Source: Phycisphaerales bacterium (GTDB lineage Bacteria > Planctomycetota > Phycisphaerae > Phycisphaerales > UBA5793). Taken from it: a stretch of DNA of 64,000 bases. Where the stretch lies: positions 62,001-126,000 of the forward strand of contig JADZAS010000015.1 in NCBI GenBank assembly GCA_020852515.1, in the 5' to 3' direction. Under the pieces are notes generated by a model. The model saw nothing but the letters and a program-made list of their open reading frames with translations, did no database searches and was not told the origin of the DNA. Positions 1 to 64,000 of this stretch are shown one piece after another (the stretch's first letter is position 1; each line of letters starts with the position of its first letter). The position numbers and the translations under genes were made by a program.

Positions 1-360
1 GACGCCCCACTCGGGCATGTCCTTGAGCAGTTCGAGCACGGCGACGCGCCGGCCCACTCGGTAGAACGATTCGGGATAGTTGACGCCGGCGAACGTCTGC
101 ATGGTGCCGGGCGTTTCGTCGCGGCCGTCGTAGGTGTCGAGCGCGTTGTAGTCGAGGGCCATGACTTCGGCCAGGAGCGCCTCGGCGGCAAGCGCGCCCT
201 GCATCTGATCGACCGCCTCCGTCGCGTGCTGCCGCCCGCCGCCCAGCGCCATGGAGAGGGCGGTGACGGTGAGCGACATGATCACCAGCGCGATCATCGC
301 CTCGAGCAGTGTGAACGCAGGTCGAGGCCGGCCGGGATGAGCGAGGGAGGCGTCGAGCAT
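1..360 (-). CDS. PilV-like type IV prepilin, 3' end outside the window
   Basis: This is a minor pilin or pseudopilin of a type IV pilus or type II secretion-like system. It begins with ATG at 358-360 and runs off the left edge without a stop. After a short basic leader it has the prepilin signal A|FTLLEAMIALVIMS, with the conserved Glu at mature position 5 and a hydrophobic helix. The residue before the cleavage point is Ala, not the usual Gly. It closely resembles the first gene of the cluster (2773-3249): both have MSLTVTA, ALGGGRQHA, AEALL/MxE and YPESFYR. Its start overlaps the stop of the preceding gene as ATGA, so translation is probably coupled. It is the fourth gene of the operon, and a duplication of the first is the likely origin. 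Confidence 0.8.
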   Translation of the reverse strand, partial: MLDASLAHPGRPRPAFTLLEAMIALVIMSLTVTALSMALGGGRQHATEAVDQMQGALAAEALLAEVMALDYNALDTYDGRDETPGTMQTFAGVNYPESFYRVGRRVAVLELLKDMPEWGV

Positions 361-2132
361 CAGCCCCCTCCCGCCGCGATAACGTCTTCGACGGGCGTGG
401 CGCGATCGCGCTCGACCTTGACGCCGTAGCGTTTCATCCAGCGCGCCGTCACGCGCGCCTTGTCGCGCGGCGTGGCGGCGAAGGGATCGATGGGAATCGG
501 CAGCGGCGGCGGGGCGGCCAGCAGCGCCAGGATTGATCCGAGCGTGCTGTCGTTGAGGTCGGTGAGCAGCAGTCGGATGTCGTCGCGCAGGTCCATGTCG
601 GCGGCATAGAGCGCGCTCTTGGGATTCGTGTAGCCCGTGCCTTGGTCGAGGCAGTGGTCGTAGTAGACGACGCTCCCATTGGCGAGAATGATGCTGCGGC
701 CCACGACGTTTCCGAAGATCGCCGTGCGGTTATCAATGGAAATGTCAGCCTTGGCGGCGCCGTACACGCGGGCGCAGATGTAGGAGCCCTGGTTGAGAAT
801 CCACGATTTGCTCGTGTTGTCGCTCCAGACCCACGTGGCGGCGGTGTCGAGATCGAGCAGGTTGATATCCACCGAGTTGATCGACGTGATGCGGTAGATC
901 GTGCACAGGCGCGGGTCGAAGTACTCATCCATGCCCTTGCGCGCATCGCGCGAGAAGTCCCGCCAGCGCACGGGCAGGCCGATGACCGAGTCGTTGATGG
1001 ACATCGTCCCGCCGGCGAAGATGCGCAGACTCACGCCCGGACCGATTTCGATCGCGGCTCGATTGAACATGTTGAAGGCGCCGGTGACGACGATGTCGAG
1101 CTGGCCGTTCTCGACCTGCAGCACGGCTTCGTTCTGGATCGTGAGCGGGCCGGAGATGGCCATGGTGCGCTTCACGCCGCCCAGATCGAGTTTGAGCGTG
1201 GCCCGGTTATCGATGGTGATGCTGTTGTAGCGGCGATCGCCGGGCGACACGACCGTGGTGTCGGTGGTGATGGTGGGAGTCCGGGCGCTGGCCCAGAGCA
1301 GGCCGCTGAAATCAGGCGTCGGACAGGCCGGCAGCAGCACCGTCTCGTTGTTCGAGAAGTTCACGCGGCGGATCGGGACGGTGACCTGGGCGGAGTCGCT
1401 GATGGTGCCCACGGCCGCGGTCGCCATGACGTAGCCCAACGCGTCGGGCGCGTTGGTCTTGGCGGCAATAATGAGCGAGCCGCGCGTCGTGGCGTTGGTG
1501 CCCACCTTGACCGGCAGGCCGATTTCGGACATCGGCGCGGCGGGCCAGCGCGCGATCCAGCCATTCATGACGTTGATGGACGAGGCGCCGAACGCGGCGA
1601 ACTCGCTCAGGTCGACGCTGACGGTCTCTTCTTCGATCTTCTCGGGAAGCGGCGTACGGACCTGCATCCCTACGAGTTGGCGCATGTCGCCCACGCTGCC
1701 GCTCGTGACGACGACGGGGTATTCGCAGGTTGAACCGGGATTGGCGCCGGAGATGTCCTTGACCCGGATATCCACCTTGCCGTTGCCGATGGGAAGGCCG
1801 CTCACGAGAACGCCGTCGCTCTGAGCGCTGCGCCAGTCGAAGGTCTCGCATTCCATAATGGCCGTGGCGAGATCAGCGCCCGAGTCGGCGATGTAGCGCG
1901 ACTGAATGCCGTCGTTCACGTTCGACACGATCTGCGGCGCGTTCAGCTGGCTGGCGACGTACGCCGAGCCGATGACGGCCGCGGCGGCGACGGCGACGAT
2001 GACGAGCACGATGGCCACACCGCGATGCCTGAGGGGATGAGCGGGTGAGGAGGTGAGGGGGTGACGGGGCACGGACGCGTTTTGGTTCATGCCTTGTTCC
2101 CCTGATGCCTCAATGCCTTGATGCCTGCTCAT
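360..2132 (-). CDS. Large PilX-like pilus-assembly protein
   Basis: A 590-residue protein with an unusual N-terminal leader of about 36 residues, then RHRG followed by one hydrophobic helix (VAIVLVIVAVAAAAVIGSAY), as in PilX-type minor pilins, which lack the Glu5 of other prepilins. After the helix comes the PilX-like segment SRYIADSGADLATAIM. The middle (about 300-420) is rich in alternating hydrophobic residues such as LTIQNEAVLQVENGQLDIVV, suggesting beta-helix or bactofilin-like repeats. The start ATG overlaps the upstream stop by 4 bases and has AGGAG 8 bases upstream; an internal ATG at 2090 is possible. The leader is encoded by DNA resembling repeats found elsewhere in the window. It probably forms a pilus-tip or pseudopilus complex with its neighbours. 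Confidence 0.7.
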   Translation of the reverse strand: MSRHQGIEASGEQGMNQNASVPRHPLTSSPAHPLRHRGVAIVLVIVAVAAAAVIGSAYVASQLNAPQIVSNVNDGIQSRYIADSGADLATAIMECETFDWRSAQSDGVLVSGLPIGNGKVDIRVKDISGANPGSTCEYPVVVTSGSVGDMRQLVGMQVRTPLPEKIEEETVSVDLSEFAAFGASSINVMNGWIARWPAAPMSEIGLPVKVGTNATTRGSLIIAAKTNAPDALGYVMATAAVGTISDSAQVTVPIRRVNFSNNETVLLPACPTPDFSGLLWASARTPTITTDTTVVSPGDRRYNSITIDNRATLKLDLGGVKRTMAISGPLTIQNEAVLQVENGQLDIVVTGAFNMFNRAAIEIGPGVSLRIFAGGTMSINDSVIGLPVRWRDFSRDARKGMDEYFDPRLCTIYRITSINSVDINLLDLDTAATWVWSDNTSKSWILNQGSYICARVYGAAKADISIDNRTAIFGNVVGRSIILANGSVVYYDHCLDQGTGYTNPKSALYAADMDLRDDIRLLLTDLNDSTLGSILALLAAPPPLPIPIDPFAATPRDKARVTARWMKRYGVKVERDRATPVEDVIAAGGG

Positions 2133-2776
2133 GAGGAGGGCTCCTGAAGTTGTCGAATGCTCGCGGCGGTGATGATCGATTCGCCGCCCACCTCGGCCGT
2201 GAACTGCACCTGCGCGGTGATCATGCGCTTGGCCTGAGTCGATGCGGTGCTGTGAGAAATGGTCAGAGCGGCCACTTCATCGCACAGGCGAATCTGCGCG
2301 GTGTAGCCGGAGGCCTGCATGGTGGCGAGCGCGGCCCACCAGTCCGCGCCGGCGACGGGCACTTCGACATCCAGCGTGTCGCGCTCGATCTGCGTCATGC
2401 TGTCGGGAAAGCTCACGTAGTGAATCACGACCGTGTCGGTCGCGGCGTCGCGCTCGATCCAGCGAATCTCGGTGAGGTGCACGGTGCCGCTCACGCGCGA
2501 GTCCTCGAGCCAGATCACGATGGACTCGGATCGCGAGGCCGTATCGAGAATGCACAGCGCTGGTCGAATGTAACTGCCCAGCCGCACGTCCAGCGCCTGG
2601 CCGCGCACGATCGACTCGCGGCTGTAGCGGTCGGCCTCGACGGAGCGGGCCACGGCGGTGATCATGCCGCCCATGGTCACGGCGATCAGCGCCGTGATCA
2701 GGATCGAGATCATGAATTCGAGCAGCGTGAGCCCGCGCCGAACAGCCCCCAGAGAATGACGGAAGCGGCTGGTCAT
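2129..2776 (-). CDS. PilW-like prepilin
   Basis: A 215-residue prepilin. The leader MTSRFRHSLGAVRRG ends at a canonical cleavage site G|LTLLEFMISILITAL, with Glu at mature position 5 and one membrane helix; the rest is a soluble periplasmic head. Minor pilins of the PilW or GspJ type have this size and layout. It overlaps the upstream gene and the downstream PilX-like gene by 4 bases each (ATGA), making a tightly coupled operon. The head has no motif I can name, so the assignment to PilW rather than another minor pilin rests on gene order and size. Confidence 0.7.
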   Translation of the reverse strand: MTSRFRHSLGAVRRGLTLLEFMISILITALIAVTMGGMITAVARSVEADRYSRESIVRGQALDVRLGSYIRPALCILDTASRSESIVIWLEDSRVSGTVHLTEIRWIERDAATDTVVIHYVSFPDSMTQIERDTLDVEVPVAGADWWAALATMQASGYTAQIRLCDEVAALTISHSTASTQAKRMITAQVQFTAEVGGESIITAASIRQLQEPSS

Positions 2777-3249
2777 GGCGCCGGCTCCGGAACGAAGCGC
2801 GACAGCGTGACGATCACGCGGCCGTCCAGGTCATACGCCTCGACGGCGATGTCCATGCCTTTGATCTTCGCGCCCAGGGCGCCGATGCTGAGCAGCTGCT
2901 CCACGACTGCGGCGCGGCGGCCGATGCGATAGAACGATTCCGGATAAGGATCGTCGTCAAACGTGACCATCGAGCCCGGCGACTCGTCGTGGCCGTCGTA
3001 GGCAATGAGGCTGGCGTAGTCGGCGGCGAGGATCTCATCCATGAGCGCCTCGGCGGCCAGGCCGGCCTGCAGCTGATCGCGGGCCTCGAGCGCGTGCTGG
3101 CGCCCGCCGCCCAGCGCCATCGCCACGGCGGTGACGGTCAGCGACATGATCACCGACGCCACCAGCGCTTCGAGCAGCGTAAAGCCGCGTGCAAAGCCGC
3201 ATCGGGCCGGACAGGTGGCGATCGGGCTGTTATGGGCCGCAAGGGTCAT
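2773..3249 (-). CDS. PilV-like type IV prepilin
   Basis: A 158-residue minor pilin or pseudopilin and the first gene of the minus-strand prepilin operon. I chose ATG at 3249 because AGGAGA lies about 7 bases upstream; an in-frame extension to 3330 lacks pilin character. The prepilin signal is FARG|FTLLEALVASVIMSL, with Glu5 and a membrane helix. The head is short and contains YPESFYRIGRRAAV, shared with the truncated fourth gene. Such proteins are processed by a prepilin peptidase and assembled through the inner membrane; no peptidase, ATPase or secretin gene is visible here. Confidence 0.8.
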   Translation of the reverse strand: MTLAAHNSPIATCPARCGFARGFTLLEALVASVIMSLTVTAVAMALGGGRQHALEARDQLQAGLAAEALMDEILAADYASLIAYDGHDESPGSMVTFDDDPYPESFYRIGRRAAVVEQLLSIGALGAKIKGMDIAVEAYDLDGRVIVTLSRFVPEPAP

Positions 3250-3470
3250 GGAAGTCTCCTGATGAACTATCGAATGTTCCCTCCCCCGGCGGGAGCGGCA
3301 GACGGCGATACCGCCCGATGCCGCGGCCAATCGAGCGAACGAGCGGCATGGATACCGCAGTTTCGCGTCAGCAGGGTCCGGGAATCGACTTCCCAGCGGG
3401 AGCGGCCGAGAAGAATCGGCCTGCGCTTGGCGTTGGCGCGGGCGGTTCGCTATCGTCTGGGCAATCCGCC

Positions 3471-5144
3471 ATGCCCTTGCTGCTTTTCTGGTACATCCTG
3501 CGCGACCTGCTGAAGGTGCTGGCCATCTCCACGGCGGTGCTCGTGACCATCATCTCGTTCGGGGCGGCGATCAAGCCGCTCAGCGACGGGACGCTGGGCC
3601 CGGTCGCGCTGCTCAAGTACATCCTGCTGGCCATGCCGCCCATGCTGCAGTTCGCCCTGCCTTTTTCCGCGGCGTTCAGCGCCACCATGGTCTACCACCG
3701 CATGACCTCCGATAACGAGATCTCCGCCTGCGCAGCCAGCGGCGTGTCGTATCCTCAACTGCTTCTGCCCGCGGCGACGCTGGGCGTGGTTCTCACCATC
3801 GCCTTGTCTCTCATCAGCAACTACGTCAGCCCGGCGTTCTGGGAAGCCATGGCTCGCACGAGCACGCGCAGCGTCGCCGAAGTCGTAGTCGGCCGCATCT
3901 CGCGCGGCGAGCCGGTGCAGACGGACACGCTCACGCTCTACGCGAGGCAGGCGCTGCGCATACCCGTTCCCGAAGGCGTGGACGCCGACGCGGCGATCGG
4001 GCTCGACCGCGTGCTGGCGGTGAACATGCGGCGGGGTGAGGTCATTTCAACCCAGACCGCCCGGCAGTGCATCATCTACCTCAAGCACACCGGCAGCATG
4101 ACGGTCATCACGCCCATCATGGACCAGGGCCGCATGTTCCAGATCAAGGATGAAGGCGCGCAGGTGCGGGTAAGCGCCTCGGCGGCGCTGCTGCCCGAAC
4201 TGGTGGTGGAAGACGAGATCGAGCGCTCGCCGCGCTTCATGGATGTCGGCCGGCTCAAGGCCGTGCACCGCGCGCCGGAAACCTACTCGCGCGTCGCGCA
4301 GAAGATCGATGAACTCCGGCGGTGGATGACCCAGCGCGAACTCTTCCACCTCATCGACCAACGCCTGCGCGAGACGGGGACGATGCGATTCTCGACCACG
4401 CGCCTCGGCCAGGACAACCAGCCGGTGGCGGCGCAGGTCGAACTCGCCGCCGGCGGACTGGTGGCGGGGGACGAGTCGTGGACCGTCCTGCCCCCGGCGG
4501 GCGGCGGGCTGGTGCGACTCACCATCACCGAAGGCATCAAGCGCACCGTCGCGCTTGAAAGCAGGCAGGTGAGGCTGCGGCCGCGCATCCGCCTGCTGCC
4601 CGAAGAGCCGACGCTGGACGCCGAGTTCAGTCAGGTCACGCAGATCGCGCTGGACACCTCGCCCAACCGTTCAAGGCAGTTTGAGCAGCAGACGGTGCCC
4701 TACCTGCGCGTCGAAGCCCCGATCGTGCGCGAACTCCAGAATCAGCCGGCTCGCGAACTCGTCAAAGCCGCGCAGAAATACGGCGACGACGCGACGCTGC
4801 GGCGTCTGGACACGGCCATCAGAACCGAAGTCAGCCGGCTGCTTCGCAGCATCGTCGCACGGATCCACGAACGGGCCGCGATGAGTGTGAGTTGCCTGGT
4901 CATGATGCTGCTCGGCTCGGTCCTGGCCATCTCGATGCGCAACGCCCTGCCCCTCACCGTCTACTTCTGGTCGTTCATCCCCGCGATTCTCGGCCTCGTC
5001 GTGATCAGTTCGGGCGCCGACGTCGTCAACGACGTGAGCCAGTTCAAGCACGCGGACGTGGTCGGCCTCGTCGTCATGTGGTCGGGCAACCTGCTCATGG
5101 CAGCCATGTCGCTGGCGTTTCTGCGGAGGGTGATGCGCAACTGA
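3471..5144 (+). CDS. lptF: LptF/LptG family LPS-export permease (first of pair)
   Basis: A 557-residue inner-membrane permease of the YjgP/YjgQ family. LptF and LptG form the channel of the LptB2FG ABC transporter that extracts LPS from the inner membrane. Hydrophobic segments occur near residues 5-35, 45-65 and 90-115, and three more at the C-terminus (about 455-555), enclosing a large periplasmic domain. The protein is about 200 residues longer than typical LptF (about 360), and the excess lies in the periplasmic part, including AQKIDELRRWMTQRELFHL. ATG 3471 starts the first membrane segment (MPLLLFWYILRDLLK); the open frame upstream to 3189 is not protein-like. The next gene follows after 12 bases and is the partner permease, which supports the call. 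Confidence 0.8.
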   Translation: MPLLLFWYILRDLLKVLAISTAVLVTIISFGAAIKPLSDGTLGPVALLKYILLAMPPMLQFALPFSAAFSATMVYHRMTSDNEISACAASGVSYPQLLLPAATLGVVLTIALSLISNYVSPAFWEAMARTSTRSVAEVVVGRISRGEPVQTDTLTLYARQALRIPVPEGVDADAAIGLDRVLAVNMRRGEVISTQTARQCIIYLKHTGSMTVITPIMDQGRMFQIKDEGAQVRVSASAALLPELVVEDEIERSPRFMDVGRLKAVHRAPETYSRVAQKIDELRRWMTQRELFHLIDQRLRETGTMRFSTTRLGQDNQPVAAQVELAAGGLVAGDESWTVLPPAGGGLVRLTITEGIKRTVALESRQVRLRPRIRLLPEEPTLDAEFSQVTQIALDTSPNRSRQFEQQTVPYLRVEAPIVRELQNQPARELVKAAQKYGDDATLRRLDTAIRTEVSRLLRSIVARIHERAAMSVSCLVMMLLGSVLAISMRNALPLTVYFWSFIPAILGLVVISSGADVVNDVSQFKHADVVGLVVMWSGNLLMAAMSLAFLRRVMRN

Positions 5145-5156
5145 GCGCATAGTGCG

Positions 5157-6275
5157 ATGACGTTCCTCGATCGTTACATCCTCCGCCAGTTCCTGCTGAA
5201 CTTCGTGCTGCTGTTCCTGCTGCTGTTCGTGTTCACCTGCATGGTCGATCTCTTTCTGAACATCGACCGGTTCGTCGAAGCCGTGGATGCGACGGTGCCC
5301 GCCGAGGGCATGAGCGGGCTGGCGCGGGCGTCGGCGACGGCGTGGATGGTGATCGACTTCTACGCCCCGCGCGTGTTCCAGTTCTACTCATTCCTGCTGG
5401 GCATCATCAGCATCGGCGCCATCGGCTTCACCCTCGTGCAACTGCACCGGCACCGGGAGATGACGGCGGTGCTCGCCGCGGGCGTGAGCCTGCACCGCGT
5501 GGCCATGCCGCTCATCATCGCCGTGATCGTGCTCAACGTGCTGCAACTGGTCAACCGCGAAGTCATGCTGCCGCGCCTGGCGCCGATGCTGCTGCGCCAA
5601 CACGGCGAGATCGGCCGCTCGGAAGTCGAGGGCTTTCGCGTAAACATGGCCAGCGACGGCAAGGACCGCGTCATCTACGCCCGGCATTTCTCGCCCGCCG
5701 CCGGCAAACTCGAACAGCCGTTCATCTGGGAGTACGACGAGAACGACGAACTGGCGCGGCTGATCACCGCGAGCAGCGCGAAGTGGGACGGCGACGGCTG
5801 GGCGCTGACCGACGGCCGGGCCACGCCGCTGAGCCAGGCCGACACCATGACCGCCCCGGCGCCGCAGCCCGTGGCCCGGATCCAGTCGCACCTCGATCCC
5901 ACCGCGCTTCTCATGCGCCGGCATCTTGAGTTTCGCCAGATGCTCAACCTGCGCCAACTGGGCGAACTCGTGCAGCGCGAGGGCACGCGCGGCGTCGATG
6001 AGCTGCAGCGCATGCGCTTCGGCCGCTTCTCGCAGGTGCTCATCAACATCCTCACGCTGCTCATCACCCTGCCGTTCTTCCTCCTTCGCGAGCCGCGCAA
6101 CCTGCTCGTGCAGTCGGTGAATTGCTCGGCCGTCGGCCTGACGGCGCAGATCGGCGGCGCCGTGGGCGTCACAGTCGGCATTCCCTGGGTGCCGCCCGCC
6201 GCGTCGGTGTTCGCCATCCCCCTGCTGATCCTGCTGCCGCTCGCGGTGTGGCGCCTGATGCGAGTCGAGACATGA
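5157..6275 (+). CDS. lptG: LptF/LptG family LPS-export permease (second of pair)
   Basis: A 372-residue protein of the YjgP/YjgQ family, the expected length. It opens with the family-typical FLDRYILRQFLLNFVLLFLLLF, has further helices near residues 65-120, a periplasmic beta-rich domain (about 130-265, including EQPFIWEYDENDELARLITASSAKW split by short loops), and three C-terminal helices. With the gene just upstream it would form the membrane part of LptB2FG. Which of the two is strictly LptF or LptG cannot be decided by eye. Its stop overlaps the start of the methyltransferase gene as ATGA. Confidence 0.82.
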   Translation: MTFLDRYILRQFLLNFVLLFLLLFVFTCMVDLFLNIDRFVEAVDATVPAEGMSGLARASATAWMVIDFYAPRVFQFYSFLLGIISIGAIGFTLVQLHRHREMTAVLAAGVSLHRVAMPLIIAVIVLNVLQLVNREVMLPRLAPMLLRQHGEIGRSEVEGFRVNMASDGKDRVIYARHFSPAAGKLEQPFIWEYDENDELARLITASSAKWDGDGWALTDGRATPLSQADTMTAPAPQPVARIQSHLDPTALLMRRHLEFRQMLNLRQLGELVQREGTRGVDELQRMRFGRFSQVLINILTLLITLPFFLLREPRNLLVQSVNCSAVGLTAQIGGAVGVTVGIPWVPPAASVFAIPLLILLPLAVWRLMRVET

Positions 6276-6925
6276 GCGCCGGCGAAGATCAGAGCGGGCA
6301 ACCCCGCGACGCCTACCTCGAACCATATCGACAGGCCGTCGAGCACTTCGGCGCGACCTTCGACGCCACGCTTTGGCACAATCGAGATTACCAGATGGTC
6401 CGCTTCGATGTGCTCCGGCAGATGGTGGACCTGAACGACCTCGTGCTGCTCGACGCCGGCTGCGGCCTGGGCGATCTGTGCGAGTTCCTGGCCGAGCGCA
6501 ACGTGCGGCTGCGGCGCTACGTCGGCGTGGATGGCGTGGCGGAGATCATCGCCGGCGCCGCCGCACGCCAGTTGCCGCGCGCCGAGTTCCACTGCCGCGA
6601 CTTCGTGGCCGACCCGGCCGTGCTGGCGATCGGCCAGCCGGATGTGATCTACTTCTCCGGCTCGCTCAACACCGTGCCCGAGCAGCAGGCCCGCGCGGTG
6701 CTCGAGCGGGCGTGGACGACGGCGCGGCGGGGCGTGGTGTTCAACTTTCTATCCAATCGCGCTTCGCCCGCCGCCCTGAGCCGCGACACCGGCCCGGCCC
6801 GCCGCTTTGACACCCTCGACTGGATCGACTGGGCGCTGCGGGCCACTCCGGTGATGCTCTTCCGCCAGGACTACCTCGGCGGCCACGACGCAACGATCGC
6901 GATGATGCGGTCCGCAGCGGATTGA
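6272..6925 (+). CDS. Class I SAM-dependent methyltransferase
   Basis: A 217-residue methyltransferase. The SAM-binding motif I is LLDAGCGLGDLCEFL (about residues 67-81), followed by motif II YVGVDGVAEII and the later DVIYFSGSLNTV. The fold is that of small Rossmann methyltransferases, and the substrate cannot be told. ATG 6272 is chosen because it forms an ATGA overlap with the lptG stop, indicating coupling; the frame continues upstream only as a shadow of lptG. Position behind lptF/lptG suggests co-transcription, but a role in envelope biogenesis is inference. Confidence 0.75.
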   Translation: MSAGEDQSGQPRDAYLEPYRQAVEHFGATFDATLWHNRDYQMVRFDVLRQMVDLNDLVLLDAGCGLGDLCEFLAERNVRLRRYVGVDGVAEIIAGAAARQLPRAEFHCRDFVADPAVLAIGQPDVIYFSGSLNTVPEQQARAVLERAWTTARRGVVFNFLSNRASPAALSRDTGPARRFDTLDWIDWALRATPVMLFRQDYLGGHDATIAMMRSAAD

Positions 6926-6993
6926 CGCACAGTGTTGCGGCTTCGACGGCGAATTGATGCACGGTACAATTCGCACCTTTTCGCGAGGCCGCC

Positions 6994-7365
6994 ATGGCAG
7001 TCATCGTCCAAACCGCGCTCATGCTCGTCGTGTCAAACCTCTTCATGACCTTCGCGTGGTACGCGCACCTCAAGGACCTCAACCACAAGCCGTGGTTCAT
7101 CGCGGCCCTGGTGAGCTGGGGCATCGCCTTCTTCGAGTACCTCGTTCAGGTGCCCGCCAACCGCATCGGCTACACGGAACTCCGCCTCGATCAGTTGAAG
7201 ATCATGCAGGAGGTGATCACGCTGATCGTGTTCATCCCCTTCGCGGTGCTGTACATGCGCCAGCCGATGAGGCTGGATTACCTCTGGGCGAGCCTGTGCA
7301 TCTGCGGCGCCGTGTATTTCATGTTCCGCGGCCATGTCGCACCCGTGGCGCCGCCGGCGCCTTGA
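6994..7365 (+). CDS. DUF486 (DMT-like) membrane protein
   Basis: A 123-residue integral membrane protein with four hydrophobic segments (about residues 4-22, 35-52, 70-90 and 96-112). Sequences such as TFAWYAHLK, SWGIAFFEYLVQVPANRIGY and QLKIMQEVITLIVF are characteristic of the DUF486 family, often described as DMT-like. The function is unknown; a small-molecule transporter is a guess from the superfamily. A possible -10 element TACAAT lies 24 bases upstream of the ATG, so it may have its own promoter despite following the methyltransferase gene. Confidence 0.8.
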   Translation: MAVIVQTALMLVVSNLFMTFAWYAHLKDLNHKPWFIAALVSWGIAFFEYLVQVPANRIGYTELRLDQLKIMQEVITLIVFIPFAVLYMRQPMRLDYLWASLCICGAVYFMFRGHVAPVAPPAP

Positions 7366-7468
7366 AAGTGCGCCTTGCACTCCAAACCGGCCAAGCGCTC
7401 ACTACAATACGAAGTCGCCAACCCAGGGCGAATGGGCCACCGACGAACCGCCACACAGGAGGAAGAAC

Positions 7469-7789
7469 ATGCTCATCCAGGTGAACGCGGCCGAGTTTCA
7501 CAGCACGCCGGCGATCATCGCGCACGTCGAAAACGAAGTGGAGAAGGCCCTCAAGATCTACCGCGATCGCATCACCCGCGTCGAGGTGCACCTGCATGAC
7601 GACAACGGACCCAAGGCCGGGCCGGACAAGCGCTGCGTCATGGAGGCCCGGCCGGCTTCGCACAAACCGCTCGCCGTCGAGAATACCTCCACGGACATGT
7701 ACGAGGCCATCATCGGCGCGGCAGGCAAACTCGAGCGGGCCGTGCGCAAACTCGTGGAGAAAGAGCGCGAATACGGCGGCGGCAAGTAA
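7469..7789 (+). CDS. HPF/RaiA-type ribosome hibernation factor
   Basis: A 106-residue protein of the ribosome-associated inhibitor family (short HPF/YfiA type). It binds the 30S decoding region and silences ribosomes in stationary phase or stress. The family pattern is visible: a beta strand (LIQVNAAEFHSTP), a helix beginning IIAHVENEVEKALKIY, RITRVEVHLHDDNG, and a second helix with AIIGAAGKLERAVRKLVEKE. ATG 7469 is preceded by AGGAGGAAGAAC, a strong ribosome binding site, so the longer upstream frame is not used. TACAAT at 7403-7408 could be its -10 box. Confidence 0.85.
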   Translation: MLIQVNAAEFHSTPAIIAHVENEVEKALKIYRDRITRVEVHLHDDNGPKAGPDKRCVMEARPASHKPLAVENTSTDMYEAIIGAAGKLERAVRKLVEKEREYGGGK

Positions 7790-7853
7790 CATCTGCAGCG
7801 CTGCTGCATTGACAGATCGATCAACCATCATCGCTTCGCACGCCGGAGGCCGC

Positions 7854-8489
7854 ATGGCACTGCAACTCGGAGACATCGCGCCCGACTTCACCGCCCAGAC
7901 CACGCAGGGCACGATCCAGTTCCATCGCTGGCTCGGCGACGGCTGGGGGATTCTCTTTTCGCACCCGGCCGACTACACCCCCGTGTGCACGACCGAGCTC
8001 GGCGCCTGCGCGCGGCTCATGAGCGAATTCGATAAGCGCCACGTAAAGGTCGCGGCGCTCAGCGTCGATCCGCTCGAGTCGCACCATGGCTGGATCGGCG
8101 ACATCAACGAAACGCAGAACGCCGATGTGAACTTCCCCATCATCGCCGACGCCGACCGCAAGGTCGCCAACCTCTACGGCATGATCCACCCCAACGCATC
8201 AGAGACGGCGACGGTGCGCAGCGTCTTTGTCATCGGGCCGGATAAGAAGATCAAACTCACGCTCACCTACCCCGCCTCGACGGGACGTAACTTCGACGAG
8301 CTGCTGCGCGTCATCGACTCGCTTCAACTCACGGCGAACTACCAGGTGGCGACGCCGGCGAACTGGAAGCACGGGCAGGACTGCATCGTGGTCCCGGCCG
8401 TGCCGACGGCGGACATCCCGGCCAAGTTCCCCAAGGGCTACCGCGAGGTGAAGCCGTACCTAAGGTACACGCCGCAGCCGAATCTGTGA
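7854..8489 (+). CDS. 1-Cys peroxiredoxin (Prx6/AhpC-TSA family)
   Basis: A 211-residue cytoplasmic peroxidase reducing hydrogen peroxide and organic hydroperoxides. The active site is SHPADYTPVCTTELG with peroxidatic Cys45; Thr42 and Pro43 complete the PxxxT/SxxC motif. The C-terminal extension and length (211, against about 220 for the Prx6 group), and the absence of a typical resolving Cys motif, fit the 1-Cys group. ATG 7854 has CGGAGG just upstream. It lies 64 bases behind the hibernation factor gene, and the pair may respond to stress together (inference). The minus-strand ATPase gene converges on it 30 bases downstream. Confidence 0.88.
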   Translation: MALQLGDIAPDFTAQTTQGTIQFHRWLGDGWGILFSHPADYTPVCTTELGACARLMSEFDKRHVKVAALSVDPLESHHGWIGDINETQNADVNFPIIADADRKVANLYGMIHPNASETATVRSVFVIGPDKKIKLTLTYPASTGRNFDELLRVIDSLQLTANYQVATPANWKHGQDCIVVPAVPTADIPAKFPKGYREVKPYLRYTPQPNL

Positions 8490-8519
8490 ACATCATGTCC
8501 GCGCGATCGCGACGGTCTT

Positions 8520-10037
8520 TCATGCCGGGCGCAAACCCCGCTGCAATCCCTCCAGGCGTTCGGCCTGCTGGCGGCGGACCTGGTCGAGCACGAGGCGCGG
8601 GATCTTCCAGCTCGCCTCTTCTTCGGGCGTGTTGCTGCAGTGCTCCTGGATCACGCGGTACATCATCTTGAATGCATCGCGCGGCTGGCGCATCTGATCG
8701 AGCGCATCGACGATGTCCTGGCGCTTCACCGTCTCGTCGAAGAGCGTTGTCAAGCCGATCGGCTCGGCCCCCTCGTCCATGCACGCGTGCAGGCGCGCCG
8801 TGCACAGGTCGTAGAGCATGGCGCCCGACCACGTGAGGCGGTCGATGAGGTTCTGTTTGTCCAGCCGCGCTTCCTGAAAGAAGTTGCTGCTCTGGCGGTG
8901 CAGTTCGTGGCGCAGTTCGATGGGCAGCATCATCTTGAAGGCGATGCCGCTCTGCTGGAGGAACTTGTTGTTGAACAGCGGCCAGACCACGGCCTTCATG
9001 CGCTGCACGTCGCCGCTCACCAGCGTCGGTTCATCCACGCGGTCGATGAGCACGATGAGCCGCTCAAAGCCAAAGGGCTGCACGGCGCGGCGGAGACGGT
9101 CGAGCATGGCGTAGCGCGGATCGTCCAAGTCATCCACCGGCCAGCCGCCCGCGCGGCGCAGGTCCGCAGGCAGCTGCTCGAGCGAAGCGCGGAACGAGTC
9201 GGCCGATCGATCGAGCACGCGCAACTGGCCGGAGAGTTGCCGCGAGAGGCGCGACAGGCGCAGCCGGTCGTAGAGCACCTTGGCGCTGACGCCCAGCGTG
9301 AGCAGCGCCAGCAACCCCAGCCCGATGTGCATGAGCCAGTCAGTCTGCTCCTGATAGTGCTGCCAGGCATAAGCAATGCCGGCCAGGACAAGAAGGATCC
9401 AGAGGATGTTGCGCACCCAGCGCATGACGTTGATCCACGAGCCGCGCCGATCGCGCATCGCCCGGCGCAGCAGCCGGCCTCGGTTGACGGCCTGGTCGGG
9501 CCGGTCGTAGAGCGACTGGAGAATGACCCAGTCATTCTGCGTGTCGCGATCGAGGCGGCGGATTGTCTGCCGCGCATCGGCGCCCAGTTCGACGTGACCT
9601 TCGCCCTTGCGGCCGACGACGGCATCGACGAGATCGGCCACCGCGACGCTGAGCAGGCCGTCGATGTGATCGACCAGCCGCAACTGCTGGAGCGATTCGA
9701 GCGGCGTCTTGCCCCTGACGCGCCGCGCGAAGCGATCAAGCACCGGGTTCCATTCGTCGTAGGCGATGACGAGCGTGCGCCCCTTGCCGCCGGGCTGGGC
9801 GGCGTCGTACTCGTTGATGCGCTCTTCGAGCAGGAGTCGAATGGCGGTCTTGCCGCTGCCCTTTTCGCCGAAGACGACCGACGACGCGGGGCGATTGAGA
9901 TCGCCAAGCACCTTGTAGAAATCAGGATGGGGCGACTGGCCGTGCAGGCGCGCCAGCACCTCATCCTGCCGCGCCTCTTCCGCCATGAACGGATTCTCGC
10001 GGATCGACCAGTGCTTGAGAAAGGTGGAAACGTTCAT
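8520..10037 (-). CDS. P-loop ATPase with internal membrane helices (KAP-like)
   Basis: A 505-residue STAND/KAP-like P-loop protein. Walker A is GEKGSGKT (residues 57-64). The likely Walker B is LIVLIDRVDEP in the second half. Between them lie two hydrophobic segments, NILWILLVLAGIAYAW and HIGLGLLALLTLGVS, so the NTPase is membrane-anchored with the ATP-binding core split by a transmembrane hairpin, the arrangement described for KAP NTPases. The start region SIRENPFMAEEA resembles AAA-type openers. The gene stands alone, divergent from the sugar transferase. Exact family and function are unknown; KAP-type NTPases are sometimes linked to defence or receptor assemblies, but nothing nearby supports that here. 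Confidence 0.6.
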   Translation of the reverse strand: MNVSTFLKHWSIRENPFMAEEARQDEVLARLHGQSPHPDFYKVLGDLNRPASSVVFGEKGSGKTAIRLLLEERINEYDAAQPGGKGRTLVIAYDEWNPVLDRFARRVRGKTPLESLQQLRLVDHIDGLLSVAVADLVDAVVGRKGEGHVELGADARQTIRRLDRDTQNDWVILQSLYDRPDQAVNRGRLLRRAMRDRRGSWINVMRWVRNILWILLVLAGIAYAWQHYQEQTDWLMHIGLGLLALLTLGVSAKVLYDRLRLSRLSRQLSGQLRVLDRSADSFRASLEQLPADLRRAGGWPVDDLDDPRYAMLDRLRRAVQPFGFERLIVLIDRVDEPTLVSGDVQRMKAVVWPLFNNKFLQQSGIAFKMMLPIELRHELHRQSSNFFQEARLDKQNLIDRLTWSGAMLYDLCTARLHACMDEGAEPIGLTTLFDETVKRQDIVDALDQMRQPRDAFKMMYRVIQEHCSNTPEEEASWKIPRLVLDQVRRQQAERLEGLQRGLRPA

Positions 10038-10294
10038 AGGCCCGATATTCGGCTTGAAGCGCGCCTCCCGTGCAGATTCGCCCAGGCAGGCGGCTCAATG
10101 AAGCATATGCGCTGCAACCGCGGTTGAACCGCCGTGCGGCTGCGGGACGAATCGGCCGCGCTGATCCGCTCCGCGCGTTATTGCCCGCGAGCCGGTCGGT
10201 CTGTAGCACCTGTACCGCGCGCCATCGAGACAGCCCGCGCACTTTGCTGCACCCGGTTCGACATCACCGCCACCGTATGGCACGCTTGAGGCGG

Positions 10295-10313
10295 GATTGC
10301 ACGCGGTGCAATC
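10295..10313. promoter_or_regulatory. 19-bp perfect inverted repeat upstream of the sugar transferase
   Basis: GATTGCAC-GCG-GTGCAATC has 8-bp arms and a 3-base centre. It ends 29 bases before the preferred GTG start of the sugar transferase, in the spacer between divergent genes. The form suits an operator for a dimeric repressor or a short hairpin in the 5' leader. If translation began at the ATG at 10277 it would lie inside the coding region. Confidence 0.45.
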
Positions 10314-10342
10314 GGGTGGATGGGACCTGGGAGTGGTGGATC

Positions 10343-11629
10343 GTGACCGGTGCTGAATTGACCAGAGCCGTCCAGTCCTTGCCGCTGGCGATGCGCACAC
10401 GCCGCAACCTCGGCGCTTCGCTGCCGTTCGGCTACTGGAAGCGCCGCCGCATGGCCGTCGCGCTGCTCATGCTCACGCACATTCCCGTGATTGCCTGGGC
10501 GGCGACGCGCGCGCCCGTCGTCTCGGTCGCGCTCAGCGCCGGCTTCTTTGCGTGGATGTGGACGCTGGCGCGCACCCGCGCACTGCGCGGCTGGTCGGTG
10601 CGCCTGCCCGCCGAGGTCATCGCCGATCTGCTGCGCGTGCTGCTGCTCGTGGGCGCCCCGGCCGCGGCTCTGGCGTGGCTCGCGGGCGAGCCCATCTGGC
10701 TGCCCGTGCTTCTGCAGGGCTTCACGTTTGCCGCGCTCGCCGGACAGGCGTTGTTCTTTCGCGGCAAGCCGGCGTCGTGGGTGCGCATCCTCGGCAGCCC
10801 GTCGAACCTCGGCGCCGCCGTGGGCACGTTCGATCAATGCCTCGATCTGCTCGGCCACGCCGGCTGCCGCTTCGCGCCCTTTCGCGCCGACCGGCCCGAG
10901 ATCGACGCCTGGGAGCGGCGCATCCGCGCATGGGTCGAGCGCGGCGAGACCGTGCTCGTCCTCGAAGCGCAACTGCGCGACCTCGCGCTGCGCCTGCGCT
11001 CGTGCGGCGACGTGATCATCGGCGACGACTGCCTGCTGTTCGCCTCAATGGCCCGGCCCGCCGGTCCGGCGATGAACATGATCCTCGACTGGCTCAACCG
11101 CGCCATCGCCTTCGCCGCCACGCTGACTCTCTGGCCGCTGGCGCTGCTCATGGCGGCGCTGATCAAACTCGACGACGGCGGACCGGTCTTCTTCGCACAG
11201 GAGCGCGTCGGCCTCAACGGCGCGATCTTCACCGTCTACAAGTTCCGCACCATGCGCACCGACGCCGACAAGTATGGCCAGAGCCCGCGCGGCGACTTTG
11301 ACCCGCGCGTCACGCGCGTCGGCCGGTGGATGCGCCGCCTCTCGCTCGATGAGTTCCCGCAACTGGTCAACGTGCTGCTGGGGCAGATGCGCCTCGTCGG
11401 CCCGCGCCCCGAGATGCCCTTCATCGTCGAAAAGTACGACCAGCGCCAGCGGCAGCGGCTGCTCGTCAAGCCGGGCGTCACAGGCCTGTGGCAGGTCTCG
11501 CCGCATCGCAACGACCCGATCCACGAACACATCGAATACGACCTCGCCTACATCGCCCACCGCGGCCCGATCATCGACCTCGCCCTGATCATCGCGACAC
11601 TGGGTCTGGCGAATCGCAGCGGAGCGTGA
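10343..11629 (+). CDS. Undecaprenyl-phosphate sugar phosphotransferase (bacterial sugar transferase)
   Basis: A membrane enzyme that moves a sugar-1-phosphate to a polyprenyl phosphate carrier and starts exopolysaccharide or O-antigen repeats. The N-terminal half has about four hydrophobic segments. The C-terminal catalytic domain carries the family signatures [67 protein letters not shown] and EYDLAYI. GTG 10343 has GGGAG 9 bases upstream; ATG 10277 and ATG 10390 are alternatives. No other polysaccharide genes adjoin it. Its last 75 bases recur in diverged form at 13669-13743. Confidence 0.8.
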
Positions 11630-11635
11630 AGAGTG

Positions 11636-13606
11636 CTACGGATCGCGCGATGAGATCACCTCGTTGAGAAGCCGCTCGACGGCGTCATAGGGAGTTGGGT
11701 CGAAGAACGGAGACCGCTTCTGTTCAAGCGAGCGCGCCATCCTGACAAAGTCGAGTGAAGACCGCTGAAGATGATCCTGCATCAGCGGATCGGCCCCGAA
11801 GGCGAGCAGGCGGCCGACCGCCCGCTCGCTGACGCTGAGAGATTCCACCATTAGAATGGTCGCTCCGCTCTCGGTTTGGTGGTCGAGGTTGAGACCCGCG
11901 CTCAGGAGCAGTTTGACGAGATCGTCAGTCGCTGCATCCCAATCGACAGCAAACAGCAGACTTCGCCCCTGCTCGTCCGTGACCAGCGGATCGGCGCCGG
12001 ATCGCAGCAGCAGACGGACGACCGGATCATTGGAACAGCTGACTGCCGCCCAGAGCGGGGTGGGCCCATGCACGCTCTCCAACGCGCAGTTCGCATCGGC
12101 GCCGTATTCGAGCAGAAGTTGCACGATGTCCGCGCCGGTTCGAGCAGCAGCGTCCCAGAGTGCCGACTGGTCCATGGATTCGAGACGGGTTCCGTTTTCG
12201 AGCAGCAACTGCGCCGCTTCACGCTGGTGGCAACTGACGGCCATGAGCAACGCGGGTTGCAGGAGAGACTGCGCGTCTTCCAAACCAGAATTCGCTATGC
12301 GGGAAAGAAGATACTGGAGATTATCCAACCTCCCGCTGGCAGCGGCGCTCTGGAGGGCTCTTGCGAACGCCACGCTGCTGGTTGGATCCTGGTCCATCTC
12401 AACCAGGAACGCGAGTATTTCCGTCGAGCCGTAGTCTGCGGCGTCGAGAATCGCCTTGTTGCGATTGAGAATCGCTGCGCGCTGAAGCATGAACTGCACC
12501 GTTTCGAGTGAGCCGTGACGAACTGCGACGTCGAGAGCGGAGTTGTTGCCATCCCCCGCATTGATATTCGCGCCTGCTGCGAGCAGTACCTCCATGACCT
12601 CGCGTTCATCGTGTGCTGCCGCCCACATGAGCGGCGTCGAGTCTTCAGGCCATGGAACCTGAACGATTGAGTCGGGCGTCCGACAGTCGGGCGAAATGCC
12701 CGCCGCAAGCAGCTGTTGCACACATTGGACATCGCCCCTTCCCGCTGCGACGAAGATGGGATCCAGCCGCACCGCGCGGATGGAGGTGAGGATCGCCAGT
12801 GCCACCAGCACAAGACACGAGATGGCAATGAGCCCTATTACGGCTCTCAGGTGCGTGCGCGAGGGCCACGGCCAGCGCTCCCGCTGATCCCACCCGCATT
12901 CCGGACAACGATCTGAGACCGCCCCGCGCATCAGATAGCTGCATGAGATGCACGCCTCTCCTCGTCGCCGCAGGCCGCGCCGGATGACCATCGGAAGCGA
13001 AAGCACGATCATCAGCCCCAGCCACACGCCTGCATGCACCAGCGAATCGATGAGCAAACCGACAGGCACCAGCCGCAACGGCATGGCCGAGCGCGTGAGA
13101 AGCGTTGCGTGCTCCCGGGTGGGTTGCCAAACCACTCCGGCGGCGCCGGGCGGCGGGTCATGGATCCACGGCAGCCGCACAGGCTCCACAATGATGCCCG
13201 CGTCAATGGCATCATCGGCCGAGACAAACGGATTGGCAGGATCCGGCCAGGAGACACGCAGCGCCGGCGCCGGCCATCCATGCCCAAAATCGCACGACCG
13301 GTCAATGCTCGGACTGATCACCGGGCACCACCACGGCGTCTCTTCCACCACCGACGAGAGAATCTCATTACGACCAGACGGCCGGCTGCGATGCAGCGCG
13401 ACGGAGGCAAGCCCGCGGAACTCGGCGACGTTCCAGCGCTGCCATGAATACCGATGCGAACTCGACCACCCTAGTGGATTCCACCGAGCCAGACTCGGCT
13501 TGTCAAGAATGGCGTCCCCGGCAGCGACGCCGATGGATGAGAGTGCGCCCAGCACCAGGAGCAGGGCGGAAAGAAAAGCCAGGCGAGACGGAAGAAATCC
13601 GGGCAT
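11636..13606 (-). CDS. Membrane protein with zinc ribbon and ankyrin repeats
   Basis: A 656-residue protein. ATG 13606 has GGAG 5 bases upstream and begins a signal-anchor segment (FLSALLLVLGALSSIGVAA). An extracytoplasmic stretch follows, then a membrane segment (VGLLIDSLVHAGVWLGLMIVL shortened), a cytoplasmic zinc ribbon CISCSYLMRG...CPECG (about residues 225-250), another helix (VIGLIAISCLVLVALAIL), and about ten ankyrin repeats from residue 290 to the end, for example STPLMWAAAHDEREVMEVLL and NSALDVAVRHGSLETVQFML. It probably acts as a protein-interaction scaffold; partners are unknown. It ends 6 bases from the convergent sugar transferase, and a copy of that gene's 3' end lies just beyond its start. 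Confidence 0.7.
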   Translation of the reverse strand: MPGFLPSRLAFLSALLLVLGALSSIGVAAGDAILDKPSLARWNPLGWSSSHRYSWQRWNVAEFRGLASVALHRSRPSGRNEILSSVVEETPWWCPVISPSIDRSCDFGHGWPAPALRVSWPDPANPFVSADDAIDAGIIVEPVRLPWIHDPPPGAAGVVWQPTREHATLLTRSAMPLRLVPVGLLIDSLVHAGVWLGLMIVLSLPMVIRRGLRRRGEACISCSYLMRGAVSDRCPECGWDQRERWPWPSRTHLRAVIGLIAISCLVLVALAILTSIRAVRLDPIFVAAGRGDVQCVQQLLAAGISPDCRTPDSIVQVPWPEDSTPLMWAAAHDEREVMEVLLAAGANINAGDGNNSALDVAVRHGSLETVQFMLQRAAILNRNKAILDAADYGSTEILAFLVEMDQDPTSSVAFARALQSAAASGRLDNLQYLLSRIANSGLEDAQSLLQPALLMAVSCHQREAAQLLLENGTRLESMDQSALWDAAARTGADIVQLLLEYGADANCALESVHGPTPLWAAVSCSNDPVVRLLLRSGADPLVTDEQGRSLLFAVDWDAATDDLVKLLLSAGLNLDHQTESGATILMVESLSVSERAVGRLLAFGADPLMQDHLQRSSLDFVRMARSLEQKRSPFFDPTPYDAVERLLNEVISSRDP

Positions 13607-13668
13607 GCGTCTCCGTGGGTTCAGACGTTCGATCATACCGGCAGTTCCACGAGCAGCGGGTTCAAGCC

Positions 13669-13743
13669 GCCCACCGCGGCCCGGTGCTCGACCTCGCACT
13701 GATCATCACGACCCTCGGGCTGGCGAATCGCAGCGGGGCGTGA
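13669..13743 (+). pseudogene. Remnant of a sugar transferase 3' end
   Basis: These 75 bases align without gaps to 11555-11629, the end of the intact sugar transferase, including its stop codon. About nine bases differ. The encoded tail AHRGPVLDLALIITTLGLA matches [19 protein letters not shown] with only three conservative changes, so it looks like the end of a formerly functional paralogue or allele, not a fresh copy. The rest of that gene is absent; the ankyrin gene and its promoter region lie between the copies. Confidence 0.7.
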
Positions 13744-13781
13744 GCAGTTCGGGCTTGCTAGCATGTCGCCCGAGGCTCAGC

Positions 13782-14279
13782 ATGCGCATACGAGACCTGA
13801 TCAGCATTCTGCTTGTGGTGGTGGTGCTCTTGGCCATGGCATGGCTCGACAACTCAAATCACCTTTACTATCCGGGTGGCCGGGGAATGGTGTCGGTGAG
13901 TTCGTGCTTCGGCTATGTCGCCGGCGGACTCATTATCATCGCAGCAATGTGCACGGTGTTGGGAGTCGGTCCGGGCGGCATTCCGAAATTGACGCTTCAC
14001 TGTGTTTTCGGATCAATTCTGGGTGTGGTCGTCGTTGGTGTAAGCTCTGGGTGGCTTTCGTCGTGGCAGTACATGGCCAAGAACCCGGGCGAGCAAATCT
14101 ACATCGACTGGTTCAGCGACGTGGCCGGCCTGCTCACATTTTGTCTCATCTTCGGTGGCACCCTGTACCTGCCGTATCTGAGTCGGAGTCAGGTGGGAGA
14201 AACTCGCTGCCGCAAGTGCAACCACGTATTGCGCGGCCTTAAGGAGCCGCGCTGCCCGGAATGCGGCGAGGCGATCTGA
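13782..14279 (+). CDS. Small membrane protein with C-terminal zinc ribbon
   Basis: A 165-residue protein with four hydrophobic segments (about residues 5-20, 40-62, 70-90 and 110-130), ending in the zinc-ribbon module CRKCNHVLRGLKEPRCPECG. The same CxxC...RCPECG module occurs inside the ankyrin protein encoded just upstream on the other strand, so the two may be linked in origin. I do not recognise the family, and the function is unknown. No clear ribosome binding site is seen before ATG 13782. It follows the sugar transferase remnant by 38 bases. Confidence 0.6.
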   Translation: MRIRDLISILLVVVVLLAMAWLDNSNHLYYPGGRGMVSVSSCFGYVAGGLIIIAAMCTVLGVGPGGIPKLTLHCVFGSILGVVVVGVSSGWLSSWQYMAKNPGEQIYIDWFSDVAGLLTFCLIFGGTLYLPYLSRSQVGETRCRKCNHVLRGLKEPRCPECGEAI

Positions 14280-14351
14280 CGCAGGCGGCCGCCGCTGGAT
14301 GGCCCACGACAGACCCAGCCCGCCCGGCGACAGTGTGATATATTGTCTCCA

Positions 14352-15554
14352 ATGACGGAATCCGATGATCATCACGCCGGCATCCGCGCCATGCTGCGCC
14401 TGAGCATGACGCCGGGAATCGGGCCGATTCTCATTGCGCGGCTGCGCGAGCGCTTCGGCTCGGCGCAGGCCATCCTGGAAGCCCCGCTCACCCACCTCCA
14501 GCAGGTGCAGGGCATCAGTGCCGAGAAGGCCAGAGCGATTCAGCGCGGCGTGGATGAGGGCGAAATCGACGTCGAGCTGGCCGAGGCCGAGGCGCGCGGG
14601 GTCGCGGCAGTGAGCATTGACGATGCGGCCTACCCGCCGCTGCTCAAGCAGATTCCCGACCCGCCGCCGGTGATCTATGTACGCGGCTCGATCGCGCCGA
14701 CCGACGTGTACTCCATCGCGATCGTCGGCACGCGCAACTGTTCGGCCTACGGGCGCGATCAGGCCGGGCGACTGGCGTCAGCGCTGGCGACGCGCGGCCT
14801 CGCGATCATCTCCGGCGGTGCGCGCGGCATCGACACCGAAGCCCACCGTGGCGCGATGCGCGGCGGCGGGCGCACGCTCATCGTCATGGGTTGCGGCTTG
14901 TCTCACCATTACCCGCCCGAGAACGAGTCGCTGTTTGAGTCGGTCGTCGCCGAGGGCCGCGGTGCGCTCATCAGCGAGTTTCCCATGCGCCTGGGCCCGA
15001 GCAAGGAGAACTTCCCGCGCCGCAACCGCATCATCTCGGGCTTGTCTCTGGGCACGCTGGTCATCGAAGCGGGCGAGCGCAGCGGCGCTCTCATCACGGC
15101 GCGTCTCGCCTGCGAGGAGCATCATCGCGAAGTGTTCGCCATACCCGGCAACGTCGATTCGCCGCGCGCTTCGGGCTGCCACAAGATAATCCGCGAAGGC
15201 TGGGCGAAACTCGTTACCGGCGCTGCGGACATTCTCGAATCGCTCGAGGGCAGCGAGCACCTCGTGGCCGGAGCGATGCAGCAGGCGGGGATCGATAATC
15301 GCGATTCTCTCTTCGCCACGCCGGCTGATTCCCATGCGCCGACCAAGGTGAAATCAACCCCGATCGGCGAACTCAACCTCACGCCGAGTCAGCAGAAGAT
15401 ACTCGCGGCGCTCGACGGCCAGCCCGTGGAACTCGATGAACTCTCCGCGCGCACAGGCCTCGCGATCCACGCCCTGCAGGCGGACCTGACGATGCTGCAG
15501 ATCCGCGGCCTGGTGGCCAGGGCGGGACTGAGCGCTGTCGAACGGCGGCGGTAG
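14352..15554 (+). CDS. dprA: DNA-processing protein DprA (Smf)
   Basis: DprA binds incoming single-stranded DNA and loads RecA during natural transformation. This 400-residue protein has an N-terminal helix-hairpin-helix/SAM-like region (LRLSMTPGIGPILIARLRER), the Rossmann-type core with IAIVGTRNCSAYGRD, IISGGARGIDTEAHRGAM, FPRRNRIISGLS and VIEAGERSGALITA, and a C-terminal winged-helix DprA domain (LTPSQQKILAALDGQPVELD). ATG 14352 lies a few bases after TATATT (14339-14344), so the leader would be very short if that is the -10 box. Prepilin genes occur at the left edge, but no com operon is present. Confidence 0.9.
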   Translation: MTESDDHHAGIRAMLRLSMTPGIGPILIARLRERFGSAQAILEAPLTHLQQVQGISAEKARAIQRGVDEGEIDVELAEAEARGVAAVSIDDAAYPPLLKQIPDPPPVIYVRGSIAPTDVYSIAIVGTRNCSAYGRDQAGRLASALATRGLAIISGGARGIDTEAHRGAMRGGGRTLIVMGCGLSHHYPPENESLFESVVAEGRGALISEFPMRLGPSKENFPRRNRIISGLSLGTLVIEAGERSGALITARLACEEHHREVFAIPGNVDSPRASGCHKIIREGWAKLVTGAADILESLEGSEHLVAGAMQQAGIDNRDSLFATPADSHAPTKVKSTPIGELNLTPSQQKILAALDGQPVELDELSARTGLAIHALQADLTMLQIRGLVARAGLSAVERRR

Positions 15555-15581
15555 ACCTCGCGCGCCTGCTCGCCATCCACG

Positions 15582-17249
15582 CTATTCGAGCAGCGAGCGC
15601 CCCGTCATCGCGGCGGGAACATCGATGCCGGTCATGTCAAAAGCCGTGGGCATGACATCGGCGAGTCGTCCGCCGGTGCGCAGAACGCGCCCCTTGAATC
15701 CCTCGCCGACGATGATGAGCGGCACGTCGTACATCGTGTGCGCCGTGTGCGGCCCCATGGTGGCGGGGTCGAACATCTGCTCGGCGTTGCCGTGGTCGGC
15801 CGTGACGATGAGCGAACCGCCACGCCGCAGCGCCGCGTCGACGATCGCGCCGACGCAGGCGTCGACGGTCTCGACGGCCCTGATAGCCGCGTCGAGTTTG
15901 CCCGTGTGGCCCACCATGTCGGCGTTGGCGAAGTTGACGATGAGAAAATCCTCGCAGTCTTCCGCCGCCAGCCGCGCCAGCACCGCGTCGCGCACGCCCG
16001 CGGCGCTCATCTCCGGCTGCTGGTCATAGGTCGAGACTCTCGGGCTCTGGATGATCTGCCGATGCTCGCCTTCGAAGGGCTCATCGCGATAGTCGTTGAA
16101 GAAGAACGTCACGTGCGCGTACTTCTCCGTCTCAGCGCAGCGGAACTGGGTGAGGCCGAGGCGCGAGAGGTATTCGCCGACGATGTCGTGCAGCCGCGGC
16201 GGCTTGGGATAAGCCACCTTCACCCACTGGTTGAGTTCCTTTTCGTATTCGCACATGGTGATGACGTGCACGTTGCGCTGGTCATCGCTGTCGCCGGTGC
16301 GATTGAAGCCGCACTGCCCGGTGTCGGGTGAGGGCCTGACATGGCCATGGAATTCGGGCATGGCCAGGGCGCGGACGAGTTGGCGCGGCCGGTCGCCGCG
16401 GTAGTTGTAGAAGATGACGATGTCGCCGGGATCGATGCGGCCGGACATGGCGTCTTCGTCGCTCGCGCCGACCATGGTGGGCGTAACAAACTCGTCGCCG
16501 CGCATCTGCTCGTCGGGTGGATGGTCGTAGTGCTCCTGGACAGCGTCGCTGGCTCGCTTGGCGCGAGGCGGCGCGGGACCCGTCGAGTCGGCGCTCCACG
16601 TCAGGCAGTCCCATGCGCGGCGGATGCGCTCCCAGCGGTTGTCGCGGTCCATCGCCCAGTAGCGCCCCATCACCGACGCGACGCGCCCCACGCCGATCTC
16701 CGCGAGCCGGCCTTCCACCTGCTCGACGAAATGCACGCCGGTGAACGGCCCGGTGTCGCGCCCGTCGGTGAACAGGTGCACGCAGACCGACTCGGGCCGC
16801 AGGCCTTCGCGGCGACAGAGTTCGAACAGCGCATAGAGGTGCTCGAGGCGGCCGTGCACGCCGGCGTCCGAGCAGATGCCCAGCAGGTGCAGGTGATGCC
16901 GGCCGGACTGCCTGATGCGCTCCGTCGCGTGAAGGAAGACTTCGTTGGTGAAGAACGACTCGTCACGGATCGCCTGGCTGATGCGGACGGAATCCTGGTT
17001 GACAATGCGCCCGGCGCCGAGGTTCTGGTGGCCCACTTCGCTGTTGCCGGTCGTGCCCTCGGGCACGCCGACGTCTTCGCCGCTCGTGTGGATGAGCGTT
17101 GTCGGGTATTCGGCCATGAGCCGTTCGGCCACGGGGGTGCGCGCCAGGCGCACGGCATTGAACGAGTCGTGCTCGCGGTTGGGGTTCTCGCCCCAGCCGT
17201 CGCGAATGAGAAGAACCAACGGCGTATTGACGGGCTGGAGGCTTGTCAT
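15582..17249 (-). CDS. gpmI: 2,3-bisphosphoglycerate-independent phosphoglycerate mutase
   Basis: It interconverts 3- and 2-phosphoglycerate in glycolysis using two Mn ions and a phosphoserine. The 555 residues compare with about 510-550 in the family. Metal and catalytic motifs are present: RDGWG (Asp17), TGNSEVGHQNLGAGR (catalytic Ser70), SDAGVHG, FTDGRD, GRYWAMDRDNRWER, FYNYRGDR, NFANADMVGHTG and TADHGNAEQM. LIRDGWG departs slightly from the usual LDGWG. ATG 17249 gives the normal N-terminus; an extension to 17354 is Arg/His-rich and unlikely. The transporter gene diverges from it with a 99-base gap. Confidence 0.93.
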   Translation of the reverse strand: MTSLQPVNTPLVLLIRDGWGENPNREHDSFNAVRLARTPVAERLMAEYPTTLIHTSGEDVGVPEGTTGNSEVGHQNLGAGRIVNQDSVRISQAIRDESFFTNEVFLHATERIRQSGRHHLHLLGICSDAGVHGRLEHLYALFELCRREGLRPESVCVHLFTDGRDTGPFTGVHFVEQVEGRLAEIGVGRVASVMGRYWAMDRDNRWERIRRAWDCLTWSADSTGPAPPRAKRASDAVQEHYDHPPDEQMRGDEFVTPTMVGASDEDAMSGRIDPGDIVIFYNYRGDRPRQLVRALAMPEFHGHVRPSPDTGQCGFNRTGDSDDQRNVHVITMCEYEKELNQWVKVAYPKPPRLHDIVGEYLSRLGLTQFRCAETEKYAHVTFFFNDYRDEPFEGEHRQIIQSPRVSTYDQQPEMSAAGVRDAVLARLAAEDCEDFLIVNFANADMVGHTGKLDAAIRAVETVDACVGAIVDAALRRGGSLIVTADHGNAEQMFDPATMGPHTAHTMYDVPLIIVGEGFKGRVLRTGGRLADVMPTAFDMTGIDVPAAMTGRSLLE

Positions 17250-17348
17250 GATGAGAAAGGATATCGCGCCACGGCTCGGATGACGTCGGGCCGCGGCATG
17301 AGGCTTCCCGCAGCGCGCGATCCACGGGCGCGATCTAGACTTGGTCCT

Positions 17349-20021
17349 ATGCATGAGCGGGTGCGCGATGAGCTTCTCGGCTGGCTGGGGCGGTTTGTCA
17401 TCCGCCGCCGCGTGCCCGTGCTGCTGGCGGCGCTGCTGCTCGTGGCCGGGAGCGTCTGGCTGGCGCTGGCGCGCCTGACCATGCAGACCGACCGCAGCTT
17501 TCTCGTTTCACCCGATCTGACGTGGAACGCCGCCTACCTCGCCTATAAAGAGGAGTTTCCGCGCTGGGGCGACGTGATCATCGCCGTCGATCGCGGCCCG
17601 CGGGCGCGGCGCGCCCAGTCACCCGAATTCGACCGGGCGGCGATGTTCGTGCGCTCGCTGGCCCAGCGGCTGCGCGACGATCCGGCCGTGCTGGATGTGC
17701 TCGACGGCTACACCTTTCGCCCGCAATTCGCCCGGCTCATGCTCACGCTGCCCGAGGGCGCCTACGAGCGGTCGCTGGCGGAGTTCCGCTCATCGCGCGT
17801 GGTGCTGGAGTCGACTTCGATCGTCGATCTGCTCCGGGCGACGCTGACGGGTCTCTCCCGCGCCGCCCAGCCGGCCAGCGCAACGGGTTCGCTTGAAGGG
17901 CTGAGCAACCTGCTGCGCTCGATCGACCGCGCGATGGATGACCCGGCGGCGCCGCTGTTCGCCTCGGCAGGTGGCTGGCGGCCGCTTGAGAGCGATTCAG
18001 GTCGTTACCTGCTGTTGTCGGCGGCGCTGCGACGCGAAGGAGCGTCTGTTTCAGGTCTGAGCGAAGGAATCGCCGCCATCCGCCGGCACATGGCCGAACT
18101 GCAATCCACCCGGCTGTTTGCCGGCATCGAGGCCGCCGTGACGGGCGTGGGCGCGATCGAGAACGACGAGACGGCGCAGTCCATGGCCGACTCGACGTTC
18201 ACTTCCGTCCTCGCCTTCGCGCTGATCGCGCTGCTTCTCGTGATCGTGTTTCGCGGCGTGGTCGTGCCGATCTGCGCCGCCTTGACGCTTCTGAGTGCCG
18301 TCGCGTGGAGTTTCGGCTGGGCCACGCTCGTCGTCGGCCACCTGCAGGTGCTCAGCGTGGTGTTCACGGTGATCCTGCTGGGGCTGGGCATCGACTTCGC
18401 CCTGCACCTCACCGCGCGCCTCGAACTGACGCGCGAAGAGCACGAAGATCTCGGCGATGTGCTGTCGCGCGTCTATCGCGGCATCGGGCCGGGCATCATC
18501 ACCGGCGCCGTCACCACTGCGGCGTCATTCGCCGTCATGCTGCTGACTGATTTCAAAGGCGTGGCGGAGATGGGCGCCATCGCGGCGGGGGGCATTCTGC
18601 TGTGCCTCATCGCCATGCTCAGCGTTTACCCCGCGCTGCTCTCGCTGCGGCCCGACTGGCGCAAGAGCGTGCGGCACCGGCTGGGTGGAGAGGATGCGCA
18701 CTTCGCGCACGGGCGACTCGACGTGGTCGATCGCCGGCCGCGCACTGTGCTGATCATCGCGCTGCTGCTCGTCGCCGCCGCAATCCCCGCGGCGCTGCGC
18801 ACGCGCTACGACCCCAACCTCCTCAATCTCCATCCGCCGGGCGTCGAGAGCGTCATCTGGGAGCACCGCCTGACCGAAGACAGCCGGCGCTCGGCATGGA
18901 TCGGCATCAGCATCGTCGATTCGCTCGAGCAGGCGCAGCGCCAGACGCTCGCGCTGCTGCAGCATGATGAGATCGCCGCGGTCGAGGGCGTGGGGTCGCT
19001 GTTTCACCCGGAGCGCGAGCAGCGGCGAGAAGCGTTTGTGCAGGACATGCCTCGCGACATTCCCTCTTCCACAGATTCGACGGCGCCGCAGGCGGCCCAA
19101 CTCATCGCGCAGGTGCGCGGCGGCATTGAAGCGGCCGCGGGCGGCGACATCGAAACGGGAGAGACGCTCGACCCGGCGCTGCGCGAAGCGCTCACTCAAG
19201 TACTCGCGGCGAGTGATGACCTGCTCGAACGATTGCGCGGGCCGGATGCGGAGAGCCACTGGGCCAACGTCGCGCAGGCGTGGCGGCGCGATCGGCAGAC
19301 GCTGATCGAAACCTGGCAGGCCGTCGCCGACCCGCGGCCGCAGACGCTCGACGACCTGCCCCTGCCGCTGCGCACGCTCAACATCTCGCCCGACGGGCGG
19401 CTGCTGCTGCGCATCCAACCGGCCGATCGCGGCGGCTCGGTGCTCGATCCCGACCGGCTGCGAGCATTCGTCTCGGCGATGCGCGCCGTTGATGCTGATG
19501 TGCTCGGGCCGGCCGTGCAGATCTACGAATCGACCACGCTCATCTCGCGCGCCTACACGATTGCCACCTGCCTGGCCGTCGCGGCGATTCTCATCCTGCT
19601 GCTGCTCGATTTCCGTTCGCTCGCGGATTCGCTGCTGGCGCTGCTGCCGGTGGTGGTTGGATTCATCGGTCTGTTCGCCGTGATGGGCGTGACGGATCTT
19701 CCGCTGAACTTCGCCAACATCATCGTCATGCCGTTCATCTTCGGCATCGGCGTGGATGCGGGCGTGCACATCGTGCACCGCTGGCGCGATGACCCGACCG
19801 GTGTGCCGCGCGGACTCTCGGGCGGCACGGGGCGCGGCATCCTGCTCACCACGCTCACGACCGTCATCGGATTCGGCTGCATGGCCCTGGCGCAGCACCG
19901 CGGCATCCGCGGCCTGGGCATCACCATGGTCATCGGCCTGACCATCACGCTCATTGCCTGCTACACCGTGCTCCCCGCAATCCTCCGCCTGCGCACCGCC
20001 GCCGAGGATGTGCATCGATAA
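17349..20021 (+). CDS. MMPL/RND family transporter (HpnN-like)
   Basis: An 890-residue inner-membrane transporter with the two-fold RND arrangement: helix 1 (PVLLAALLLVAGSVWLAL), a large periplasmic loop to about residue 270, five clustered helices (residues about 280-430), a second single helix (VLIIALLLVAAAIPAAL), a second loop with coiled-coil character, and a final five-helix bundle. The family segments LGLGIDFALHLTARL and FGIGVDAGVHIVHRW occupy equivalent positions in the two halves and carry the proton-relay acidic residues. Length and layout match hopanoid-associated HpnN and other MMPL lipid exporters, but no hopanoid gene is nearby, so the substrate is open. Confidence 0.78.
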   Translation: MHERVRDELLGWLGRFVIRRRVPVLLAALLLVAGSVWLALARLTMQTDRSFLVSPDLTWNAAYLAYKEEFPRWGDVIIAVDRGPRARRAQSPEFDRAAMFVRSLAQRLRDDPAVLDVLDGYTFRPQFARLMLTLPEGAYERSLAEFRSSRVVLESTSIVDLLRATLTGLSRAAQPASATGSLEGLSNLLRSIDRAMDDPAAPLFASAGGWRPLESDSGRYLLLSAALRREGASVSGLSEGIAAIRRHMAELQSTRLFAGIEAAVTGVGAIENDETAQSMADSTFTSVLAFALIALLLVIVFRGVVVPICAALTLLSAVAWSFGWATLVVGHLQVLSVVFTVILLGLGIDFALHLTARLELTREEHEDLGDVLSRVYRGIGPGIITGAVTTAASFAVMLLTDFKGVAEMGAIAAGGILLCLIAMLSVYPALLSLRPDWRKSVRHRLGGEDAHFAHGRLDVVDRRPRTVLIIALLLVAAAIPAALRTRYDPNLLNLHPPGVESVIWEHRLTEDSRRSAWIGISIVDSLEQAQRQTLALLQHDEIAAVEGVGSLFHPEREQRREAFVQDMPRDIPSSTDSTAPQAAQLIAQVRGGIEAAAGGDIETGETLDPALREALTQVLAASDDLLERLRGPDAESHWANVAQAWRRDRQTLIETWQAVADPRPQTLDDLPLPLRTLNISPDGRLLLRIQPADRGGSVLDPDRLRAFVSAMRAVDADVLGPAVQIYESTTLISRAYTIATCLAVAAILILLLLDFRSLADSLLALLPVVVGFIGLFAVMGVTDLPLNFANIIVMPFIFGIGVDAGVHIVHRWRDDPTGVPRGLSGGTGRGILLTTLTTVIGFGCMALAQHRGIRGLGITMVIGLTITLIACYTVLPAILRLRTAAEDVHR

Positions 20022-20130
20022 GTGGCGATCGCAGCGCGTGCGCGGGCAAGTGTGCGCGAGTGCCTTACTTGTGGCGCAAAACTTGTGGCGCGAAGGAATG
20101 CTACTGCACGTTTGCGGGTTCCTGCATCTC

Positions 20131-21060
20131 TTACGGGTGACTGCGCTTCCAACCGTCGTTGAGTGCGGGATCCAGCACGGCCACATCAGCGGAGTTCAGC
20201 AGTTGGCGCGCGAGATTGTCCATGAGGATTCGCTCCTGCGCCAGCCGCGCCGCGCGAGCCATGTCGGTCTTGACCAACTCATAGGCAACGTTGCTCCGCG
20301 GGATCTTCTGCACCATCTGCACGAGCGCAAAGCCGCTCTCGAGCGGGATGATCGGCGAGAGATCCCCTTCATCGAGATCCGCCAGCACCTGCCGAAGCGC
20401 CATGGGATAGGAGGCGTCATAGGGCGAGATCGCGTCGAGCAATCCGCCGCGCTGCGCGCTGGCGGCATCCGTGCTGACCAGCGCCGCCACTTCGGCAAAG
20501 GGCTCGCCGGCGCGGATGCGGCTCAGCGCCGTGGCCGCCTCGTTCATCGTCGCCGACGTGATCAGCCGCACGCGGTACTTCGGGCCGTAGAGCTGCTCGT
20601 ACTGCGAGCGGATCATGGTCTCGTTGATCTCGACGTCATCTTTCACCAGCTCACGGAGCATGGCGTTGCGCTTGAGCATGAGTTGAAACCGCCGGTCGCC
20701 CAGCGAGCGCCGCTGGCGCACGGCCTCGAGGCTCAGCGCCGCCCGGGTCGGGTCCGAGTCGAGCACCTCCATCATCAGCAGGCGCTCGCTTTCGATCGCG
20801 GCCGCATCGACCGTCTTGCGTTCGCGCACAAGGCGCTGGGACAGGAGTTTGTCGAGAATGAGTTCCTCGAGGATGGCGCCGCCGGCCGTTTCGGCCAGCA
20901 GGTCGCGCAACTGTGACCACTCCACCGCCTGCCCATTCACCAGCGCGGCCGGCGTATCGTCATCAGGCGGATTGACGGCCCCGGCCCCGGGAAGCAGCAG
21001 AAAGCACAGCAAGGCCGCCCCAGCCAGGAGCGGTGCGGCAAGGCGGGAGAAGTGCGGCAT
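20131..21060 (-). CDS. SurA-like periplasmic peptidyl-prolyl isomerase
   Basis: A 309-residue exported chaperone. ATG 21060 has AAGGAA upstream and starts a signal peptide (LAAPLLAGAALLCFLLLPGAGA); an in-frame ATG at 21105 is possible. A SurA_N-like helical region follows (residues about 30-165, including ILEELILDKLLSQRLV), then a PpiC parvulin-type domain (YRVRLITSATMNEAATALSR, GEPFAEVAALVSTD, GGLLDAISPYD, and GFALVQMVQK). It would help fold outer-membrane proteins. The isomerase domain is somewhat divergent, so it may act mainly as a chaperone. Confidence 0.75.
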   Translation of the reverse strand: MPHFSRLAAPLLAGAALLCFLLLPGAGAVNPPDDDTPAALVNGQAVEWSQLRDLLAETAGGAILEELILDKLLSQRLVRERKTVDAAAIESERLLMMEVLDSDPTRAALSLEAVRQRRSLGDRRFQLMLKRNAMLRELVKDDVEINETMIRSQYEQLYGPKYRVRLITSATMNEAATALSRIRAGEPFAEVAALVSTDAASAQRGGLLDAISPYDASYPMALRQVLADLDEGDLSPIIPLESGFALVQMVQKIPRSNVAYELVKTDMARAARLAQERILMDNLARQLLNSADVAVLDPALNDGWKRSHP

Positions 21061-21172
21061 GGGCGATTTCCTTGGCGATAGCGGGTTTTCTGAATACGCT
21101 GACATGGGTCCTTCATCAGACCGTCGAGAAGACAGGATGTCAACCGCGTGCCCGGCGGAGATGTGAGCGGCC

Positions 21173-22123
21173 ATGAGCGAGTCCCAGCCCGAGGTCATCT
21201 GTCCGTACTGCGGCCACACGCAGACCGGCGCCACGCGCTGCGACGTCTGCGGCGGCCTCTTCGAACCGCTCAGCCGCCAGGCCACCCAGAACGCCATGGG
21301 CCCATGGTTCATCCGTGATGAGGCTCAACCCTTCCGGCCCGGCTGCTGCTACGACGTACTCGTGCGCATGATTGAACGCGGCAAAGTGGGCCCGGCCACT
21401 ATCGTGCGCGGCCCCACCACGCAGCAGTTCTGGAAACGCGCCGACCGGGTGCAGGGCTTGTCTCACCTCATGGGCCTGTGCTTCTCCTGCGGCGAGCGCG
21501 TCGGCCGCACCGACGTGTGCTGCGAGTTCTGCGGCGCCATGTTCACCGAAGAAGACGAACGACAGGTGCTCGGCCTGGCGCCCGTGCGCGACCTTGAAAA
21601 GATCGCCGCCGGCAAGATCCCGCCAGCCGACGAGGGCGTGAAGGACCCGCTCGCCTCCGTCGGCTACGACCGGCTGCGGGCGGCGGTCGAAGCCGCGGCG
21701 CAGGCCGAGACGGGCGAGGCTGCCCGCTCGGCGCTGGCGGATGCAGCCGATGCGGCCATCGATTCGACGGACCATCTCGGCGTGCCTCGCCAGCCGCGCC
21801 GCCGCCGCATCGTCAAGGAGCAGCTCACACCCGGCCAACAGGCCGTCGAACGCCTCCGGCGCGAGCGGCGCCAGAGGATGATCAAAGCGGGCGTTGGCGT
21901 GGTAACGGTGCTGATCGCCGCCGTCGTGCTGTTGTGGGTGCTCGCGTGGACCGGCGCGGTCGCGCTGCCGTTTGCCGTTCCGGGCATTGACGGCTCGTCG
22001 GGCGCCAACCGTGCCGCGGCCCCGGGTCCGGTCAGTGGCGCCGGCCGGACGACCGACAACGAGCCGCCAAGCGAAGGCGGCGGCCCGGCTGACCAGCCGG
22101 CGGACGAATCCGGCGGCGGTTGA
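21173..22123 (+). CDS. Zinc-ribbon/GYF-like membrane protein
   Basis: A 316-residue protein. The N-terminus has two CxxC pairs (CPYCGHTQTGATRCDVCGG), followed by a GYF_2-like segment (GPWFIRDEAQPFRPGCCYDV to about residue 100). A second zinc ribbon (CFSCGERVGRTDVCCEFCG) comes next. A charged helical region then leads to one transmembrane helix (VGVVTVLIAAVVLLWVLAWTG, about 242-262) and a low-complexity tail rich in Gly, Pro and Ala. The bulk would be cytoplasmic with the tail outside. The function is unknown; the combination suggests a protein-binding membrane adaptor. The following gene overlaps its stop codon. Confidence 0.65.
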   Translation: MSESQPEVICPYCGHTQTGATRCDVCGGLFEPLSRQATQNAMGPWFIRDEAQPFRPGCCYDVLVRMIERGKVGPATIVRGPTTQQFWKRADRVQGLSHLMGLCFSCGERVGRTDVCCEFCGAMFTEEDERQVLGLAPVRDLEKIAAGKIPPADEGVKDPLASVGYDRLRAAVEAAAQAETGEAARSALADAADAAIDSTDHLGVPRQPRRRRIVKEQLTPGQQAVERLRRERRQRMIKAGVGVVTVLIAAVVLLWVLAWTGAVALPFAVPGIDGSSGANRAAAPGPVSGAGRTTDNEPPSEGGGPADQPADESGGG

Positions 22124-23220
22124 GCAAATCGCCTGAACCGCGCGCTTCCGCGGGGCGAAAGGATCGAAGTAATGCGACCAGCAGCAATGTGCGAGCCCTG
22201 CGCTTGAACCCTCAGCAAGCCAACGATGCGGCTTCGTCGACTCCGCGTCCGGCGGTGCGCATCCGGCGCGGCAGCCGACCCGCCACGCCCATGCGCGTCT
22301 ACATCTGGTCGCGCCCCGCCTCCGACGGCAAGGCCCCACCGCCGACGACGCAAGCCGGCGAACCCACGCCGGTGGTCATCGAACTGGCCGCGTGGCTGCG
22401 CACGTTCATGATCGTCGCTGCCGCCCTCGTCGCCGTGCCGCTGGCCGGGCTCATCGGCTATCGCCAGGGCTTTGCCGAGAGCGTCGGCGTGCCCGACCTG
22501 CAGCGGCAGTTCGGCTCGAGCCTGACCGACGGCGTGCAACTCATCCTGGCCGCCCCGCTGCGCATCTTCGAAGCCGGACTGGCCGACACGCTTTCGCTCA
22601 TGCTCGCCATGCTGCTCGTCGTGACCGGCGCCGGCGCGCTGACGCTGGCCGTCATCGGCAATCGATCGGCTGACGAAAGTGGCGCGACCGCCGAACCCTC
22701 GCCCACCGCGCGCGCAGCGGCGGCGCTGGGGCTGGTCGTGTGCGCGCTCGTGAGCATCGCTCAGATCGTCTGGGTCATCGCGCGCTCGCAGGCGGCGCTG
22801 GGCGAGGTGATGCCGTGGACCGCCGAAGCTTTCGCGCCTTGGCACGAGTCGGTGCGCATCACCGCCGGGGTTGACCTCATCGCGCTGGCCGGCGCAGTGG
22901 TCTGGCTGCTGGTGGCCGTGCGGCTGCGCTGGATGCTGTGGCTCCGCGCGCTGACGCTGGTCCTGTGCGGCTTCGCGATCGCGGCCCTGTTCACCGCCGC
23001 ATCGATGACCAACTGCATCGCATCACAGGTGGACCAGCAGCGCAGCCTCCTGCGGCGCGGCGACTCGACCGGCGCCGTCGCAGCCGATCTCATCCTCGGC
23101 CACACGAGCACCCACCTGGCCATCATTCGCGACGGCGGGCAACTCGAACTCATCTCGCCCGATATCACGATCACCGTCACCGGTCGCCAGAGCCTCGCGC
23201 AATTCATCATCCAGCCTTGA
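22120..23220 (+). CDS. Polytopic membrane protein of unknown function
   Basis: A 366-residue protein beginning at TTG, which overlaps the upstream stop as TTGA, suggesting coupled translation. The first 90 residues are basic and proline-rich and probably cytoplasmic. Five hydrophobic segments follow: about 94-116, 142-168, 189-212, 245-267 and 270-290. A C-terminal soluble domain is beta-rich (HTSTHLAIIRDGGQLELISP). I do not recognise a family. Pairing with the zinc-ribbon protein suggests a joint membrane complex (inference). If TTG is not used, the next in-frame ATG lies at about residue 58, just before the membrane part. Confidence 0.55.
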   Translation: MSKSPEPRASAGRKDRSNATSSNVRALRLNPQQANDAASSTPRPAVRIRRGSRPATPMRVYIWSRPASDGKAPPPTTQAGEPTPVVIELAAWLRTFMIVAAALVAVPLAGLIGYRQGFAESVGVPDLQRQFGSSLTDGVQLILAAPLRIFEAGLADTLSLMLAMLLVVTGAGALTLAVIGNRSADESGATAEPSPTARAAAALGLVVCALVSIAQIVWVIARSQAALGEVMPWTAEAFAPWHESVRITAGVDLIALAGAVVWLLVAVRLRWMLWLRALTLVLCGFAIAALFTAASMTNCIASQVDQQRSLLRRGDSTGAVAADLILGHTSTHLAIIRDGGQLELISPDITITVTGRQSLAQFIIQP

Positions 23221-23241
23221 TGCCCGCTGGAGATCTGTCAC

Positions 23242-24087
23242 TCATCGCCGGGCGCTGACGGTGATGGGAGTTGGCGCCCAGGCTTCGCTGCCGCAGCGCA
23301 CCATCCCGCGATCCATCCAGTAGAACTCGACGGTGCGCGAGTGATACATATCGGTGCGCCGGTAGATGCGAAACGGCAGGCCGAGCGATTCGGCTTCAGC
23401 GCAGACGTACTCGTACACGCCCGGCAGTAGTGCGAGATTTTCGCCCTGCACGGAGCCGCCGCGGCCAATGGGCAGGAACTGGTAGAGGTGCCAGGCGTGG
23501 ACGTTGCCGCCGCGCTGAACGTAGTCCCCCAGCCAGCGCCCGACCTGGACGACTTCATCGAAGTTCGCCTGCGTGATAACGGTCGAGATCGTGACGGACT
23601 TACCCACGCGCCGCAGCGCTTCGAGGCGATCGAGGATGATGGCGTGGTGCCGGCCGCGGTAGAGGCGCATGGCGTTGTGCGCTTCGGGCTCGATGGATTC
23701 GAGCGGCAGCACCCAGCGGTCGATGGCATCGAGCTGCTCGAAGCCGCGCGGCACGGCGATGCCGTTGGTCCCGACCTGCATGGTCAAGCCGAGCCGCCGG
23801 CCCAGCGCGCCCAGGGCGATGACGTCGTGTGGCCAGTCGAATGGCTCGCCCCCGCCGAGCACGACCGAGCGCACCGTCCCGCCGGCGCGGAGGTCGCGCA
23901 GCAGCCGGGCGGCCTGGTCGAAGGTGAACGCGTTGAAGTTGTCTTCCGTGATGCAGAAGGTGCAGTGCATGTTGCAGCGCGGCTGGAGAAAGACCACGGC
24001 GACGCACGGCCCGGCGAATCGCGCGCCAGCCGCTGGTGAGCATGATTCCTGGAGCGGCAGAGTGGGCGAATCGGCGAATCGAACCAC
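23242..24087 (-). CDS. Radical SAM protein
   Basis: A 281-residue enzyme binding a [4Fe-4S] cluster through Cys38, Cys42 and Cys45 in RCNMHCTFC. The next family features are the GGGEPFDWP motif that contacts SAM and a TIM-barrel pattern (TMQVGTNGIAV, VTISTVITQANFDEV). No SPASM or B12 domain is visible and the Cys content after the barrel is low, so the substrate cannot be inferred. The GTG start at 24087 is supported by AGGAAAGG about 6 bases upstream. It converges with the membrane protein gene 21 bases away. Related short radical SAM proteins act in cofactor or peptide modification. Confidence 0.75.
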   Translation of the reverse strand: MVRFADSPTLPLQESCSPAAGARFAGPCVAVVFLQPRCNMHCTFCITEDNFNAFTFDQAARLLRDLRAGGTVRSVVLGGGEPFDWPHDVIALGALGRRLGLTMQVGTNGIAVPRGFEQLDAIDRWVLPLESIEPEAHNAMRLYRGRHHAIILDRLEALRRVGKSVTISTVITQANFDEVVQVGRWLGDYVQRGGNVHAWHLYQFLPIGRGGSVQGENLALLPGVYEYVCAEAESLGLPFRIYRRTDMYHSRTVEFYWMDRGMVRCGSEAWAPTPITVSARR

Positions 24088-24215
24088 GGCGGGCCTTTCC
24101 TGCAGCGCGGAGCTGGAAATAGGAGTAGATGCTCCTTTATAGTAGCATATGGATGCCCTTCCCGCACCCGGGGAACCACCCTGTTCGCCGCGCCGCCCTC
24201 TGCACCGAGCCGCGA

Positions 24216-24253
24216 AATCAAAAGAAGCGGGCTCGGCGCACGCGCCGAGCCCG
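24216..24253 (-). terminator. Rho-independent terminator
   Basis: Two perfect 12-base arms (CGGGCTCGGCGC at 24228-24239 and its complement at 24242-24253) form a very stable stem. On the minus strand it is followed by a T-rich stretch, CTTCTTTTGATTT. It lies about 65 bases beyond the stop of the secreted protein gene at 24317 and would end that transcript. The plus-strand side lacks a T-run. Confidence 0.7.
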
Positions 24254-24263
24254 TCAAACCCGA

Positions 24264-24290
24264 AAAAGGTACCTGGTACCTTTTGTTAAG
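24264..24290. repeat. REP-like palindrome, copy 1
   Basis: AAAAGGTACC-T-GGTACCTTTT is a near-perfect palindrome with 10-base arms, followed by GTTAAG. A related copy with the same flank (CTTTTGCTAAG) lies at 29579-29604. Palindromes of this GGTACC/GGTGCC class flanked by A and T runs are known near RAYT transposases in several phyla. Confidence 0.5.
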
Positions 24291-24316
24291 ATGGGAGATC
24301 TGCGTTCCCGCCTGCG

Positions 24317-25264
24317 TCAGTTGATCCGAGTCGCAACCACGTTCGTCTTGTTCTCGAACTGGCACGCCTGGAACCACACGTTGCGGCCGCTGCCGCCCAT
24401 CGGGATCGGCAGCGTCCAGTTGCACGCGCCCGAGCCGTCGGTCTGCTTGACGCCGCCCGCCTGGCGCGGCTGGGCAAGATCGAGAGTGACGTTCAGCTGC
24501 GGAACGAAAGTACTGCCCGTGCCCGCGAGGCTGTAGACGAGGTACGTCGCCGCGTTGGGCGTCGCGCCCGTCACGTGGAACGAACCCGGCTGCCCACCGG
24601 TAAGCGGATCGACCGCCAGCGTCGCGCCGCCGCCGAGCCAGTTGATAAGAATGTCATCGATGATGATGCGCGGCAGCGAGTACTGATTGCCGAAGGTCGA
24701 ATAGATCTTCAGTTGATCGAACTGCGCGCCCGAGACGCTCAACGCGTTGATGGCGCCGTTGTCGCGCCCGCCGCCATCGGCGATCTGGAAACTGTCGCTC
24801 GCTACGACCTGGCCGCCCATGAGCGCATCGAGGTGCACGACGATGCCGCCCCACGGCCCGTTCTCGTAGTAGCCGACGTCCATCGACACCGAGTCGGCCA
24901 CGCCGTCGAGATCGACCGTCACGCTCGACAGCCGGCCGAGGCTGAGGTTGTCGCCGCCGATGTAGGCGTTACCAAAGGTCAGCAGTTTGTCTTCGCTGCC
25001 CCAGCCCGGAAAGTCGTTGTACCACGCCGTCGCGTCTTCGCAGATGCACTCATCGGTCGGCTCGGGGCCGAACGGCGAACCATCGGGGAACACGCCCGAG
25101 ACGTTGTTGAGGTCGTGGAACGTGAGGCCCTGGTACGACCACGGATCGCCCAGCGGACCTTCGGCCTGGTCTTCAAAGTCGACAAGCACGGGTTGGGCTG
25201 CGGCCAGGCAGGCCATGGACAGCACGGCGGTTGCGGCGGCGAGGGCCGCGTGACGCTGATTCAT
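24317..25264 (-). CDS. Secreted protein with shared C-terminal domain
   Basis: A 315-residue exported protein. ATG 25264 has AAGGA about 9 bases upstream and starts the signal peptide MNQRHAALAAATAVLSMACLAAA. Residues about 25-205 look like a beta-sandwich (VLVDFEDQAEGPLGDPWSYQ shortened; DSFQIADGGG; IIIDDILINW), resembling lectin-like or PEP-CTERM-type domains that begin VDFE. From about residue 215 comes a domain (GGQPGSFHVTGATPNAATYL, GTGSTFVPQLNVTLDL, GSGRNVWFQACQ) that also ends two other secreted proteins in this window. No sorting signal is visible. The function is unknown. The terminator at 24216-24253 follows it. Confidence 0.65.
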   Translation of the reverse strand: MNQRHAALAAATAVLSMACLAAAQPVLVDFEDQAEGPLGDPWSYQGLTFHDLNNVSGVFPDGSPFGPEPTDECICEDATAWYNDFPGWGSEDKLLTFGNAYIGGDNLSLGRLSSVTVDLDGVADSVSMDVGYYENGPWGGIVVHLDALMGGQVVASDSFQIADGGGRDNGAINALSVSGAQFDQLKIYSTFGNQYSLPRIIIDDILINWLGGGATLAVDPLTGGQPGSFHVTGATPNAATYLVYSLAGTGSTFVPQLNVTLDLAQPRQAGGVKQTDGSGACNWTLPIPMGGSGRNVWFQACQFENKTNVVATRIN

Positions 25265-25330
25265 CTCGATCATCCTTTCCAAGGGTTCTTCACCAATCAA
25301 AGCCATCAACACAGTGCATCGCAGGCCCGG

Positions 25331-26536
25331 TCATCGAGGCGGCAGGTCGTGGCGGATCACGACCGAAGCCGGCATCGGCGGGTAGGCCATGCGAATGCGA
25401 TACAGATCAAACTGGTCCGCGTCCCAGCCCACCGCCGAGAACGCAGCCCGGAGAATCTTCTGGTAGCCCGGCACATCGGGCGTGCGCGCAACCGTGATGC
25501 CGCGGCCGAGGAGCTCAATGGTCTCGCTGGTCGGCAACCGATCCTGCTCATCCTGCGTGATGGGCGAGTTGAGTTCGCCGAACACGCACATCTCGCGCTG
25601 CACGCGCGGAAACAGCCCGCGATGCACGAACTGGTCGTAGACGAACACCTCGGCGGGCGTGCGGACGACCGCGCCAAAGAGCATGCGCTTGTGCCCCGGC
25701 GTGGCGTGCACGGGCGACAGTTCGCGCAGCACCTCCCCGGTGACAATGGTCTGCTGTCCCGTGAAGCCGACGGGGGCGGGAAGCAGTTCGTCATTGAGCA
25801 GTCCCGGCTCGGCGCTGCGGCGGCGCAGTTCAGGCAGCGGCTGCGAGCAGAGGTCGAGCATGACCGGCACGCCGCCCATGGCTTCGGCGCCCTGCGGATC
25901 GAGCGGAGTACGCAGCATGCGCCGATCGGGAACGGTGTCATCGATGATCGCCGACTGGCTCACGATCCAATGCACGTTGCGCCGCACGCGCTTGAGGCCG
26001 ATGAGGCCGCGCACCTGCACGGCGTCGAACCAGTCGCTCTTGCCGCGCGAGAAGTTGAGGATGCTCGTGGAGAGCAGCGTGCGCGCCTGGGCGCCAAAGA
26101 TGAAACTGTTGCCCTGGAACGCTTTCTCGCGCCACTTTACCTCGGCCTGCTGCAGGCTGCTCTCGGACGCGGACTCGACGAGCATTTCCATGGAGGTGCG
26201 GTCGCCGGCGTGAGTCCTGACGAGATCGGCAAAGGAATCCGCCGCGGCGCGAAAGGTGTCAGATGTATGTGTCGGCAGGCCGAGGCGCTGGAGCGCGCTG
26301 AGCAGCGCCTCCATCCCCGCGGGAGTTGGCACGTGGCGGACCGCGGCGAACGGATCGGGCTCGTAGGCGACGTGCCGCACCTGCCACGCAAGTTTGCGGT
26401 GAATGCCCAGCGCATCGCAGATCTGGGTGATGCCGACATCCCCCCCGCCGCAATACCGCTCGAGCACGCCCGCAAAGAGGTCCTGCAGGGCGGGCATGCG
26501 TCGGGCAACATCCTGTTCAAAGGAGAGTTCGGGCAT
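25331..26536 (-). CDS. HTH-containing regulatory protein, uncharacterised family
   Basis: A 401-residue cytoplasmic protein. Residues about 33-55 (DVGITQICDALGIHRKLAWQ) form a helix-turn-helix of the XRE-like kind near the N-terminus. The remaining 340 residues are unlike known effector domains I can name; recognisable pieces are SFIFGAQARTLLSTSILNFS and VRGLIGLKRVRRNVHWIV. It may be a transcriptional regulator with a large sensor domain. The gene has a near-consensus sigma70 promoter on its own strand (26570-26598) overlapped by an inverted repeat, which suggests autoregulation. ATG 26536 has no strong ribosome binding site. It is followed after 66 bases by the start of the co-directional secreted protein gene. 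Confidence 0.6.
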   Translation of the reverse strand: MPELSFEQDVARRMPALQDLFAGVLERYCGGGDVGITQICDALGIHRKLAWQVRHVAYEPDPFAAVRHVPTPAGMEALLSALQRLGLPTHTSDTFRAAADSFADLVRTHAGDRTSMEMLVESASESSLQQAEVKWREKAFQGNSFIFGAQARTLLSTSILNFSRGKSDWFDAVQVRGLIGLKRVRRNVHWIVSQSAIIDDTVPDRRMLRTPLDPQGAEAMGGVPVMLDLCSQPLPELRRRSAEPGLLNDELLPAPVGFTGQQTIVTGEVLRELSPVHATPGHKRMLFGAVVRTPAEVFVYDQFVHRGLFPRVQREMCVFGELNSPITQDEQDRLPTSETIELLGRGITVARTPDVPGYQKILRAAFSAVGWDADQFDLYRIRMAYPPMPASVVIRHDLPPR

Positions 26537-26569
26537 TGGCGGGCGTCGCGCGGGTGATGAGTTGCGACC

Positions 26570-26598
26570 AGTATACCTCGTTTCTGATATCCTGTCAA
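26570..26598 (-). promoter_or_regulatory. Near-consensus sigma70 promoter for the HTH gene
   Basis: On the minus strand TTGACA (26593-26598) is followed by exactly 17 bases and TATACT (26570-26575). This is a perfect -35, a five-of-six -10 and the optimal spacer. It lies about 34 bases upstream of the ATG at 26536 and is the best promoter in the window. Confidence 0.75.
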
Positions 26599-26614
26599 AA
26601 ACTGTTTCAGAAAC
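26580..26614. promoter_or_regulatory. Operator-like inverted repeat over the promoter
   Basis: GTTTCTGA (26580-26587) and TCAGAAAC (26607-26614) are perfect 8-base arms 19 bases apart. Together they straddle the -35 box and part of the spacer of the HTH gene promoter, so a dimer bound here would block RNA polymerase. The adjacent HTH protein is the natural candidate (inference). Confidence 0.5.
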
Positions 26615-26690
26615 AAATGGGCGAAGTCAGCCCTCGATTCGAGGGTTATTGCGCCGCTCGACGGGTGCGCCGCACCGACGTGTAAGCGAT

Positions 26691-26720
26691 TTGGGGGAAA
26701 CCGAGGCGTTTTGAGATAAT
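26691..26720 (+). promoter_or_regulatory. Possible promoter of the SGNH/FG-GAP gene
   Basis: TTGGGG (26691-26696), an 18-base spacer and GATAAT (26715-26720) lie about 90 bases upstream of ATG 26810. The -10 is good and the -35 is weak. Confidence 0.3.
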
Positions 26721-26809
26721 CCCTTGCGAAATCATCGGCATTTCCCTTAGGATGGGGAGGAAGCGACAAGATCGCTGCATTGGCTGTTTTCAGCCGGGGG
26801 ACTACCGAG

Positions 26810-29578
26810 ATGGGAAACGGTGTTTTCCGCGACGGTGCGTTGCAATTCAACTGGGCCGTTTTGGGCGTTCTGGCGGCGGCGGAACTGGCTGCTGCACAGT
26901 CCGGACTGCCTTACACCATTGCTCCGCCAGGCGATGCCGTCGCGTTCGGCCAGTCCGTGGCCTCGGGCGGTGATGTGGATGGCGATGCCCTGCCCGACGT
27001 CTTCGTCGCCGACCCGGCCTTTGCGAATGAGCATGGCGTGGTCGGCCGGTGGTCGCTCTTCAGCGGCGCCGACGGCCAGCTGCTCTGGACCGTGACCGGC
27101 GACCAGACCTGCGCCCGACTCGCCGCGCCGGTCGCGATCAACCTTGGATCATCCGGCGTACGCGATCTCGTTCTCAACGGCTCGTGCAACGCACTGTTCG
27201 TCGGCGACTCGCTGACCACCTTCGGCCACTGCGTGCGAATGACCCAACAGTGGGATGTGACGTTCCGCGGGGCCTACGTCGATCCCCAGACCTCGGCCGT
27301 CGGCGGCTTCACCAAGATCGATGGCAATCTCCAGAACGCCCTGCTGCTCGGCCGCAACCCAGACGAAACCGGCGTGATCGAAGACTGGCCGTTCAGTTCC
27401 TCCCGGCGGCGCGAGGTGAGCTGGCTGGACGACTCGCCGGACAATCAGAGCATCCTCAGGTTCCAGGTGGTCGCGGCCGCCTGGCAGGGCTGCGCGCGCC
27501 TCGACTGGGCAGGTCTGACGCCGCGCTCGCGCCACATCCTCATCGCAACGCCAATGAGTCCGCCTGTTCGAATCCGAACCATGCTCGATGGCGGCTCACC
27601 GCAGACGGATCCAAATTCCCCCGGCCCGTGCGCTCCAGCCTCAGTGATGGTTCTCGACTCCATTCGAGGCGAAGCGCTTGAGCCGGGGTGGGGCGTTGTT
27701 GAGAGCCGGGTGCTCACGGGCAAGGACATCGTCGAACAGACCGACGCTGAGATCGTGCTTCTGGGTTGTCGGCTGTCTGTGCCGGAGATGGCTCGCGGCT
27801 TTGAAGTCGGCAGCCACTCGTGGGGCGGCGCGACGAGCACCGACCACGCCGATGCGTCGAACTGGGATCCCGCCATGCTCGCCGATGAAATGCGCGCGAC
27901 GGAGACGAATCTCGTCATCATCAAACTCGGCCAGAACGACGCCGGCGGCTGGCCGCTGCCGAGGTCCGAATTCAAGGCGAACATCGAGGTCATCATCGAA
28001 AAGTACACCGCGGCGTGCGCGCCCGGAGTCCGCTTCCTGCTCGTCTCGACGTGGGAAACCGCCAGCCGCGGTGCGGCACTCGCGGAGTACGCCGATGCGA
28101 TGTTCGAGATCGCAGCAGCCGATCCGGCCCGGATCGCGTTCTGCGATCTGTTTCGGTATGTGCGCGACGAGTTGGGCCCATGGGACGCCTGGCATGAGAC
28201 CTATCTTCGAGACGGCATTCACGCCAATAACGCGGGCGACGATCTTTTTGGCTCCTACCTCTGGACAATGATCAACACGCGCGATGACCCCGTCGCGCGC
28301 TCACTCAATCCGCTGCTGAACCACGAATACATGCTCACCGGCGCAATCATCGGCGATCTCGATGGCGACCGCAAAGCCGAGGTGCTCGTGGGCATCCCAA
28401 ATGCAGACGATTTGCGCGGCGCGGCGTCCGTATTCTCAGGCGCGACGGGCGCGAGGCTGTTTGAGTACCGCGGCGTTCATCCCGGCGATCTTCTCGGGCT
28501 GGATGTCGAGGGCTTGGCGGATCTCAACGGCGATTTCGTGCGCGAGTTTGCGATCATCACCGACGCCGACGCGACGGATCGCGCCTCGCTGACCATTTAT
28601 GACGGCGCGACCGGCGAACGCTATCGACCCGGACCGGTGACGCCATACCCTGCGCGGCGCCTGCGCGACGGCGGCGATCTCGACGACGACCACGTTGGCG
28701 ATCTCATCATCGGCACGCGGAGCACATCTGCCGGCGAACCGCGCGGCGAAGTGCTCGCTCTCTCGGGGCGCACGGGCGAAGTTCTCTGGAGCGAGGAGCG
28801 CGGGGGCGGTTTGTTTGGCTCGGCCATTCTCGCCGGCGCTGATTACAGCGGCGATGATGTGCCCGACGTGGCGTCAACCTTCGGACCCGACGGCAAGATC
28901 GTGTTGCTGTCGGGCGCGGATGGCGCGGAGTTCGCAACCATTGACCCGCCGCCGGGCGTTCATTGGGACGCCCTGTGGCCGGCGGATCTCAACGGTGATG
29001 GAGAGTGCGAGATCGCAGCCATGCGCGTCGAAGGCGCGCGCTTTGGCGCGGACGTTGTTTCTCCATCCGATGGCGGCGAGGTTCATTGGGCAATGGGAAG
29101 TGCGCCCATCGCGCCGCTGCGCTCGATCAGCGGCAACGAACTGGCAGTGGCGGATGTGAACGGCGATGGGGCGGATGATCTCATCATCGGCTCAGTCGGC
29201 AGCGGAGCGCGCATCCTGGGCGGCAACACACTGCTGCTCAACTTCACTCAGCGCGCACTCGACTACCGACTCACGCCCGGCCGCTCGTACGGCTTTCAGA
29301 TTTCCGGCGCGAAACCAGAGCGGGTCGTCCACGTGCTCGGCTCGCTCACCGGCAACGGGTGCACCATGCTGCCGCAACTGGGCATCTGCATGGATCTTCA
29401 GAAGCGGCTCTATTATGTCGGCCAGGCGGATGTGGATGCGCGGGGCATGGCGCGTTTCACGCTCGACGTGCCGACCGGCGCGCCGCCGTGCCGCATCTGG
29501 ATGCAGACGATTGATCCGGCCGACCCGGCTCGCGGCGCGATCAAGAGCAACGTGATGGAACTCGAAGTGACGCGGTAG
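26810..29578 (+). CDS. Secreted SGNH hydrolase embedded in FG-GAP repeats
   Basis: A 922-residue exported protein. It starts at ATG 26810, with GGGGGA about 8 bases upstream, and has a signal-like segment ending LAAAQS. FG-GAP-type repeats follow (GGDVDGDALPDVFVADP), then an SGNH/GDSL hydrolase: GDSLT with nucleophile Ser134, KLGQND (block III, about 372-377) and DGIH (Asp468 and His471). More FG-GAP repeats follow with DxDGDxxxD calcium-like loops (GDLDGDRKAEVLVG, ADLNGDGECEI, ADVNGDGADDLIIG), then the C-terminal domain shared with two other secreted proteins here. It may be an esterase acting on polysaccharide acetyl groups, with repeats as a propeller scaffold; the substrate is unknown. 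Confidence 0.72.
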   Translation: MGNGVFRDGALQFNWAVLGVLAAAELAAAQSGLPYTIAPPGDAVAFGQSVASGGDVDGDALPDVFVADPAFANEHGVVGRWSLFSGADGQLLWTVTGDQTCARLAAPVAINLGSSGVRDLVLNGSCNALFVGDSLTTFGHCVRMTQQWDVTFRGAYVDPQTSAVGGFTKIDGNLQNALLLGRNPDETGVIEDWPFSSSRRREVSWLDDSPDNQSILRFQVVAAAWQGCARLDWAGLTPRSRHILIATPMSPPVRIRTMLDGGSPQTDPNSPGPCAPASVMVLDSIRGEALEPGWGVVESRVLTGKDIVEQTDAEIVLLGCRLSVPEMARGFEVGSHSWGGATSTDHADASNWDPAMLADEMRATETNLVIIKLGQNDAGGWPLPRSEFKANIEVIIEKYTAACAPGVRFLLVSTWETASRGAALAEYADAMFEIAAADPARIAFCDLFRYVRDELGPWDAWHETYLRDGIHANNAGDDLFGSYLWTMINTRDDPVARSLNPLLNHEYMLTGAIIGDLDGDRKAEVLVGIPNADDLRGAASVFSGATGARLFEYRGVHPGDLLGLDVEGLADLNGDFVREFAIITDADATDRASLTIYDGATGERYRPGPVTPYPARRLRDGGDLDDDHVGDLIIGTRSTSAGEPRGEVLALSGRTGEVLWSEERGGGLFGSAILAGADYSGDDVPDVASTFGPDGKIVLLSGADGAEFATIDPPPGVHWDALWPADLNGDGECEIAAMRVEGARFGADVVSPSDGGEVHWAMGSAPIAPLRSISGNELAVADVNGDGADDLIIGSVGSGARILGGNTLLLNFTQRALDYRLTPGRSYGFQISGAKPERVVHVLGSLTGNGCTMLPQLGICMDLQKRLYYVGQADVDARGMARFTLDVPTGAPPCRIWMQTIDPADPARGAIKSNVMELEVTR

Positions 29579-29604
29579 AAAAGTACCCGGCGCCTTTTGC
29601 TAAG
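29579..29604. repeat. REP-like palindrome, copy 2
   Basis: AAAAGTACCCGGCGCCTTTT followed by GCTAAG begins right after the stop of the SGNH gene. It matches the element at 24264-24290 in length, A/T ends and flank, with several base changes in the arms. The rest of the 29579-29845 spacer shows no gene. Confidence 0.45.
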
Positions 29605-29845
29605 AGCCCCTGACACAATGGCACGTGAATTGCTGATGGCCGGAGTTCGAAGCGGTCTTCTGACGATCTCATCTCGATACTGATCACTTCGCATCGGCGG
29701 TGCTCTGATTCCAACGGCACCCTGCTTCGACCCGCTTCGGGCGAAGCATGCGAGATCGCTGGGAGGTCTCACAACTGAACAGATTCGTCCGCGTCATCAC
29801 CCCCGGCATGCTTCACGCAGAGCCGATGAAGCATGGCACCCGCAT

Positions 29846-31324
29846 TCACTTCCCGCCCAACTTCGCCCGGTTGTGTTCGACCACACTCGGGCCCCAGCCC
29901 CCAACGAGGTACGGGCCGACCCAGCCCCATGAAGGCACGCGCAAGGTCCCGCTTTTTTCGAGTTGGAGCCAGTAGTAGTTGCCGGTGCGCTCGTGGCGGA
30001 CGACGGACTCGCCAAGGCGCTGCGGATCGTCGGACTTCATGAACTGTTCGAGCAGCGATTCGAGCCGGCGCTGCGTCGCCGCCGCCTGGCGTGCGTCCTT
30101 GAGTTCGAAGTACACCGTCGTCGCGCCCGGCACCGGCACCGCCGGCGGCGGATCGTTGCTCAGCACCACGTGCGGCTCAAACGCCGACCAGAGCGCATCG
30201 TACGTCGCCCGCTGGCGCAGCCGATACTGCTTCACGCTCGCGTCAAACTCATCCAGTTTGTCGGCCGCGAGCGTGTCGCGATAGGCGCCCAGCACCCGAT
30301 CGAACGCGGCGGCGAAGTCGATCGGAATGACCACGCAGTACTCCCCCGCCGGCCTGGGCAGCGTGAGGTCATCCGGCCAGTGATCGAGCGTGAGCGAACG
30401 ACTCACGACGAGATCGTGCCGGTCACGGCGCCGCTGCCAGGTGAGATCGGCCACGAGAAAGGCGCCCCTCCACCGGCCGTGAAACATCCAGTTGCGCGCG
30501 CCATCGAGACGCCACGTCGTGAGCATGCGGCGCGGCCGGCCCTGCGCGAGGATGTCGGGCATGGTTTCGTGCAGGCGCTCGAAGTTGATCCAGATCTCGA
30601 GAAACGACGGCTCGACTGCATCGCGCTGCTGCTGCTGCACGGTGAGGCGGTGCAGAGTCAGCGTCGGATTCTCGGCGCCGGCCGCCTGCGCGTTGACCCA
30701 GCGCTCCAGCGAGCCGCGCCCGAGCCCGACGACGAACGAATCGGGCAGCGAAGCCCATTCCACTATCTGCCATGGCGACCAGTTCGGTTGGCTGAATCGC
30801 GCCGCCCGGCTGCCGGTCGGGAGGTCAAACAGCTCCTGCCCGCCGCTCGCGGCCTGGCCTGCTCCATCGCCGGCCGGCGCCTCACTTTGATAGTGCGAGA
30901 GGATCGTGCCCAGCGTGGAAAGAAACCCGCGGTGGTCGCGCGACGACTCGAGCACGAGCACGCTCTGCAGCTGCGTAAGCCGAAAGCCGTTCTTCGCCTG
31001 CACATCGAACTCGGCGTCGAGATCGAGCACACACAACGTGTGCGGCACAGCGCCGGCCACGCTCGCGGCGAGGATGCCGTCAAAAAGCGGATGAAAGTCC
31101 GGGCTCACCAGCCCCGCCTGCTCGGCCAGGCGCAGCGCCAGCGGCAGCATCGCGGCAGTCTTGGAGTCGAACCGCGAAGGATCGAAGCGATAGAACGCGA
31201 CAGCATCAGGCGGAATGCGCGGCGGCGCCGCGGCTGCCGGCAGCGCCGCGCAGGCAAGGACCGACAGCGCCAGCACAGCCTGAGCCGCCCACCCCCGTCG
31301 CCGCGCTTCATTCGAGTGTCGCAT
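29846..31324 (-). CDS. Exported protein of unknown function
   Basis: A 492-residue protein. ATG 31324 starts a basic region and signal peptide (RGWAAQAVLALSVLACAALPAAAA). The mature part begins PPRIPPDAVAFYRFDPSRF, a pattern of the planctomycete exported proteins related to DUF3352. It has no transmembrane segment after the signal and few cysteines. Segments such as VLVLESSRDHRGFLSTLGTI and PDSFVVGLGRGSLERWVNAQ alternate beta strands and helices. It lies just downstream of another exported protein of similar character (31427-33313) in the same orientation with about 100 bases between, so both may share a transcript and a function that I cannot name. Confidence 0.55.
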   Translation of the reverse strand: MRHSNEARRRGWAAQAVLALSVLACAALPAAAAPPRIPPDAVAFYRFDPSRFDSKTAAMLPLALRLAEQAGLVSPDFHPLFDGILAASVAGAVPHTLCVLDLDAEFDVQAKNGFRLTQLQSVLVLESSRDHRGFLSTLGTILSHYQSEAPAGDGAGQAASGGQELFDLPTGSRAARFSQPNWSPWQIVEWASLPDSFVVGLGRGSLERWVNAQAAGAENPTLTLHRLTVQQQQRDAVEPSFLEIWINFERLHETMPDILAQGRPRRMLTTWRLDGARNWMFHGRWRGAFLVADLTWQRRRDRHDLVVSRSLTLDHWPDDLTLPRPAGEYCVVIPIDFAAAFDRVLGAYRDTLAADKLDEFDASVKQYRLRQRATYDALWSAFEPHVVLSNDPPPAVPVPGATTVYFELKDARQAAATQRRLESLLEQFMKSDDPQRLGESVVRHERTGNYYWLQLEKSGTLRVPSWGWVGPYLVGGWGPSVVEHNRAKLGGK

Positions 31325-31426
31325 GATGAACCAGACGCCCCCACCGCCGCAACGTGGGCGAAAAAAGCCGAACGCCCCCGAATTGAATCGGCGGCGCCCG
31401 GCTGAGTCCACATGTGTGCGTCAAAG

Positions 31427-33313
31427 TCAACGCATGTCTTCATCCGTTTCGTCGGCGTCGTCGCCGTCTTCCATTTCTTCGAACATCTCCATCTCGTGCA
31501 TGTGCATCATGTGCTCTCTGCTCTCGATGGTCTGCTTGTGTTCTTCGGCCATGGCCGCGGCGATGCCGATGCCCACCAGCGCCGGAGTGACCCCCATGGA
31601 GCCCGCGCCGCCGGCGATGTTGACCATGAGCGAGGGATCGCCCGACGACTTGTAGACGAAGTCATCGCCGTCGATGCTCGTCACGCCGATCCATGCCTGC
31701 GCGTTCTTGCTCAGCGCGGCGACCGAGGGCGTCACCAGCCCCGGATCGCGCGAGGGATCGACCGGCGAGCGCACGAAGTTCGCCACCGCGGCGCCGACCA
31801 TCTGCGCAATCGGATAGCCGCGGTTGATCGTGGCGGGCATGTCCATGAACGACACCTTGATGGCGTGCTCGAGCATGCCGGCGCTGGCCTGCCTGAAGCG
31901 CGGATTGTCGGTCAGGCTCGGCCGGCCGCTGCGCCAGTGATCGACCGCGGCAAGGACGCCCTGGGGCGTGGCGCCGATGACGAGCCGCTCGTCGATCACG
32001 CCCAGCGACACTTCGATGGGCACGGGCAGTCCGGGGAAGGCGAGGCTGAAGAGACTGGCCGCCTTGCCGCCGGAGGTGGTGTCCCACTGCCGCACGCGCA
32101 CATAGCCATGCAGCGGCGTGGCGTGGAGATTGGCGGTGTTGGCCAGGCTGGAGAGCGCATCGGCCATCGCCGGGCCGTCCACGTCGGGCTGGATCATCAC
32201 CAGCGACATAAGTCCGCCGCCGCCGGTTTCGTCGGCCATGTACGCGACCCAGGTCTTGCCGAGCGCATCGACGAGTGCGGCAAGTTCGGGCACGCCGGCC
32301 ATGGCCGCGGCCATGCTGGCGGGCTCGGCGAAGCTGCTCAGGTCCTGCACCTGCGCGCTGGCCATGGTTACATCGCGCGGAATGAGCCGGTACGAATCGG
32401 CCGGAATGGACTCGAACTGCACGTTCATCGGCACGCCCATGCCTTCCATCGTTGCGGCGATGTCCTGCATGAGCGTCACGCCGCCGCGCATCCGCAGCAC
32501 CGACCAGCGCCGGCCGTCCTTGATCGCCGAGGCGCCGATGAGATCGAGCGGGCCCTCGGGGAGGAAGCCTTCGATCATCTGGCTCATGTTCATGGCGTCC
32601 GGCTCGCCGCTGGCCTCCATCACGCGCTGGGCGACCCTGGCCGCCGCCTTGAGATTGAAGTAGATCTGGCCGTCAAGATCGGCGCTGGGCAGTTCAGCGG
32701 GACCGGGAACGGTCAGCGCGCCCATGGCGAGCCCGTCGCCAGCGCTGTCGAACCCGGCGATGAACTGCGTCTGCGCTTCGTTGGCCGGGCCGAAGATGAA
32801 CTGGCCCATGGGCAGCGCCACGCTCATGAGCTGGTTCTGGCCGGGCGACAGCGCCAGGCCGTGCTCCTGCGCCGCCATGCGCGCGAGGAACTGAACGGCG
32901 TTGTGCATCTGCGCCGTGGTATCGCGGTTGCCGGTCTGGACGATGATGCGGGCATCGAGATCAGGCACCATGTTGACCATGCCGCCGTGATCGATGATCG
33001 CCAGTTCGCAGGGATGATCGATCATGCCGACGATCATCGGCATCACGCTCTTGAGGAGTGCCAGGCCCTCCTGCGCGTGCTCGTCGTCTTGCGTCAGCAT
33101 GCTGATCTCGGTCGGAAGTTCGGTCAGGCGCTGGCCGAGCATGCCCATGGCCCGGGCGAGCCCTTCATCCTGGGGCGCGATAAAGATCTGCTTGAGCCCC
33201 GGCCCGCGGACCACCAGCAGCGCTTCATCCTGGGCGAGCGCCGGGCCCGCCGCCACCGCCGTCGTGCACAGCGCCGCCACGGCCAGCCGGCGCGGTTGAA
33301 TCAGAATCGTCAT
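31427..33313 (-). CDS. Exported protein with acidic Met/Glu/Asp-rich tail
   Basis: A 628-residue protein. ATG 33313 has AAGGAGAG 6 bases upstream and opens a signal peptide (RRLAVAALCTTAVAAGPALA). The body is soluble, unusually Met-rich, and resembles DUF3352-type exported proteins (GMLGQRLTELPTEISML, LVIGATPQGVLAAVDHWRSG). Near the end a Gly/Ala-rich hydrophobic stretch (GSMGVTPALVGIGIAAAMAEE, residues about 580-600) is followed by HMMHMHEMEMFEEMEDGDDA, a His/Met/Glu-rich tail that could bind metal. The function is unknown. Confidence 0.6.
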   Translation of the reverse strand: MTILIQPRRLAVAALCTTAVAAGPALAQDEALLVVRGPGLKQIFIAPQDEGLARAMGMLGQRLTELPTEISMLTQDDEHAQEGLALLKSVMPMIVGMIDHPCELAIIDHGGMVNMVPDLDARIIVQTGNRDTTAQMHNAVQFLARMAAQEHGLALSPGQNQLMSVALPMGQFIFGPANEAQTQFIAGFDSAGDGLAMGALTVPGPAELPSADLDGQIYFNLKAAARVAQRVMEASGEPDAMNMSQMIEGFLPEGPLDLIGASAIKDGRRWSVLRMRGGVTLMQDIAATMEGMGVPMNVQFESIPADSYRLIPRDVTMASAQVQDLSSFAEPASMAAAMAGVPELAALVDALGKTWVAYMADETGGGGLMSLVMIQPDVDGPAMADALSSLANTANLHATPLHGYVRVRQWDTTSGGKAASLFSLAFPGLPVPIEVSLGVIDERLVIGATPQGVLAAVDHWRSGRPSLTDNPRFRQASAGMLEHAIKVSFMDMPATINRGYPIAQMVGAAVANFVRSPVDPSRDPGLVTPSVAALSKNAQAWIGVTSIDGDDFVYKSSGDPSLMVNIAGGAGSMGVTPALVGIGIAAAMAEEHKQTIESREHMMHMHEMEMFEEMEDGDDADETDEDMR

Positions 33314-33394
33314 GACCACTCTCCTTGCGTCGTTGCATCTCTCGGACAGTTCCACCAGTCGCCGCCCCGCCGAGGGGCAACTACATTACATGCT

Positions 33395-34468
33395 GTGAAT
33401 CGCAACCCACCAGAACCGGTGAATCGTATCGCCATCGTGCGGCCCAGCGCGCTGGGCGACGTCTGCCGCAGCGTTCCCGCCCTGGTCAGCCTCCGCCGGG
33501 CCTTTCCGCAGGCCGCCATCGACTGGATCGTCCAGGACACCTTCGTCGATGCGGTGCGGGCGCATCCCGACCTCAATGAAGTTGTTCCGTTTCCGCGGCG
33601 GCGGTTTTCACGGCTCTGGCGCAGCCTGCCGGTGGCCAGGGAGTGGTTCGCGTGGAGTCGCGCTCTGGCAAGTCGTGGCTACGACGTGGTTTACGATCTG
33701 CAAGGCCTCGCCCGCAGCGGGCTGATCACCTGGCAGACCCGCGCCCCGCGGCGGGTCGGCTTTGCCGATGCGCGCGAAGCCGGGCACCTGGGCTACACCC
33801 ACCGCCACCGCATTCCCGCGACCATGCACACCGTCGATCGCATGCTCGCGCTGCTGCAGGCCGACGGCGTGCCGGCCGAGCGCGACATGCGCCTCTACGC
33901 GCCCGACGACGCAACCCAATGGTGGCGCCAGCAGCGCGATGCAGCGCAACTGCAGGATTCGCCCTACGCCGTCGTCGCCCCCACCAGCCGCTGGGCTTCA
34001 AAGCGCTGGCCCGCCGAACGCTTCGCCCAGCTCGCGCCGCATCTGCGCCGAGCCGGTTTCGATCGCCTCGTCATCGTCGGCGGCCGCGACGAGCGCTCGC
34101 AGATCCAGCCGCTGCTCGACCTCGCCCAGCGCGACAACTCCATCGTCGACCTCGTCGGCGCGACCACCGTCGGCGGCCTCATGGCGGTGATCGCCGGCGC
34201 GTCGCTGGTCATTGCCAACGACTCGGCAGCGCTGCACATGGCCGTCGGATTCGATCGGCCCTACGTCGCACTCTTCGGCCCCACCGACGTATCGCTCGTC
34301 GGGCCCTACCGCGGCGAGCAGTGGGTCATCCAGCCGCCCGTCGATCCCGCCGCCCTCAATCACAAAGACGCGTCGCTGGGCTCGAGCATCATGGAGCGCA
34401 TCAGCCTGAACCAGGTCATCGAGCGCATCGACCAGCGCCTCGCAGCGCCGGCGGAGCGACCGCAGTGA
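33395..34468 (+). CDS. Glycosyltransferase family 9 (heptosyltransferase-like)
   Basis: A 357-residue GT9 enzyme like the LPS core heptosyltransferases, which transfer ADP-heptose to lipid A-Kdo. The N-terminal signature RIAIVRPSALGDVCRSVPAL and the C-terminal donor-binding region VIANDSAALHMAVGFDRPYVALFGPTD (in two parts) are clear. The start is uncertain: no ATG exists at the right place, so I use GTG 33395 (GTG 33419 is an alternative). It heads an operon with maf, a membrane protein, lpxK and rfaE2, all overlapping. Because rfaE2 makes the ADP-heptose precursor in the same operon, a heptosyltransferase role fits well. Confidence 0.78.
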   Translation: MNRNPPEPVNRIAIVRPSALGDVCRSVPALVSLRRAFPQAAIDWIVQDTFVDAVRAHPDLNEVVPFPRRRFSRLWRSLPVAREWFAWSRALASRGYDVVYDLQGLARSGLITWQTRAPRRVGFADAREAGHLGYTHRHRIPATMHTVDRMLALLQADGVPAERDMRLYAPDDATQWWRQQRDAAQLQDSPYAVVAPTSRWASKRWPAERFAQLAPHLRRAGFDRLVIVGGRDERSQIQPLLDLAQRDNSIVDLVGATTVGGLMAVIAGASLVIANDSAALHMAVGFDRPYVALFGPTDVSLVGPYRGEQWVIQPPVDPAALNHKDASLGSSIMERISLNQVIERIDQRLAAPAERPQ

Positions 34469-35136
34469 CGCCGACGCCTTCACCTCATCCGCCGCGCCTG
34501 CTGCTCGCCAGCCGTTCGCCGCGCCGGCTGCTGCTGCTGCGCGAGGCCGGCTATGAGGTGGACGCCATCGACACCGCCATCGACGACGGCGAACTCAGGC
34601 CCGGCCGCGTCACCATCGCGCAGTGGACCGCGGCGCTGGCCCACCTCAAAGCCCGCGCGGCGCTCCACGCCCACGATGAGTCTTCGAATCGTGGGATGTT
34701 CCTCCCCGCCCACGCGCTCATCATCGGCTCTGACACCGTCGTCGAGATGGATGATCGGCTCATCGGCCAGCCGCGCGACGCCGACGACGCCCGCCGCATC
34801 ATCCTCGACCTCGCCGATCGCGAGCACGATGTGATCACCGGCGTTTCGCTCATCCATGTCGCCACCGGCTGCGAAACGCTCTTCTTCGACGTCGCCAGGG
34901 TCACCGTCGGCCCCATTCCTCCCAATTCAATCGACGAGTACGTCGCCACCGGGCAGTGGCGCGGCAAGGCGGGCGCCTACAACCTTTCTGAGCGACTCGC
35001 CGCCGGCTGGCCCATTCAATACCAAGGCGATCCAGCCACCATCATGGGTCTGCCGATGAAGCGACTGACCCGCTGTCTCGCGAATCGCTGGAACATCACG
35101 CCCCGCACCATGTCCAAAGACGCCGCCTCCTCATGA
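34465..35136 (+). CDS. maf: Maf-like nucleotide pyrophosphatase
   Basis: A 223-residue Maf/HAM1-like protein that hydrolyses non-canonical or excess nucleoside triphosphates such as dTTP or UTP. Family motifs are LLLASRSPRRLLLL, IIGSDTVVEMDD, GQPRDADDARRI, VARVTVGPI, GKAGAYNLSER and TIMGLPM. Translation starts at GTG 34465, overlapping the GT9 stop as GTGA. It has a short Pro-rich N-terminal extension and a longer C-terminus than typical (about 195). Its place in an LPS operon is by co-transcription and not by known pathway. Confidence 0.85.
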   Translation: MTPTPSPHPPRLLLASRSPRRLLLLREAGYEVDAIDTAIDDGELRPGRVTIAQWTAALAHLKARAALHAHDESSNRGMFLPAHALIIGSDTVVEMDDRLIGQPRDADDARRIILDLADREHDVITGVSLIHVATGCETLFFDVARVTVGPIPPNSIDEYVATGQWRGKAGAYNLSERLAAGWPIQYQGDPATIMGLPMKRLTRCLANRWNITPRTMSKDAASS

Positions 35137-35576
35137 TGCTCCTGGCCAAACTCACCGCCGACTACGGCCCGCTCGTCCCGCTCGCGTGGACGGCGCCGGC
35201 GGCGGTCATCATCATCGGCGCCCTGGTCACCTACTGGCGCCGCCTGCGCCCGCGCGACATCCCGCGCAGCCGCCGCCGCATCCGCCGGGCCAACACCATC
35301 GTCCAGTTCACCCTGACGCTCATGCTCGTCTACGCGCTGAGCATTGCCGACGGCGACCGCCGCCCGGCCCAGTTCACCGTCGCGTGGATCGGCGTGGTGC
35401 TGCTCGTGCTGCTCACCATCGGCTTTGCCATCGCCGACTCGCTCAACACCATGCGCCTCCACCGCCGCATCCAGCGAGACCTGCGCCGCGGTGCTTTCTC
35501 CGACATCGCCGACGCCAAGCGCCAGCAGCAGTCCGCCAGCGCCAAGGCCGCCCCGCGCGCAGGTGGCCATGAATAA
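35133..35576 (+). CDS. Small membrane protein of the LPS operon
   Basis: A 147-residue protein with three hydrophobic segments (about residues 15-34, 53-72 and 81-103). The segments are separated by strongly basic loops (WRRLRPRDIPRSRRRIRR), and the C-terminal tail is hydrophilic. I do not recognise a family. It overlaps the maf stop by ATGA and lpxK by 8 bases, so it is translated with them. Its position between maf and lpxK suggests a role in envelope assembly, which is inference only. Confidence 0.65.
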   Translation: MMLLAKLTADYGPLVPLAWTAPAAVIIIGALVTYWRRLRPRDIPRSRRRIRRANTIVQFTLTLMLVYALSIADGDRRPAQFTVAWIGVVLLVLLTIGFAIADSLNTMRLHRRIQRDLRRGAFSDIADAKRQQQSASAKAAPRAGGHE

Positions 35577-36642
35577 CAGAACTCAGCCCGATCGACGCGC
35601 AACCATCGCCGGCCCCGGCAGTCCGATGCCCCAGGCGCTGCGCTGGCTCGGCCGGCCGCTGAGCCTGATCTACGGCCCTATCGTCGCGCGCCGCAACCGC
35701 TACTGGGATCGCCACGCCCCAAACCGCGTCGAGCGCCCCGTCATCAGCGTCGGCAACCTCAGCGTCGGCGGCACGGGCAAAACCCCCGTCGTCTCCTGGC
35801 TCGCGCAACATCTGCAGCAGGCCGGCTGGCGCCCCGCCATCGCCATGCGCGGCTACAAATCGACGCACGGCGGCAAAAGCGATGAACAACTCGAACACGA
35901 ATCGCGCCTCGCCGCCGTGCCCGTCATCGCCCACCCCGATCGCCACGATGCCATCGCGCGCTTCCTGAACACCCACGAGGACATCGACGTCATCCTCCTC
36001 GACGACGGCTTTCAGCACCGCCAGTTGCACCGCGACCTCGACATCGTCCTCATCGACACCCTGCGCCCGCCATTTCGCGATGCGCTGCTGCCGCGCGGCT
36101 ACCTGCGCGAGCCCGTCGCCAGCCTCGCCCGCGCCGATGTCATCGCCCTCACCCGCGCCGATCTCGCCTCGACCGATGCGCTCACCAGCCTTCGCTCGCG
36201 CGTCGCGCAGATCGTCGGCGAACCGCCGCCCGTCGAGTTCCGCTCCATCTGGTCCTGGCTCGACTCGTCCGAGGCGCCCGAGCCGCGCCCCATCGACTGG
36301 CTCCGCGGCCGCACCTTCGTCGCGGTCTGCGGCATCGGCCACCCGGACGCCTTCCTCGCCATGGCCGGGCGCGCCGGTGCGCAACTGGCCGATACCATCA
36401 TTCTTCCCGACCATGCCCGATACACTGCGGCCCTGCTGACCGACATCGCCCGCCGCGCCCGCGACACCGCCGGCGTACTCACCACCGCCAAAGACTGGGT
36501 CAAGATCAAGCCCGTGCTCGAACAGCAACGAATCAACCTCGCCGTCCATCGGCCCCGCCTCGACTTCGAAGCGACGCGCGGCGGCGATGAACTGATCAGC
36601 CGCGTCACCACCATCGTGCGCCAGCACCTGGAGCGATCATGA
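35569..36642 (+). CDS. lpxK: Tetraacyldisaccharide 4'-kinase
   Basis: LpxK phosphorylates the 4' position of the lipid A precursor, the sixth step of the Raetz pathway, at the inner membrane. The 357 residues match the usual 320-350. The Walker A motif is SVGNLSVGGTGKTPVV (residues about 60-75). The DxDxQ-type motif is ILLDDGFQHRQLHRDLDIVL, and later family features are LPRGYLREP and GIGHPDAFL. The start overlaps the preceding gene by 8 bases and the stop overlaps rfaE2 as ATGA. It indicates that this organism makes lipid A. Confidence 0.92.
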   Translation: MNNRTQPDRRATIAGPGSPMPQALRWLGRPLSLIYGPIVARRNRYWDRHAPNRVERPVISVGNLSVGGTGKTPVVSWLAQHLQQAGWRPAIAMRGYKSTHGGKSDEQLEHESRLAAVPVIAHPDRHDAIARFLNTHEDIDVILLDDGFQHRQLHRDLDIVLIDTLRPPFRDALLPRGYLREPVASLARADVIALTRADLASTDALTSLRSRVAQIVGEPPPVEFRSIWSWLDSSEAPEPRPIDWLRGRTFVAVCGIGHPDAFLAMAGRAGAQLADTIILPDHARYTAALLTDIARRARDTAGVLTTAKDWVKIKPVLEQQRINLAVHRPRLDFEATRGGDELISRVTTIVRQHLERS

Positions 36643-37121
36643 CCGCCGCCATTCGCAAGTGGCTCACGCTCGATGCGCTGCTCCGGCGACTCGATGAACA
36701 TCGAAAGCGCGGCGAGCGCATCGTCTTCACCAACGGCTGCTTCGACATCCTCCACGTCGGCCACGTGCGCTACCTCCGCGCCGCGCGCCGCCTTGGCGAG
36801 CTGCTCGTCGTGGGCCTCAACAACGATGAATCCGTCCGCCGCCTCAAGGGCAGGGGCCGGCCCGTCAACACGCTGGCCGACCGCGCCGAAATCCTCGCCG
36901 CACTGCCCTTCGTGACGTATCTCGTCCACTTCGACACCGACAGCGTCGAGCCGCTCATTCGCAAAGTGCGGCCCGACGTGCTGGCCAAAGGCGGCGACTA
37001 CAAACCATCGCAGGTCGTCGGCCACCGGTTCGTGCGCTCCTATGGCGGGCAGGTCGTCGTCCTCGAACACGCCAAAGACCGCTCAACGACCCACACCCTC
37101 AAGCGCCTCGGCCGCGGTTGA
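36639..37121 (+). CDS. rfaE2: D-glycero-beta-D-manno-heptose 1-phosphate adenylyltransferase
   Basis: A 160-residue nucleotidyltransferase corresponding to the C-terminal domain of HldE. It makes ADP-heptose for LPS core synthesis. The family motif is TNGCFDILHVGHVRYL, with HVGH being the HxGH signature, followed by GLNNDESVRRLKG and a KGGDYKPSQ segment. It is a stand-alone domain; the HldE kinase half is not adjacent. The start ATG overlaps the lpxK stop. The last 11 codons lie within a 38-base direct repeat (37089-37126) that recurs in the 3' end of the MFS transporter gene. Confidence 0.88.
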   Translation: MTAAIRKWLTLDALLRRLDEHRKRGERIVFTNGCFDILHVGHVRYLRAARRLGELLVVGLNNDESVRRLKGRGRPVNTLADRAEILAALPFVTYLVHFDTDSVEPLIRKVRPDVLAKGGDYKPSQVVGHRFVRSYGGQVVVLEHAKDRSTTHTLKRLGRG

Positions 37122-37126
37122 GTCGT
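37089..37126. repeat. 38-bp direct repeat, copy 1
   Basis: Identical to 38639-38676. Here it covers the C-terminal codons (THTLKRLGRG) and stop of rfaE2. Inside lie CTCAAGCGC and GCGGTTGAG, arms of an imperfect inverted repeat with a 7-base centre. Confidence 0.85.
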
Positions 37127-37198
37127 GTGCAGTAGGCTCCACCCGAGGTTCGCCAGTATCATTGCAGCGCAAGCCACCGGATAACGGAGGATCGCGCC

Positions 37199-38623
37199 AT
37201 GCCAGCCCTCAGGAGCAGAGGTCGCTTTCGCTGGGCAACGACTTTGATCGCCATCGGCTGTTTCCTCACGGCGCCATCGACGGCGCCCGCAGGCTTCGAT
37301 GACTCCGCCGAGCCGGTCGAAATCCGCCAGAGCGATGTGGATCTCATCGCCCGCCATGTTCGACTCGATGGCGGCCAGCGCGAATTGGTCCAGGCGCTCT
37401 TTACCGGTTACAGCCTTCAGTACCGCGCAGCGGCCGAGGCGCATCGCAGTCGCCGCGACTCGCTTTTCAATCAGGCGGCGGAGGAGCCCGATCACCGGCG
37501 GCAGATTCAGGTGGAGTGGCGCGCTATGCACGAGCAGTGGCGCACGACGCGGCAGCGCCTCAACAGCGAGTTCTTCGATTCCATCCAGGCGCTGCTCACT
37601 CGCGATCAGCTCGATCGCTGGCCCCTGGTGGAGCGCGACCAGCGCCGCCGCCTGTTGCTTCAGGCGACACCCCGTTTCTTCGCCGAAAACGTCGATCTCT
37701 TCGACGTCGTCGAGCAACTCGACCTTCCCGCCGAGAGCCGCGAACTCGTCGACGCTCCGCTCAACCGCTGGGCGGATGAACTCGATGCGCTGCTCCAGGC
37801 TCGCCGCGAAGCGCAGGACCAGTGGGAGCAAATCCAGAAACGACGCAGCTCAGCGCAACTTGCGGCCGACGACGAGCTCGTGCGCAGCGCTCGCGACCGC
37901 CTCGACCATGCGTGCCAGTCCATTCGCAATCTCAACGTGCGCGTCGCCGAACTCATCAGCACCCAGCTGCCGCCTCCCGCCGGAAGCGACTTCCGCGCCG
38001 CGTTCAATCTCGCCGCATACCCCACCATCTATCGCCTGAGCGCAGCGGCTGGGTACATCGACAAAGCGCTGCAATTGCCCGACCTGACTTCCGAGCAGCG
38101 ATCCGCAATCGAGACCATCGGGAGGGAGTATGCATCCGAGGTGCTGCTCATCAACGACCAACTCGCCGTCCTGCTGCGCCGCCAGGAGGACGCCGATCCT
38201 CAAATGGCTGCCCTCAAGCGCAACGCCTTCGAGCAGCCCGGCGGCGTGAAGATCGACGCCGAAGGCAATGCCATCATCGGCAATCTCAACGGCGTCGCAT
38301 CCATGAGCTTCACCACCGGGCCGATGCCCGGCGGGAGAGAGCGCCCTCGGGTGATCGTCCCTGGTCTCGATCGCGCCGAACCGGACTCACCCCAGGGCAA
38401 ACTCGAAGTCGCGAAGCGCGATCTCATCCAGCAAACGATCGATTCCGTCTTCGCCACTCTTTCTGCCAGTCAGCAGACCGCTCTGCCAAAGCCCACGGCC
38501 GAGCAGATGCTCAGCCCGGAAGAGCACATGCGCCGCGTGATGGAGAAGGCATTTGCCGGCGCGGCCATCACACACCACGACGATGGCAGCGTCACGTTCA
38601 AGATCACGATCGAAGATCAGTGA
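37199..38623 (+). CDS. Secreted helical protein between direct repeats
   Basis: A 474-residue exported protein. ATG 37199 follows GGAGG by 8 bases. The signal peptide is about 32 residues long (FRWATTLIAIGCFLTAPSTAPA). The mature protein is mostly helical, with long Arg/Glu/Gln-rich helices (HRSRRDSLFNQAAEEP, LLQARREAQDQWEQIQKRRS). This suits a coiled-coil or Spy/CpxP-like periplasmic protein, and no family motif is certain. The C-terminus carries SVTFKITIEDQ. The gene is bracketed by 38-bp identical repeats and sits between the LPS operon and an MFS gene, so it looks inserted. A -10-like TATCAT occurs at 37157-37162. Confidence 0.6.
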   Translation: MPALRSRGRFRWATTLIAIGCFLTAPSTAPAGFDDSAEPVEIRQSDVDLIARHVRLDGGQRELVQALFTGYSLQYRAAAEAHRSRRDSLFNQAAEEPDHRRQIQVEWRAMHEQWRTTRQRLNSEFFDSIQALLTRDQLDRWPLVERDQRRRLLLQATPRFFAENVDLFDVVEQLDLPAESRELVDAPLNRWADELDALLQARREAQDQWEQIQKRRSSAQLAADDELVRSARDRLDHACQSIRNLNVRVAELISTQLPPPAGSDFRAAFNLAAYPTIYRLSAAAGYIDKALQLPDLTSEQRSAIETIGREYASEVLLINDQLAVLLRRQEDADPQMAALKRNAFEQPGGVKIDAEGNAIIGNLNGVASMSFTTGPMPGGRERPRVIVPGLDRAEPDSPQGKLEVAKRDLIQQTIDSVFATLSASQQTALPKPTAEQMLSPEEHMRRVMEKAFAGAAITHHDDGSVTFKITIEDQ

Positions 38624-38632
38624 GCAGGTCGC

Positions 38633-40102
38633 TTATCCACCCACACCCTCAAGCGCCTCGGCCGCGGTTGAGTCGTTCGAATCCGGTTCGTCGCCGGCGG
38701 CATCACCATCGCGCTCCGGCGGCGGCGCGTGACCATTGCCCCCCGCCGCACCGTCCTCGGTGTCCATGCTCGCCAGCACCGGCCGTTCGATGCCGCCCAT
38801 CTGCGGGCGCACCGCCAGCGGCCGCAGGTCCATCGTAACCGGATGCCGCCGCTCGGCCGTGACGCGCCACAGCAGCGCCAGCGTGAAGATCCGCAGGATC
38901 GCAGACAAGCCGAACAGCGTCATGTACGCGTCGGTCGATTCCGACATCAGCCGCAGGATGACCCCGCCCAGCACCGACCCGCCCACCATCGCCACCGCGT
39001 TGGCAAAGTTGTACGACGCGAGCACGCTCGTGCGTTCACGGGCTCCGATGTTCTCGAAGATGAGCAGGAACACGCCCAGGTCATACGCGGCCCAGACCAC
39101 GCCTGACGCGAGTTGCACGCCCACGAGAAACGGGATCGACGGCGAGATCATCCACAGCGCCGACATCGGCAGGATGCCCAGCCCGCCGATCCACAGCAGA
39201 CGCCGCGCCCCCAGCCGCTGCGCCACCCGCCCCCACATCGGAAACGCGAGGAACTTGGCCACGAACGACACCGCCAGCAGCAGCAGGTACTGCTGGTACG
39301 AGAAGTGCAGCTGGCCGAGCATGTACGGCGTGAAGTACGGCCCCGAGATCTGAATCGCCACCTGCACGGCGAGCATGTACGCGATCAGCTGGCCGTCCGA
39401 ACCGCCCGTCATGCGCTTCATCAGCGCCACGGGCGTCACGAGCCGCGTCGCCTCATGATCGACGCGATCTTCGCTCTGCCGCGCCAGAAATACCATCGAG
39501 ACGAACCGCATCACCGCCGCGATCGAGAACAGGATCGCAAACGCCGTAAGCACCTGCTCGGTTTCGCGGCCGAATTGCAGCAGCAGTCCCCCGCCGACCA
39601 GCCCGAAAAACACCGCGACCTGCGACAGCCGGCTCCGCCAGGCAAAGTACCGCGCCCGGATGCGGCCGGGCACGATCGACTCCATCCACGTGTTCCACGG
39701 CGGGCCGCACGCCAGCGCCGCGCCCCAGTACACCGTCGCCGTGACGTACAGCGCCCACACCGGCATCGAGCCGACGAGCGCGCCGATCGCCAGCGGCACG
39801 AACGACAGCGCCTGGATCGTCGCAAACAGCACGACCGCCTTGCGGTTCGACCGCAGCCGCTTCACGAGGCGCGGCACGATGAGTTGCAGCGTCGCGCCGC
39901 CCAGAATCGGCACCGTCGCGATCAGACCCGCCGCCGTCTGGCTCCACCCCAGCGCCAGCGCGAACGCCGCCAGGTAGGTCTCGCCCACGCCCACCATCAC
40001 GCAGTACGCCACCGCGTCCGTCACGCTCGACGACAGGTTGCGGCGCAACTCGCCCCGGCGGCGGTGCGGCTCCGGGCTCAACTTGAATGCAGACTGCGAC
40101 AT
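38633..40102 (-). CDS. MFS transporter
   Basis: A 489-residue inner-membrane protein with about 11-12 hydrophobic helices in two groups, typical of the major facilitator superfamily. Loop 2-3 has the Arg-rich region PRLVKRLRSNRKAV where the MFS signature lies. Later helices include LLLLAVSFVAKFLAFPMWGR and GVFLLIFENI. The C-terminal 70 residues form a hydrophilic, acidic tail. ATG 40102 is preferred over extensions to 40129 or beyond; the upstream frame is Arg/Ser-rich and unconvincing. The substrate is unknown. Its last codons come from the second 38-bp repeat, in the opposite frame to rfaE2. Confidence 0.75.
   Translation of the reverse strand: MSQSAFKLSPEPHRRRGELRRNLSSSVTDAVAYCVMVGVGETYLAAFALALGWSQTAAGLIATVPILGGATLQLIVPRLVKRLRSNRKAVVLFATIQALSFVPLAIGALVGSMPVWALYVTATVYWGAALACGPPWNTWMESIVPGRIRARYFAWRSRLSQVAVFFGLVGGGLLLQFGRETEQVLTAFAILFSIAAVMRFVSMVFLARQSEDRVDHEATRLVTPVALMKRMTGGSDGQLIAYMLAVQVAIQISGPYFTPYMLGQLHFSYQQYLLLLAVSFVAKFLAFPMWGRVAQRLGARRLLWIGGLGILPMSALWMISPSIPFLVGVQLASGVVWAAYDLGVFLLIFENIGARERTSVLASYNFANAVAMVGGSVLGGVILRLMSESTDAYMTLFGLSAILRIFTLALLWRVTAERRHPVTMDLRPLAVRPQMGGIERPVLASMDTEDGAAGGNGHAPPPERDGDAAGDEPDSNDSTAAEALEGVGG
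38639..38676. repeat. 38-bp direct repeat, copy 2
   Basis: Perfect copy of 37089-37126. On the minus strand it encodes the C-terminus of the MFS transporter (TAAEALEGVGG). Copy spacing is 1550 bases. Confidence 0.85.
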
Positions 40103-40235
40103 GGGAACTCGAACCGCCGCCGGGATCATCGAAGAAACATCGACCAGACGCCTCGCCCGGATTGCCGCGCGGCGCTCGGATTTGCCATGGAAACGAAAGT
40201 CAGATCGTAGCGGCCCGGCCTCAGGGGCGTTCGCC

Positions 40236-41057
40236 TCAATCTTCGTCCGGCTCGCCGTCGGGCCGGTCAGGATCGGCGTCGAGATGCTGCCGGTCGCCGA
40301 AGATCGCCGTGCCGATCCGGACCAGGTTCGCCCCGCACTCGATGGCGATCTCAAAGTCGCTCGTCATCCCCATCGAGAGAATGTTGAACGCCTTGCCGCC
40401 GATGCCCTGCTTGCGGATCTCGCCAAAGCAGTCGGCGCACCGCTCAAACGCGCCTCGAATCGCCTCCCGGTCGTCGGTGAGCGGCGCCATCGTCATCAGC
40501 CCGCGCAGCCTCAGGTGAACCATCGAGTCGATCTGCTCGGCGAGGTGCGCCGCGGCCGGCATCGCCACGCCCGACTTCTGCCGCTCGAACGAGGCGTTCA
40601 CCTGCATGAGCACATCCACCGGCGCCTCCCGCCGCAAGGCGCACTCCTGGATCTCCTCGGCCAGCCGCAGCGTGTCCACCGTGTGGATGAGCGTCGTCAG
40701 TTCCAGCGCCTTCTTGACCTTGTTGCGCTGCAGGTGCCCGATCATGTGCCAGCGCACCTTGGGCGGCAGCGACACCGGCCGCGAGGGCGTCATCGTCTTG
40801 TGCCGCTCGAGAAACTCCTCCACCGCCGCCACCCGACGCGTCAGCTGCTGCACGCGGTTCTCGCCGAAGTCGGCGTGACCCATCTCGATGAGTTCGCGGA
40901 TCTGCTCAGGCGATGCATATTTCGTCACCGCGACGATGAGCACATCCTCCGCCCGCCGCCCGGCCGACAGCGCCGCGCTCTCGACGCGCCGCTTCACGTC
41001 CTCGTAGCGTTCCTTCAGGGTGTCCATCGGCCTGGTGCTGGTGCTGACTTCGGGCAT
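40236..41057 (-). CDS. YggS/PROSC family PLP-binding protein
   Basis: A 273-residue PLP homeostasis protein with an alanine-racemase-like TIM barrel; it buffers pyridoxal phosphate and is not a catalytic racemase. The PLP lysine is in VAVTKYASPEQI, followed by ADFGENRVQQL, WHMIGHLQRNKVKKAL and ILSMGMTSDFEIAI, all family landmarks. ATG 41057 has GGAGG 10 bases upstream; ATG 41027 is an alternative. A -10-like TACAAT lies on the minus strand at 41154-41159. The C-terminus DADPDRPDGEPDED is acidic and atypical. Confidence 0.85.
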   Translation of the reverse strand: MPEVSTSTRPMDTLKERYEDVKRRVESAALSAGRRAEDVLIVAVTKYASPEQIRELIEMGHADFGENRVQQLTRRVAAVEEFLERHKTMTPSRPVSLPPKVRWHMIGHLQRNKVKKALELTTLIHTVDTLRLAEEIQECALRREAPVDVLMQVNASFERQKSGVAMPAAAHLAEQIDSMVHLRLRGLMTMAPLTDDREAIRGAFERCADCFGEIRKQGIGGKAFNILSMGMTSDFEIAIECGANLVRIGTAIFGDRQHLDADPDRPDGEPDED

Positions 41058-41336
41058 GGCGTCCTGCCTCCGAGTTGATCCGGCGCTCCCGCCGGCCGAC
41101 GCTGATCGCGCCGCCGTTGCCGCGCAACGCTTCATCTCGCACGGCTCACCACCATTGTACCAGTCTCAACGCCCCCCGGTCCGGGCAGGCGCCGGTTCGC
41201 CCCGACGCGCACCCTCGCCGCCGCCTCGCCGCCGCGGAGCGCTGCCGCGTCCAACCCGCGCCGCGCCGCCCGCGTGCGGTCCAACCTCAAGGCTCGATGA
41301 TCACGCGCCGGCGGTCCTCGGACGCGTTGAGCAGCC

Positions 41337-41384
41337 AACTAAACGGGACAGCTAACTAAACGGGACAGGTACGTTTGTTTTCGT
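41337..41384. repeat. REP-like element left of the RAYT gene
   Basis: A 17-base tandem (AACTAAACGGGACAGCT then AACTAAACGGGACAGGT) is followed by ACGTTTGTTTTC. It faces the transposase from upstream. The same core, AAACGGGACAGGTACGTTT, appears inverted at 42118-42202 and direct at 43412-43470. Confidence 0.7.
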
Positions 41385-41427
41385 TGGGGGGCATCGCTCG
41401 CGGCCGGCGGCGCGCCTAGACATTCTC

Positions 41428-42111
41428 ATGCCCCGAACCGCTCGACCCACGCCCGGGGGGTACGTCTACCACGTGCTCAATCGTGGCGTCAATCGCATGG
41501 CCATCTTCGACGATGATGACGACTATCACGCGTTCGAGCGCATCCTCGCGCACTGCCTCGACCTGCACCCCGGTGTGCGGCTGCTCACGTACTGCCTCAT
41601 GCCCAATCACTGGCACATGCTCGTGTGGCCGCGCGGCGATGGCGACCTCTCGCCGTTCATGCAGCGGCTTACGCTCACGCACACCCGCCGCTGGCAGGAA
41701 CACCGCCACTCCCACGGCAGCGGGCACCTGTACCAGGGGCGGTTCAAGTCGTTTCCGATTCAGCGCGATGACCACTTCCTGACGGTCGCGCGATATGTCG
41801 AGCGTAACGCGCTGCGGGCGAATCTGTGCCGCCGCGCGGAAGACTGGCCGTGGTCGGGGTTGTGGATCCGGCGGTTCGGCGGCGAGGATCATCGTCGCCT
41901 GCTCTCGCCATGGCCGGTGGGCGAGCCGCGGAACTGGGTGGCGCTGGTGAACCGGCCGCAGGGCAAGGCGGAGGTGGAGGCGCTGCGGGCGAGTGTCCAG
42001 CGCGGCCGCCCGTTCGGGAGCGAGTCGTGGGTGAAGCGGACGGCGGCGGCGATGGGACTGGAGCACACGTTCCGGCCGCGCGGCCGGCCGAGGAAGGGGG
42101 CAAAGGCATGA
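41428..42111 (+). CDS. REP-associated tyrosine transposase (RAYT)
   Basis: A 227-residue Y1 transposase of the IS200-like RAYT group. It handles single-stranded DNA at palindromic REP sequences. Motifs are YHVLNRGVNRM, the HUH pair His61 and His63 in MPNHWHMLVWP, a GHLYQGRFKSFPI stretch, and catalytic Tyr123 in ARYVERNALRANL. The C-terminal extension to RGRPRKGAKA is basic. The gene is flanked by inverted REP-like elements, as expected for RAYT loci. The reading frame is intact, so it could be active. Confidence 0.87.
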   Translation: MPRTARPTPGGYVYHVLNRGVNRMAIFDDDDDYHAFERILAHCLDLHPGVRLLTYCLMPNHWHMLVWPRGDGDLSPFMQRLTLTHTRRWQEHRHSHGSGHLYQGRFKSFPIQRDDHFLTVARYVERNALRANLCRRAEDWPWSGLWIRRFGGEDHRRLLSPWPVGEPRNWVALVNRPQGKAEVEALRASVQRGRPFGSESWVKRTAAAMGLEHTFRPRGRPRKGAKA

Positions 42112-42117
42112 GCAGAC

Positions 42118-42202
42118 CTGATAAACGTACCTGTCCCGTTTTCTTGCCCTTGCCTGATAAACGTACCTGTCCCGTTTTCTTGCCTGTCCCGTTTTCTTGC
42201 CC
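42118..42202. repeat. REP-like array right of the RAYT gene
   Basis: Two identical copies of a 31-base unit (TGATAAACGTACCTGTCCCG as its main part) lie at 42118-42148 and 42154-42184, then a third partial copy, CTGTCCCGTTTTCTTGCCC, to 42202. Orientation is inverted relative to the left element. Confidence 0.7.
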
Positions 42203-42333
42203 GACTCGACATGTGCTCACCGAGAATGCATCCAAGTCCTGCCCCGTTACCTGCTCCTCCGAGGCATAACGAGCCAGAACCGTAGCCGCTATCATTCAGT
42301 TGAGCCGGAGCCAGTATTCCGCGGGAGTTTGAC

Positions 42334-42834
42334 GTGAAGCGGGAATGGATTGTTGGCGGCCTCCTGTGCGTGTTCCTTGTAGTACTTGTTGTGCCTTGGC
42401 TGAGCTGGCTGGGAGGGCTGCGTGTCCGAGTCAGGACGGAAACGCAGATTCAGCATGATCCGCAAGAATTGTGCTTCGCGATTCGCGCCAATCTCTCCGA
42501 CGATGTCATTCTTGGTATTCTCGACAAGAAGCCATATCTCCTGGATATGCCAGCATCTAATGGCTTTACGCCGCTATGCAGTGCTGTAGTCGCACAGCGC
42601 AACTCCATAGTCGCGGAACTACTGTTGCGTGGGGCCAACCCCAACGTTCACGTCGATGGAGAGACTCCGTTGATGATCGCAATTGGCCGAAGTAACAACG
42701 AGACCGTTTCCCTGCTACTCGCGCACGGCGCGGACCCGCGATTGGCGACGAGCGATGGCGAGACGCCGCTAGCCCGTGCGGAGCGCTTGCAGCGTTGGAG
42801 AATTGCTAACATCCTGCGCGAGGCTTTGAAGTAG
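42334..42834 (+). CDS. Small membrane-anchored ankyrin protein
   Basis: A 166-residue protein starting at GTG 42334 with GGGAG upstream. The N-terminal helix (IVGGLLCVFLVVLVVPWLSW) is a membrane anchor. Residues about 45-165 make three to four ankyrin repeats (NGFTPLCSAVVAQRNSIVAE, GETPLMIAIGRSNNETVSLL, GETPLARAERLQRWRIANIL). Base composition is less GC-rich than its neighbours, suggesting transfer. Such proteins bind other proteins or act as antitoxin-like modules, but no partner is obvious. It lies between RAYT-linked repeats. Confidence 0.65.
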   Translation: MKREWIVGGLLCVFLVVLVVPWLSWLGGLRVRVRTETQIQHDPQELCFAIRANLSDDVILGILDKKPYLLDMPASNGFTPLCSAVVAQRNSIVAELLLRGANPNVHVDGETPLMIAIGRSNNETVSLLLAHGADPRLATSDGETPLARAERLQRWRIANILREALK

Positions 42835-42926
42835 TGATCGCCTAACGGGATCGCGGAGCAAAGCTGGACGGATCATCAATACATAGGAGCACTGGCGTCG
42901 AGGACTCCGCTGCGCTCCTATGCCAT

Positions 42927-43343
42927 CTACCGCCGTTTGTGACAGTTCCGGCACCCGAACCTTCTCTCCTCGCGCGCGTCAGCAACATCAATCGCGTTCG
43001 CGTCCACCTGGCGGTGCGGCGCGATCGCCGGACCCGCGTTCTCAGGCATACTCAGCCCCGCGCCGCCGTCGAAGCCACTGCAATCCGTATCGCACACCAT
43101 CGCCAGTGTCGCCGTGCCGCCCTTTGCCGCCGGGTGCATTGCAGTGCCCGGCCCGCCGCAGAGGCAGGCGGTGCTGCTCAGACCGTTCGGGATGACCAGC
43201 AGCCAGGTCGAGTAGTTGGCGCACTGCCGGGCGTCGAAACTCGCCGCGCCGAAGAAGATGGGGATCGGGATGGTGCCTGCGGGCGAGGCGGTGACCCAGA
43301 GGATAAAGCGGCGCGTGGTGCCGACGACCTGGTAATGCAGCAC
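42927..43343 (-). pseudogene. Truncated secreted-protein gene
   Basis: A 138-codon open frame with strongly GC-biased third positions. It has no credible start and meets a stop just upstream (about 43380). The translation FILWVTASPAGTIPIPIFFG, FDARQCANYSTWLLVIPNG and GTATLAMVCDTDCSGFDGG suggests the C-terminal part of a beta-rich, Cys-containing exported protein. It may be the remains of a protein cut down by repeat insertion; the REP-like array at 43412-43470 lies immediately beyond the broken 5' end. Confidence 0.4.
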
Positions 43344-43411
43344 GGCGCTGGTGATCAGCGACGCCCGAGTCGACTCTGCTCAGCGGGCGAGCCACTTCAG
43401 CCAGCGGCCGT

Positions 43412-43470
43412 GGGGAGGGAAAACGGGACAGGTACGGGGAGGGAAAACGGGACAGGTACGTTTGTTTTGC
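43412..43470. repeat. REP-like array, distant copy
   Basis: Two head-to-tail copies: GGAGGGAAAACGGGACAGGT appears at about 43413 and again at about 43437, the second continuing into ACGTTTGTTTTGC. The core is the same as the elements flanking the RAYT gene 1.2 kb away. Confidence 0.7.
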
Positions 43471-43580
43471 ATCGCAGCGGCCTCGATCGCGCCGCCGCGA
43501 TGCACGATGAGTTGACTGATGACTTGGGCCCGACCCTGATCACCCGGCGTCGCGTACTGATCACAGGCGCCACAGGTCAC

Positions 43581-43630
43581 TCCATCACCCAATCACCCAA
43601 TCACCCAATCACCCATCACGCCCTCACGCC
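43581..43630. repeat. 9-bp tandem repeat (CAATCACCC)
   Basis: About four units of CAATCACCC followed by CATCACGCC and CTCACGCC run right up to the stop codon of the membrane glycosyltransferase at 43631. A similar T/G-rich complement occurs within the leader of the PilX-like gene. Confidence 0.6.
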
Positions 43631-44941
43631 CTACACCCGCCCCCACACCTGCATCGCTGCGATCGCGCTCTGGCCGATCAACTGCACGATCACCAGCGGC
43701 CGCGGCAAGACCCGCACGCACAGCACCGGCCAGAGGAAGGTGAATCCGAGCAGGTAGCGGTCGTACACATCCCCTGCCGCGAGCGCCGACAGCAGCCAGC
43801 CCAGCACGATCGTCAGCAGCGCCAGCCATGAGCTGATCTGCACGCGCTTCTCCGCATCGCGCGCGTGCTGAGCCGTGAGCGCCGCCAGCGACGCCAGGCT
43901 CATTGCGCCCAGCGCCGAGAGCGCGGCCAAAACGCCACCCAGCAGCATCGGCGCATCGGCGATCGGCCGCAGCAGCGTCGCCACCGGCCCGGCGAAGTTC
44001 AACGCCTGCGGATCGCTCGAAATCGTCGGCGGCGCGATCGCCACCAGCGCCGCCCCCGCCGCGCCACACAAGACAATCAGCCCGATCGTCTTGCGCCCGA
44101 GTTCCCGCCGGCGCAGCGCCGCGGCGACCAGCGCCAGCCCGATCGTCGGCAGCAGCGCTGCACTCAGATACGCGAGACTATCCAGCCGCAACCCGATGCT
44201 GTAGCGATGCTGAAACGATTCTCCAACCAGACCGCCCCAGCGCAGATAAAGCGGCAGCCGGCTCAGACCGGCAAAAAGTCCCGCGACAAACCACGGCCAA
44301 CTCTGCCAACGCTGCCGCTGCGCCGCCATCAGCACGATCGCCCCCGCCAGCGCCACGACGTGAATCCGATGATGCAGCAGCAGCGCAAAAAGAAGGCCGA
44401 ACATGATCGGCCCGTCGAGGCGCCTCAGCCGCTCCCGATCGCTGCTCAGCGTCGCCACGGCGATCACCGCCATCACCGCGCAGCCCAGCAGAAAGCTCGG
44501 CTCGCTCATCACCAGTTGACCCATCACCAGCGCGTAAGGCAGCGTCAGCGCCAGGCCCATCACCAGCGTGAGCCGCGCCGCTGATCTCTCGCGCGAACCC
44601 AGCAGTCCTACCAGCGTCGCCGCCCACAGCGCCGTGCACACCAGAGAGACCGCCCGCAGCACCGCGACGCTGCGGCCGAAGAACTCGCCCGCCGCCGCGT
44701 ACATCCAGAAGAACGCCGGCCCTTTCGTGTCGTCGTAGTCGAGCAGCGCGCTGCTCCACCACTCCGTGCGCCAGATCCGCTCGATGATCGGCAGCGCGTA
44801 CTTCTCATCCCATGTGATCGGCGCCGCGCCGGCGCTGGTGATGAGTCGCACGACGACCAGAAGCGTCAGGCACGCCCAGCCGCACGCCAGCCAGGCGACC
44901 CACGTGCTTCTCGTTTCGCCTTGCTGCGCTTCGCTGCTCAT
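43631..44941 (-). CDS. Membrane glycosyltransferase (GT39/ArnT-like)
   Basis: A 436-residue polytopic protein with about 11 hydrophobic helices. The first periplasmic loop has APITWDEKYALPI, with the acidic pair typical of PMT/ArnT-type glycosyltransferases, and LLDYDDTKGPAFFWMYAAAG, which also resembles this superfamily. It would transfer a sugar from a polyprenyl phosphate donor in the periplasm. The gene starts 4 bases after the UbiA-family gene that could make a prenyl-linked pentose donor, so the two look functionally linked. The exact acceptor is unknown. Confidence 0.62.
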   Translation of the reverse strand: MSSEAQQGETRSTWVAWLACGWACLTLLVVVRLITSAGAAPITWDEKYALPIIERIWRTEWWSSALLDYDDTKGPAFFWMYAAAGEFFGRSVAVLRAVSLVCTALWAATLVGLLGSRERSAARLTLVMGLALTLPYALVMGQLVMSEPSFLLGCAVMAVIAVATLSSDRERLRRLDGPIMFGLLFALLLHHRIHVVALAGAIVLMAAQRQRWQSWPWFVAGLFAGLSRLPLYLRWGGLVGESFQHRYSIGLRLDSLAYLSAALLPTIGLALVAAALRRRELGRKTIGLIVLCGAAGAALVAIAPPTISSDPQALNFAGPVATLLRPIADAPMLLGGVLAALSALGAMSLASLAALTAQHARDAEKRVQISSWLALLTIVLGWLLSALAAGDVYDRYLLGFTFLWPVLCVRVLPRPLVIVQLIGQSAIAAMQVWGRV

Positions 44942-44945
44942 CGCA

Positions 44946-45905
44946 TTACAACCCGAACACCCGGTCCACGGCTTCGCCCAGCGGCGCGATCGCCAGCAGC
45001 GCCGTCGAAGCGATCGCGAACAGCACGCTGCACGCGATCACCACGTTGTCTTCCGTGAGGATCGCAAACGGGCTGTCGCTCGTGCCCCGCAGCGCTGCGC
45101 GGTAGATGCGGAACATCGCCACAACCACCAGCGGCGTGAGCAGCGCCAGCCCGCGCACGCCCGGCCCGGTGGCGCTGTGGCTCGACAGGCTGTACATGAG
45201 AAAGGTCAGTACCGAGCACGCCGCGCTGACGGCGAGCATCCAGTTCAACTCTTCCACGCTCTGGTAGCCCGCCGCCGCGTGCCACCGCGCTTCGCCCACT
45301 GCGGAACCGTCCTTAAGTGAACTCAGATCGCACAGTCGCTTGATCAGCGCCAGAAACAGACACACGCAAAACACCGTCTCCAGCAGCCACAAACTCGCGA
45401 TGACGCCGATCGCCACGGCCCCGGCCCAGGCGCGGAGCACGAAGCCGATCGACAGCGTGATGACATCGACCATGGCGATGCGCTTGAGCAGCGTGTTGTA
45501 GAGCACCTGCAGCAGCAGGTAGCACAGCAGTACCGTCGCGAGCCGGCCGCTGCCCGTGGCGAAACTCAGCCCGATCCCCGCCGCCAGCCACGCGATTCCC
45601 GCCGCCATCCCGGCCGTGGGCGAGATGGCCCCGCTGGCTATGGGCCGCTTCCGCTTGACCGGGTGCAGCCGGTCGCTCTTCCAGTCGAGGGCGTCGTTGA
45701 TGCAGTAGACACCGCTGGCGGTGAACGAAAACGCAAAAAAAGCGATGAAAGCGGCCCCGATCGCCGCCGGTTCGGTCGTTTTCCCTGATGCGAGCAGCGC
45801 GGGAAAGACGAACAGGTTCTTGGCCCAGTCGCCGACTCGAGCCAGTTTGACATACGCCGCCGCGCTCAATGCCCGATCCTCGCACCCTGCCCCGGCCTGC
45901 CGCAC
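44946..45905 (-). CDS. UbiA-family prenyltransferase (decaprenyl-phosphate phosphoribosyltransferase-like)
   Basis: A 319-residue membrane enzyme with about nine helices. The first Asp-rich motif, YCINDALDWKSDRLHPVKRK, then RPIASG, is the signature of the DPPR-synthase branch of UbiA, which joins 5-phosphoribose diphosphate to a polyprenyl phosphate. The second motif region is around LIKRLCDLSSLKDG. Start is GTG 45905, or TTG 45869, which has GAGGA about 8 bases upstream and gives MSAAAYVKLARVGDWAKN. With the following glycosyltransferase it may feed pentose into an envelope glycan. Confidence 0.78.
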   Translation of the reverse strand: MRQAGAGCEDRALSAAAYVKLARVGDWAKNLFVFPALLASGKTTEPAAIGAAFIAFFAFSFTASGVYCINDALDWKSDRLHPVKRKRPIASGAISPTAGMAAGIAWLAAGIGLSFATGSGRLATVLLCYLLLQVLYNTLLKRIAMVDVITLSIGFVLRAWAGAVAIGVIASLWLLETVFCVCLFLALIKRLCDLSSLKDGSAVGEARWHAAAGYQSVEELNWMLAVSAACSVLTFLMYSLSSHSATGPGVRGLALLTPLVVVAMFRIYRAALRGTSDSPFAILTEDNVVIACSVLFAIASTALLAIAPLGEAVDRVFGL

Positions 45906-46059
45906 CGGCGATCAGGCACCTCACCCCTATCGGCCCAAAATCGCCGTCCGATGCAACGCCCGCTTCGCCGGGCGGCTGCGCCGCTCATATCATGCTCACG
46001 ACAATACCGCCACTTTCCGATCGAATTGTGCGAAAACATCGCAGATCGCAGAGAACTCC

Positions 46060-46872
46060 ATGACCAACACCCACGCACCCGCCGCCGTCCGCAGCATCGA
46101 CTCGCCGCGCTCCTCCCGCAAAGTCCGCCTGCGCATCAAGCGGCAGGATGGCCCGGGCAAGCCCAGCCGGTGGGAAGAGTTCGACGTCCCCGTCGTCCCC
46201 GGCGCCAACGTCATCAGCTGTCTGCAGTGGATCTGCGCCAATCCGCGCACAATCGAGGGAAAATCGACGCAACCACCCGTGTGGGACGCCGGCTGCCTCG
46301 AAGAAGTCTGCGGCGCCTGCACCATGGTCATCAACGGCAAGGTGCGGCAGTCCTGCTCGTGCCTTATCGATGAATACGCCCCAAACGACGGCGATGTCAT
46401 CACTTTGGAGCCGATGTCCAAGTTTCCCGTCGTCCGCGACCTCTGGGTCGATCGCGCCCGCATGTTCAACGAACTCAAGCGGATCAAGGGCTGGGTGCCC
46501 ATCGACGGCACGTGGGACCTGGGCCCCGGACCCCGCTCCACGCCCGACAAACAGGCCATGCGCTATCGCATCTCCGAGTGCATGACGTGCGGCTGCTGCC
46601 TCGAAGCCTGTCCGCAATACCTTGAAAACAATAACTTTGTGGGCGCCAACGCCGTCGCCCAAGTCCGCCTGTTCAACGAACACGAAGTCGGCGCGTCCCT
46701 CGAGGGCGACCGGCTCGACGCCCTCATGGGCCCCGGCGGCCTCAATGACTGCGGAAATGCCCAGAACTGCGTGAAAGTCTGCCCGAAACACATCCCCCTG
46801 ACCGAAGCCATCGGCGCCATGGGCCGGGCCCTGACGGTCCATTCCATCAAGCGGTTCTTTACGGGAAGCTGA
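46060..46872 (+). CDS. sdhB: Succinate dehydrogenase/fumarate reductase iron-sulfur subunit
   Basis: A 270-residue electron-transfer subunit of complex II. The [2Fe-2S] site is AGCLEEVCGACTMVINGKVR with Cys79, 84, 87 and 99. The [4Fe-4S] motif is ECMTCGCCLEACP and the third cluster is formed by CGNAQNCVKVCPKHIPL. A basic N-terminal extension of about 20 residues precedes the ferredoxin fold. sdhA and sdhC are absent on both sides: upstream is a divergent UbiA gene and downstream a repeat region, so the operon is split or the other subunits lie elsewhere. Confidence 0.88.
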   Translation: MTNTHAPAAVRSIDSPRSSRKVRLRIKRQDGPGKPSRWEEFDVPVVPGANVISCLQWICANPRTIEGKSTQPPVWDAGCLEEVCGACTMVINGKVRQSCSCLIDEYAPNDGDVITLEPMSKFPVVRDLWVDRARMFNELKRIKGWVPIDGTWDLGPGPRSTPDKQAMRYRISECMTCGCCLEACPQYLENNNFVGANAVAQVRLFNEHEVGASLEGDRLDALMGPGGLNDCGNAQNCVKVCPKHIPLTEAIGAMGRALTVHSIKRFFTGS

Positions 46873-46886
46873 GGCGGGGGAAAGAG

Positions 46887-47000
46887 TTAGGCACTAGGCA
46901 CTAGGCACTGGGCACCAGGCACTAGGCACTAGGCACTAGGCACTAGGCACTAGGCACTAGGCATTAGGCATTAGGGACTAGCAGGCATCGGGGCATCGGG
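46887..47000. repeat. 7-bp repeat array with GCATCG tail
   Basis: About thirteen units of AGGCACT, some GGGCACC or AGGCATT, form an array ending at 46980. It passes into GCAGGCATCGGGGCATCGGG. It lies in the 324-base spacer after sdhB, which holds no gene. The same sequence of modules recurs at 47613-47733, 48171-48220 and, inverted, 62195-62255. Confidence 0.8.
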
Positions 47001-47196
47001 CGATTAGCCGTCGGCGGGAGCGGACGGTTCCGGGCGGTCGCTGATAGCGCTTCCCCTCAAAAATCACGCCTGAAAGGGCACGGCGGCTCAAGGCCAATAA
47101 TGCGCTGGCCGATCTCCACTTGTGCGAATCTGCCGATTACTGGACTTTTCTGATCCGAAGTCGGCCGATGAGCGTCCTAATGATGGAGGATCAGAC

Positions 47197-47595
47197 ATGA
47201 GCGCCCCCCTCGCCTTCACCGGCCCCGATCGCCGGCGGCACAGCCGCTTTGCCACTCCGCCGATGTACCACTCCGTTTCAGTGCGGCCGATCGAGTCGAT
47301 TGAGGCCTCGCTGGATGGTCACGCGTACGACATTTCCGAGGGCGGGGCCCAGATCGAACTGGATGAAAACCTGCCGATCGGCGCGGAAGTGGCCCTTTGT
47401 CTGCATCTTCCGCCCGGTTTCGACACCGGCCCGGGCCGGTCCATCGTCATCCTCGGCCGGATCATCTGGGTCGAGGAAGATGAGACGCCCGGCCCGACGC
47501 GAATGGCGATCGCATTCCGCGAATTCGCCCGCGACGTCGATGCCGCGAGGCTGCGCAGGTACTTGTATAGAGGGCAGTTGCGCGTCGCGGCGTGA
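47197..47595 (+). CDS. PilZ domain protein
   Basis: A 132-residue single-domain protein predicted to bind cyclic di-GMP. The first motif, RRRHSR (residues 12-17), is the RxxxR site, and the second, DISEGGAQIEL (residues 45-55), is the [D/N]xSxxG site. The rest is a beta barrel with a C-terminal helix. ATG 47197 has TGGAGG 8 bases upstream. It could control motility, adhesion or exopolysaccharide; pilin genes lie far to the left. It is isolated between two short-repeat arrays. Confidence 0.82.
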   Translation: MSAPLAFTGPDRRRHSRFATPPMYHSVSVRPIESIEASLDGHAYDISEGGAQIELDENLPIGAEVALCLHLPPGFDTGPGRSIVILGRIIWVEEDETPGPTRMAIAFREFARDVDAARLRRYLYRGQLRVAA

Positions 47596-48354
47596 GCGGC
47601 GGCTTCGCCGCTGAGGCACTGGGGACCAGGCACTAGGCACTAGGCACTAGGCACTAGGCACTAGGCACTAGGCATTAGGCACTGGGCACTAGCAGGCGGC
47701 CAGGTAGCCAGGCAGCGAGGCATCCAGGCATCGGTGCAGCGCGGCGTCGAGGGGGTGGTCTCGCTGCGCTGGTGGCGGTCGGCGCTTCGCCGATGCAAGT
47801 TGCGTGCCGGCACGGGGGGCGCACGGGGGCGCACCGGGTGGCGTGCAGGGCTTGCGCGCGGGGGTGCTCGTGAGGGGCGGTTTTTGAGCAGGTCTGTGCG
47901 CGTTGCGATGCTCGTCTTTGCCCAGAGCGCCAAGTGAGCGCGGCGTTTGAACGATTTTCATCGATTTTGATTTTTCTGAGGGGGGGTGCCGGGGAGTTTT
48001 AATCCCTTTTTCCGCGTTTTCACAGGCCCCGCGCACAAGTCGCGCGCAGGGTGGTGCGCTGGCGCGCGGGGGATGAAAAGGCTTCACCACGGAGGCACGG
48101 AGGGCACGGAGAGTGCGGGGGTGAGGGGGTGTATGGGGAAGGGGTGTATGGGGAAGGCATCAGGGAGAGCGAGGCACTGGGCACTGGGCATTAGGCACTC
48201 GCAGGCATCGAGGCATCAGGGGTTCGAGTCTCCTGCTCTACTGTCTCCTCCTCGGCCTGAGCAACGTCGAAGGCTCAACTCTCTCGGCGCTTCGCCGCGG
48301 GTCTCCTGTTCGACTTTCTACTCGCGCCTCTCTCGGCGCTTCGCTGCGGCAACG
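47596..48354. repeat. Repeat-rich non-coding region
   Basis: It holds a GCGGCGGCTTCGCCGC hairpin at about 47595, an AGGCACT array (47613-47693), a GCAGG/CATCC module to 47733, a GCCGGCG hairpin-like stretch, a GGCACGGAG repeat (about 48083-48112), TGTATGGGGAAGG twice, another AGGCACT/GCATCG module (48171-48220), CCTGAGCAACGTCGAAGG (48254-48272), and two copies of CTCTCGGCGCTTCGC (about 48279 and 48331). Open frames here are low-complexity and unconvincing. Confidence 0.7.
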
Positions 48355-48384
48355 TTGACTGCCGATGGCTGGTCGCTTTATTCT
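48355..48384 (+). promoter_or_regulatory. Possible promoter of the NERD gene
   Basis: TTGACT (48355-48360), an 18-base spacer and TATTCT (48379-48384) end 7 bases before ATG 48392, which would give a leaderless transcript. The -35 is five of six and the -10 is four of six. Confidence 0.35.
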
Positions 48385-48391
48385 TGGCACT

Positions 48392-49213
48392 ATGACAAAC
48401 AAGTCCGAGACGCGCTCGCCGATTCGGGATGCGCCTCTTCGCCACGCCGGTGACAGCACGCTCTCGCAGATCTTCGATCATGCAGTGCCATCGCTCAAGC
48501 CCGTCTTCATGTTCGCGATGTTGTGCGGCCTCGTGTCCGGCGTGTTTCTGGGACACCTCATTCATCCTTTCTATCCGTACGCGCACTTCGCGTTGATCCT
48601 GTTGCCAGCCGGCGCGTACATCTATGCGCATCGAGGCATCAAGGAGATGATGCGCACGGGCGAGCCATACCGGCTTGGGCTAACTGGCGAGCGCGCGGTC
48701 GCAGAGCGTTTGGATGAGTTGAAATCACGCGGGTACCGCGTGTTTCACGATATTCCTTCGATGCGTGAGCGAGGCGCGAACATCGATCATCTTGTGGTCG
48801 GCCATGGAGGCATTTTTGTCATCGAAACGAAGGCGCGGAGCAAACCAGTTGACGGCACGGTGGAGATGTTCTTTGACGGGGTCTCACTCACACGCGACGA
48901 CGGCGTCGATGAGAGTGACGCGATCGGGCAGGTTCGGGCCGTGGCGGACGAACTGCGCGAGTGGCTGCTGGCTGAGCTTGACTGGGATGCATCAGCTACG
49001 ATTCGACCGATTGTGACGTTTCCCGGCTGGTATATCAATCGCTCACGGTCGATCAAGGACAAGCGCGTCTGGGCGCTGAACGACAAGGCGATGATCGATT
49101 GGATCACCAGAGAAGACGCGCGGATGTCGGATGAAATCGCCGCACGCGTCTGCAACCGAATAGCGGAACGGGTTCGCCGACATCAGCGCGAATCGACGAA
49201 TTCAGATCGCTGA
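48392..49213 (+). CDS. NERD domain protein, membrane-anchored
   Basis: A 273-residue protein. Two hydrophobic segments (about residues 37-57 and 64-78) are followed by a NERD nuclease-related domain: GLTGERAVAERLDELKSRGY (Glu100), GANIDHLVVG (Asp132) and IFVIETKARS (Glu145 and Lys147). This is the PD-(D/E)XK-type pattern, so the domain could be catalytically competent. It starts at ATG 48392; ATG 48365 would add nine residues. It is the first of a small cluster ending with another PD-(D/E)XK protein, and its lower GC and repeat border suggest a transferred block. Confidence 0.72.
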   Translation: MTNKSETRSPIRDAPLRHAGDSTLSQIFDHAVPSLKPVFMFAMLCGLVSGVFLGHLIHPFYPYAHFALILLPAGAYIYAHRGIKEMMRTGEPYRLGLTGERAVAERLDELKSRGYRVFHDIPSMRERGANIDHLVVGHGGIFVIETKARSKPVDGTVEMFFDGVSLTRDDGVDESDAIGQVRAVADELREWLLAELDWDASATIRPIVTFPGWYINRSRSIKDKRVWALNDKAMIDWITREDARMSDEIAARVCNRIAERVRRHQRESTNSDR

Positions 49214-49260
49214 TTCGGCTATCGCGGCATTTGTCTCAGGATGCGTTGCCGAATCGCCGC

Positions 49261-49458
49261 CTAGGAATCGCGCATCTTCTGGGCCTCTCGAGCGTCGTTG
49301 CACTCGCGGATCATCATGCCGTCGCGCGATACGCCGTGCTCCATGTAATCGGCGGTGTTGTCCCACTCCTCGATGAGCCAATCGAGGTCGTCGAGCAATT
49401 GGCCAACGAAGTTGCGCGGCAGGTTGAGACTGACTGCTTGCCCGCCTTGAATCGCCAT
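49261..49458 (-). CDS. Small protein, 65 residues
   Basis: ATG 49458 is preceded by AAGGAGGTAAAC, one of the best ribosome binding sites in the window, so this small gene is likely real. The protein is acidic and helical with no membrane segment (FVGQLLDDLDWLIEEW, then DYMEHGVSRDGMM). It has no known family that I recognise. It is divergent from the next gene, with 57 bases between the starts, an arrangement seen for small regulators or antitoxins; that is speculation. Confidence 0.6.
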   Translation of the reverse strand: MAIQGGQAVSLNLPRNFVGQLLDDLDWLIEEWDNTADYMEHGVSRDGMMIRECNDAREAQKMRDS

Positions 49459-49515
49459 GTTTACCTCCTTCTGGACCGTGGGCATACTACACGCATCAAC
49501 TCGCCGAGGTATTCG

Positions 49516-49863
49516 ATGAAATCGCAAGCGGCTTGGATTGACGCCGAACCCTTGGACACGGAGTCGTTGGCGCGACTCTCGTATGAACTTGGACCGGCGC
49601 TGTTTGAGATGGCCATCGCGGATCCAGCTTGTGCCAGCGCACTGGCAATCGAGGCAACCGAACTGTTCCAGCGGCTGCACTTCTCGTTTGACTCGATCTA
49701 CTGGGACTCGCGCAACTTCCCAGTCGCGATCGCCGAGTTCGCAGAGGGCGTGCGGGCGGCGATCCGAGCAGAACCGAAATGGTTGAATGAGCGGTACGTG
49801 ACGGGCCGGGAGAGCCTAGTCGAGCTGCTCTTGCGGCAGGCTGAGTACATCGAACCGGCTTGA
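49516..49863 (+). CDS. Small hypothetical protein, 115 residues
   Basis: ATG 49516 has GAGGT 5 bases upstream. The protein is helical and acidic (DTESLARLSYELGPALFEMA, EFAEGVRAAIRAEPKW) with several Trp and Tyr residues and no membrane segment. I do not recognise a family. It lies divergent from the 65-residue gene and upstream of the nuclease-helicase gene in the same orientation. The longer upstream frame from 49231 is mostly the complement of the small gene and is not used. Confidence 0.5.
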   Translation: MKSQAAWIDAEPLDTESLARLSYELGPALFEMAIADPACASALAIEATELFQRLHFSFDSIYWDSRNFPVAIAEFAEGVRAAIRAEPKWLNERYVTGRESLVELLLRQAEYIEPA

Positions 49864-49995
49864 AGCCAAGCGCCGGACCGGAGCATCACTGCCACCGAGC
49901 ACGATTGACACCGTCAACGGAAGGGCACGCCTCGTGTACGCTCGACCGTTCACGGGGCGCAACTCAACGGCTCAGCCGTCGTACTATTGCCGATA

Positions 49996-52017
49996 ATGGC
50001 ACTCGAACCCGATTCCGTCCCTGCTGTGATTACCGAGCGCGCGTTCTACTCAAACTCGATCGCGCAGTTCTTGACGCAGGGTAATGACGACGTGCTCGGC
50101 AGTCTGACCAGAAGCAGCCCGTTCGACATCGATATTGCTCAACGAGACGCGTGGCTGGCGGAAGTCGAGATTCTGCGGAATGTGCTAACTCCCTACCGGG
50201 ATGCCGGATGGATTGCGTTTGAATTCGCCGTGCCCCGCGTTGGGCGACGCATCGACGCGCTTGTCATCATCCGCCATACCCTCTTCGTAATCGAATTCAA
50301 AGTCGGCGCAAAGAGCTTTGCCAATGACGCCATCGAGCAAGTTTGGGACTACGCACTCGACCTCAAGAACTTTCATAGCAGCAGTCACGATAAACGTATA
50401 GCACCGATCCTTGTTGCCACTCGCTCGGGGCAGACGTCAGTGTCGGACGTGCCGGTCACCGCACCAGACGGGTTACTGAGTCCTCTTTGTGCGAGTGCGG
50501 AGTCATTGCCCGACGTTATTCGCATAGTGCTGGCTGCTTTCGACGGAACAGAGATCGATGCCGCGCATTGGGCGCGCGGGCATTACTTGCCGACTCCAAC
50601 GATTGTGGAGGCTGCCATAGCGCTGTATGGTGGCCATGGCGTACATGAGATTTCGAGGAGTGACGCGAGTGCCAGGAATCTGTCATGCACTTCAGAAGCG
50701 ATCGAGACGATCATACAAGATGCGAAGCGCAATCATCGCAAGGCGATCTGTTTCGTCACAGGAGTTCCGGGAGCTGGAAAGACACTTGTCGGACTAAACA
50801 TTGCCACTAGGCATCTCGACTCTGCCAATGAATTGTATAGCGTCTTCCTTTCGGGAAATGGGCCTCTGGTCGCAGTTCTTCGAGAGGCGCTCGCGCGCGA
50901 CAGAGTGCACCGCCTGAGAGTGAAAGGCAGGAATATCAAGCTGGGATCGGCTCGCAGTGAAGTGAAGGCGTTCATCCAGAATGTGCATCACTTTCGTGAC
51001 GACTGTCTGGCCGACGGTGACGGCGCGCCGATCGAGCACGTAGCACTCTTCGATGAAGCGCAGCGGGCGTGGAACAAGGAACGCACCGTGGACTTTATGA
51101 CTCGAAAGAAGAAGCAACCGAACTTTGTGATGTCCGAGCCGGAGTTTCTGATTTCCTGCATGGACCGGCACGACGATTGGGCCGTTGTAGTATGCCTCGT
51201 TGGCGGTGGACAGGAAATTAATACGGGCGAGGCGGGAATCGGAGAATGGATTCAGGCTATTCTGCGATCATTTCCCAAATGGGAGGTTCACCTCTCACCA
51301 CAACTGCGTGATTCGGAGTACGCCGCGGGTCAAGCGATGAGTCTCCTGCATGGCCGTGGTGGAGTTCATTTTGACGAATCTCTTCATCTGTCAGTGTCCA
51401 TTCGGTCATTCCGCGCCGAAAGAGTGTCCGACCTCGTAAAGCAAATACTGGACATTGAGATCGATGGCGCAAGGGCGCTGTTGTCGCAAATTGGTGGTCG
51501 CTACCCAATCGTATTGACTCGAGATATCGAGCGCGCAAAGAGTTGGCTGAAGTCGCGGGCCAGAGGTTCTGAACGATATGGCATTGTAGTATCTTCACAG
51601 GCGCTGCGACTTAAGCCTCACGCAATTGATGTACGCGCAGCCGTCAATCCTATTCATTGGTTTTTGCATTCCAAAGAGGACGTACGATCCTCGTACTACC
51701 TTGAGGACGTCGCGACCGAGTTTCACGTGCAAGGACTCGAACTGGACTGGTCTTGCGTTGTCTGGGACGGGGACTTTCGGTATTCCCCGAAGGGTTGGCG
51801 CCACTGGTCGTTCCGAGGCAAGAAGTGGCAGCGCATCAGGTCAGCGGATCGGCAGCTCTACCAGAAGAACGCGTATCGCGTGCTGTTGACTCGAGCACGT
51901 CAGGGCATGGTTGTTGTAGTTCCACATGGCGAGCCCACTGACCCAACGCGGAGTGAGTCATTCTACGATGACACATACGAGTACCTTCGCAGAATCGGGC
52001 TGCCGGTTCTCCAATAA
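49996..52017 (+). CDS. PD-(D/E)XK nuclease fused to DUF2075 helicase-like domain
   Basis: A 673-residue protein. The N-terminal domain has a restriction-like core: GRRIDALVII (Asp87), then FVIEFKVG (Glu100, Lys102), with a possible acidic residue before. The C-terminal two thirds is a superfamily-1-like ATPase of the DUF2075 type: Walker A GVPGAGKT (256-263), DEAQ (353-356), and the late motif NAYRVLLTRARQGMVVVVP. Nuclease-helicase fusions of this type are common in phage defence and mobile islands. The gene's base composition is less GC-rich than its surroundings. ATG 49996 is used; TTG 49987 is possible. No methyltransferase is present. Confidence 0.75.
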   Translation: MALEPDSVPAVITERAFYSNSIAQFLTQGNDDVLGSLTRSSPFDIDIAQRDAWLAEVEILRNVLTPYRDAGWIAFEFAVPRVGRRIDALVIIRHTLFVIEFKVGAKSFANDAIEQVWDYALDLKNFHSSSHDKRIAPILVATRSGQTSVSDVPVTAPDGLLSPLCASAESLPDVIRIVLAAFDGTEIDAAHWARGHYLPTPTIVEAAIALYGGHGVHEISRSDASARNLSCTSEAIETIIQDAKRNHRKAICFVTGVPGAGKTLVGLNIATRHLDSANELYSVFLSGNGPLVAVLREALARDRVHRLRVKGRNIKLGSARSEVKAFIQNVHHFRDDCLADGDGAPIEHVALFDEAQRAWNKERTVDFMTRKKKQPNFVMSEPEFLISCMDRHDDWAVVVCLVGGGQEINTGEAGIGEWIQAILRSFPKWEVHLSPQLRDSEYAAGQAMSLLHGRGGVHFDESLHLSVSIRSFRAERVSDLVKQILDIEIDGARALLSQIGGRYPIVLTRDIERAKSWLKSRARGSERYGIVVSSQALRLKPHAIDVRAAVNPIHWFLHSKEDVRSSYYLEDVATEFHVQGLELDWSCVVWDGDFRYSPKGWRHWSFRGKKWQRIRSADRQLYQKNAYRVLLTRARQGMVVVVPHGEPTDPTRSESFYDDTYEYLRRIGLPVLQ

Positions 52018-52020
52018 GCA

Positions 52021-52430
52021 GGTAGGTCAGGTAGTACCTGACGGCTGGGCGTGTGTTGGAGCGGCGGCGTGGCGCTTCTGCTGGGCCGGGTGTTTCTGTC
52101 GCCCCTTCGGGGCTTTGGTCGGGGTTTGATGTGTTCCACGGGTTGCGCTTTGCCTCCGGTGCGGCTGCGCTTCACCCGTGGCTACGTTCTCTGACCCCGC
52201 CGGGGTCGAGGCGTTGCACGGGTGGCACGTTCGACTGGGTGCCTGCCTTCGCAGGCATGACGAGGTCGGCGCATGTTCGGCTGGATGCCTGCCTTCGCAG
52301 GCATGACGGGGTCGGCGCACGTTAGTGGGTAGGTCAGGTGGAACCTGACGGTTGGGCGTGTGTTGAAGCGGCGGCGTGGCGCTTCTGCTGGGCCGGGTGT
52401 TTCTTTCGCCCCTTCGGGGGCTTTGGGGCG
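52021..52430. repeat. Cluster of REP-like hairpins with a ~100-bp duplication
   Basis: A segment at 52021-52118 is repeated at 52328-52427 with small changes. Each copy starts with a hairpin of identical arms, GTCAGGT/ACCTGAC (52026-52042 and 52333-52349), whose 3-base loop differs. Between them lie CCACGGGT/ACCCGTGG (52136-52181), GACCCCG-C-CGGGGTC (52193-52207), and two copies of TGCCTGC-CTTC-GCAGGCA (52240-52257 and 52286-52303), 46 bases apart. The 52018-52617 spacer has no convincing gene. Confidence 0.75.
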
Positions 52431-52617
52431 CTGCGGCTGCCGGTGCGGTTTCAGCCGGATGCTGAGGCGTTGGCGTGGCATCGGGCGAATGTGTTCTGGT
52501 AGGGTTGCGGGGCGGCGAGCGGCGGGGCCGGGCGGCGTGGGGCGCGTGACAGCGCCCAGGCATGGGATGCCTGGGCGCTGGGAAGGAGTGGTTGCTGGTG
52601 GAGCGGTGCCGGCGGGG

Positions 52618-53028
52618 TCAGCGGCGGCCTTCGCCGGGCTCGCGTTCGGGTTCTTCTTCGGGCTCTTCGGGTTCTTCGGGCTCTTCGCGATCGCGTGGGT
52701 CCATTTCATCGTCGTCCTCGGTGTCGCGGCCGAGGTAGGTGCCATCTTCGGCGACGGAAAATTCGAATGCGCCGGTGCGATCGCGTGCTTCGACGTCGTA
52801 GACCCAGCGGCCGTCTTCGTAGGACATGTCGATGGTCTCGACGGCGGCGCCGTTGAGGCTGGCATCGACGGTTCGGCGGACGGCGGGGGGCAGTTCGGCG
52901 TAGGAGACGGTGCGATCGCGATCGTCGTACTCTTCGGAAGCGCAGGCGCTGAGTGCCACGGCGAGACCCGCGGCGGCGAGCAAAGGGAGGCGGCGCAGGC
53001 CTTCGAAGTGGTGGGAGATGGGTGACAT
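52618..53028 (-). CDS. Lipoprotein with PepSY-like domain
   Basis: A 136-residue lipoprotein. The signal peptide ends in the lipobox LSAC, so Cys29 would be lipidated. The domain (residues about 40-105) contains VSYAELPPAVRRTVDASLNG and WVYDVEARDRTGAFEFSVAE, the pattern of small PepSY-like (BLIP-like) proteins. The C-terminus is an acidic tail with EEPEEPEEPEEEP repeats. ATG 53028 has AGGAG 6 bases upstream. Such proteins are often protease inhibitors or metal binders; its target is not known. Confidence 0.72.
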   Translation of the reverse strand: MSPISHHFEGLRRLPLLAAAGLAVALSACASEEYDDRDRTVSYAELPPAVRRTVDASLNGAAVETIDMSYEDGRWVYDVEARDRTGAFEFSVAEDGTYLGRDTEDDDEMDPRDREEPEEPEEPEEEPEREPGEGRR

Positions 53029-53240
53029 GGGGTGCTCCTTTCGTGGTTGGCGCGGCGGGCGGCAGTCGTGGCCGCACTGCTCGCGCCTCGGGTGATGAAA
53101 GGGCCGGGGCGGGGTGGTGGGTGATGGGCAAGATGCTGAAAGGAGGGAGAGGAAAGGGCGGGGGCCCGTTTGACTGGCGGAGCCTGGCTTTGGGCGGTGA
53201 AGCGCCGCGGCGGTTCATCGCGGGGCTATGCTGTAGGCCC

Positions 53241-54413
53241 ATGAGTTGGACTGCTGCTGCATTGCTGCACCGCTGGGTTGACGCCGGCCGCGCCGGTGAG
53301 GCGGTTGGGCGCGACGAGGCGCTGGCGATTCTTGCCGACGATCGGCTGCCCCTGCTGGGGCTGATCGAAGCCGCGGGGCAGGTGCGCGAGGCGCACTTCG
53401 GCCGCGACGTGCTTATTCATCAACTGCACAACGTTCAGAGCGGGGCGTGCCCGGAGGACTGCGGCTACTGCGGGCAGAGCCAGCACAGCGAGGCGCCGAT
53501 CCAGGCGTATCGCCTCAAGAGCCGCGAGGAGATTGTCGCCGAGGCCCAGCGGGCCAAAGACAACGGCGCGTATCGCTACTGCATGGTGCTGTCGGGGCGC
53601 GGGCCCAGCGATGAAGAGATCGACCACATGGCCGCGTGCATCGCCGAGGTGAAGAGTCGCTTTGGCCTGCGGACCTGTCTGAGCGCGGGGCTGCTGGATG
53701 AGGCGAAGGCCAGGCGCCTGGCCGACGCGGGGCTTGATCGCCTGAACCACAACCTTAACACGAGCGAGCGGCACTACGAGCAGATCTGCACGACGCACAC
53801 GTTCGCCGACCGCGTGAACACGCTGGCGGCGGCGCGGTCGGCGGGGCTGGACCTGTGCAGCGGGCTGATCGTGGGCATGGGCGAATCGTTCGAGGACCTG
53901 ATCGACGTGGCGTATCGCCTGCGCGAGTTTGCGGTGCCGTCGATTCCGGTGAACTTTCTCGTGCCGATTCCGGGCAATCGCGTGAACGACGCGGCGCTGC
54001 AGGGCCGGCCGCTCACGCCGCAGGTGGTGTTGCGGGTGCTGTGTCTGTTTCGGCTGGCGAATCCGACGGCGGAGATTCGCATTGGCGCGGGGCGCGAGGG
54101 GCACCTGCGCAGCATGCAGGCGCTGGCGCTGCACCCGGCCAACAGTCTGTTTGTCGATGGATACCTGCTGACGCGCGGCTCGGCGACGCGCGAGACTATT
54201 GCGATGATCATCGACGCCGGGTTCGAGGTGCGCCTCGATGGCGCGTGGCCGGCGGGACTGGAGCAGTTTGTTGCGCATGTCAAAGCGGGAGGCAGCGGCA
54301 CCTTTGACGTCGACCACAGCGGCGAAGTCATCCGCGACGACCGCCGGCGCCAGCGCAATGCGCGCCTCGCCGAGGCCCCGGCGACGCTGCGGGTGAACGG
54401 CTCGCCGATCTGA
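53241..54413 (+). CDS. bioB: Biotin synthase
   Basis: BioB inserts sulfur into dethiobiotin to make biotin. The [4Fe-4S] ligands are Cys70, Cys74 and Cys77 in SGACPEDCGYCGQSQ. Other landmarks are YCMVLSGRGPS, LDRLNHNLNTSERHY (a form of the usual YNHNLDT), GLIVGMGES and PVNFLVPIPG. The 390 residues exceed the common 320-350, with a C-terminal extension from about 345. ATG 53241 is preferred; the frame extends far upstream as a low-complexity shadow. No other bio gene is nearby. Confidence 0.92.
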   Translation: MSWTAAALLHRWVDAGRAGEAVGRDEALAILADDRLPLLGLIEAAGQVREAHFGRDVLIHQLHNVQSGACPEDCGYCGQSQHSEAPIQAYRLKSREEIVAEAQRAKDNGAYRYCMVLSGRGPSDEEIDHMAACIAEVKSRFGLRTCLSAGLLDEAKARRLADAGLDRLNHNLNTSERHYEQICTTHTFADRVNTLAAARSAGLDLCSGLIVGMGESFEDLIDVAYRLREFAVPSIPVNFLVPIPGNRVNDAALQGRPLTPQVVLRVLCLFRLANPTAEIRIGAGREGHLRSMQALALHPANSLFVDGYLLTRGSATRETIAMIIDAGFEVRLDGAWPAGLEQFVAHVKAGGSGTFDVDHSGEVIRDDRRRQRNARLAEAPATLRVNGSPI

Positions 54414-54645
54414 GATCGAAGAGGCGCGGCGCAGACTCACCGATGCGGCGGTGCCGTGGTCAAGCGAGGCATTGCGAGCGCAGGCCACGCGAGTGCGCGG
54501 CTCGTAGACGAATCATTTTGAACGCCCGTTGCGCGAAGACGTGGGCCGCCGGTCGCAGCCTTCGATCAGACTCAGGCCAGGAAGCCGACCTCTGAACCAC
54601 GGCACCGCGCTCACGGCACGCGCATTCCTCGACGCCGAACCCGCC

Positions 54646-55779
54646 TTACTCCAACTGTTCGCGGTACTCCGTCGGGCTCATGTTCTGCAGTCGGCGGAAG
54701 GTTGAGGTGAAGTGGCCGTGGCTGGCGAAGCCGGTCGCCTTGGCGATGGCCGCGATGGGCACGCGCTGGGTGGCGAGCATCCACTTGGCCATCTGCACCT
54801 GCCGCTGCAGGACGTACTGCTTGGGCGTGGTGCCGACCAGTTTCGAGAACGTGCGGTGGAAGTGGAACAGGCTCACTTCCACGAGTTCGGCGATGGTGTT
54901 GAGGCTGGGCGACTCGGCGTAGTGGTCGTGGATGTAGCCCACGGCCTTGGCCACGCGCATGTCGTCGAGGCTGCCAAGCGGCGGCAGATCGCCCCGATCC
55001 AGCGGCCGCAGCTCGAGATACCACTGCTCGGCCGACGCGGTCGGCAAGGCGCGGCGGCGCTCGAAGCGGATCCAGATCGGCTCGCCCGAGAGGTTGAACA
55101 CCACGTCGTGCATCCGGTCGTCTTCGAGTTCGGGCCAGCGCTGGCTCGCCACCACGCGCAGATCGACGAGCACGCGATTGATGTCGATGTGTTCCGCGGC
55201 CAGCCAGAACTCGCCGCCCGGATCCGCGTGGATGACGCGATCGTCGTAGCCGACGAGCAGGCGGCAGACGTTTGGATCGCGCGGGCGGTTGAACTGCGCC
55301 GCCCAGCGCCGCATGAGCAGGCTGAGCGTGTGCAGATCGGACTCGCTGAACGTGCCCGACGGGCGCGCGGCGATGGCGATCCAATGACGCCGATCCGGAA
55401 AGCCGTCGGGCAGCGTGACGCAGGCGACGGGGGTCTGCGCGGGCAGATCCGCCGAAGCGAGCCGCGCCTGTTCGGCCGTGTCGGCCGCGGCGCCGCTGCG
55501 CATCGCCTGGAGGAAGACGCTGTCGTGCCGGAAGCCGGAGTCGAGCCATCCGCCGATGGTTTCCATGCTCAAGCCGTCAACGAGAATGAGTTCATCGCTG
55601 CGCGGCCGATGCGGCGCGATGATGCCGAGCATCACGCGGTCGCATTCGAGTCGCTCGCGAATTTCAGATCGAAGTGCGTCAATCCGCCTCATCCACCCGA
55701 ACGGCTCGCCGGGCTGTGCCGCGTGAACCATGCCGTTGCCTGCAGCGGACGAGGTCGCGACTGATGTGGAACTGGACAT
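54646..55779 (-). CDS. AraC family transcriptional regulator
   Basis: A 377-residue regulator. The C-terminal 100 residues hold two helix-turn-helix motifs (ADDs: SLNTIAELVEVSLFHFHRTF and AIAKATGFASHGHFTSTFRR) and the family tail MSPTEYREQL. The N-terminal 250 residues include a GAF-like or LuxR-type sensor region (CDRVMLGIIAPHRPRSDELI). Similar planctomycete and proteobacterial regulators respond to small molecules; the ligand is unknown. ATG 55779 has GGAGG 8 bases upstream. Confidence 0.82.
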   Translation of the reverse strand: MSSSTSVATSSAAGNGMVHAAQPGEPFGWMRRIDALRSEIRERLECDRVMLGIIAPHRPRSDELILVDGLSMETIGGWLDSGFRHDSVFLQAMRSGAAADTAEQARLASADLPAQTPVACVTLPDGFPDRRHWIAIAARPSGTFSESDLHTLSLLMRRWAAQFNRPRDPNVCRLLVGYDDRVIHADPGGEFWLAAEHIDINRVLVDLRVVASQRWPELEDDRMHDVVFNLSGEPIWIRFERRRALPTASAEQWYLELRPLDRGDLPPLGSLDDMRVAKAVGYIHDHYAESPSLNTIAELVEVSLFHFHRTFSKLVGTTPKQYVLQRQVQMAKWMLATQRVPIAAIAKATGFASHGHFTSTFRRLQNMSPTEYREQLE

Positions 55780-55981
55780 TGAGAATCCTCCGAGAGTCGT
55801 GCTCGGGAAGGGAAGCTATTGCGGCGCAAACCGCACGGCCCCCGTCGCGGGGGGCATCTTTAAAGGATAGGTTCAAAGCGACATATGAGCCATGAGCGAA
55901 CACACTATTGCCTGATTGCAACGCGTGTGCGCGAGCCGGTTTAGCGTTCATTCACATGGCGGTTCGGCGCGCGGTGCATCT

Positions 55982-56527
55982 TCATCCGGCGCCGGCGGAC
56001 TGCTCGATCGTCCACTTCATCTCGGATCCGGTGCAGTCGATGTGCACCATGAAGAATCCGCCGCGATGGCTCAGAAACGCGGGCCAGATGATCTTTCGAT
56101 CCGACTCGGGGATCGACAGGTAGGTCACGTTGTCGAGCGTGTGCCACTCGAGGCGGCCTTCATGAAGATGCGTGCGCACCACCTTCACCGGCCGCGTGAC
56201 CTCGTAACAGAAAAGCAGCCAGTGCCCCTGGCCTTCATATGAACATTCGCTCACGATGCCGGCGAGGCGCAGGTCTTCCGCCGTCACGTCGATGTCGGCC
56301 TCTTCTTTAATCTCGCGAATGGCGCACGCCGTGGGGCTCTCGCCGAGGTGCTGCTCGAGTTTGCCGCCGATGGGCGAGTAGAGATCGGCGTTGGGCGGCT
56401 TGGCGCGGTGCAGCAGGAGCACCCGACCCTGGGCATCAAAGAGGTAGCAGAGTACGGCGATCCGGTATGGCAGGGCGGTGGACACGAGTCGGAATGTATC
56501 CTCCTTGCGCCGCCGCCGCCACACCAT
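55982..56527 (-). CDS. Nudix hydrolase
   Basis: A 181-residue pyrophosphohydrolase. The Nudix box is GGKLEQHLGESP followed by TACAIREIKEEADI: the catalytic REIKEEAD part is canonical, and two extra residues (QH) lie in the first half. It probably cleaves a nucleotide diphosphate derivative or dNTP. The C-terminal half is acidic (HTLDNVTYLSIPESDRKIIW). ATG 56527 is 92 bases from the murC start on the other strand, so the two share a short divergent promoter region. Confidence 0.82.
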   Translation of the reverse strand: MVWRRRRKEDTFRLVSTALPYRIAVLCYLFDAQGRVLLLHRAKPPNADLYSPIGGKLEQHLGESPTACAIREIKEEADIDVTAEDLRLAGIVSECSYEGQGHWLLFCYEVTRPVKVVRTHLHEGRLEWHTLDNVTYLSIPESDRKIIWPAFLSHRGGFFMVHIDCTGSEMKWTIEQSAGAG

Positions 56528-56619
56528 TCCATCGCCGACTCAATTCCGGCCGGCGAATTGGTCGATCCTTGCAGCAGTGCACTCGTATCATCGCGGCATC
56601 GCAACGGAGGCGGCAAAAG

Positions 56620-58107
56620 GTGGGCAAAACGGTCGTGAAGCCGGGCAGGGCGAAAACCAGCAGTCGTTCACTTCAGGCGGCCAGCGCCGAGCCGGCGTGG
56701 GACGTCGCCGGGCAGCATCTCTACTTCATCGGCATCGGCGGCTGCGGCATGAGCGGCCTGGCCCGCATGCTCGCGGCACGCGGCGGCGTGTGCAGCGGCA
56801 GCGACCAGACCCGCAGCGACCTCACCGACGCGCTCAACCGCGACGGCATGAACGTGGCCTTCGACCAGGAGAGCGGCCACCTTCCTGAGGAGTGCGATCT
56901 CGTCATCGCTTCGGCCGCGATCCGGGCCGACCACCCGCAACTGCTCGAAGCCCAGCGGCGCGGCCTGACCGTCATGCACTACGCCGAAGCGCTCGGCCGG
57001 CTCATGCTCGGCCGCACCGGCGTGTCCATCGCCGGCACGCACGGCAAGAGCACCACCACCGCCACGCTGGCGCACATTCTCATCCAGTGCGGCCGCGACC
57101 CGTCGTTCGTCGTCGGCGCCACCTGCGCGCAGATCGGCGGCGGCGCCCGCACCGGCGCCGCGGTTCAGCCCGGTTCGGGTCAGCCCGGCATCCTGCTGGG
57201 CGAGGCGTGCGAGTTCAACCGTTCGTTCCACCATCATCGCCCCACCGTCGCCGCGGTGCTCAACGTCGAGGAAGATCATCTCGACATCTACGGCTCGCTC
57301 GACGCGATCATCGAGGCGTTCCACGAGTTCGCCGCGCTGCTGCCGGCGCGCGACAAAGGCGGGTACCTGCTCATCGGCCATGACGCCGCCCATCGCGGCC
57401 AGGTCGCCGCGGGTCTGGAGTGCGCCGTCGAGACGATCGGCTTTTCGACGCAGGCGGACTGGGTCGTGCACTTCGATCCGCACTCGCACCGCGTCAGCCT
57501 GTCGCACGGCGGCGAGGACGTCGCTTCGTGGGTCGCGCCGATGCCCGGCGAACACAACGCCTACAACTCCGCCGTCGCCTGCGTGCTCGCGAGCCGGCTG
57601 GGCTGCGCGTGGGAGCGCATCATCTCGGCCGTCGAGTCGTTCGCCGGCGTTGATCGGCGGCTGCAGCGCCTGGGCAAGCGGGCCATTCCCGGCGGCGAGG
57701 TGATCGTCTACGACGATTACGGCCATCATCCCACGGAGATCGACGCGACGCTCCGCGCCTTGCGCGCCCACGAACGGCCCAGCCGGCTCGTGTGCGTGTT
57801 TCAGCCGCACCAGCACAGCCGCACGCGGTTTCTGCTTGAGCAGTTTGCGACGAGTTTCAGTTCGGCGGACGTGGTCATCGTGCCGCATATCTATTTTGTG
57901 CGCGACAGCGAAGCGGAGAAGCAGCGCATCAGCGCTTCGGATCTCGTCGATCGTCTGCGCCAGCGCGGCGTGCAGGCGATGCACCTCTACCCTTTCGAAG
58001 CAATCGTCGAGCAACTCGAGAACGTCTGCCGCCCGGGCGATCTGCTCGTGGTGATGGGCGCAGGCCCGGTGTGGAAAGTCGCCCGCCAGTTCCTCGGGCG
58101 GAAGTAA
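56620..58107 (+). CDS. murC: UDP-N-acetylmuramate--L-alanine ligase
   Basis: MurC adds L-Ala to UDP-MurNAc, the first peptide step of peptidoglycan synthesis in the cytoplasm. Motifs are YFIGIGGCGMSGLARML (nucleotide binding), GTHGKSTTTATL (ATP P-loop), LGEACEFNRSFHHH, NVEEDHLD and DDYGHHPTEI. At 495 residues it has the expected length. GTG 56620 is chosen because GGAGG lies 9 bases upstream; a longer frame back to 56467 overlaps the Nudix gene. A TATCAT at 56586-56591 may be its -10. Confidence 0.92.
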   Translation: MGKTVVKPGRAKTSSRSLQAASAEPAWDVAGQHLYFIGIGGCGMSGLARMLAARGGVCSGSDQTRSDLTDALNRDGMNVAFDQESGHLPEECDLVIASAAIRADHPQLLEAQRRGLTVMHYAEALGRLMLGRTGVSIAGTHGKSTTTATLAHILIQCGRDPSFVVGATCAQIGGGARTGAAVQPGSGQPGILLGEACEFNRSFHHHRPTVAAVLNVEEDHLDIYGSLDAIIEAFHEFAALLPARDKGGYLLIGHDAAHRGQVAAGLECAVETIGFSTQADWVVHFDPHSHRVSLSHGGEDVASWVAPMPGEHNAYNSAVACVLASRLGCAWERIISAVESFAGVDRRLQRLGKRAIPGGEVIVYDDYGHHPTEIDATLRALRAHERPSRLVCVFQPHQHSRTRFLLEQFATSFSSADVVIVPHIYFVRDSEAEKQRISASDLVDRLRQRGVQAMHLYPFEAIVEQLENVCRPGDLLVVMGAGPVWKVARQFLGRK

Positions 58108-58213
58108 CGCGCAAGAGTCCGCGCGGGGCATCGCTGGTAAACCACCGCGCGCCGGCAGTTGCCCCGAGTATCATCCTCTGCGAGCGCGCACCCACGCCCT
58201 CGGGAGGATGGCC

Positions 58214-59011
58214 ATGAATACGCAACTGCTTTTGCTCATCGCTCTGCTGGCGACCTTCTGCACCGGCTGCCAGGCCGCCGGGGGCTCAAACGGCGCCGGC
58301 GAGAAGTTTCAGGGCTGGGGAACGGTTACCACGCTGTTCGCCCTGCCGCAGCGCCAGCCCGACTGGCCCGCGGGCGAACTCACCGGCAGCGGTTTTCAGC
58401 CCGACCCCGATGAGGACGGCCAGTCGCCGGGCACGCGCGCGATGCTGCTGAGCAAGGATTTCAAGGATGCAGCAGCGCTCAATGCCCGCCTCCAGCCCGG
58501 CCGGCGCGCGTGGGTGAAGGGACAGGTGTTCGAGCAGGTGATCCGCATCGATGAGATTGAAGTGCTGCCATTCACACGGGCGGGCGAGATTCCCATGAAG
58601 ATGGTCAAGCCGGCGGCGCGGTTCGATCTCATGGAAGTCGGCGCCTGGCACAACCGCATGCCGCCTTCGAACGACACGCGCCACCTCACGCTGATGATCC
58701 GGGCCGAGAACACGGCCGCCGACCGCAAGCCGCGCACGGTGAAACTCGAGCGCGTCTTCTACTCGTTCGACAAGGAGCAGGAAGGCGTGCTGGCCGAGGA
58801 TATGTCGCTCATCAACCCCGACACGGGCATGGCGGGCGGCAAGATGGAGATGACGCTCCCGCCGGGCCAGGCCGTGGACCTGGGCATCCGCGGCGAGGGC
58901 GTGTACCCCGCCGGCCACATCGACGAGGAAATCTACGTGACCGTCATTCTGAGCATCGACGGCGAGCGCATCATCCTCCGCGGCCACACGAGAATCATCG
59001 CGGCGGTGTGA
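58214..59011 (+). CDS. Lipoprotein inserted in the mur cluster
   Basis: A 265-residue lipoprotein. ATG 58214 is preferred, since GGGAGG lies 6 bases upstream, and the ATG at 58208 is too close. The signal peptide LLLLIALLATFCTGC ends in a lipobox. The mature protein is beta-rich with no motif I recognise (RRAWVKGQVFEQVIRIDEIE, HLTLMIRAENTAAD, RVFYSFDKEQEG). It separates murC from murB, so its co-transcription with peptidoglycan genes suggests an envelope role (inference). Confidence 0.62.
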   Translation: MNTQLLLLIALLATFCTGCQAAGGSNGAGEKFQGWGTVTTLFALPQRQPDWPAGELTGSGFQPDPDEDGQSPGTRAMLLSKDFKDAAALNARLQPGRRAWVKGQVFEQVIRIDEIEVLPFTRAGEIPMKMVKPAARFDLMEVGAWHNRMPPSNDTRHLTLMIRAENTAADRKPRTVKLERVFYSFDKEQEGVLAEDMSLINPDTGMAGGKMEMTLPPGQAVDLGIRGEGVYPAGHIDEEIYVTVILSIDGERIILRGHTRIIAAV

Positions 59012-59023
59012 ATTCTCCAGCCC

Positions 59024-60061
59024 ATGGCCGCCAACTTTCGATATCCTTTGGCGGTGCCTGGCGATGCAGTTTCCAGCGTGCGGTCCATTGTCGAAGACCT
59101 CGATGTCGAGGTCGAGTTTGATGCGCCCATCGGCGTCGAGATGACCTGGTACCGCGTCGGCGGGCGGGCCGATGTGCTCGCCAGGCCGCGCAGCGTCGAA
59201 GCCCTGTGCACGCTGATGCGCCGCTGCCATGAGACCGGCACGATCGCCCGCGTGCTCGGCTCGGGGGCGAATCTGCTGGTGGCCGACGAGGGCGTCGATG
59301 GCATCGTCGTTCACCTCGACCACGCCGCGTTCCGCGAAGTGTCCACCATCCACCGCCACCGCGTCCACCGCGCCGGCGTCGAAGGGCGGGCGGGCGACGC
59401 CGTGCGCGTCATGGCCGGCAAGTCGCTCGAGCAACTCGTCATCTCCACCGCCACGCAGGGCCTCAGCGGCATCGAGTGCATGGCGGGCGTGCCCGCGAGC
59501 GTCGGCGGGGCTATCCGCATGAACGCGGGCGGCAAGTTCGGCTGCATCGGCGACGCCGTCGCGGCCGTCGGCTGCATCAACGTCAAGGGTGACCTCGTCG
59601 TGCACGAAGCGCCGGACATCGCCTTCGAATACCGCCGCTGCTCGATCATCGATCCGGTCATCCTCTGGGCCGAACTGGCGCTCACGCCCGACGACCCGGC
59701 GCGCACGCACGCGAAGGTCAAAGAGATCTTCGCCTACAAGAAGCAGTCGCAGCCGATGGCCGCCAACAGCGCCGGCTGCGTGTTTCGCAATCCACCCGCG
59801 GGCGACGGCTCGGGCCGGCTGGTAAGCGCCGGCGAACTTATCGACCGCGCCGGCCTCAAGGGCACGAGCATCGGCGGCGCGACCATCAGCGAGCGGCATG
59901 CCAACTTCTTTACGGCCGAGCCGGGCGCCTGTGCCGATGACATCATCGCCCTGATCGATCATGCCGCACGCGTCGTGGAGGAAGAGTCAGGCTACGAACT
60001 GGTTCGGGAACTCGTCGTGTGGAAGCGGCAGGAAACGCGGCGCTCCGGCGAGCACGTTTAG
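59024..60061 (+). CDS. murB: UDP-N-acetylenolpyruvoylglucosamine reductase
   Basis: MurB is the NADPH/FAD-dependent reductase making UDP-MurNAc. The 345 residues fit the type I/II size range. Key parts are YRVGGRADVLARPRS, GSGANLLVADEGVDG, MAGVPASVGGAIRMNAGGKF (FAD-binding), RRCSI, NSAGCVFRNPPAGDG with the catalytic Ser, and HANFFTAEPGA. It starts 12 bases behind the lipoprotein gene and ends 49 bases before ddl, consistent with an operon. Confidence 0.92.
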   Translation: MAANFRYPLAVPGDAVSSVRSIVEDLDVEVEFDAPIGVEMTWYRVGGRADVLARPRSVEALCTLMRRCHETGTIARVLGSGANLLVADEGVDGIVVHLDHAAFREVSTIHRHRVHRAGVEGRAGDAVRVMAGKSLEQLVISTATQGLSGIECMAGVPASVGGAIRMNAGGKFGCIGDAVAAVGCINVKGDLVVHEAPDIAFEYRRCSIIDPVILWAELALTPDDPARTHAKVKEIFAYKKQSQPMAANSAGCVFRNPPAGDGSGRLVSAGELIDRAGLKGTSIGGATISERHANFFTAEPGACADDIIALIDHAARVVEEESGYELVRELVVWKRQETRRSGEHV

Positions 60062-60110
60062 CCGCGACCCGAAGGCTCCGCACAGCGGAGCGCCCCCTCG
60101 CGCAAGAAGC

Positions 60111-61067
60111 ATGAATACCCACCCCATCAACGTCGCCGTCCTCGCCGGCGGGCCCGATGCCGAACGCGAAGTCAGCCTCATGTCGGGCCGGGAGATCGCC
60201 GCGGCGCTCAACGCAACCGGCCGCTACGCCGCGCGCCTCGAAGTGGTTGACCGCCTCACCGGCTCTGAACTCGCCACGATCGAAGGCGATGTGATCTTCC
60301 CCGCGCTGCACGGCCCGTGGGGCGAAGGCGGCCCGCTGCAGCGGTTGCTCGAGACCGACGGCCGGCCGTTCGTGGGCTGCGGTTCGACCGCCGCCGAAAT
60401 CGCCATGGACAAGATGCGCACCAAGGAGATTTCAGAGTCGATCGGCGTGGCCACTCCGCCTGCGTGCATCCTGCACACGCTCGACGACGCGTGCACCGTG
60501 TCGCCGCCCCTGGTCCTCAAGCCCATCGACGATGGTTCGAGCGTCGATGTCCTCATCTGCCGCACGGCGGATGAAGTGAAGCACGGCCGCGCCGCGCTTC
60601 AGCCTCGCCGCAGCCGCATCATGGCTGAGCGGTTCATCCCCGGCCGCGAACTGACCGTTGGCCTGGTGGGCGATCGCGTCGGCTCGCTCATCGAGATCAT
60701 CCCCAGCGTGGAGTTCTATGACTACGAGGCGAAGTACACGCGCGATGACACGCGCTACACCGTGAGCCCCGACCTGCCGCCCGAGCACGCGGCGCGGATC
60801 AAGGATGATGCGCTTCGCCTGTATCGCGCCATCGGCTGCCGCGACCTGGCCCGCATCGACTTCCGCTACGACGACGTGACCGACCCGGCCCGGCCGGCGT
60901 GGTGGATGCTCGAGGTGAACACCATGCCCGGTTTCACGAGCCACTCGCTGGTGCCGATGGGCGAGGCGGCCGGCGGCGTGCCCATGCCCGAACTGTGCGC
61001 CCGCCTGATCGAGATGGCCCGATCGCGCCACGAAGCGGGGCGTTCAGCGGCGCCGGGCCGATCTTGA
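60111..61067 (+). CDS. ddl: D-alanine--D-alanine ligase
   Basis: It makes D-Ala-D-Ala for peptidoglycan. The 318 residues belong to the ATP-grasp family: VAVLAGGPDAEREVSLMSG (substrate and N-terminal motif), ALHGPWGEGGPLQ, PLVLKPIDDGSSVDV (ATP-binding, with shortened omega-type region), EIIPSVEFYDYEAKY and MLEVNTMPGFTSHSLVP. The phosphate loop is Asp-Gly-Ser, and AKYTRDDTRY lies before the metal-binding Glu/Asn. ATG 60111 is the natural start. Confidence 0.92.
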   Translation: MNTHPINVAVLAGGPDAEREVSLMSGREIAAALNATGRYAARLEVVDRLTGSELATIEGDVIFPALHGPWGEGGPLQRLLETDGRPFVGCGSTAAEIAMDKMRTKEISESIGVATPPACILHTLDDACTVSPPLVLKPIDDGSSVDVLICRTADEVKHGRAALQPRRSRIMAERFIPGRELTVGLVGDRVGSLIEIIPSVEFYDYEAKYTRDDTRYTVSPDLPPEHAARIKDDALRLYRAIGCRDLARIDFRYDDVTDPARPAWWMLEVNTMPGFTSHSLVPMGEAAGGVPMPELCARLIEMARSRHEAGRSAAPGRS

Positions 61068-61130
61068 AGCCGGCCCCCCGCTTTCTGCCGACATACTGGA
61101 GATACGCTCACTCCGAAACGGGAGAAGGTT

Positions 61131-62141
61131 GTGCATTTCTGGCCTTTCGGCGGCAAAGAAAAGTCAAAGCGGCCAAAGACCCGCGCCAAACCGGCCCAGG
61201 CGCCGGCCAAGCGCAGCGCCCCCGCCGCCGATCGATTCGGCTGGCGCGAGGCGGGGCTGTACATCGCCACTTTTGCGGCGCTGATCGCGCTGGGCGCGGG
61301 CGCCTGGGCGTGGTGGTCGTATCAGCCCGTTGATCTGCTCCGCGCCGAAGTCGCCTCGCGCCAGCCCCAGCGTGCGGACATGGCCGAAATCGTCTTCGCC
61401 GAGCCGGTCGTCGGCGTCGAGGGCGTGCGCGAGTCGCTGCTCGCCGCCGCTTATGCCGCCGCACGGCCCAACCCCTTCGACCGCGATGCGCTTCGCGCTA
61501 TCCACGAGAGCCTCGTCGAGAGCCGGTGGATGGAGGATGCGACGATTCGCGTCACGCGCGACCTCGCTACGGTCGAGGTTGATGGAAGAGCGCAGCGCAT
61601 CGACCGCATCACTATCCACGGCCAGTTCCGCCGGCCGTTTGCGATGGTGCGGCGCGACGAGACGGATTACGTCGTGGATGCGTCCGGCACGCGCCTGCCG
61701 GTGACGTATCGCGCGGGCCAGATCGCGGCCCTGCCGGCCATCGTCAACGCCATCGGACCGGTCCCCCCCATCGGCGGCATCTGGCGCGGCGGCGACATCA
61801 CCGACGGGCTGCTGCTTATCGGCTACCTGCGCAAGCAGAATCGCGAGTGGTTCAGCCAGGTCCGCGCCATCGACGTGCAGAACTGGGATGGCGGTGACCG
61901 CAAGCGGGCGCATCTCGCGCTCATCACCGATCGCGGCTACCGCATCGCCTGGGGCCGCGCTGTCGGCCAGGAAGCCGGCATCGAACACCCCGCCTCACAC
62001 AAGGTGCAGGCGCTCGACGCCTACTACCTCACGCGCGGCAAGACCATCGGCAGCCCGCAAGGCACGCTCTACATCAACCAGCCCCTGCTCACCCAGGACC
62101 GCCAGGTCCGCCTGACCGACCCAGGCGAAGAGCCGGGGTGA
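61131..62141 (+). CDS. FtsQ-like cell-division protein
   Basis: A 336-residue bitopic membrane protein starting at GTG 61131. The cytoplasmic part (residues 1-42) is very basic. One transmembrane helix (LYIATFAALIALGAGAWAWW) follows, then a periplasmic domain of about 270 residues without strong motifs. Size, topology and the position after murC, murB and ddl match FtsQ in the dcw cluster, which bridges FtsB/FtsL and septal synthesis. The POTRA-like region is too divergent to confirm by eye, so the assignment is mainly contextual. No ftsA or ftsZ follows. Confidence 0.55.
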   Translation: MHFWPFGGKEKSKRPKTRAKPAQAPAKRSAPAADRFGWREAGLYIATFAALIALGAGAWAWWSYQPVDLLRAEVASRQPQRADMAEIVFAEPVVGVEGVRESLLAAAYAAARPNPFDRDALRAIHESLVESRWMEDATIRVTRDLATVEVDGRAQRIDRITIHGQFRRPFAMVRRDETDYVVDASGTRLPVTYRAGQIAALPAIVNAIGPVPPIGGIWRGGDITDGLLLIGYLRKQNREWFSQVRAIDVQNWDGGDRKRAHLALITDRGYRIAWGRAVGQEAGIEHPASHKVQALDAYYLTRGKTIGSPQGTLYINQPLLTQDRQVRLTDPGEEPG

Positions 62142-62144
62142 ACG

Positions 62145-62322
62145 GCGGCGAAGCGCCGAGAGAGGTGAGAGGAGACAGGAGAAAGGAGAGCGGGCCTCGA
62201 TGCCTTGGCGCCTTGCTGCCTCTCCCCTAATGCCCAGTGCCTAGTGCCTAGTGCCCGGCGCTTCGCCGCCCTGTCGACGATCCTGAGCCCAGTCGAAGGG
62301 AGCGAGGCTTTGCGAGTCGAAG
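62145..62322. repeat. Short-repeat mosaic, inverted order
   Basis: In order: CGGCGAAGCGCCG (about 62145-62158), a GAGAGG/GACAGGAG stretch, GGGCCTCGATGCC, CCTAATGCCCAGTGCCTAGT twice over, CGGCGCTTCGCCG (about 62257-62269) and CCTGAGCCCAGTCGAAGG. The modules match those at 47.6-48.35 kb in reverse. The spacer between two convergent genes holds no gene. Confidence 0.7.
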
Positions 62323-62324
62323 GG

Positions 62325-63689
62325 TCACTCAAACTCATGCACGACGAGCTGGCTGATGGTGCACTCGTTCTGGACCACAGCCTGGAAGAGGATGGTCTGG
62401 CCGCGGGCGATGAGGGGGACGGGGCGCGTGATCGATGCGACGCCATCCTGGTCCGCAATGGCGCTGCCGATCACCGTCGGCTGATCGAGTTGCAGGGCGT
62501 TCTGCTGCAGGTCGCAGCCGGGGATGCGAGTGCCGCCGCTGTGGAGGGCGTAGAGGAACACGACCTCCGCGCCCGGCGTGGCGCCGGTGAGCGTAAGCGT
62601 GTTCGGACCGGGTGCGGCGCCAGGCACTGGCGAACTGAGTTCCATCGTCGGATTCACGGGATTGATCAGGAACGGATACAGCGTCAGCGGCTGGCCGGCC
62701 ACGTATCCCTCGGCTGCAATCTGCCCAGCATCATTGACGTCCCGCGCCATGCTGATGCGCCAGTTCCTGCGGGGCTTGGGAGGCACGAGGTCGTCGAGGC
62801 GGCGCATGCCGTTGGTCTGGTCCCAGAGGAAGCCGTACACGTTAGTGGGCTGGCGGCCGACCCATCCGACGACTTGGCCGAGGTTGTTGATGCCCCAGGC
62901 GGAACTGCCGATACCAAGTTCTGAGTTGTGCAGATCGACAATCTGCCCATCCACCCAAGCGACGGCGTGAGCATTATCGTTGGGGCCATCCGATTGACCA
63001 ACGATCTGGCCGAGTTCATTGATGGCAATTGCCGTGCTCGGGTCTGATCTCAAGGTGGGCAGAGCAATGACATCACCGTTCTCCCAAAGGACTGCCTTGC
63101 CGTTTCCGTCGGGGTCAACAGACCTGCCCACAAGCTGGCTCGCATTGTTGATGTCGTAGGCTGTTCCACCGCTCCGCCCGAGCGTTGGCAGGGTAGCCAT
63201 CTTCCCGTTTTCCCAGAAGAATCCTCCTCCACTACCGCCCTCATAATCTGAGTACCCAGCAACTTGAGAGAGGTCGTTAATGGCATGTGCTACGCTCTCT
63301 TCACCACCCAGCGTTCCAAGGTCGATCATCTGACCATCGCGCCACAGAAATGCATGTTGATCGCCAAAGACTGATTCGCCGCCCCAGCCCACGACTTCAC
63401 CGAGTTCATTGATATCTTGCGCCGAGCTCAGATGACCTCGAAACGAACCTAGGTCGGCGAAGTCGCCATTCGCTTCCCACATTGTCGCGTGGTAGTAGGT
63501 TCCCGACTCGAAATCCGAGACTCCCGCGAGGCGCCCTGTTTGTGTGAGCGACGCCGCCGCGCCTCCAATGCCATCCACGGCAGGCAATTGGAATAGCGCA
63601 TACCGATAGTCCTGCGCGGCCGCGCTGTGAATGCAGCCAACGGCGCTCACGATTGCAGTCAGACTCATCAGACTGCTTCTAAGTGTCAT
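62325..63689 (-). CDS. HAF-repeat secreted protein with shared C-terminal domain
   Basis: A 454-residue exported protein. ATG 63689 follows GGAGA by 8 bases. The signal segment ends in CIHSAAAQDYRY. The body has five or six HAF-type repeats of about 45 residues (LGTLGGEESVAHAINDLSQ, TLGRSGGTAYDINNASQLVG, AIAINELGQIVGQSDG), a fold resembling beta-propeller blades of unknown role. The last 105 residues are the domain shared with the proteins at 24317 and 26810 (TLTGATPGAEVVFLYAL, GTRIPGCDL, ISQLVVHEFE). Confidence 0.72.
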   Translation of the reverse strand: MTLRSSLMSLTAIVSAVGCIHSAAAQDYRYALFQLPAVDGIGGAAASLTQTGRLAGVSDFESGTYYHATMWEANGDFADLGSFRGHLSSAQDINELGEVVGWGGESVFGDQHAFLWRDGQMIDLGTLGGEESVAHAINDLSQVAGYSDYEGGSGGGFFWENGKMATLPTLGRSGGTAYDINNASQLVGRSVDPDGNGKAVLWENGDVIALPTLRSDPSTAIAINELGQIVGQSDGPNDNAHAVAWVDGQIVDLHNSELGIGSSAWGINNLGQVVGWVGRQPTNVYGFLWDQTNGMRRLDDLVPPKPRRNWRISMARDVNDAGQIAAEGYVAGQPLTLYPFLINPVNPTMELSSPVPGAAPGPNTLTLTGATPGAEVVFLYALHSGGTRIPGCDLQQNALQLDQPTVIGSAIADQDGVASITRPVPLIARGQTILFQAVVQNECTISQLVVHEFE

Positions 63690-63755
63690 CTCAATGATCT
63701 CCATTCTCGCAAATCCGCGCAAGAGTTTTCACTCTTCCGCTGATGAGTGAGTCGC

Positions 63756-64000
63756 CTAGTTGCAATCCGGACAGACGTCTTCAACGTCGCACCCTTCACC
63801 GTGCGGCACGAAGTTGCTGATGTTGTACTTCGCGGCGGCGTCCACGTAGGCCGTCTTCAGCGGGGTATACCGCGCCGTGTTCGTTTGCTCGAAGAAGCTG
63901 GCACTTCGCACCTGGTTGCCGATCAGGCCCTCAATCAGGAACGGGCTCTGCGTGTCCCAACTTGAGCCCGTCTGCCATTGGCGCGCCGACCAGCACGCTG
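63756..64000 (-). CDS. C-terminal end of a secreted protein (5' part outside window)
   Basis: An open frame without a start runs from the right edge to a TAG at 63756-63758. The 81 residues end in CDVEDVCPDCN, a Cys-rich tail, preceded by SFFEQTNTARYTPLKTAYVD and KYNISNFVPHGEGC. The spacing of four Cys suggests disulfide bonds or metal binding at the C-terminus. It is 67 bases upstream of the HAF-repeat gene in the same orientation. I do not recognise the family. Confidence 0.5.
   Translation of the reverse strand, partial: ACWSARQWQTGSSWDTQSPFLIEGLIGNQVRSASFFEQTNTARYTPLKTAYVDAAAKYNISNFVPHGEGCDVEDVCPDCN

Follow-up and report, generated by a model that had tools for sequence, protein, structure and literature searches.

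A TIRtron of a Phycisphaerales bacterium and its MITE/gene rows suggest integron-like collection of genes

Results

A TIRtron lies within a lineage-specific insertion

Between a YggS-like gene (40236-41135) and an ORF at 43631-44941, the window (the whole 64,000-nucleotide stretch of DNA analysed) carries a lineage-specific insertion of ∼2.45 kb. The same two neighbours lie only ∼80-230 bp apart in four congeners, where the site is empty (G004:C11, G001:C24, G003:C25 and G002:C171). The insertion comprises a TIRtron, that is, a gene for a Y1/HUH transposase (TIRYT) between terminal inverted repeats (TIRs), together with an ankyrin-repeat gene and a piece of a gene that belongs to a multicopy family. 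Its parts are as follows.

41184-43629, no strand: outer limits of the insertion; the flanks match G004 up to 41183 and from 43630
41337-41357, forward strand: left tip, second copy, truncated, outside the left TIR, seen in the sequence
41358-41376, forward strand: core of the left TIR (LE), exact match to AAACGGGACAGGTACGTTT; left ends are conserved in homologues
41428-42111, forward strand: TIRYT, 227-aa Y1/HUH tyrosine transposase (Pfam Y1_Tnp)
41605-41616, in the TIRYT gene: HUH motif NHWH; His61 and His63 are invariant in alignment A3
41794-41796, in the TIRYT gene: putative catalytic Tyr123 within YVERN; 90% Tyr123 in alignment A3
42123-42141, reverse strand: core of the right TIR (RE), exact match to AAACGGGACAGGTACGTTT
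42159-42177, reverse strand: second full tandem copy of the RE core, exact match to AAACGGGACAGGTACGTTT
42183-42198, reverse strand: partial third copy of the RE tip
42334-42834, forward strand: passenger gene, ankyrin-repeat protein of 166 aa with an N-terminal hydrophobic segment, GC3 0.63 (Pfam Ank)
42894-43364, reverse strand: 3' fragment of a multicopy 325-aa cysteine-rich gene family, with 75-85% matches at many congener sites
43412-43439, forward strand: truncated left tip copy AAACGGGACAGGTACGGGG; core with 3 mismatches at 43421-43439
43445-43491, forward strand: left-end remnant with full exact core (43445-43463) and leader, matching G004

The TIRYT gene is intact. Its product matches Pfam Y1_Tnp with 49.8 bits (cut-off 23) and, in a profile comparison, TnpArep (4er8) with an E value of 0.001; the match to NCBIfam REP_Tyr_transpos reached 69.7 bits, under the curated cut-off of 80. 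At the position of the Y---NP motif the protein reads YVERNA, and YVERNP in G030 and G014. The window TIRYT gave no Pfam match for a C-terminal helix-turn-helix; its conserved C-terminus carries RPRGRPRK. The GC3 of the gene, 0.86, is host-like (host ORFs, 0.81). The genome contains one further sequence resembling a Y1 transposase gene, a remote match with 29% identity and an in-frame stop (L043, G000:C30:49474-50055) that has no core nearby.

For the ankyrin-repeat passenger no DNA match was found in five relatives. The broken secreted-protein gene that the sequence-only reading had noted where the third repeat site ends is a real remnant, lies left of that site and is the 3' part of the 325-aa family, and another fragment of this family lies 8 bp from a left end in G001:C71. 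A short tandem repeat of CAATCACC occupies positions 43582-43615, past the left-end remnant but ahead of the following gene, near the right boundary of the insertion.

The terminal repeats are of the TIRYT type

The 19-bp core AAACGGGACAGGTACGTTT is present as an exact match at 41358 (forward), 42123 and 42159 (reverse) and 43445 (forward), and with 3 mismatches at 43421 (forward); dinucleotide shuffles gave 0 matches (0 expected by chance). The proposal of a shared core at all three sites is thereby borne out. At the left site (41337-41384), described as a tandem, there are indeed two copies, of which the first is only a truncated tip and the second is full, and the 2.5 inverted copies claimed on the right (42118-42202) were recovered as two full copies and a partial third. 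At 43412-43470, where two direct copies had been seen, the repeat is real but consists of a truncated copy followed by a full one; because positions 43437-43491 align at 80% with the G004 TIRtron over its left end and leader, we assign this third "array" to a truncated left end (a left-end remnant) and not to a separate array. Of the recent activity that had been deduced from the tandem duplications, what stands is signs of past activity.

Genome-wide, the core was found 17 times exactly and 38 times at ≤1 mismatch in the own genome (G000), and its reversed control 0 times. The genome-wide search that had been proposed thus places the core well beyond this locus. Among 61 genomes it was confined to this genus, in four congeners together with a close homologue of the TIRYT gene; in one further congener, G003, both the core and a close homologue are missing (best match 29% identity, partial protein). 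The outcome that was to refute the first reading, a core confined to this locus or unlinked to RAYT genes in relatives, was not observed. The TIRYT protein of G002 is 70% identical to that of the window, and its core has drifted to ...TACATTT. G002 also contains inverted pairs of the core variant AAACGGGACAGGTACATTT, about thirty in number, which resemble REPINs and whose starts are always 66 bp apart (for example L135, G002:C124:29107-29191, and L133, L136 and L137), so that within one genus the TIR has turned into a REPIN-like family in G002 in place of MITE rows. Solo TIRs also occur inside genes or away from them. One exact copy of the core was found in a 146-kb contig classed as viral (L352, IMGVR_UViG_3300001598_000034), possibly a host contig. 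A second palindromic repeat, AGGTCAGGTGGAACCTGACA / TGTCAGGTTGCACCTGACCT, stands beside arrays in G000 and G004 (L037 and L029, e.g. G000:C21:171247-171391 and C2:4700-4850; L092) and is perhaps a second REP/TIR-like family.

A TIR end reads GGGNAAGA-AAACGGGACAGGTACGTTT-AT and measures ∼29 bp; over 37 copies in the own genome, conservation drops sharply 8 nt outside the core. Tips are repeated at 9 of these 37 TIRs, compared with 0.9% in shuffles. For the hairpin folding that had been suggested as a check, the predicted structure is weak in the window version (-2.9 kcal/mol) and absent in that of G002, with -8.5 kcal/mol for G014. The GT[AG]G foot is missing from the window TIR, and the core contains CGGGACAG, which is 1 mismatch from GGGGWSAS. 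Among 70 named TIRYT homologues from Planctomycetota, Nitrospirota, several proteobacterial classes and NC10, inverted flanking repeats scored above every shuffled control in 52, with the common form AAAAGGKGWCRGG; the TIR motif fits GGGGWSAS, the published TIRYT motif, at ≤1 mismatch in 46 of the 70 and GTAG/GTGG in 4.

The locus had been read as a RAYT transposase with REP-like elements. What holds is that the Y1/HUH transposase is RAYT-like and that its cognate inverted repeats have spread over the genome; the repeats themselves are TIRs of the TIRtron/TIRYT type (PMC3733652) and not GTAG REPs. The window element is a TIRtron, a TIRYT between ∼29-bp TIRs, and not a canonical REP/RAYT pair. 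We filed it as such because a Y1/HUH protein, flanking non-GTAG inverted repeats and a GGGGWSAS-like motif were all found, and outside REP/RAYT because of the missing GTAG foot, the weak hairpin and the score under the curated cut-off. With REP/RAYT (TnpAREP), REPtrons and REPINs it shares one full transposase gene per genome, cognate repeats that are both flanking and dispersed, and the REPIN-like pairs of G002; it differs in its foot, hairpin and score, and in MITEs (see below) derived from the whole element. A classical REPtron, in which a RAYT acts on a REP substrate and further genes are uninvolved, would accommodate the RAYT similarity of the Y1/HUH protein and the inverted pairs of G002. 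The absent foot, the weak or missing hairpin, the sub-cut-off score and the prevalence of the TIRYT motif among the homologues argue against it, as do MITEs that are deleted gene copies and not free palindromes, and we judge it distinctly improbable.

MITEs alternate with single genes

When the own genome was searched with the protein, the intact gene was accompanied by paired short matches that join codons 1-35 of the transposase gene directly to codons from about 200. These pairs belong to MITEs of ∼290 bp, internally deleted TIRtron copies that retain both TIRs. Eight full MITEs are 87-95% identical and most share the deletion junction; many partial copies exist besides. They are arranged head to tail on contigs C2, C21, C15, C19 and C37; C14, C22, C25 and C32 carry parts of them, and MITEs form the ends of many contigs in this genome.

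From the right end of a copy to the left end that follows, the gap holds mostly one ORF, oriented in the direction of the element in 19 of 20 gene-bearing gaps (a hand count over G000, G001, G004 and G010; p = 4e-5, for gaps that are not independent). Most of the gap genes were overlooked by the codon-usage gene caller, being compositionally foreign, and its tally of genes pointing toward and away from the element (9 versus 10), which omits them, was set aside. For most gap genes the product is a membrane protein carrying a C-terminal zinc ribbon; other gaps hold ankyrin, BamE-like, lipoprotein-like or further genes, and a left end in G001:C59 comes after a methyltransferase gene. The zinc-ribbon gap proteins are 17-24% identical to the first of the alignment, compared with ∼90% among the MITEs. 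Gap genes have a GC3 of 0.48-0.67 (mean 0.57) versus 0.81 for host ORFs (p = 5e-7). One row gene, C21_C, is resident: its GC3 is 0.85, it scored high with the gene caller as a native gene, it has orthologues in two congeners, and a left end follows directly. The other ten zinc-ribbon gap genes had no comparably close match in the congeners searched. We rejected absent orthologues as proof of mobility, since zinc-ribbon genes free of MITEs are also divergent and the comparison set is partial.

The zinc-ribbon family consists of short membrane proteins with a C-terminal CxxCGY...CxECG; it is very large, highly divergent and often organized in tandem rows (e.g. L169, L172, L173). The members tested matched no Pfam family above cut-off. 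Matches number 137 in G000, 115 in G001, 71 in G003 and 117 in G004, and rows of such genes also occur without any TIR.

These properties bear on a serious alternative that requires no capture of genes, namely that MITEs and solo ends hop into the gaps of pre-existing runs of accessory genes that evolve fast and that homologous recombination between MITEs then mimics cassettes. The common orientation would follow from lagging-strand targeting together with co-oriented genes, and IS200/IS605-type Y1 elements do use the lagging-strand template (PMC6006769). The size of the zinc-ribbon family, also in G003 with its lack of a close TIRYT, its rows without TIRs, the divergence of its MITE-free members and the resident C21_C directly before a left end all favour such insertion between resident genes. 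Against it speak the unrelated genes (ankyrin, BamE-like, lipoprotein-like and others) in the same position, the ankyrin gene that came with the window insertion, the rows without zinc-ribbon genes in G010 described below, and the GC3 of 0.57 in gap genes, lower than the about 0.75 of the few MITE-free zinc-ribbon genes measured in the own genome. Plain MITE insertion and recombination explains part of the data, C21_C included; as an account of the rows as a whole we consider it a real possibility, if not a probable one.

One gene per repeat, a uniform direction, foreign genes and a shared locus with different genes (see below) are in outline also the features of an integron array, in which an integron integrase would act on attC sites and the MITEs would play no part. 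The repeats that separate the genes here derive, however, from the TIRYT gene itself, that is, from a transposon and not from attC sites, and none of 6 genomes encodes an IntI-type integron integrase above the family cut-off. As far as the assemblies reach, the integron reading is thus refuted, and we give it hardly any credence.

Signs of gene turnover and the same layout in relatives

At the AlkD locus, a row is present both in G000 (C21) and in G004 (C37), and its gene content differs between the two species. The host flank is duplicated in G001:C7 (203 bp, 89%) and in G001:C59 (94 bp, 84%), with one copy ahead of the insert, a gene or a TIRtron, and another behind the next left end. Similarly, in G000:C21 the start region of the MTAP gene recurs as a 138-bp, 96% identical copy that ends beside a left-end tip. 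The duplicated flanks look like the traces of events that were bounded on one side by a TIR, or a position close to one, and on the other by host sequence; recombination with the DNA of a donor strain would produce them as well.

G010, from another family of the same order, contains three MITEs of its own TIRYT that are 88-92% alike. Between them lie an ORF of ∼1.5 kb and a short ORF, unrelated genes that both point in the direction of the element; elsewhere in this genome one gene is preceded at ∼80 bp by the right end of a MITE and another is followed at ∼20 bp by a left end. Zinc-ribbon genes are absent from the G010 rows. In a Pirellulales contig, a row is made up of TIRtron, MITE, gene and left end, and the first gap holds a reversed gene. 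In a Planctomycetaceae genome (D1_Bin_8, L281), a 497-aa ORF of lower GC3 is enclosed by two TIRtrons, whose 224-aa genes are apparently identical, in a composite-transposon-like arrangement.

Discussion

We propose that capture by the transposase, combined with recombination, builds the MITE/gene rows. TIRYT would cleave single strands of DNA at the tips of the TIRs and join them again; enzymes of the HUH/Y1 superfamily act on single-stranded DNA and recognise element ends (PMC6006769). The DNA between a left and a right end would thus move as the whole element, as a deleted MITE of ∼290 bp or as a solo end, and new events may land on or beside existing tips. Some events would begin at a tip and continue into the adjacent DNA, taking a gene along, which would leave single genes enclosed by successive copies, each after a right end and before the following left end, in head-to-tail rows. 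Homologous recombination between the near-identical MITEs could then add, drop and swap genes, and the host may make use of the genes in the rows.

We regard this proposal, which draws on assemblies that are mostly MAGs, as evenly poised. Pointing toward it are the conservation of the TIR pair, the co-occurrence of core and gene in the genus, the shared MITE junction, the one-direction rows, the low GC3 of gap genes next to a host-like transposase gene, the empty site with its passenger, the difference at the AlkD locus, the flank copies beside left ends in G001:C7, G001:C59 and G000:C21, and the layout of G010 with other genes. Weighing against it are the resident C21_C, the zinc-ribbon rows without a TIR, the solo TIRs in or away from genes, the reversed gene in the first Pirellulales gap, and the duplicated flanks in so far as they can be read as recombination with donor DNA. 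Low GC3 is, moreover, common among fast-evolving accessory genes. A wider claim, that HUH transposases of the TIRYT class run an integrase-independent gene-cassette system in several bacterial phyla, with capture of single accessory genes, MITE-bounded rows in one direction at fixed chromosomal sites and single-stranded exchange from strain to strain, we consider unlikely.

To our knowledge, mobile insertion cassettes (MICs) and MITE-bounded passenger genes use DDE-type IS ends. Such cases, for example around qnrS2 (PMC5444012), resemble the rows in having a passenger between transposon ends without a transposase of its own, a likeness of architecture; the ends here are those of a Y1/HUH element and stand in multi-gene rows. 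With the TIRtron/TIRYT elements (Di Nocera et al. 2013, PMC3733652) and TnpAY1 subclass 2.1 (Quentin et al. 2018, PMC6006769), the window element shares repeats at a near-fixed distance from the gene, a GGGGWSAS-like motif, TIR families with dimers and clusters and the absence of GTAG, and its protein has 227 aa versus a median of 238. REP hairpins were not found near subclass 2.1 in the published survey (PMC6006769). Unlike the TIRtrons described there, the commonest long copy in the present genome is MITE-sized and alternates with single foreign-looking genes; the available parts of this literature (PMC3733652; PMC6006769) report TIR families, dimers and clusters and do not mention MITEs with gene rows. 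The gene-cassette-like habit thus appears to be undescribed so far, although the lack of a published report is weak evidence of novelty because the term TIRYT is scarce in the literature searched.

Taken together, a known kind of element apparently shows a new, gene-cassette-like habit, and the data suggest that this family of TIRtrons gathers genes in a manner resembling that of integrons. Genes for TIRYTs are common among MAGs of uncultured Planctomycetota, Nitrospirota and proteobacteria. If MITEs indeed collect and turn over single foreign genes, this would constitute an integron-like gain of genes driven by an HUH transposase, would account for the many contigs of the present genome that end in these repeats, and would assign a definite role, open to experiment, to a large class of orphan transposases.
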